Of a stretch of 7,127 nt of DNA, positions 1-7,127 are shown in pieces. Position numbers and translations under genes: made by a program. The notes under the pieces are model-generated. The model was given only the letters and a program-made list of their open reading frames with translations, was not told where the DNA came from and did not search any database. Location: the NCBI GenBank assembly GCA_020047885.1, contig JAIFNF010000140.1, positions 1-7,127 on the forward strand, in the 5' to 3' direction. Every line of letters starts with the position of its first letter. Position 1 is the first letter of the stretch. This stretch comes from Gammaproteobacteria bacterium (GTDB lineage: Bacteria; Pseudomonadota; Gammaproteobacteria; Competibacterales; Competibacteraceae).

Positions 1-2956
1 TGACCGGCGACGGCACCCTCAACATCACTGGCCTGACCCAGGCGAACATCGACGCCTTGGCCGCACTCGATGACGGCGACGGCTTCGATCTCGATGCCTT
101 CCTGGCGGGGAACGTGATCGCTGGCACCATCACCCTGGCCGAGGATGTCGTCTTTGACGAGGACGAGGAGGACCAGGCGCAGTTTGCAGTGCTGGGCGAT
201 GCCCCGAATGGCTTCACCTTCGATCTCCACGGCAACGTCATGACCCTGGCGACCTCCGCGCAGGCTGACAAGCTGATCGTTAAGAACGGTTCGGTCATCT
301 TCACCTTCATCGATGTGACCACCACGATCCTGCCGCTCAACGCGGGCGACGTCCCTGCCAATTATGTGCCCGGCATGGACCTCGGCAACTACACCAACAT
401 CAGCAATGTCACCGCCTATGACGCCTTGGTCGAGCGTTTCGACGGTAATGCTAACGGCGATCTGAACGACGCTGGTATTGACCAGAACGTCGAGGCGATC
501 TTCGCCAACCTGCCGGGCAGCATTAACAATATCGTCACCCTGGTGGAGACCCCGGTCGAACTGCTGGATCGCGACCGCTTCATCGTCGTCGATCCGGACA
601 CCACCGTATCGTCCGCTGTGGCCTTCCGCAACGTCACCGAGGACGCCAACGTCCAGAATGTTGACCTGACCCTGAGCGGCGGTTCGACCATCACCGGCAC
701 CGGCACCAGCGGGCTGGAACTGCCGGTCGGCACGGCCGGGTCGGTGGGCAACTTCCAGACCCTCACCATTCACTCGGAGGGTACGGGGGCCAATACGATT
801 GAGGGCGGCATCAGAGCCGGTTTGGATGGCTTTGCCAGTGAAAACAACTTCCTCAACTTGGAGATCGACGCCACCACAGCGCTGTCGATTGGTGGCGCGG
901 CGGGGACGGAGATCGTCTTCACCTCGCTGAACGTTCTAGACGATGAAGCCACCGCCACAGTGACCGTTGACGGCACCGCAGACGTCACCATCCGATGCCG
1001 ACGTCGACACCTTGGATGTCGTCAACAATGGCACCGGCACCCTGACCGTTACCGGTGGTTCACCGGCGGTGCAGGGCGGCGGGGCTGGGGGTGATGTGCT
1101 CAATCTCTCCGGCACCGGCGACATGGTGTTCGGCAGCGAGAACCCGGACGTTGCTGACGGCTTCTTCTCAGGTGTCGACGGCGGCGGTGTATTGCACACC
1201 ATCAATGCCTCGGGCCTGACCGGCGATCTCGATCTCGGCTTCCTGGTCGATCTTGGCGTCAATGGTGGCGACGAGTTCACCTTTACCTCCGGCACCGGCG
1301 TGACGGCCTTGGCACTGGGAGATAGCCAGGATGCTGACGATAATGGAGGCGCTTACGGCTTCCCGGGTTCGACCTTCACCTTCGACTTCACGAATGCCGC
1401 CGCCGCCAGTCGCATGACGATCTTCGGCGCTGATGTTGATGCGAATCGTAACGCGCCCGTGTTCGATGGTGATCTGGTCATCGCCCTGGGCGCAACCGCC
1501 GGCAAGACCATCGCCATCGAAGGCATTGTCGATGTGAGCAACCTGGAATCGCTGGCTGTGACTGGTGTGGGCGGGATCATTGCCATCAACGGCGTGCTGG
1601 ATCTCCGTGGTATCGATGACGGCAATCCGGCCACGGATGACTTTGACCTCAGCGGCATCGCCCGCATTACCCTGGCCGCGGGTTCCGCAGTCCTCATGGA
1701 CGATGACCAGTACGCTGAGTTCATTGCTGGCGACGCTGCTGGATCTGACGGATGAGGACACGATCGCGGCCTTGGACGCAGTGGGCGTGATCGTTGATGC
1801 GAATGACGATGGTGTCCTCGATGCAGGCGAGTTCGTCGATTTGACCCAACTGCGGGGCATTACGGAGATCATCATCCCAGAAGGTGCGGATGGTGTCGAC
1901 TTCGACATGACCGCCGAGCAGGCGCTGGTGGCCTACACGGTGGACGCGGCGGGCGTGCGCTCGACTTGGGCTCACGACGCTGATAACGCTACGGCTGAGA
2001 TAGCTCGTGAGGACGGTGATTTCCGAGAACTCACTGGTAACGTGGATGTTTTTGTTGGTCAGGATGCCGATATCTCCCCGCTGGAAGGGGTAGACGACTT
2101 GGTGGTGACCTTCGAGAGCCTCCCGGTTCTGACGGTGGCGAGCCTGCAACTCAATGACCAGCTTGAGGTCGAGGTCGATGCTCTAGGCAATTTGACAGGG
2201 AATGCCACGGCCACGCAAATCCTCGAGGCCCTGACCTCGCCGCTCTCGATCGTGGTCGATTATGTCGGACTCGACTTTGAGGGCAACCCGGTCGACTCAG
2301 TGGCGACCGTAACGGCGGCCTTCACGAAGTTCGCCAACGGCACCTTGGACACCGTGGCCGTCAACGGTGCGGCAGGCGCTATCGCCAAGGCGAGTGGCGA
2401 GGCAGCCGACGTAGACGGGATTCTTGCTCTGGCTGATACCATTCGGTGGACGGGCGTGGGTAGCCGGTTTAGCTCACAGGAAGAGCCGCTCGTAGCGCAA
2501 GCGGCGGATGACACTTTCGTCTTCGTCGCCGGGACAGATGGCGCGGAAGACACGGTTATCAATGGCTTCACCACTGCTGCTGGCAACGACATCCTCAACT
2601 TCAGTGGCTTCCTGGGTGCGGCCCCGGCAGCATTGAATGGGCCGTGGGATACGGGTCCGGGGGTGACTCTCATCGAAAATGATGTCACCATTTTGGAGGA
2701 TATTGCGGGGAATCAAGACATCACCACAGCAGCGGGACTGAATGTAGCCCTCGCTATAGGTGGCGAGTATGCGGCCATCGCCATGGACCCCAATGAGACG
2801 GCGGTGATTATGACCACGGCAACGGGTGGCGGCGGGGTGGGTACGACCTTCGTCTTCTTCGCCGAAAGCAGTGCTGCTGCTGTCATTACGACCACTTTGG
2901 TCGGCGTGCTTAACAATGTCGATGTTGACACTTTCGTGCTCGGCAACTTCGCCTAA
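1..2956 (+). CDS. Large secreted beta-strand-repeat protein (RTX/S-layer-like), 5'-partial, two frameshifts
   Basis: The reading frame is open from base 3, so the gene starts outside the window. Three segments join into one protein: 3-992, 994-1728 and 1730-2953, with stop TAA at 2954-2956, giving about 983 visible residues. The product is rich in D, G, T, V and A, poor in lysine and free of cysteine in its true frames, with many short beta-strand stretches such as GTGTLTVTGG. That composition is typical of extracellular type I-secreted adhesins and S-layer-like proteins. Two EF-hand-like loops are visible: DGNANGDLNDAG (441-476) and DANDDGVLDAGE (1796-1831), the latter with canonical D/N/D/D/E spacing, so calcium binding is likely. 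The C-terminal 150 residues (DDTFVF, then a D-x-I-x-GF / G-N-D-I-L-NFS pattern, ending LVGVLNNVDVDTFVLGNFA) resemble the uncleaved secretion ends of RTX proteins. Exact family and function are not recognised. The frame breaks may be real decay or sequence errors. Confidence 0.75.
992..994 (+). other. +1 frameshift in the large secreted protein
   Basis: Coding switches from frame 3 to frame 1 here. Removing one C of the CC at 992-993 restores a continuous reading: VDGTADVTI followed by DADVDTLDVV. Without it the first frame runs into arginine- and tryptophan-rich sequence with cysteines, unlike the rest of the protein, and stops at 1092-1094. Confidence 0.8.
1727..1731 (+). other. Second +1 frameshift in the large secreted protein
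   Basis: Coding moves from frame 1 to frame 2. Dropping one G of the GG at 1729-1730 joins DDDQYAEFIA to ATLLDLTDEDTIAALDAVG. The middle frame otherwise stops at 1753-1755. The exact base is uncertain by a few positions, because both frames read plausibly between about 1720 and 1740. Confidence 0.7.
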
Positions 2957-2961
2957 GCCGC

Positions 2962-2997
2962 GTCGGTTGGGTTGACGGCTTTATCGTCAACCCAACC
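2962..2997 (+). repeat. REP-like palindrome, GGTTGGGTT family, copy A
   Basis: A perfect 13-bp stem (2965-2977 with 2985-2997) encloses the 7-nt loop GCTTTAT. It begins 5 nt after the stop codon of the large protein. The foot is GTCG (2962-2965) where the other two copies (3829, 6961) have GTAG. No T-run follows, so it is not a standard intrinsic terminator by itself. Confidence 0.85.
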
Positions 2998-3002
2998 CTG
3001 CT

Positions 3003-3040
3003 AAATCCCCCCCAACCCCCCTTTTTCAAAGGGGGGAGCC
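3003..3040. repeat. 38-bp C/G-rich dispersed element, copy 1
   Basis: Begins AAAT plus a C-run (3003-3013) and ends CAAAGGGGGGAGCC (3027-3040). The inner 9-bp stem CCCCCCTTT (3016-3024) pairs with AAAGGGGGG (3028-3036). A second 38-bp copy with the same ends but a different centre lies at 5194-5231. Confidence 0.75.
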
Positions 3041-3050
3041 AGATGAAAGG

Positions 3051-3083
3051 AACCGCCCTCGGGAAACCGGGGGCGGTTTTTTT
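3051..3083 (+). terminator. Rho-independent terminator after the large protein gene
   Basis: AACCGCCC (3051-3058) pairs with GGGCGGTT (3071-3078) across a 12-nt loop, followed by an unbroken T-run (3077-3083). It is the first of four near-identical GGAACCGC...GGGCGGTTTTTT terminators in the window and presumably ends transcription of the large protein before the toxin-antitoxin cassette. Confidence 0.85.
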
Positions 3084-3098
3084 GGTGGGTGATTAGGC

Positions 3099-3104
3099 TA
3101 TAAT
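3099..3104 (+). promoter_or_regulatory. Candidate -10 box for the toxin-antitoxin operon
   Basis: A perfect TATAAT lies 15 nt after the terminator T-run and about 97 nt upstream of the antitoxin ATG. There is no good -35 box; the T-run itself (3077-3082) is the only T-rich hexamer at proper spacing. An alternative is TTGACA at 3111-3116, which lacks a convincing -10. Confidence 0.45.
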
Positions 3105-3200
3105 CGGAACTTGACAAGCAATGACACGGAAAAATCTGTGAATTCGGCGTCGGTTTGGAACACAATGCCCCGGTCTTTTTGTGCAGAAAGAGGTGATGTC

Positions 3201-3428
3201 ATGACCACGGCTGAAAGAATTTTTGAGGAAGCGCGCGCATTGCCCGAGTGTGATCTGCGTGAATTACTGAATTTTGTTGGCTATCTGAAGTCTCGCACAC
3301 GCCAGTCCATGGTCAACGAAGCCGATGTTGAAGCAGAGACCGACTGGGCAGAGTTCGAGCAGGGCGCTGGCCTCTGGTCGGGGAAGTTTATGCGTGAAGC
3401 CTGTTATGACCGCAAGATTCTTCGCTGA
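3201..3428 (+). CDS. DUF2281/VapB-like antitoxin
   Basis: A 75-residue protein. The start at ATG 3201 is preferred over upstream TTG 3111 because a strong Shine-Dalgarno AGAGGTG (3189-3195) sits 5 nt before it and the upstream residues look non-coding. Residues 1-32 (MTTAERIFEEARALPECD, then LRELLNFVGYLKSR) match the short helical pattern of DUF2281/VapB-like antitoxins, which pair with PIN toxins. Residues 40-60 are acidic and probably form the toxin-neutralising tail. The last 23 nt overlap the start of the toxin gene in another frame, the usual sign of translational coupling in antitoxin-first operons. Inferred role: binding and inhibiting the downstream PIN RNase and perhaps repressing the operon. 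No obvious DNA-binding fold can be proven by eye, and the family call comes from pattern memory. Confidence 0.75.
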   Translation: MTTAERIFEEARALPECDLRELLNFVGYLKSRTRQSMVNEADVEAETDWAEFEQGAGLWSGKFMREACYDRKILR

Positions 3429-3807
3429 TACCAATGTCGCCGTCTATGCGCTCGACGCCGATCCGCAACGCCATGAGCAGGCTTTATCCATCATGCGGCG
3501 GTGCCCGGTGATCAGCACACAGGTCGTCAATGAATTCATCAGCGTACTGACTGGCAAGCAACGGGTGCCGCGTGACCGGGCTAACCGATATGCACGCATT
3601 CTGCTGCGCCGCTGCGAAGTCGTCTCCTTGACACCGCAAACGGTCGAGAGCGCCATCTGCATCGGCGAGCGTTACCAGGTTAGCCATTGGGACGCCCTGA
3701 TCGTTGCGTCCGCGTTGCTGACGGGTTGCGACACGCTGTATTCCGAAGATTTGCAGGATGGCCAGGTGTTCGAGGGGAGCCTCACCGTCAAGAATCCGTT
3801 TGCTTGA
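3406..3807 (+). CDS. PIN-domain toxin, VapC-like ribonuclease
   Basis: A 133-residue PIN-domain protein, normal length for VapC. All four acidic positions expected for the metal-binding active site are present: D8 (FFADTNVAVYALD), E43 (VVNEFISVL), D96 (HWDALIVASA) and D115 (LYSEDLQDG), plus the conserved N10. Family knowledge: VapC-type PIN proteins are Mg2+/Mn2+-dependent endoribonucleases, often cutting tRNA or rRNA, held inactive by the partner antitoxin. ATG 3406 is chosen because the PIN fold starts immediately after it (MTARFFADTN); a GTG at 3394 in the same frame is possible. A GTGAAG ribosome site at 3394-3399 lies inside the antitoxin gene, so translation is probably coupled. The gene looks complete and undamaged, unlike most of its neighbours. 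Confidence 0.9.
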   Translation: MTARFFADTNVAVYALDADPQRHEQALSIMRRCPVISTQVVNEFISVLTGKQRVPRDRANRYARILLRRCEVVSLTPQTVESAICIGERYQVSHWDALIVASALLTGCDTLYSEDLQDGQVFEGSLTVKNPFA

Positions 3808-3828
3808 CTGGATGAGCCGGGTAGCATC

Positions 3829-3862
3829 GTAGGTTGGGTTGCCGTCCTTTTGGCAACCCAAC
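3829..3862 (+). repeat. REP-like palindrome, GGTTGGGTT family, copy B
   Basis: The foot GTAG (3829-3832) is directly followed by the 11-bp perfect stem GTTGGGTTGCC (3833-3843) / GGCAACCCAAC (3852-3862) with an 8-nt loop. The inner two stem pairs and the loop differ from copies A and C, yet base pairing is kept. It begins 21 nt after the toxin stop codon. Confidence 0.85.
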
Positions 3863-3882
3863 ATTTCCTACGGAACCCACGG

Positions 3883-3914
3883 AACCGCCTCCCAATTATC
3901 GGGGGCGGTTTTTT
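3883..3914 (+). terminator. Rho-independent terminator after the toxin-antitoxin operon
   Basis: AACCGCCTCC (3883-3892) pairs with GGGGGCGGTT (3901-3910) with one U-G wobble and an 8-nt loop, followed by six T (3909-3914). Same family as the terminators at 3051, 4300 and 6582. Confidence 0.85.
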
Positions 3915-3933
3915 ATTGCGGGCGATGTTGGGA

Positions 3934-3939
3934 TATAAT
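3934..3939 (+). promoter_or_regulatory. Candidate -10 box upstream of the DUF4160 remnant
   Basis: A perfect TATAAT lies 19 nt after the terminator T-run and 36 nt before the ATG at 3976. The spacing repeats the terminator-then-TATAAT layout seen at 3051-3104. A weak TTTATT (3912-3917) is at 16-nt spacing. Confidence 0.45.
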
Positions 3940-3975
3940 GATGTGGTTTTCAATCATCTATGCACTAGAGTGGTT

Positions 3976-4084
3976 ATGCCCACCATCAGCATGTTTTAGT
4001 GGGATTCTGGTCAGTCTTTTTTTTGAGGACAATGATCGCCACCATCTACCTCATATTCATGTTCGCTACCAAGGTAGCAAGTAG
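3976..4084 (+). pseudogene. DUF4160 family gene remnant, frameshifted and truncated
   Basis: ATG 3976 opens MPTISMF, then TAG at 3997-3999. Removing one base (G3999) gives MPTISMFYGILV joined to FFEDNDRHHLPHIHVRYQG, which matches the start of DUF4160 proteins (typically MPTISMFYGI...HH.PHxHxxYQG). The family is a small conserved domain of about 80-90 residues, often next to DUF2442 in toxin-antitoxin-like pairs; its function is not established. Here coding stops after residue 35 or so, exactly where the GTAG foot of a BIME begins (4081), and the TAG stop at 4082-4084 belongs to the repeat. No DUF2442 partner is visible. The remnant is non-functional on two counts: a +1 shift and loss of the C-terminal half. 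A TATAAT 36 nt upstream suggests the old promoter remains. Confidence 0.7.
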
Positions 4085-4173
4085 GGCGGATTCGGAGCGC
4101 AAGCGACAATCCGCCTCTTCCGGGGCGGACCACTGGGATGAGGATGGCGGTTCGCTACGCGGAACCGCCCTAC
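4081..4173. repeat. BIME copy 1: head-to-head REP pair with GTAG feet
   Basis: The 93-bp element is bounded by perfect 9-bp inverted ends GTAGGGCGG (4081-4089) and CCGCCCTAC (4165-4173). The left hairpin pairs GGCGGATT with AATCCGCC around a CGGAGCGCAAGCGAC bubble and loop. The right hairpin, read on the minus strand, is GTAG plus GGCGGTTC...GAACCGCC. A GTAG foot plus an imperfect hairpin is the diagnostic form of REP sequences acted on by RAYT transposases. Confidence 0.85.
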
Positions 4174-4195
4174 AGGAACCCGTAGCAAGCAACCC

Positions 4196-4287
4196 GTAAG
4201 GTGGTTTCGGAGCGAAGCGACAATCCGCCTCTTCCGGGGCGGACCACTGGGATGAGGATGGCGGTTCGCTACGCGGAACCGCCCTAC
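4196..4287. repeat. BIME copy 2
   Basis: A 92-bp tandem neighbour of copy 1, separated from it by 22 bp (4174-4195). The left foot is GTAA and the right foot CTAC. Its left stem carries changes (GGTGGTTTC) that weaken pairing; the right hairpin is perfect. It is followed by the tail AGGAACGACAGGAACCGCTC that leads into the terminator at 4300. Confidence 0.8.
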
Positions 4288-4299
4288 AGGAACGACAGG

Positions 4300-4330
4300 A
4301 ACCGCTCACGGGCCACCGGGGCGGTTTTTT
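4300..4330 (+). terminator. Rho-independent terminator attached to BIME copy 2
   Basis: AACCGCTC (4300-4307) pairs with GGGCGGTT (4319-4326), one U-G pair, followed by six T (4325-4330). With BIME copy 2 it forms a unit repeated almost exactly at 6478-6615. Confidence 0.75.
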
Positions 4331-4347
4331 GTTCGCGGCGTTACCGG

Positions 4348-4353
4348 TAAAAT
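4348..4353 (+). promoter_or_regulatory. Weak candidate -10 box for the RAYT remnant
   Basis: TAAAAT sits 17 nt after the terminator T-run (4325-4330), which would occupy the -35 position. It ends only 6 nt before the RAYT ATG at 4360, and no Shine-Dalgarno is visible, so a transcript from here would be leaderless or nearly so. Confidence 0.3.
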
Positions 4354-4359
4354 GTGCTG

Positions 4360-4539
4360 ATGCCTAACTATCGACGTGCCTTCATCCCCGGTGGGTGTTA
4401 CTTCTTCACGGTCAATCTCCTTGAACGACAGCGAGTAGCCGATTGGCCGTATTCAACCTTTCATCGTGCGGTTTATGAAGGTCTTTTACCTATGGACTGG
4501 TGCGGCGAAGTCGTAGATTTGCCAACCGCCGCTGAATGA
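4360..4539 (+). pseudogene. RAYT (REP-associated tyrosine transposase) with internal deletion
   Basis: A 59-codon open frame starting at ATG 4360. Residues 1-24 (MPNYRRAFIPGGCYFFTVNL, LERQ) are the characteristic N-terminus of RAYT/Y1-type TnpA_REP proteins. Residues 25-59 (RVADWPYSTFHR, then VYEGLLPMDWCGEV) are the characteristic C-terminus. Intact relatives are roughly 150-180 residues, so about 100 residues are missing between Q24 and R25 (near 4429-4437). That loss includes the HxH metal-binding motif (LPDHLH-like), the catalytic tyrosine region and the NPVKHGL-like segment. The deletion is in frame and clean, but the product cannot be an active transposase. The gene lies between BIME copy 2 and a half-BIME at 4536, the arrangement expected of a REPtron. 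Its stop codon overlaps the edge of that half-BIME. Confidence 0.85.
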
Positions 4540-4567
4540 GGCGGTTCGCTACGCGGAACCACCCTAC
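4536..4567. repeat. Half BIME (right REP only) after the RAYT remnant
   Basis: ATGAG plus GCGGTTCGCTACGCGGAACC and ACCCTAC match the right half of BIME copies 1-3 with one change (CCACCCTAC for CCGCCCTAC) and a short gap. The left REP is absent; RAYT coding sequence stands in its place. The following AGGAACGACAGGAACCGC tail is the same as that after copies 2 and 3. Confidence 0.75.
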
Positions 4568-4590
4568 AGGAACGACAGGAACCGCCACCC

Positions 4591-5190
4591 ATGAAAACCT
4601 TCCTCCATGTGGGCTGCGGCCCCAAAACCAAAGCCCAAACCACCCGCGGCTTCAACACCGACGACTGGCGCGAACTGCGCTTTGATATTGACGAAGCGGT
4701 ACAACCCGACCTCGTCGGCACTATGACCGATATGTCAGCCGTCGCCAGCGGATCGGTAGACGCCTTGTTCTCCAGTCACAACATCGAACACCTCTACCCG
4801 CACGAAGTCCCGGTGGCGCTGGCCGAATTCCGGCGCGTGCTGACCCCGGACGGCTTCGTGGTCATCACCTGCCCGGACTTGCAATCGGTCTGCGCCCTGA
4901 TCGCCGACGACAAACTCACCGAACCGGCCTACACCTCACCGGCGGGACCGATTGCCCCGCTGGACATCCTCTACGGCCACCGCGCCTCGATGGCACGGGG
5001 CAACCTCTACATGGCGCACCGCTGCGGCTTCACCGCCCGCGTGCTGACCGGCACCCTGCAAGCTCACGGCTTCACCACGACCATCAGCCGCCGCCGCGAC
5101 CATCCCTACTACGACCTGTGGGCCGCCGCCACCGTCGCCCCGGCTGACGAACCCACCCTGCGGGCACTCGCCGCCGCGCATTTTCCTTGA
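4591..5190 (+). CDS. Class I SAM-dependent methyltransferase
   Basis: A 199-residue protein, complete, in the normal range for small class I methyltransferases. Motif I is HVGCGP (residues 6-11). The acidic region FDIDEAVQPD (31-40) probably supplies the residue that binds the SAM ribose. SVDALFSSHNIEHLYPHEV (55-73) and FRRVLTPDGFVVITCPDLQ (80-98) are the usual motif IV/V-type segments of the Methyltransf_11-like group (resembling COG4627). The substrate is unknown; relatives often lie near glycosyltransferase genes, but none is present here. ATG 4591 is chosen because motif I starts six residues later. The nearest ribosome site, AGGA at 4577-4580, comes from the tail of the half-BIME, so a repeat may have supplied its translation signal. 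A 135-bp stretch of a second, about 88% identical gene is at 6343-6477. It converges with the Uma2 gene 55 bp downstream. Confidence 0.85.
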   Translation: MKTFLHVGCGPKTKAQTTRGFNTDDWRELRFDIDEAVQPDLVGTMTDMSAVASGSVDALFSSHNIEHLYPHEVPVALAEFRRVLTPDGFVVITCPDLQSVCALIADDKLTEPAYTSPAGPIAPLDILYGHRASMARGNLYMAHRCGFTARVLTGTLQAHGFTTTISRRRDHPYYDLWAAATVAPADEPTLRALAAAHFP

Positions 5191-5193
5191 CCC

Positions 5194-5231
5194 AAATCCC
5201 CCCTGGCCGGCCGTTGGCAAAGGGGGGAGCC
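5194..5231. repeat. 38-bp C/G-rich dispersed element, copy 2, between convergent genes
   Basis: Begins AAATCCCCCC (5194-5203) and ends CAAAGGGGGGAGCC (5218-5231), as in copy 1 at 3003-3040 and with the same total length. Its centre is TGGCCGGCCGTTGG instead of the copy-1 centre. The six C can pair with six G, giving a hairpin between two genes that meet tail to tail. No T-run follows on either strand. Confidence 0.65.
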
Positions 5232-5245
5232 GCGTAGATGGGGGC

Positions 5246-6211
5246 TTACTCAGCTTCGGGGTCGACCCCGAGCGCCCGCAACCGTTCCGCCAGCCGTGCG
5301 GCCCGCTGTTCAGCGGCGTACCGGGCTTGGGCTTCCTGTTCCCTGGCGGCGCGTTCCTGCTCGGCGCGGGCGCGTTCCTGCTCGGCGCGGGCGCGTTCCT
5401 GCTCGGCGCGGGCGCGTTCCTGTTCCTTGGCGGCGCGTTCCTGCTCGGCGCGGGCGGCTTGCTGCTCGGCGCGGGCGGCTTGCTGTTCGGCGCGGGCGGC
5501 TTGCTGTTCGGCGCGGGCGGCTTCTTCAGCGGCCTCACGGAATTCCACCCCCCGGAACCACACCCGCAGCTTGCGCCCCAACCGCCATGCCGAGCGCGGC
5601 AACACCTCCACCTCCAGCCCCGGAATCGCCACACTCCGATACCGCCGCCTGACCGGCAGGGGTGCCACCCGATACCGCCCCCGCCGTTCATCGTACCGAT
5701 GCCAGACCACCGACCGGGGATCCTCCGGCTCCGGGTAGATCAGGACAAATTCCCGCACGCCATGCACCGCATGACAGGCGCGCATCCGTACCGTATCCTT
5801 CTCCTCCTTTTCCCGCGTGGCGGTGCTCACCACCTCGACCGCCAGCACCAGCTCGGTCGCCATCAACCGCGAGGCGTCCGGATTCGCGGTCAGCGCGTAA
5901 TCGGGATACAAGACCTTTTGCTCCGGCGCGCCGGGCGGCCAGTACCACACCGGATTGTCGCTCACCGGGTATAACCCGGCGTCAGCCGCCACGCGCCCCA
6001 ACTGCGCCGCCAGATAAGCGATTGTTTCACTATGCGCACGCGATTGGGCCACGTCGAATTCCTCATCGTACCAGGGAATACCCTCCATCGATTCCGGCGA
6101 GTGGGGGATCGGGAGCAGTTGGGGCCGGAGCACCACGGGCTGGGCCGGCCGGGGACGCGCCTGCGCCCGGGGGGGCGGCAGGGACAGCGCCACCGTGGAC
6201 AGGGATGTCAT
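5246..6211 (-). CDS. Uma2-family (DUF820) nuclease-fold protein with heptad coiled coil
   Basis: A 321-residue protein. ATG at 6211 is preferred over TTG 6226 because the TTG lies in the Shine-Dalgarno itself: GAGGAGG (6218-6224 on the minus strand) is 6 nt before the ATG. Residues 1-40 are proline-rich. Residues 45-205 form the Uma2 domain of the PD-(D/E)XK superfamily: PD at 103-104 (YPDYAL), E126 in LAVEVVS, then D139 and GVREFVLIYPE (151-161). The lysine usually found in the K...Y...GV helix appears to be R142 here, so catalytic competence is uncertain. Residues 231-293 are nine perfect-length heptads (AARAEQQ, RARAEQE types) forming a charged coiled coil, and the end LAERLRALGVDPE is typical of the family. 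Uma2 proteins are annotated as putative restriction-type endonucleases, but their real role is not established. It is a single-gene unit. Confidence 0.85.
   Translation of the reverse strand: MTSLSTVALSLPPPRAQARPRPAQPVVLRPQLLPIPHSPESMEGIPWYDEEFDVAQSRAHSETIAYLAAQLGRVAADAGLYPVSDNPVWYWPPGAPEQKVLYPDYALTANPDASRLMATELVLAVEVVSTATREKEEKDTVRMRACHAVHGVREFVLIYPEPEDPRSVVWHRYDERRGRYRVAPLPVRRRYRSVAIPGLEVEVLPRSAWRLGRKLRVWFRGVEFREAAEEAARAEQQAARAEQQAARAEQQAARAEQERAAKEQERARAEQERARAEQERARAEQERAAREQEAQARYAAEQRAARLAERLRALGVDPEAE
5333..5521 (-). repeat. Nine 21-bp in-frame tandem repeats encoding the coiled coil
   Basis: The 189-bp tract inside the Uma2 gene encodes nine 7-residue units: three AARAEQQ, then AARAEQE, RAAKEQE, three RARAEQE and RAAREQE. 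Units are near-identical at DNA level, for example GCGTTCCTGCTCGGCGCGGG repeated on the plus strand, so copy number can change without shifting frame. Confidence 0.9.
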
Positions 6212-6245
6212 CGGTCGCCTCCTCAACAGTCAGGGAGAAAAAAGC

Positions 6246-6251
6246 AGTATA
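6246..6251 (-). promoter_or_regulatory. Possible -10 box for the Uma2 gene
   Basis: TATACT on the minus strand lies 34 nt upstream of the ATG at 6211. The hexamer 17 nt further upstream (TCTGAT) is a poor -35, so this is only a candidate. Confidence 0.3.
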
Positions 6252-6271
6252 GCAGGACGGGGGGCCGGATC

Positions 6272-6342
6272 AGATTAAAGGGGTCAGGCTCGAATGGTTT
6301 TGAGATTAAAGAGATTAAAGGGGGCCAGGCTCGAAGGATTTT
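6272..6342. repeat. Two 30-bp direct repeats
   Basis: AGATTAAAGGGGTCAGGCTC... (6272-6301) and AGATTAAAGGGGGCCAGGCT... (6312-6342) are near-identical copies. A third short AGATTAAAG lies at 6303-6311 between them. The second copy ends where homology to the methyltransferase gene begins (6343). No coding is seen. The rest of 6212-6342 holds the Uma2 ribosome site and a G-run, nothing else recognisable. Confidence 0.75.
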
Positions 6343-6477
6343 TACACCGCCCCGGCGGGACTGATCGCCCCACTGGACATCCTCTACGGCCATCGAGCCT
6401 CTATGGCGGCGGGTAACCGGTACATGGCGCACCGCTGCGGCTTCACCGCCCGCGTACTGACCGGCACCCTGCAAGCC
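6343..6477 (+). pseudogene. Internal fragment of a second methyltransferase gene
   Basis: The 135 bp align without gaps to 4930-5064, codons 114-158 of the intact methyltransferase (YTAPAGLIAPLDILYGHRAS then MAHRCGFTARVLTGTLQA). By eye there are 16 base differences (about 88% identity) but only four residue changes; nine of the changes are silent. It therefore comes from a diverged paralogue that was once under selection, not from a fresh copy. There is no start codon in context, and no motif I. The left edge abuts a direct repeat and the right edge is the GTAA foot of BIME copy 3. The frame runs on through the repeat to a stop near 6523. It is not functional. Confidence 0.85.
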
Positions 6478-6569
6478 GTAAGGCGGATTCGGAGCGAAGC
6501 GACAATCCGCCTCTTTCTGGGCTGACCACTGGGATGAGGATGGCGGTTCGCTACGCGGAACCGCCCTAC
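6478..6569. repeat. BIME copy 3
   Basis: A 92-bp element with foot GTAA at the left and CTAC at the right. The left stem GGCGGATT/AATCCGCC and right stem GGCGGTTC/GAACCGCC are perfect. It is the closest relative of copy 2, and the similarity continues through the tail and terminator to about 6615. Confidence 0.85.
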
Positions 6570-6581
6570 AGGAACGACAGG

Positions 6582-6612
6582 AACCGCTCACGGGCAACCG
6601 GGGCGGTTTTTT
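6582..6612 (+). terminator. Rho-independent terminator attached to BIME copy 3
   Basis: AACCGCTC (6582-6589) pairs with GGGCGGTT (6601-6608) with one U-G pair, followed by six T (6607-6612). It matches the terminator at 4300 except for one loop base. No intact gene lies upstream on this strand to need it. Confidence 0.75.
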
Positions 6613-6648
6613 GTTAGGCGCGGATCTGAAATCTTGGCGCGGGGGAAT

Positions 6649-6685
6649 GATGGGTTTCGCTGCGCTCTATCCATCCTAGGCCTAC
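6649..6685 (-). repeat. Third REP-like palindrome (GATGGAT family)
   Basis: Read on the minus strand: GTAG at 6685-6682, a 6-nt spacer, then GATGGAT...ACCCATC, a 7-bp stem including one wobble pair, with AGAGCGCAGCGA in the loop. The AGCGCAGCGA-type centre resembles the CGGAGCGAAGCGA centre of the BIME left hairpin. Confidence 0.6.
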
Positions 6686-6720
6686 GCCAATCGGTGTGTG
6701 TTGTTGTCGTACGAAAGCAA

Positions 6721-6810
6721 GTAGGGCGGATTCGGAGCGCAAGCGACAAACCGCCACTTTCAGCGCAGCGGGCGGGGCTGATGGCGGTTCGCTACGCGGA
6801 ACCACCCTAT
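6721..6810. repeat. BIME copy 4, degenerate
   Basis: A 90-bp copy: the left foot GTAG and left stem GGCGG / CCGCC are kept, the middle is diverged (6751-6780), and the right end is CCACCCTAT, so the right foot has decayed to ATAG on the minus strand. It is preceded by AGCAA, as is copy 1. Confidence 0.75.
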
Positions 6811-6833
6811 AAACCGGTAGCAAGGGTGACGGG

Positions 6834-6974
6834 ATGATGCATTTTGTGGTAAAGCAAGAGCCGCTACCATCGAAATGGCGGCTCTATCTGGATTTGTGCT
6901 GCTTCAATCGACCTTACGACGATCAGCGACACTCGCGCATCGCTTTGGAAACGCAGCCTCGTAGGTTGGGTTGA
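6834..6974 (+). pseudogene. N-terminal fragment of a second PIN-domain gene
   Basis: The frame contains LYLDLCCFNRPYDDQ then RHSRIALETQ (6882-6956), matching the start of a PIN-like family that begins M-x-I-YLDxCCLNRPFDDQ...RIRLEAEA. The first catalytic aspartate (codon 6891-6893) and conserved N are present; everything after about residue 27 of the domain is lost. Coding similarity ends at 6956-6960, right at the GTAG foot of the palindrome at 6961, and the frame then stops at 6972-6974 inside the palindrome. The natural start is probably ATG 6875, which is out of frame by one extra G (6878); in the present frame the only ATGs are at 6834 and 6837, followed by unrelated residues. It differs from the intact toxin at 3406 and is non-functional. 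Confidence 0.65.
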
Positions 6975-6996
6975 TGGCTTTATTGTCAACCCAACG
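6961..6996 (+). repeat. REP-like palindrome, GGTTGGGTT family, copy C
   Basis: The foot GTAG (6961-6964) is followed by stem GTTGGGTTGA (6965-6974) / TCAACCCAAC (6986-6995), extended inward by two G-U pairs (6975/6985 and 6976/6984) around the same GCTTTAT loop as copy A. It cuts the PIN fragment. Confidence 0.85.
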
Positions 6997-7127
6997 CTGC
7001 ACCGGCTGACGAATGAAACGAACTGCCCCTTGGGAAACCTGACCATTACCCATATTTATTCCCGGAGTTGCTGACCCACGCGGACGCCGGCACGGAAGCC
7101 GGCGACGAGCAAGCTCAGTGCCTGTAA
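6997..7127. other. Unassigned 3' end of window with one stem-loop
   Basis: A frame is open from 7017 to the TAA at 7125-7127 (reading NELPLGKPDHYPYLFPELL onward) but has no start codon and no family I recognise, so I do not call it a gene. CGCCGGC (7085-7091) and GCCGGCG (7098-7104) form a 7-bp stem with a 6-nt loop. Nothing else is recognisable. Confidence 0.4.

Follow-up and report, generated by a model that had tools for sequence, protein, structure and literature searches.

Gene remnants that end at or near the foot of GTAG-type REP elements in a repeat-rich stretch of a gammaproteobacterial contig

Genes that end at the GTAG foot of a REP element are already in print, and REPs of the GTAG super-family are described as lying habitually at the 3' ends of reading frames (PMC3733652). 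The GTAG tag is common to 24 REP families according to the same source. Cleavage by TnpA-REP (RAYT) enzymes is reported to occur at a CT or CA close to the hairpin (PMC8266576). As described there, REPs of a second group-2 system are likewise substrates of the E. coli TnpA-REP, GTAG being crucial together with 'a handful' of other features. The bulge is still required for this cross-system activity. Two further enzymes depend on positions in the loop, and one of these two binds GTAG mutants normally, yet cleaves them inefficiently or fails to cleave them. The authors of that study infer that RAYT and REP have co-evolved. The 3' ends of rayt genes have been found caught inside BIMEs (Nunvar 2010, PMC2817692).

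The whole stretch of DNA analysed here, 7,127 nt in length, is termed the window. Its relevant features are as follows.

2962–2997, forward strand: family-2 REP with the variant foot GTCG, 5 nt 3' of the stop codon (2954–2956) of a long repeat-rich gene
3201–3807, forward strand: VapB-like/VapC (PIN) pair flanked by two family-2 REPs; PIN domain nearly complete (PF01850, 2.6e-15, positions 2–111 of 120), VapB side a weak match below the cut-offs
3829–3862, forward strand: family-2 REP, foot GTAG, 21 nt 3' of the vapC stop; hairpin −13.1 kcal/mol, z −5.7
3976–4081, forward strand: remnant of a DUF4160/DhiT-like gene, frameshifted and without its 3' part, with a stop codon TAG from the E1 foot; match below the NCBI cut-off
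4081–4173, forward strand: E1, REP doublet (REPIN/BIME), GTAG ... CTAC; fold −27.7 kcal/mol, z −4.5
4196–4287, forward strand: E2, REP doublet like E1, foot GTAA, with a terminator behind it
4360–4536, forward strand: RAYT remnant, an N-terminal piece (4369–4431) followed in frame by a C-terminal piece (4432–4524), middle absent
4540–4567, reverse strand: solo right-hand REP behind the RAYT remnant, GTAG on the minus strand
4591–5190, forward strand: complete methyltransferase-like ORF of 199 aa, the yardstick for the methyltransferase fragment
6343–6476, forward strand: methyltransferase fragment with both ends cut, corresponding to residues 114–158 of the complete copy
6478–6569, forward strand: E3, REP doublet with the foot GTAA; the terminator-like hairpin behind E2 recurs behind it
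6721–6810, forward strand: E4, diverged REP doublet, GTAG ... CTAT; no gene remnant noticed 5' of it, without a dedicated search
6876–6956, forward strand: PIN gene remnant without its distal part, covering the first ~26 codons of a PIN family
6961–6995, forward strand: family-2 REP, foot GTAG, common 5' tail AGCCTC at 6955–6960; hairpin −9.7 kcal/mol, z −5.6

The three gene remnants and their REP repeats are real, and the repeats are REPs of the GTAG type. Family 1 consists of inverted doublets (REPINs/BIMEs), and family 2 consists of single hairpins within the window. The foot is GTAG in four copies, GTAA in two and GTCG in one. Two inverted REPs with a short spacer are recognizable by sequence in E1 to E4, which have the same orientation and are thus direct repeats. 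E2 and E3, when their terminators are included, are 95% identical over 145 nt (4189–4333 and 6471–6615). A hairpin is predicted for each of the six stretches that were folded (z −2.2 to −5.7). Of the doublets, E1 and E3 were folded; E1 forms one long hairpin, in which the foot pairs with the CTAC end, and the best fold of E3 consists of separate hairpins. The foot is unpaired in the singly folded hairpins. The RAYT remnant is located between E2 and the solo inverted REP, among the family-1 copies. It matches positions 1–25 of 146 of NF047646 with 22.6 bits (cut-off 80), and lacks approximately residues 40–159 of the RAYT frame of L340, including the PDHLH stretch of that frame; the HUH motif of relatives belongs to the missing middle. 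The window contains no complete HUH transposase. The RAYT remnant, with its middle gone, should be inactive, and a complete copy may be present elsewhere in the genome. Its position suggests that it may have been the cognate of the family-1 REPs.

The DUF4160 remnant represents one gene in two frames, with a frameshift near 3996, and matches positions 1–25 of 65 of Pfam PF13711 in a profile search. Its relatives are 85% and 78% identical to it over 27 residues, the second relative itself having a stop. The homology can extend through the Lys codon at 4079–4081, that is, up to the E1 foot, and the stop codon TAG at 4082–4084 is part of this foot. The end at 4080/4081 that had been given for this gene in a first-pass annotation is consistent with this result. 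The true border may be a few bases further left, because AGCAA, the five nucleotides 5' of the E1 foot, is also found 5' of E4 (6716–6720). The methyltransferase fragment is 89% identical to the intact copy at 4930–5063. C6477 is unlike the intact copy and the foot GTAA of E3 occupies 6478–6481, so that the last homologous base is 6476, with one base between it and the foot. The fragment adjoins the foot as had been noticed, but its assigned end at 6477/6478 is one base too far. Its 5' cut, at 6343, is far from any foot. Relatives of the PIN remnant are alignable up to the Glu-Thr codons, at ~6952 and at most 6956, and the foot starts at 6961. The second PIN gene does end near a GTAG foot, but the end at 6960/6961 must be moved, because the homology stops 4–8 nt 5' of the foot. 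The AGCCTC sequence 5' of this foot recurs in the window 5' of both remaining family-2 copies, each time with one change (AGCCGC and AGCATC), and 13 of the 77 distinct family-2 flanks in relatives have AGCNNC in the corresponding position. Because they recur 5' of other family-2 copies, these bases look like part of the repeat or a preferred site.

Homology, and not the frame alone, stops mid-gene at or near an element in all three remnants. Neither the methyltransferase frame nor the PIN frame has its stop at the foot. Distal halves of the DUF4160, methyltransferase and PIN genes are found neither within the window nor 3' of their elements (three of three). Of the six scored breaks, three lie 5' of a foot at a distance of no more than 9 nt (P = 4e-4, approximate). 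Two are located within 5 nt of a foot (P = 0.004), or three when the PIN break is placed at 6956 (P = 1e-4), and two within 2 nt (P = 0.001). These values refer to uniform placement over 2957–7127 and, with hand-picked breaks and 12 feet, serve as a rough guide. DUF4160 is broken at about the same codon in L180 and L183, and PIN likewise in L167; a break hot spot common to DUF4160 and PIN and tied to REPs was rejected, as no REP of these families is seen in the next 260 nt.

Family-2 REPs are present in relatives in 105 copies (G425), 70 copies (G448), 22 copies (G393) and 7 copies (G401), with 0 or 1 per genome in the control. Among facing gene ends in the Chromatiaceae relatives, 22 of 53 are located within 20 nt of the foot, compared with 9.5 expected, and none of 19 domain-bearing ORFs is visibly cut by the foot among 40 scanned of 113. 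The foot in relatives adjoins mostly complete genes, and L256, which is stopped by the foot TAG, is approximately full length beside its relatives. Family-2 REPs as markers of toxin-antitoxin cassettes only are ruled out, since they are also found behind sigma factor, adenylate kinase, phosphofructokinase and Ham1 genes. No candidate for a REP-encoded protein tail is found among the predicted proteins searched. The flanks diverge up to the foot, except for position −1, where 70 of the 77 distinct flanks have C or T; positions −6 to −2 are biased less strongly.

Filled and empty sites were compared for 47 G448 copies and 35 G401 loci. Left and right flanks are located on one target for three of the 47 copies (L279, L280 and L303), and L280 provides the sole clean pair. 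Comparison of this filled site with the empty G401 site L372 reveals a clean insertion, with a left border 3 nt 5' of GTAG and no loss of target. The flanks overlap by 60 nt at 81–84% identity in L279, and are separated by 69 nt in L303. The border is at −5 in L300/L360, but the flank is duplicated. No relative of the window's own locus was found. One RAYT match over the family cut-off is found in G448 and none in G401 (13 weaker matches), alongside 70 and 7 family-2 copies respectively. The intergenic regions of both genomes are full of short tandem repeats.

Matches to family 1 are found in six of eight genomes (1–5 each, every one with one mismatch), which is about the rate of the reversed control. 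Seven motif patterns give one match in the best 80 of 238 methyltransferase-matching loci, which are on genome contigs, none of the 80 being labelled Competibacteraceae. Candidatus Competibacteraceae, the likely host group, is among the named relatives of the Uma2-like protein. This protein is not found at E 1e-20 in any of 369 genomes drawn from the class of G006. In a draw of 366 genomes, 12 match a family-1 pattern once or twice, and none of the ten sites read is the REP in question. Viral contigs give no match for two family-1 patterns; they give 67 matches to a 15-mer, of which only L098 resembles a distant REP relative. L108, which has the 19-mer without the palindrome, was rejected as a REP relative. 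Phages and plasmids give no DNA match to the family-1 elements, and plasmids give none to the DUF4160 piece.

These REPs have about an even chance of being old insertions into decaying genes, the distal parts of which were lost later. Two GTAG-tagged REP families would have entered this repeat-rich stretch, probably through RAYT transposases, and landed within genes or beside them, with the left border of the element 0 to ~8 nt 5' of GTAG/GTAA. The offset of the border would reflect cleavage at a dinucleotide close to the hairpin; TnpA-REP, with its CT/CA cleavage (PMC8266576), is expected to leave borders slightly away from the foot. Genes struck within their coding part would have decayed, and a separate deletion would later have removed the part beyond the element, for example through recombination between elements of the same orientation, with the gene start followed by the element as the remaining product. 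We infer that insertions gave rise to the three junctions, with a RAYT as the agent, and that the distal parts were lost by such a route.

The first-pass annotation had regarded the repeats as REPs connected with RAYTs, and the GTAG feet, the hairpins and the RAYT remnant among the family-1 copies support this. Its proposal that the breakpoints mark RAYT-mediated insertion, or recombination fixed at the foot, stands in part: the clean family-2 insertion in G448 relative to G401 argues for it, but the boundary is not strictly at the foot, which the PIN homology misses. Insertion alone fails for the three junctions, because none of the three elements is followed by a distal gene part, and a further event has to be assumed. 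One enzyme may read mainly the foot, as the annotation had proposed: the cross-processing by the E. coli enzyme favours this, but the dependence on bulge and loop, the normal binding of GTAG mutants by one enzyme and the RAYT-REP co-evolution, as described in the same study, count against it (PMC8266576). A common foot does not imply a common enzyme for the two families, because the tag is so widely shared (PMC3733652).

Alternatively, the elements may already have been located 3' of the genes, and replication slippage may have removed the distal half up to the base of the hairpin without a RAYT. Hairpins provoke slippage deletions of this kind, and the hairpins predicted at the elements, the absence of all three distal halves and the frequent location of REPs 3' of genes in relatives (22 of 53 facing ends) agree with it. 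We nevertheless consider it rather unlikely: slippage would be expected often to leave part of the gap or to eat into the foot, and the methyltransferase fragment is also cut at its 5' side, away from any foot. Homologous recombination between REPs, which would join the left neighbour of one element to the right neighbour of another, is favoured by the near identity of E2 and E3 with their terminators, by the direct orientation of E1 to E4, and by a 97% identical 626-nt duplication with DUF4160-DUF2442 in G393, which ends 13 nt inside a family-2 REP. It is unlikely, however, as the element must first lie inside each gene unless the crossover is illegitimate. REPs might also simply land or be kept at the 3' ends of frames, with nothing having been broken at the element and old remnants happening to carry such ends. 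This habit is published (PMC3733652) and is seen in the facing gene ends of relatives, and the frame of the DUF4160 remnant ends with the foot TAG. That placement accounts for everything is very improbable, because it is the homology that stops mid-gene in all three cases and the methyltransferase and PIN frames have no stop at the foot.

A RAYT may instead have cut beside REP hairpins and rejoined the ends in trans, with gene starts ligated onto other elements, distal halves discarded in the same step, and GCAA used as a fixed 5' target. GCAA is located 0–3 nt 5' of all four family-1 feet (GCAA/GTAG, GCAACCC/GTAA, GCAAGCC/GTAA and GCAA/GTAG); that of E3 is gene sequence, being also present in the complete methyltransferase paralogue, and GCAA is present in the last 8 nt of one of 77 family-2 flanks. 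However, E1 and E4 share flanks, as do E2 and E3, leaving perhaps two independent cases, and the three REP-like sites in the distant contig L098 have no GCAA. We judge this reading improbable. In the IS608 model, insertion occurs 3' of a fixed short target. Should the GCAA reading be true, a domesticated transposase would truncate genes directly and would follow a target rule like that of IS608. A GCAA flank that held up in many copies would allow the target rule of a RAYT to be deduced from sequence.

The known habit of GTAG REPs gains examples on decaying genes, and G448 (70 copies) and G401 (7 copies) are two close relatives that lend themselves to comparison. Junctions with one-sided homology fix the border of a REP to a few bases, here 0–8 nt 5' of GTAG, as is predicted by the cleavage at CT/CA in vitro.

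Compared with the single-strand transposition of the IS200/IS605 family (IS608), as described in PMC8266576, the elements share a hairpin and a 5' guide tetranucleotide, but the window has no complete transposase and no demonstrated target motif. As in the REP-rayt-REP units (Nunvar 2010, PMC2817692), a rayt is located between elements of one REP family, but that of the window has lost its middle. The elements also resemble the REPINs/BIMEs of the GTAG REP super-family, as described by Bertels and Rainey (2011, PMC3116915) and Di Nocera (2013, PMC3733652). The GTAG foot, the palindromic stem, the inverted doublets (E1 to E4), the location next to 3' gene ends and the use of the foot TAG as a stop codon are all common to both. 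The window differs from these systems in that the neighbours of its elements are three mid-gene truncations and its family 2 is a singlet.

Protein matches of the 7,127-base window point tentatively to a gammaproteobacterium close to Candidatus Competibacteraceae. From 2957 onward, the window is made up of short genes, fragments of genes, and repeats. Family 1 comprises inverted REP doublets (REPINs or BIMEs), family 2 comprises, in the window, single REP hairpins, and the foot is the GTAG-type tetranucleotide (GTAG, GTAA or GTCG) at the base of a REP hairpin.

Genes and repeat elements of the window
3-2956 (+), long repeat-rich gene, three overlapping ORFs
4591-5190 (+), gene for a methyltransferase-like protein
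5249-6226 (-), gene for a Uma2-like protein (PF05685 in relatives)
4081, start of family-1 element E1
4196, start of family-1 element E2
6478, start of family-1 element E3
6721, start of family-1 element E4
4540-4567, solo right-hand family-1 REP copy
2962, 3829 and 6961, family-2 elements (GTAGGTTGGGTTG..., one with GTCG)
3045, 3877, 4294 and 6576, four occurrences of a terminator-like inverted repeat (GGAACCGCC ... GGGGCGGTTTTTT)
6645-6680, REP-like palindrome of a third type, spotted by eye (GATGGGTTTCGCTGCGCTCTATCCATCCTAG)

E1 to E4, which share one orientation, each run from a GTAG or GTAA start to a CTAC or CTAT end, with two distinct hairpins arranged in inverted order between them. In single-stranded DNA folding, a single long hairpin is possible for E1 (-27.7 kcal/mol, z -4.5), the foot stays unpaired in the individual hairpins of E1, and the best fold of E3 consists of separate hairpins. 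The gene at 3-2956 is frameshifted or contains assembly errors, because its frame changes twice (near 967-1094 and 1565-1755). Relatives of the methyltransferase-like protein with 66-85% identity occur in Pseudomonas, Chlorobium, Desulfamplus and Verrucomicrobia MAG records, and the distance between these groups suggests wide horizontal transfer. The C-terminal tail of the Uma2-like protein is encoded by 21-nt repeats and is rich in Ala, Glu, Gln and Arg.

The first-pass annotation placed the ends of three gene remnants exactly at a foot. Alignment of the DUF4160 (3976..4081) and PIN (6876..6956) remnants with relatives, and of the methyltransferase fragment (6343..6476) with the complete copy in the window, indicates that the remnants do stop at or near REPs and the junctions are real, but that two borders have to be corrected. 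The closest relative of the DUF4160 remnant (85% identity, 27 residues) continues with Ala after the Lys encoded at 4079-4081, so that the homology can extend to the foot. The TAG of this foot provides the stop codon, and the gene is already frameshifted. The 134-nt match of the methyltransferase fragment stops at 6476, and the GTAA foot starts at 6478. The PIN remnant reads Leu-Glu-Thr-Gln-Pro, versus Leu-Glu-Thr-Glu-Ala or similar in relatives, and its DNA agrees with theirs to approximately 6952, with the GTAG foot at 6961. The six bases 5' of this foot also precede, with one change each, the family-2 elements at 2962 and 3829, and AGCNNC occupies the same position in 13 of 77 distinct family-2 flanks in relatives. 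A tblastn search of the window for the missing distal parts of the three genes detects none of them, with only chance-level matches besides the vapC and complete methyltransferase genes. The DUF4160 genes of loci L180 and L183 and the PIN gene of L167 are broken at nearly the same codons as the window's remnants, and no family-1 or family-2 REP is seen within 260 nt after these breaks. A 25-nt unit (GGGTCAGGCTCGAA type) is present in two copies, 84% alike, at 6277-6342, immediately upstream of the point where the methyltransferase fragment is broken at its 5' side, and may mark the terminus of a further mobile element.

Six breaks (DUF4160 3', methyltransferase 5' and 3', RAYT internal, PIN 5' and 3') were scored against 12 feet. 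Three lie within 9 nt 5' of a foot (P = 4e-4), two within 5 nt (P = 0.004; three, P = 1e-4, when the PIN break is set at 6956) and two within 2 nt (P = 0.001), these values being a rough guide because breaks and feet were chosen by hand and the null is uniform. Pure chance alone is an unlikely cause of this proximity.

The family-2 13-mer GTAGGTTGGGTTG is present in 18 of 87 sampled genomes from the family to which G007 belongs (the genome that carries Allochromatium humboldtianum locus L056), with 105 copies in G425, 70 in G448, 22 in G393, 10 in G400 and 7 in G401, and its reversed pattern occurs at most once per genome. Among the matches listed, 45 of 105 copies in G425 and 45 of 70 in G448 were placed. 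From 100 stretches of relatives' DNA, 142 distinct copies were kept, and 130, from G425, G393, G400, G448 and G401, were used for analysis of gene ends. By a crude ORF call, 42 of them lie within an ORF of at least 80 aa, 29 of these in the GC-rich G448 and G401, where this call is unreliable. At 53 of the remaining 88 copies, it is the 3' end of the upstream gene that faces the foot. Of these 53 ends, 22 lie within 20 nt of the foot, where uniform placement within the same gaps would give 9.5 (13/27 in G425, 5/11 in G393, 2/5 in G400, 2/10 in G448/G401), so that genes commonly end at the foot in relatives. For genes facing the foot with their 5' end, the number is 4 of 35, against 4.3 expected. 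The foot TAG is the stop codon of three of the 53 genes. According to Di Nocera et al. (PMC3733652), REPs lie near 3' ends in the species plotted, most of those between convergent genes being less than 20 bp away, and the TAG stop codon is often supplied by a GTAG terminus.

A Pfam scan of 40 of 113 listed ORFs, chosen by hand and mostly longer ones, detects a family above cut-off in 19. The domain near the C-terminus ends within 6 positions of the profile end in 16, and the other three, with TPR repeats (L231), GCV_T (L315) and glutamine amidotransferase (L300), are uninformative; the latter two domains stop well short of the protein end. None of these 19, from a sample made up mostly of longer ORFs, is visibly cut by the foot; truncations may occur elsewhere, among short or frameshifted remnants like those of the window. 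The 635-aa ORF of L256, stopped by a foot TAG, is complete or nearly so, because its relatives (seven of 614-651 aa, two of 563 and 403 aa, besides its own record) have C-termini within about 20 alignment columns of its end.

Comparison of G448 with G401 (89-97% identity over the listed shared stretches >1 kb) locates 19 G448 sites in G401. When 47 G448 family-2 copies are compared with 35 G401 loci, both flanks fall on one target in three cases, one of which is a clean pair of filled (L280) and empty (L372) sites. The L280 element, of about 165 nt, has a family-2 hairpin at the left and a further hairpin ending in CCTAC at the right; its left border lies 3 nt upstream of GTAG, and the target keeps all its bases relative to L372. 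At L300/L360 the border lies 5 nt before GTAG and the flank is duplicated. G448 has one RAYT match above cut-off and G401 none, and with 70 versus 7 copies of one REP these close relatives lend themselves to comparative work on how REPs spread. At L265 (G393, contig 13, 84000-102000), DUF4160-DUF2442 and other small genes are arrayed between family-2 REPs in a layout similar to that of the window, and a 626-nt stretch is duplicated (97%), the copy stopping 13 nt inside a REP.

The clean insertion at L280 favours the proposal that RAYT-mediated REP insertion produced the breakpoints, but the absence of the distal gene parts from the window calls for their later loss. The junctions are therefore best read as old insertions: REP elements of known type would have inserted into decaying genes long ago, and the distal parts would have been lost afterwards. 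Borders a few bases before GTAG fit cleavage near the hairpin, since PMC8266576 reports cleavage at CT, 5' or 3' of the hairpin, by E. coli TnpA-REP and at CT or CA by the Marinomonas enzyme, for which GTAG is a guide; the palindrome also matters. The further suggestion of a single enzyme that recognises chiefly the foot stays hypothetical; it is given some room by the activity of E. coli TnpA-REP on REPs of a second system, for which the bulge is required (PMC8266576). REP doublets are described as a mobile unit, with excision reads, under the name REPINs (PMC3116915). One-step joining in trans, by which a RAYT ligates gene starts onto other elements and the distal halves are discarded, derives from the proposal of Nunvar et al. 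(PMC2817692) that RAYTs may cause rearrangements through trans ligation of cleaved ends, and is improbable here. Among the papers listed on RAYT/REP and palindromic elements, no title or abstract opening describes gene remnants cut at REP feet.

The RAYT of the window should be dead. The ORF at 4354-4539 matches positions 1-25 of 146 of the NCBI REP-associated tyrosine transposase family with 22.6 bits, below the cut-off of 80. Positions 4369-4428 and 4432-4524 correspond to residues 20-39 (E 0.012) and 160-190 (E 2e-8) of the G448 RAYT frame (L340), and the frame of L338 (G431) gives the same two-piece match (E 6e-7 and 6e-4). Relative to these frames, about 120 residues are missing, including the PDHLH stretch, which is taken for the HUH motif. 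The remnant is flanked by E2 on one side and the solo REP on the other, and this arrangement matches the REP-rayt-REP order reported by Nunvar et al. (PMC2817692).
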